Source of the DNA: an uncultured Sphingobium sp.
GTDB taxonomy: Bacteria; Pseudomonadota; Alphaproteobacteria; Sphingomonadales; Sphingomonadaceae
Direction: 5' to 3'
Assembly: GCA_913773715.1 (NCBI GenBank)
Contig: CAJYHD010000295.1
Span: forward strand, 1-7,086
DNA length: 7,086 nt
The position numbers and the translations under genes are program-made. Below, piece by piece: positions 1 to 7,086 of the stretch. Below the pieces are notes generated by a model that worked only from the letters and a program-made list of their open reading frames with translations, was not told where the DNA came from and searched no databases. Each line of letters begins with the position of its first letter. The stretch's first letter is position 1.

Positions 1-773
1 TGCGCGCCATGCTGGGTCAGGTGCTGCCCGTCATCCAGCAACGCACCGCAGGACTGCGCGCCGAATTGGAACGCAGCCGAGGATTGCGCGCGACGGCGCA
101 ACAGGCAGCGGACTCGCTGGCGCGGGCGCAGTCGGATCGCCGCGAGCAGCAAGGCGCGCTCGCGGCGCTGGAAACCCGCAAGCGCGTTGCCGAGCGGGAC
201 TATCGCGCCAATGCGGGGATCGAGAGCGAGCGGGCGCTGGCACTGGGCGAGCGAGCGCGCGACATCGTCGATCTGATGGACCGGCTTGAGCAGGCAGGCG
301 ATGTGCGCGATCGGCTGGCGGCGCTGTCCGGGCCGCTGCTGCGCCCTGCCCGCCCCGATCAGGCGGGTGCGCCGCCGCCCGAACGCCCGGTCGCGGAAGC
401 CGGACCGCCGCCTTATCGCCTTCCGGTGATCGGCCAGCTCGTCACCGGCATGGGCGAGGTCAGCGACGCGGGCGTGCGATCGCGCGGCCTGACCCTCATG
501 ACGCAGCCGGGCGCACAGGCCGTCGCACCCACTGCTGGACGCGTTGCCTTTGCCGGACCCTATCGCGGCTACGGCCAGATCCTCATCATCGATCATGGCG
601 ATGGCTGGACCAGCCTCATCACCGGACTGCATCGCCTGAGCGCCCGCGTCGGCGACAGCGTGCGGCAGGGCGATCCGCTCGGCGTCACCGGCACGGAGCG
701 CCCCAACATCACGGTCGAACTGCGCCGTAACGGTCGCCCGGTCGATATCGTGCCGCTGGTAGGACGGGGATGA
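1..773 (+). CDS. EnvC-like murein hydrolase activator, degenerate LytM/M23 domain (5' partial)
   Basis: This is probably a periplasmic activator of cell-wall amidases at the division site, by analogy with EnvC. The frame is open to the left edge (first whole codon at 3), so the ATG at 9 is unlikely to be the true start and the N-terminus is missing. Counting from that ATG, residues about 5-110 are rich in Arg, Ala, Glu and Gln and look like the end of a coiled coil. A Pro-rich linker covers about 112-137. Residues about 140-250 match a LytM/M23 domain, including GYGQILIIDHGDGW, VGDSVRQGDPLG and VELRRNGRPVDIVPL. The zinc-binding residues of active M23 peptidases are not kept: the HxxxD position reads as RSRGLTL, and the HLHFE position reads as NITVEL. 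That degeneracy is typical of EnvC-type activators rather than hydrolases. A CtpA-type protease follows in the same direction. A divergent M23 enzyme remains possible but less likely. Confidence 0.85.
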   Translation, partial: RAMLGQVLPVIQQRTAGLRAELERSRGLRATAQQAADSLARAQSDRREQQGALAALETRKRVAERDYRANAGIESERALALGERARDIVDLMDRLEQAGDVRDRLAALSGPLLRPARPDQAGAPPPERPVAEAGPPPYRLPVIGQLVTGMGEVSDAGVRSRGLTLMTQPGAQAVAPTAGRVAFAGPYRGYGQILIIDHGDGWTSLITGLHRLSARVGDSVRQGDPLGVTGTERPNITVELRRNGRPVDIVPLVGRG

Positions 774-826
774 CCCCGTTCACGCCGCACTCATCACGAA
801 GCTGCAACAAGCCATGAAGCGCGCTT

Positions 827-854
827 TTGCGTTGCCGTGAGAATCGCCTATATT
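827..854 (+). promoter_or_regulatory. Putative sigma70-type promoter of the CtpA-like protease gene
   Basis: A TTGCGT -35 element (827-832) and a TATATT -10 element (849-854) are separated by 16 bases. The -10 matches the consensus at 5 of 6 positions and the -35 at 3 of 6. Transcription would begin near 861, leaving a leader of about 24 bases before the ATG at 885. A GANTC methylation motif (GAATC, 841-845) lies between the two boxes, and a second (GACTC, 869-873) lies in the leader. A 10-base palindrome, AAGCGCGCTT (817-826), abuts the -35 box. This is a prediction from motif matches only. Confidence 0.35.
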
Positions 855-874
855 GACGGATAGATGCGGACTCC

Positions 875-879
875 AAGGA
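875..879 (+). promoter_or_regulatory. Ribosome binding site that decides the protease start
   Basis: AAGGA lies 5 bases before the ATG at 885. The in-frame ATG at 864 has no comparable site and would sit about 3 bases from the predicted transcription start. The 885 start also places the hydrophobic signal sequence directly at the N-terminus. Confidence 0.6.
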
Positions 880-884
880 CAGAC

Positions 885-2237
885 ATGAAATCCACTTTCC
901 TCCAGGGCGCGATTGCGCTCGGGGCGCTTGCGCTCATTCCTGCCACGACCGCAGCGCTCGCCGATGGCGAGGCATCGAGCTACAAGGCGCTCGACGAGTT
1001 CATGGACGTGTTCCAGAAGGTCCGCAGCGACTATGTCGAGAAGGTCGACGATGAAAAGCTGATCAAGGGCGCGATCGACGGCATGCTCGCCAGCCTCGAC
1101 CCACATTCGAGCTTCCTCGACGCGCGCGATTTCCAGAATCTGCGCACCCAGACGGAGGGCAGCTATGGCGGCCTCGGCCTATCGGTCACGCAGGAGGACG
1201 GCGCGGTCAAGGTGATCGCGCCGACGCAGGATACCCCGGCCTGGCGCGCGGGGATCAAGGCGGGCGATTATATCACCCATATCGATGGGCAGCTGATCTA
1301 TGGCGGGACGCTGGACGAGGCGGTCGACAAGATGCGCGGCGCGCCCGGCACGGCGATCAAGCTGACGCTGGTGCGGTCGGGCCGCGACAAGCCGATCGAA
1401 CTTACGCTGACGCGCGAGATCATTCAGTTGAAGCCGGTCAAATGGGAAGTGAAGAACAATATCGGCGTCATCAACATCGTCAGCTTCTCGGCCAATACCG
1501 GGGCCGACGTGCGGCAGGCGATCCGCAGCATCGACAAGAGCCTGGGCCACAAGCCGACCGGCTATATCCTCGACCTGCGCTCCAACCCCGGCGGCTTGCT
1601 GGACGAGGCGGTGAGCGTCAGCGACACCTTCCTGGAGCGCGGCGAAATCGTGTCTCAGCGCGGCCGCAATAAGGGCGATGTCGAGCGCTATTATGCCAAG
1701 CCGGGTGATGATGCGAAGGGCTTGCCGGTAATCGTGCTGGTCGATGCCGGATCGGCGTCGGCCTCCGAAATCGTCGCGGGCGCCTTGCAGGACCAGCATC
1801 GCGCTATCGTGATGGGCGAACGCAGCTTCGGCAAGGGCAGCGTCCAGACGATGCTGCCGCTGTCGAACACCACGGCGCTCAAGCTGACGACGGCGCGCTA
1901 CTTCACGCCGTCGGGCCGCAGCGTGCAGGAAGGCGGCATACAGCCCGACATCCGCGTGCCGCAGCTGTCCGACCCCGATTACAAGAACCGGCCCAAGTTC
2001 CGCGAGAGCGACCTGCGCCGTCACCTGATCAACGAGATCAAGACCGACGACAAGGCGCTGGAAGAGGATACGAAGGACGATCCGCGCTTCACCCTGTCGG
2101 CCGAGGAGCTCAAGAAGAAGGGCGTGGAGGATTTCCAGCTCGACTATGCGCTGAAGACTATATCGCGCCTTGCCGGAACGCCCGGCGCGGCGATCGCGCA
2201 GGCGCAGCCCACGGCGAGCAAGGCGGGCGGCAAATAA
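885..2237 (+). CDS. ctpA: S41 family carboxy-terminal processing protease (CtpA-like)
   Basis: This is an exported serine protease that degrades or trims envelope proteins from the C-terminal end. With the start at 885 it has 450 residues; an ATG at 864 would add seven, but the AAGGA site favours 885. Residues 1-26 form a signal peptide (MKS, an Ala/Leu core, then ALA|D). A helical region follows, then the PDZ domain at about 91-176 (GLGLSV, then AGIKAGDYITHIDG), which in this family binds substrate C-termini. The S41 catalytic domain runs from about 190 to 360. The GSASASEIVAG and FGKGSVQT motifs give Ser292, Lys317 and Gln321. The 25- and 4-residue spacings match the Ser-Lys-Gln triad of CtpB/Prc proteases. 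The C-terminal tail is charged and ends in a Gln/Ala/Lys-rich stretch. It sits 111 bases after the EnvC-like gene, an arrangement common in alphaproteobacteria that suggests a role in wall turnover. The natural substrate cannot be read from the sequence. Confidence 0.95.
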   Translation: MKSTFLQGAIALGALALIPATTAALADGEASSYKALDEFMDVFQKVRSDYVEKVDDEKLIKGAIDGMLASLDPHSSFLDARDFQNLRTQTEGSYGGLGLSVTQEDGAVKVIAPTQDTPAWRAGIKAGDYITHIDGQLIYGGTLDEAVDKMRGAPGTAIKLTLVRSGRDKPIELTLTREIIQLKPVKWEVKNNIGVINIVSFSANTGADVRQAIRSIDKSLGHKPTGYILDLRSNPGGLLDEAVSVSDTFLERGEIVSQRGRNKGDVERYYAKPGDDAKGLPVIVLVDAGSASASEIVAGALQDQHRAIVMGERSFGKGSVQTMLPLSNTTALKLTTARYFTPSGRSVQEGGIQPDIRVPQLSDPDYKNRPKFRESDLRRHLINEIKTDDKALEEDTKDDPRFTLSAEELKKKGVEDFQLDYALKTISRLAGTPGAAIAQAQPTASKAGGK

Positions 2238-2298
2238 TCGCGGGCGTCGCGACCAAGTTCAGCATGACGAAAGCGGAATGAGGCTTTAAGCGAGGGGT

Positions 2299-2781
2299 AT
2301 GAAGGACATTCCCCTCGCCCGCGCGATCGCGTTGTTGACCCCGCTGCTGCTGCTCGGTGGGGCCTATGCCTCGCAAATCTGGGGCGGGTTGCATCCGTGC
2401 GAGATGTGCTGGTGGCAGCGTTATCCGCACATGGCGGCGATCCCGCTCGCGCTGATTGCCTACGCGACGAAGGGCCGTCCCTGCGTCAGTGGCCTCTTCG
2501 CCGGGCTTGCCGGTCTGGCGATCGGCATCAGCGGCGGCATCGGACTGTTCCATGCAGGCGTCGAATATGGCTGGTGGCAGGGGCTGACCGCCTGCTCCAC
2601 CACGCCGACGAGCGGCAACACCGCCGACATCCTCAACCAGATCATGGCGACGCCGCTCACCCGCTGCGACGTCGCCCCGTGGAGCCTCTTCGGCATTTCG
2701 CTCGCGGGCTATAACGGCATCTTGTCGGGTGCAGCGGCGCTCGCCATCTTGGCCTTGCTATTGAAAGCGAGGAAGGCATGA
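2299..2781 (+). CDS. dsbB: Disulfide bond formation protein, DsbB family
   Basis: This is an inner-membrane quinone oxidoreductase of the DsbB family. Such proteins reoxidise the periplasmic thiol oxidase DsbA and pass the electrons to ubiquinone. It has 160 residues, usual for the family. Predicted membrane segments lie near 6-27, 43-58, 62-84 and 135-157. The first periplasmic cysteine pair is Cys34-Cys37 in HPCEMCWWQRYP, the DsbB signature; the adjacent Arg41 fits the conserved residue linked to quinone interaction. The second pair is Cys99 (LTACSTT) and Cys123 (LTRCDVAPW), followed by the family's FGISLAGYN segment. The start is supported by GAGGGG at 2292-2297. It lies 61 bases after the protease gene and overlaps the next gene by 4 bases (ATGA). 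No dsbA is visible here. Family membership is clear; the DsbA partner is inferred. Confidence 0.93.
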   Translation: MKDIPLARAIALLTPLLLLGGAYASQIWGGLHPCEMCWWQRYPHMAAIPLALIAYATKGRPCVSGLFAGLAGLAIGISGGIGLFHAGVEYGWWQGLTACSTTPTSGNTADILNQIMATPLTRCDVAPWSLFGISLAGYNGILSGAAALAILALLLKARKA

Positions 2782-3332
2782 GCGCACCCAAGGATTTCCC
2801 CCGCCCCGGACGCCGGGTGAGCGACAAGGATCGCGCGGCGATGCTGCGCGTCGATCAGGCGGGCGAGTTCGGCGCGACGCGCATCTATGCCGGGCAGCTC
2901 GCCGTGATGGGCGACCGCCACCCCTATGGCCGCATCATCGCAGGCATGGCGGCGCAGGAGGAGCGGCACCGCGAGGCGTTCGATGCGATGATCGCGCGGC
3001 GCGGCGGACGGCCGACCCTGCTCGCCCCGTTCTGGAACGTGGCGGGCTTTGCGCTGGGCGCAGTGACGGCGGCGATGGGTCCCAAGGCGGCGATGGCCTG
3101 CACGGCGGCGGTCGAGACCGAGATCGACAAACATTATGCCGATCAATTGCGGGAGCTTGGATCGGAAGACCCGGAACTCTCCACCGCCATTACGGATTTT
3201 CAAGCGGAGGAGGTCGAGCATCGCGACGCCGCCATCGCGCATGGCGCGGAGCAGGCCCCTGCCTACCCCCTGCTGTCGGGCGTGATCCGCCTCGGTTGCC
3301 GTGCCGCCATTGCGCTCACCAAGCGCATCTGA
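2778..3332 (+). CDS. coq7: Demethoxyubiquinone hydroxylase, Coq7 family
   Basis: This is a di-iron monooxygenase that hydroxylates 5-demethoxyubiquinol at the penultimate step of ubiquinone synthesis, at the inner membrane. It has 184 residues, a normal size. All six expected iron ligands are visible: Glu30 (VDQAGEFGA), Glu61 and His64 (QEERH), Glu113 (VETEIDKHY), and Glu145 and His148 (EEVEHRD). From the second Glu onward the spacing (3, 52, 32, 3) fits the family. Internal hydrophobic helices near 85-110 and 163-181 suit monotopic membrane attachment. The ATG overlaps the dsbB stop by 4 bases, with GAGGAAGG (2769-2776) upstream, so the two genes are probably translationally coupled. The pairing makes biochemical sense because DsbB uses ubiquinone as electron acceptor. 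That functional link is an inference. Confidence 0.95.
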   Translation: MSAPKDFPRPGRRVSDKDRAAMLRVDQAGEFGATRIYAGQLAVMGDRHPYGRIIAGMAAQEERHREAFDAMIARRGGRPTLLAPFWNVAGFALGAVTAAMGPKAAMACTAAVETEIDKHYADQLRELGSEDPELSTAITDFQAEEVEHRDAAIAHGAEQAPAYPLLSGVIRLGCRAAIALTKRI

Positions 3333-3338
3333 GGAAGG
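3331..3338 (+). promoter_or_regulatory. Ribosome binding site overlapping the coq7 stop codon
   Basis: GAGGAAGG begins inside the coq7 TGA (3330-3332) and serves the next gene. It can support the ATG at 3342 or the in-frame ATG at 3348, so the exact start is uncertain by two residues. The overlap implies that coq7 and the secreted protein gene share a transcript. Confidence 0.5.
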
Positions 3339-3341
3339 AAG

Positions 3342-3896
3342 ATGTCGATGAGAAAGCTGTTCACGATCGCGGCGCTGATGACGGCGGCGGCTGTCTCGCC
3401 CGCGCTGGCTCAGGCACCGGAGAATAGTGGGCCGGTTGGCGGTGACAATGAGAAGGTCAATCTCGTCATCGTCTATGGCAACGACCCCTGCCCGCAAAGC
3501 CAGGGCAGCGACATCGTCGTGTGCGCGCGCAAGGGCGAGGAGGAACGCTATCGCATCCCTGAACCACTGCGCGGCGATCCCAACAAGCCGAGCAACCAGG
3601 CATGGGGTGAACGGATGCGGTCGATGGAATATGTCGGTCGGTCGGGCACGGAAAGCTGCTCGCCTGATGGCGGCGGCGGCGCGACGGGCTGCTTCACCAA
3701 GCTGGCGCGGCTCGCCAAGGCGGAGCGGCGGGCGGCGAACGACGCCAGCTGGAAGGATTTGGTCGCGGCCGAGCGGGATCGCCGCCTGTCGACCATCGAC
3801 GCCGACAGCGAGAAGATCGAGGCACGGGTAAAGGCCGAGGAAAAGGCGCAGGCCGATCTGGAGAAGAATCAGAGCGCGACGCCCGCACCGCAATGA
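3342..3896 (+). CDS. Secreted four-cysteine protein of unknown function, paralogue 1
   Basis: I cannot assign a function. The 184-residue product starts with a signal peptide (MSMRK, a hydrophobic Ala/Leu core, then ALA|Q at about residue 23), so the mature protein is probably periplasmic. Residues 44-77 contain VYGNDPCP, IVVCAR and ERYRIP. A second conserved block is SCSPDGGGGATGC. The only cysteines are 50, 61, 106 and 117, arranged as C-x10-C and C-x10-C, which suggests two disulfides. Residues about 118-175 are highly charged (Ala, Arg, Lys, Glu) and probably helical or coiled coil; this tail is absent from the downstream paralogue. The gene begins 9 bases after coq7, so it likely belongs to the dsbB-coq7 transcript. 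The ATG at 3348 is an alternative start. Similar 'IVVCAR...ERYRIP' proteins are, from memory, frequent in sphingomonads without a known role. Confidence 0.8.
   Translation: MSMRKLFTIAALMTAAAVSPALAQAPENSGPVGGDNEKVNLVIVYGNDPCPQSQGSDIVVCARKGEEERYRIPEPLRGDPNKPSNQAWGERMRSMEYVGRSGTESCSPDGGGGATGCFTKLARLAKAERRAANDASWKDLVAAERDRRLSTIDADSEKIEARVKAEEKAQADLEKNQSATPAPQ
3471..3572 (+). repeat. Paralogous repeat, copy 1 (core of the four-cysteine protein)
   Basis: These 34 codons align without gaps to 4083-4184. The encoded segments are identical at 24 of 34 residues by my count, and the DNA around the IVVCAR codons is nearly identical. This indicates tandem gene duplication rather than a mobile repeat. Confidence 0.7.
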
Positions 3897-3971
3897 TAGC
3901 GCGGGCACGGCTGGCGCTGGTCGGCAGCGTCTGAGGGAGCAAGAAAACGGGGGTTTGAAGGATCATCTGCC

Positions 3972-4373
3972 ATGCGGCATAATGCTGTTCTCCCCTTGCT
4001 GACCCTAATCGGTGCGACTTCCGTTGTACCCGCCGCCCTCGCGCAGCCCGCTCCGCCGCCCGAGCGGATCATGAATCTCACCGTCTATGGCGACGATCCC
4101 TGCCCCAAAAGCGAGGGAAACGAGATCGTCGTGTGCGCGCGGCGGCCAGAGTCGGAGCGCTATCGCATTCCCAAGAAGCTGCGCGAAAAGCCGGAAGTCG
4201 CGGGTGGTCCCGGCTGGGGTAGCCAGGTCGCGACGATGGAACAAACGCAGCGGCAAGTCTTGCCCAACAGCTGTTCGCCCAACGGCAGCTACGGCTTTAG
4301 CGGATGCGCGGCGCAGGCTCTGGCACAGTGGTTCGCAGAGCGGCGGATGATGCAGTCTCAGGGCAATCCCTGA
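3972..4373 (+). CDS. Secreted four-cysteine protein of unknown function, paralogue 2
   Basis: Function unknown. The 133-residue product has a signal peptide (MRHN, a Leu/Ala core, then ALA|Q at about residue 24) and a short Pro-rich stretch, so it should be exported. Residues 38-71 carry VYGDDPCP, IVVCAR and ERYRIP, and residues 100-112 carry SCSPNGSYGFSGC. Cysteines 44, 55, 101 and 112 repeat the C-x10-C ... C-x10-C layout of the upstream gene, with an inter-pair distance differing by one residue. It stops shortly after the second pair and lacks the long charged tail of paralogue 1. It lies 75 bases after that gene. GAAGGA (3957-3962) precedes the ATG by 9 bases, a rather long spacing. It converges on a minus-strand gene only 7 bases away. 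Confidence 0.8.
   Translation: MRHNAVLPLLTLIGATSVVPAALAQPAPPPERIMNLTVYGDDPCPKSEGNEIVVCARRPESERYRIPKKLREKPEVAGGPGWGSQVATMEQTQRQVLPNSCSPNGSYGFSGCAAQALAQWFAERRMMQSQGNP
4083..4184 (+). repeat. Paralogous repeat, copy 2 (core of the four-cysteine protein)
   Basis: Partner of 3471-3572, with the same 34-codon block in the second paralogue. Substitutions fall mostly in the positions between the invariant Cys, Pro, Gly and Arg residues, as expected under protein-level constraint. Confidence 0.7.
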
Positions 4374-4380
4374 GGACGGA

Positions 4381-4542
4381 TTAGCGGGCGCGCGGCTCGT
4401 AGGCGCGCTTGGCAGCGTTCACCTTGTCGATCAGGCTGATGAGCGATTCCGGCGCGTGCCGCGGTGTCGATGGCGCGACTGGATGCGCGGCCATGCGGCG
4501 GCTGAGCGCGAGGAAGGCGGTGTCGATGCTGTCGCGGCCCAT
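4381..4542 (-). CDS. Small hypothetical protein (about 53 residues)
   Basis: I do not recognise a family. Starting at the ATG at 4542-4540, the product begins MGRDSIDTAFLALSRRMAAH, has a Pro-rich middle (VAPSTPRHAPES), and ends in a helical basic segment (LISLIDKVNAAKRAYEPRAR). By my count 47 of 53 codons end in G or C, matching the neighbouring real genes. The frame stays open upstream to a TTG at 4578, but those 12 extra codons lose the GC-ending bias, so I prefer the ATG. No strong ribosome binding site is visible; a weak GGGAC lies about 13 bases upstream. It lies 54 bases after the SDR gene on the same strand and could share its transcript. There is no signal peptide or membrane segment. 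It may be a cytoplasmic small protein, or a non-coding open frame. Confidence 0.5.
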   Translation of the reverse strand: MGRDSIDTAFLALSRRMAAHPVAPSTPRHAPESLISLIDKVNAAKRAYEPRAR

Positions 4543-4596
4543 GACCAGTGCTTGTGTCCCTGATTTCGCTGTGCACAAGCTATGGGATCGACGTGG

Positions 4597-5445
4597 TTAA
4601 GGAAGTGTAAGCGACGATGCCGGTTGCGACCAGCCGAAGCGGCTTTCTTCGCGGCACGCGGCAAGGCCCTCGCGGTAGGTGCGATAGCGGGGCGACCAGC
4701 CGAGTAGCCGCCTGGCGCGACCGGTGGCGATCCGACGGTTCTCCGCATAGAAGCCGCGCGCCATGGGGAACAGATCGGCCTCCTCCAGCGTCTTGAGCGG
4801 CGGGTAGGGCAGGCCAGCAAGATCGCAGGCCGCCTCGATCACGCGGTTCTGCGAACAGGGCAAGTCGTCGGCGAGATTGTAAATGCCGGGCGGTCCTTTG
4901 AACGACGCCATGATGCCGGAGACGATGTCGTCGACATGGATGCGGCTGAAGACCTGATCGGGTAGATCGATGCGGTGCGCCTTGCCTTCCGTGACGCGCT
5001 CGATCGCCGAGCGGCCGGTGCCGTAGATGCCGGGAAGCCGGAAGCGGACGACATCCGGGCGAAGCGCGCCCCATGCGGCATCGGCGGCGGCACGGGCGGA
5101 GCGGCGGCCCTGGCCGACGGCCGCGCTTTCATCGACCCACGCGCCGCCGGTGTCGCCATAGACGCCGGTGGAGGACAGATAACCGACCCATAGCGCAGGT
5201 GCGCAAGCAAGCACTTCGCCAAAGCGGGCGAGAACCGGGTCGATGTCGCCATCGGGTGGGACGGAGGAGAGAATATGTGTGGCGCTGACGATGGCGGCGC
5301 GGACGGCTGGCGCGTCATCGAACGCGAGTATATCTGGCGCAGCGGATCGACGGACGCCGGTGACTTGCCAGCCCGCCAGTCGCAGACGATCGGCAAGACG
5401 CGAGGCTGTGTAACCAAGCCCCAGGATCAAGATGTGGGGTGTCAT
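4597..5445 (-). CDS. NAD(P)-dependent epimerase/dehydratase-like protein (extended SDR, YeeZ-like)
   Basis: This is a cytoplasmic Rossmann-fold protein of 282 residues. The N-terminal ILILGLGYTASRLADRL gives a GxGxxxxxL dinucleotide-binding motif at residues 9-17. VRRS (about 31-34) after the second strand could favour NADP. Further extended-SDR landmarks are YLSSTGVYGDTGG (89-101), FRLPGIYGTGR (135-145) and FSRIHVDDI (166-174), where nucleoside-sugar epimerases have their domain-boundary motif. I see no clear YxxxK catalytic pair after the SSTGVYG block, a feature of the YeeZ-type subgroup. The substrate and reaction therefore cannot be named. AGGGGG (5451-5456) precedes the ATG by 5 bases. 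The gene starts 20 bases after the A-type carrier gene, so it is probably cotranscribed with the suf genes. A direct role in Fe-S assembly is not implied. Confidence 0.85.
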   Translation of the reverse strand: MTPHILILGLGYTASRLADRLRLAGWQVTGVRRSAAPDILAFDDAPAVRAAIVSATHILSSVPPDGDIDPVLARFGEVLACAPALWVGYLSSTGVYGDTGGAWVDESAAVGQGRRSARAAADAAWGALRPDVVRFRLPGIYGTGRSAIERVTEGKAHRIDLPDQVFSRIHVDDIVSGIMASFKGPPGIYNLADDLPCSQNRVIEAACDLAGLPYPPLKTLEEADLFPMARGFYAENRRIATGRARRLLGWSPRYRTYREGLAACREESRFGWSQPASSLTLP

Positions 5446-5465
5446 TGCCGCCCCCTAGCAAGCTT

Positions 5466-5744
5466 TCAGACCGTGAAGCTCTCGCCACAGCCGCAGCTGC
5501 CCTTGGCATTGGGATTGTTGAAGACGAAACCGGCGGTGAAATCATCCTCAACCCAGTCCATCGTCGATCCGACGAGATAGAGGACTGATGCGCCGTCGAT
5601 ATACAGGACACCGCCGGGCGTTTCGATCTTCTCGTCGAACTTCGCTTCGTCGGTCACATAATCGACCGAATAGGCAAGGCCCGAACAGCCGCGACGGGGG
5701 GTCGAAAGCTTAACGCCGATCGCACCCTCAGGAGCCTGCCCCAT
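5466..5744 (-). CDS. sufA: A-type Fe-S carrier (SufA/IscA, HesB family), N-terminally truncated
   Basis: This scaffold/carrier binds an Fe-S cluster and delivers it to apo-proteins. All three cluster cysteines are present: Cys20 (RRGCSGLAY), Cys84 and Cys86 (GSCGCGESF). The 64-residue spacing equals that of E. coli IscA (35, 99, 101). From ATG 5744 the protein has only 92 residues and begins at MGQAPEGAIGV, about 15 residues short of IscA before the first cysteine. The same frame upstream reads SAQQRIADL (5745-5771), which looks like the expected helix 1. Beyond that it loses family resemblance and reaches an in-frame stop near 5830. ATG 5744 is therefore probably the internal Met of the original protein. 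No ribosome binding site precedes it, so translation would depend on coupling to the sufT stop codon (5728-5730), which lies downstream of this ATG. It looks like the surviving 3' part of a gene cut by a deletion. The product may be missing or unstable. Confidence 0.85.
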   Translation of the reverse strand: MGQAPEGAIGVKLSTPRRGCSGLAYSVDYVTDEAKFDEKIETPGGVLYIDGASVLYLVGSTMDWVEDDFTAGFVFNNPNAKGSCGCGESFTV

Positions 5745-6126
5745 CAGGTCGGCGATACGCTGCTGCGCCGACGCGTAGCTCGACTTCGCCGGGCATCGAT
5801 TCGGCGACCGGGCAATGGGGCGTCGTCAACGTCATGGTGACGACGGCATGGCCATCTTCCGTCACATCGACCCCGTAGATGAGGCCAAGATCGTAGATGT
5901 TGACTGGAATCTCCGGGTCGTAGATTTCCTTCAGTGCATCGATGATCCCATCATAGAGACTGCCGCCCGGCTCGCCCGCAGGTGCTTCGGTCGGCTTCTG
6001 TGCGAGGAAACCGTCGAGATAGTCGCGCTGGCGCGGGGCGGTTTCCGCCACATCCTCGACGCGCGCCTTGGGCGGGGTCGCCACTGCCTCGACTTCTTCC
6101 ACCGCAAATTTCTGTTCTTCGCTCAT
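5728..6126 (-). CDS. sufT: SUF system DUF59/MIP18 protein (SufT), C-terminally truncated
   Basis: SufT is an auxiliary Fe-S maturation factor encoded with SUF genes. The 132-residue frame has an acidic, Ala/Pro-rich N-terminal region (1-55) and then the DUF59 domain: GIIDALKEIYDPEIPVNIYD, LGLIYGVDV, and TTPHCPVAESMPGEVELRVG with the conserved Cys105. Family members normally continue from here into a PGV..V.V.LVW.PPW segment and a C-terminal helix. Here residues 121-132 (AAAYRRPDGAGS) are unrelated and end at a stop. Those bases also encode the start of the A-type carrier in another frame. No other frame nearby contains the missing WxPPW segment, so a simple frameshift does not explain it; a deletion does. 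The ATG overlaps the sufS stop (ATGA), and GAGGAA lies upstream. Loss of the last strand probably harms folding, so this may be a pseudogene. Confidence 0.85.
   Translation of the reverse strand: MSEEQKFAVEEVEAVATPPKARVEDVAETAPRQRDYLDGFLAQKPTEAPAGEPGGSLYDGIIDALKEIYDPEIPVNIYDLGLIYGVDVTEDGHAVVTMTLTTPHCPVAESMPGEVELRVGAAAYRRPDGAGS
5755..5775 (-). other. Inferred deletion junction between sufT and sufA
   Basis: SufT family similarity ends at GTC GGC GCA (Val-Gly-Ala, 5764-5772 on the minus strand). A-type carrier similarity starts, in a different frame, at TCG GCG CAG CAG (Ser-Ala-Gln-Gln, 5760-5771). The two readings share the bases TCGGCGCA, so the join may have used a short direct repeat. The amount missing, estimated from usual family lengths, is on the order of 150-250 bases. 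Assembly collapse or a sequencing artefact would look the same. Confidence 0.6.
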
Positions 6127-7086
6127 CCGAAGATCTTCCTCACTCGTTGTATTCCGTGCACCAGCGCATCAACATCGCTGTCGTCGCTGTAGATGCCGAA
6201 GCTCGCCCGTGCCGTCGCCTCGACACCCAGATGGCGCATCAGCGGCTGCGCGCAATGATGGCCCGCCCGGATGGCGACGCCGGTTTCGTCCAATATGGTG
6301 CCGACATCGTGCGGATGCACCCCCTCCACCTCGAAAGAGAGGATGCCCGCGCTGTCTTCCGGCCCGAAGACGCGAACGCTGTTCAACCCTTCCAGCGCGG
6401 CACGGGCGCGGCCGACCAAGGCACATTCATGCGCGTGGATCGCATCGAGGCCGATCGCCTGCACATAATCGATCGCGGCGGCGAGGCCCACGACACCCGC
6501 GATATGCGGTGTGCCTGCCTCGAACCGTGTCGGTGCGGGCGCATAAGTGGTCTTTTCGAACGTCACCTTGTCGATCATCGACCCGCCCCCCTGATAGGGC
6601 GGCATGGCGTCGAGCAAGTCCCTGCGACCCCAGAGCGCGCCGATGCCGGTCGGGCCGTAGAGCTTGTGCGCGGAGAAGACGTAGAAGTCGCAATCGAGCG
6701 CGGTCACATCGACGGCGAGGCGCGGCACGGCCTGACACCCATCGATCAGGATCTTCGCGCCGACGCCATGCGCGATGTCGGCGGCGCGGCGGCAGTCGAG
6801 CACGCTGCCCAGCACGTTCGACACATGGGCAAGCGCGACCAGCTTGTGTTGCGGCGTGATCATCGCGGCCATGGCGTCGAGGTCGATCCGGCCATCTTGC
6901 GTCAACGGCACGACGTCGATCGCCGCGCCGACACGCTCGGCAACGATTTGCCAGGGCACGATGTTGCTGTGATGCTCCAGCGTGGAGAGCAGGATGCGGT
7001 CGCCCGCCTTCAGTTGCGTGCCCGCCCAGCTCTGCGCGACGAGGTTGATCCCCTCGGTCGCGCCGCGCACGAAGACGACTTCGCTG
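6123..7086 (-). CDS. sufS: Cysteine desulfurase SufS (N-terminus off the right edge)
   Basis: This is a PLP-dependent class V aminotransferase-fold enzyme that takes sulfur from L-cysteine, forming alanine and an enzyme persulfide for SUF cluster assembly. About 321 residues are visible, and the frame is open through the edge (SEVVFVRGATEGINL). Compared with E. coli SufS (406 residues), roughly 85-90 N-terminal residues are missing. LEHHSN, IDGCQAVP and FSAHKLYGPTG are present; the Lys of SAHK (6663-6665) is the PLP Schiff-base residue. RAGHHCAQPLM holds the persulfide-forming Cys (6252-6254), in the short-loop form typical of SufS rather than IscS. GGGSMI and TRFEAGTP also fit the family. 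The end, IQRVRKIFG, overlaps the sufT start by 4 bases, so translation of the two is probably coupled. The sulfur acceptor (SufE or SufU) and the sufBCD genes are not in the window. Confidence 0.95.
   Translation of the reverse strand, partial: SEVVFVRGATEGINLVAQSWAGTQLKAGDRILLSTLEHHSNIVPWQIVAERVGAAIDVVPLTQDGRIDLDAMAAMITPQHKLVALAHVSNVLGSVLDCRRAADIAHGVGAKILIDGCQAVPRLAVDVTALDCDFYVFSAHKLYGPTGIGALWGRRDLLDAMPPYQGGGSMIDKVTFEKTTYAPAPTRFEAGTPHIAGVVGLAAAIDYVQAIGLDAIHAHECALVGRARAALEGLNSVRVFGPEDSAGILSFEVEGVHPHDVGTILDETGVAIRAGHHCAQPLMRHLGVEATARASFGIYSDDSDVDALVHGIQRVRKIFG

Follow-up and report, generated by a model that had tools for sequence, protein, structure and literature searches.

The window analyzed here is a 7,086-base stretch of sphingomonad DNA. 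It encodes the proteins P0001 (SufT) and P0241 (SDR), whose longest listed contig likewise measures 7,086 bases, so it very probably represents an entire contig, probably a metagenomic one. The minus strand carries, in this order, the 3' part of sufS, sufT, sufA, and an SDR-like gene. The plus strand carries part of an M23 peptidase gene and genes for a CtpA-type S41 peptidase, DsbB, COQ7, and two small exported-looking proteins. The sufS part (6123–7085, minus strand) encodes the last 320 residues of the protein and matches TIGR01979 with 460.3 bits over model positions 82–403 of 403; its 5' end lies beyond the window edge, so that the intactness of sufS, stated in the original prediction, is visible for this part only. 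The surroundings of sufT in other genomes were represented by 80 loci, the best of 560 loci with a gene for a relative of SufT, and sufS was present in all of them. The SDR-like gene (4597–5445, minus strand) is open and encodes 282 amino acids. Relatives occur in 22 of the 80 loci, and relatives from a protein search are named SDR family oxidoreductase. It lies 20 bases downstream of sufA and probably belongs to the same operon.

The two small proteins encoded on the plus strand adjoin each other (3342–3896 and 3972–4373) and have starts that resemble signal peptides by eye. They are related to one another, with 45% identity over 95 residues and a common motif VYG.DPCP.S.G..IVVCAR, and their relatives also lie side by side in loci L020 and L021. 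A search of Pfam returned no match for either. Between them and the SDR-like gene lies a 65-residue open reading frame (ORF) on the minus strand (4381–4578) that likewise had no match in Pfam. Relatives in 19 of the 80 loci, one of which (L043) shows 70.6% identity over part of the sequence, make it probable that this ORF is a genuine small gene.

The sufT ORF (5728–6126, minus strand) encodes 132 amino acids, of which only residues 1–120 (5767–6126) match SufT. Family similarity ends at GEVELRVG and is followed by 12 unrelated residues, AAAYRRPDGAGS, and a stop codon (5728–5766 for the tail and stop). As the original prediction had stated, the similarity to DUF59 thus stops abruptly after GEVELRVG, and both the ORF list and the alignment agree on this. 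The 12-residue tail is sufA DNA read in another frame. What does the truncated SufT lack? Compared with the relative P0002, the last 34 residues are lost, including a strongly conserved segment, VNLVWDPPW, and everything C-terminal to it; the predicted absence of the C-terminal VW.PPW part was therefore borne out, as VNLVWDPPW does not appear after residue 120. The fragment scores 60.3 bits against PF01883. Against TIGR02945 (SUF_assoc) it reaches 97.4 bits, below the cut-off of 143.4, and covers only model positions 2–65 of 99, whereas two intact SufT relatives score 147 and 152.3 bits and extend to position 99. The fragment keeps the DPE...T..C motif, with DPEIP and TTPHC present; this motif, which contains a reactive cysteine, is reported as the SufT motif (PMC9045647). 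Without the conserved C-terminal segment, the 132-residue product, if expressed, is expected to be non-functional. An AlphaFold model of SufT was poor (mean pLDDT 41.0) and was left unused. The truncated SufT is represented by one sequence (P0001) from one contig, which is as long as the window. Another short SufT, P0112, has 142 residues and lacks the last 13; it is encoded on a 4,319-base contig and may simply run off the end of that contig.

Similarity to SufA starts in a different frame from that of sufT, at SAQQRIADLM, and runs to the C-terminus (5466–5771, minus strand). The predicted onset of HesB-family similarity in another frame was thus correct and could be placed at the Ser codon 5769–5771. 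The fragment corresponds to residues 19–119 of the 119-residue relative P0121, so the first 18 residues are lost, or 27 if the loss is counted from the first ATG. A check of the frame showed that it is open from 5825 but contains no ATG, GTG, or TTG before an internal ATG at 5742–5744, which corresponds to residue 28 in P0121 numbering. In other words, the fragment has no complete N-terminus, since no in-frame start codon lies upstream of the internal ATG, and this only standard start left gives an ORF (5466–5744) of 92 residues. The fragment nevertheless passes the cut-offs for A-type carriers (PF01521, 62.9 bits against a cut-off of 26.3; TIGR00049, 92.9 against 58.8) and keeps the three cysteines, with GCSG and CGCG present. 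Based on a structural model of P0121 (mean pLDDT 72.6), a SufA protein made from the internal ATG would lack the strand formed by residues 14–16 and most of the helix formed by residues 18–30. The 92-residue piece, if expressed, is likewise expected to be non-functional.

Findings from a close alignment of 15 of the 80 loci converge on a single gap. The window was colinear with all 15 relatives on both sides of one point (~5764–5771, minus strand), where the matches to relatives break and to which the estimate of shared bases at the junction also refers. In the reversed window, the first matching stretch ended at 1322–1324 and the second began at 1317–1328 in these 15; over all comparisons with relatives, matches ended at 1319–1324 and resumed at 1314–1328. 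Compared with the relatives, 163 bases were missing in seven cases, 166 in three, 175 in one, and 211–291 in four. The four with 211–291 extra bases have a spacer between sufT and sufA, and the 11 without a spacer account for the values of 163–175. In all 15 relatives, the missing pieces lay between sufT and sufA. They comprised the end of sufT, equal to 34 residues, together with any spacer and the codons for SufA residues 1–18 (compared with P0121). The truncation of both sufT and sufA follows from this one deletion-type gap because a single offset is seen against all 15 relatives, in line with the proposal that one deletion accounts for both losses. That the sequence reads as a deletion, with ~163 bases or more missing, is hardly in doubt. 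The spacers themselves, which measure 44–124 bases in L008, L010, L013, and L014, contain stretches rich in C and in G that by eye appear to be inverted. In the other 11 aligned relatives, the sufT stop and the sufA start are a few bases apart or overlap.

The age of the gap was addressed by the ratio of nonsynonymous to synonymous substitutions. Against the 15 relatives, the window gave a median dN/dS of 0.110 in the sufT fragment, 0.097 in the sufA fragment, and 0.104 in sufS; the corresponding medians between relatives were 0.145, 0.098, and 0.095. The ratio is thus not raised in either fragment, and the idea that they are old pseudogenes was rejected. The event is either very recent on the dN/dS scale or not biological, because neither fragment shows decay. 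General sequence damage is not supported either. The sufS part, the SDR gene, and the genes for both small proteins, CtpA, DsbB, and COQ7 have open frames that can be aligned over as much as the relatives cover; for both small proteins, CtpA, DsbB, and COQ7, the comparison draws on two or three loci. The M23 peptidase part (3–773) is without a counterpart in the 80 loci and falls outside this comparison. The sequence therefore does not appear generally poor, as the comparable genes showed no other lesion, which counts against an artefact.

Is the short arrangement a natural form of these genes? A compact form could in principle work if a short SufT and an N-terminally shortened SufA were made through overlapping, coupled translation. 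Eleven bases lie between the ATG at 5742–5744 and the sufT stop at 5728–5730, a geometry that would allow reinitiation, and both the SufA cysteines and the DPE...T..C motif of SufT are retained. However, this reading would demand a SufT that operates without its strongly conserved VNLVWDPPW segment and a SufA that operates without the 14–16 strand and most of the 18–30 helix. It would also predict relatives with the same arrangement, and surveys of relatives found none. In all 80 loci, the SufT frame reached its usual C-terminal end with sufA located within 1 kb of sufT, and the alignment of SufA began no later than residue 14 and continued through the end of the protein. All 94 genomes of the genus of genome G005 matched the window. 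In 93 of them the sufS-sufT stretch was present, and in all 93 the match ended at query positions 1318–1323 (numbered one lower than the other reversed-window positions), which is the junction. The 94th genome (G053) gave a trace match only (E 7.6e-4), which is uninformative on the junction, and some genomes occur in both the set of 80 loci and the set of 93 genomes. At the level of the family, 121 bases around the junction matched 337 of 397 genomes, and none of the about 150 matches listed covered both sides. The best of these scored 90.6 bits over positions 1–62; the listed matches reach E 1.7e-13, so that a weaker match across the junction is not strictly excluded. A short arrangement conserved in many relatives would have spoken against a recent loss, and it was seen in 0 of 80 loci, 0 of 93 genus genomes, and no listed family match. 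A conserved natural gene form was rejected on these grounds, and a working compact form is very improbable.

A plasmid-borne copy of the short form was also considered. A megablast search of a plasmid collection with 4597–7085 returned one record, from Sphingomonas parapaucimobilis, which was 76.6% identical and ended at query position 1316. This sole match is not the same form, and a plasmid copy was rejected. The record itself (NZ_CP155753.1, 115077–116394) is a 385-kb replicon listed as a plasmid that carries sufS and a gene for a SUF assembly protein, indicating that a secondary replicon can host this suf operon.

An intact allele from the same species was absent from the best 120 of 8,000 hits. 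Among the matches listed, the best other relative of the SDR gene was 87% identical, and two further close SDR sequences exist beyond those matches because the P0241 cluster comprises three sequences. The closest SufA among the matches listed was P0121 (97%). P0121 probably comes from another species than the window, as P0245, the SDR attributed to its source, is only 76% identical. Clusters formed at 90% identity, such as P0002 with its three members, could hide a SufT from the same species.

The sequence at the junction bears on how the two ends were joined. Breakpoints equivalent to those in the window could be mapped in 98 of 110 loci and gave 87 distinct sequence pairs, the 25 with the longest matches being listed. 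The maximum among the 87 pairs was 8 shared bases. Four bases were shared in L105 (on the same contig as L004), L015, L091, and L107, which have the SAQ reading with a GCG Ala codon, and fewer than four in L001, where SAQ is read with GCA. When random breakpoint pairs 120–220 bases apart were drawn in four relatives, at least 4 shared bases occurred in 2.4–2.5% of trials and at least 7 in 0.04–0.12%. The junction thus probably contains a short shared sequence of 4–10 bases. A lost parent sequence coding TASAQQ, as in P0121, with GCG TCG GCG would raise the value to 10. A 7-base TCGGCGC match, proposed originally, is possible, the parent sequence of the window being unavailable for comparison. 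The DNA at the junction forms no notable hairpin (z -1.24).

Short-match breakpoints fit two processes equally well, namely a cellular deletion between short direct repeats and a template switch during library preparation. Short direct repeats are typical of real bacterial deletions. An exact overlap of ~10 bases or less is too short for de Bruijn assembly at k = 21 or higher to collapse on its own, so a read, real or chimeric, must have carried the join. Under either process, the outcome would be one deletion-type join, probably at two short matches, that links the beginning of sufT to the end of sufA in a different frame. The join is seen in a single contig from a Sphingobium-like species that is otherwise unsampled.

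Could a strain live with such a join? Zymomonas mobilis belongs to the same order as the source of the window. Its suf genes are reported to be essential, yet disruptions of sufA are on record there too (PMC12817903), and a knockdown of the whole suf unit is described as causing oxygen-specific defects (PMC10746277). SufT is reported to be essential in Mycobacterium tuberculosis (PMC9045647). A strain with the sufT-sufA lesion should be rare given these reports of essentiality. In Staphylococcus aureus, sufA, sufT, and double mutants are reported to grow; loss of sufA alone left growth unimpaired in the media used there, and the double mutant behaved like the sufT single mutant in two media out of three and grew worse in the third (PMC4982691). 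The lesion thus need not be lethal, considering these mutants and the Z. mobilis sufA disruptions.

The gene content of relatives suggests where a substitute might come from. Two A-type carrier (PF01521) proteins were present in each of 10 relatives, and in the one genome checked (G005) the second carrier passes the ErpA cut-off (118.5 against 117). The suggestion that a second A-type carrier such as ErpA might compensate is therefore plausible, with ErpA itself seen in that one genome. For SufT, the same 10 genomes encode one PF01883 protein each and no second. In these relatives, then, a stand-in is plausibly in sight for SufA, and by the PF01883 count none for SufT. With ISC considered as a back-up, PF01592 was matched in 5 of the 10, and 3 of the 10 were barely over the cut-off, with a best E of 2.7e-4.

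Two origins of the join have to be weighed. It may have arisen from a chimeric read or a low-coverage assembly, outside any living population, and there is a slight lean to this chimeric origin in library or assembly over a real deletion because the suf genes are reported to be essential in Zymomonas. The competing account, somewhat less than an even prospect, is a real and very recent deletion in a strain, in which ~163 bases or more were lost through misalignment or end joining at short direct repeats. Such a deletion would have inactivated sufT and sufA at once, leaving the remaining SUF machinery to assemble clusters and ErpA and other carriers to deliver them. A real deletion would explain the clean single lesion in a window whose comparable genes showed no other, and it is consistent with the 4-base match in four relatives that ~2.4% of random pairs reach. 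The second A-type carrier kept in all 10 relatives, ErpA in the one tested, and the growth of the S. aureus double mutant (PMC4982691) also argue for it. However, the deletion is absent from the 93 genus genomes with the locus and from the listed family matches, neither fragment shows relaxed selection, a second PF01883 protein is missing in all 10 relatives, and the Z. mobilis suf genes are reported as essential (PMC12817903). The weights given to the two origins rest on the absence of the short form in relatives, on the cost that a loss of SufT would probably carry, and on our own rough priors. Because a chimeric join fits the sequence equally well, a loss of both functions in a living strain is not established. 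It appears unlikely that a living Sphingobium-like lineage has lost SufA along with its sole SufT and still depends on SUF for iron-sulfur assembly, with ErpA and other carriers delivering clusters, despite the reported essentiality of the suf genes in the related Z. mobilis.

Whichever origin applies, the join looks like a local accident and not like a new mechanism or a new kind of gene. A real deletion would amount to a natural double knock-out and would mean that a sphingomonad presumed to depend on SUF can do without SufT and SufA. A chimeric join would serve as a warning that one metagenome contig is enough to mimic gene loss in a core operon.

Both origins have known counterparts. Deletions between short direct repeats have two breakpoints, a possible short match between them, loss of the DNA in between, and colinear flanks, as in the window; they differ in arising in cells, which is one of two possible origins here, and the parent sequence of this species is unavailable. 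Chimeric reads or joins in metagenomes occur at short matches and are seen in one contig only, again as in the window, except that here a chimeric read would have to dominate the assembly. The closest natural system is the Sphingobium-type suf operon, sufS-sufT-sufA, found for example in Sphingobium sp. TCM1 (L002), S. bisphenolivorans (L015), and S. terrigena (L021), which has the same gene order and strand as the window. The matched part of SufT is 89%, 83%, and 79% identical to the window in these three, respectively, and that of SufA is 94% in TCM1 and 96% in S. bisphenolivorans. Unlike in this operon type, both sufT and sufA are cut in the window.
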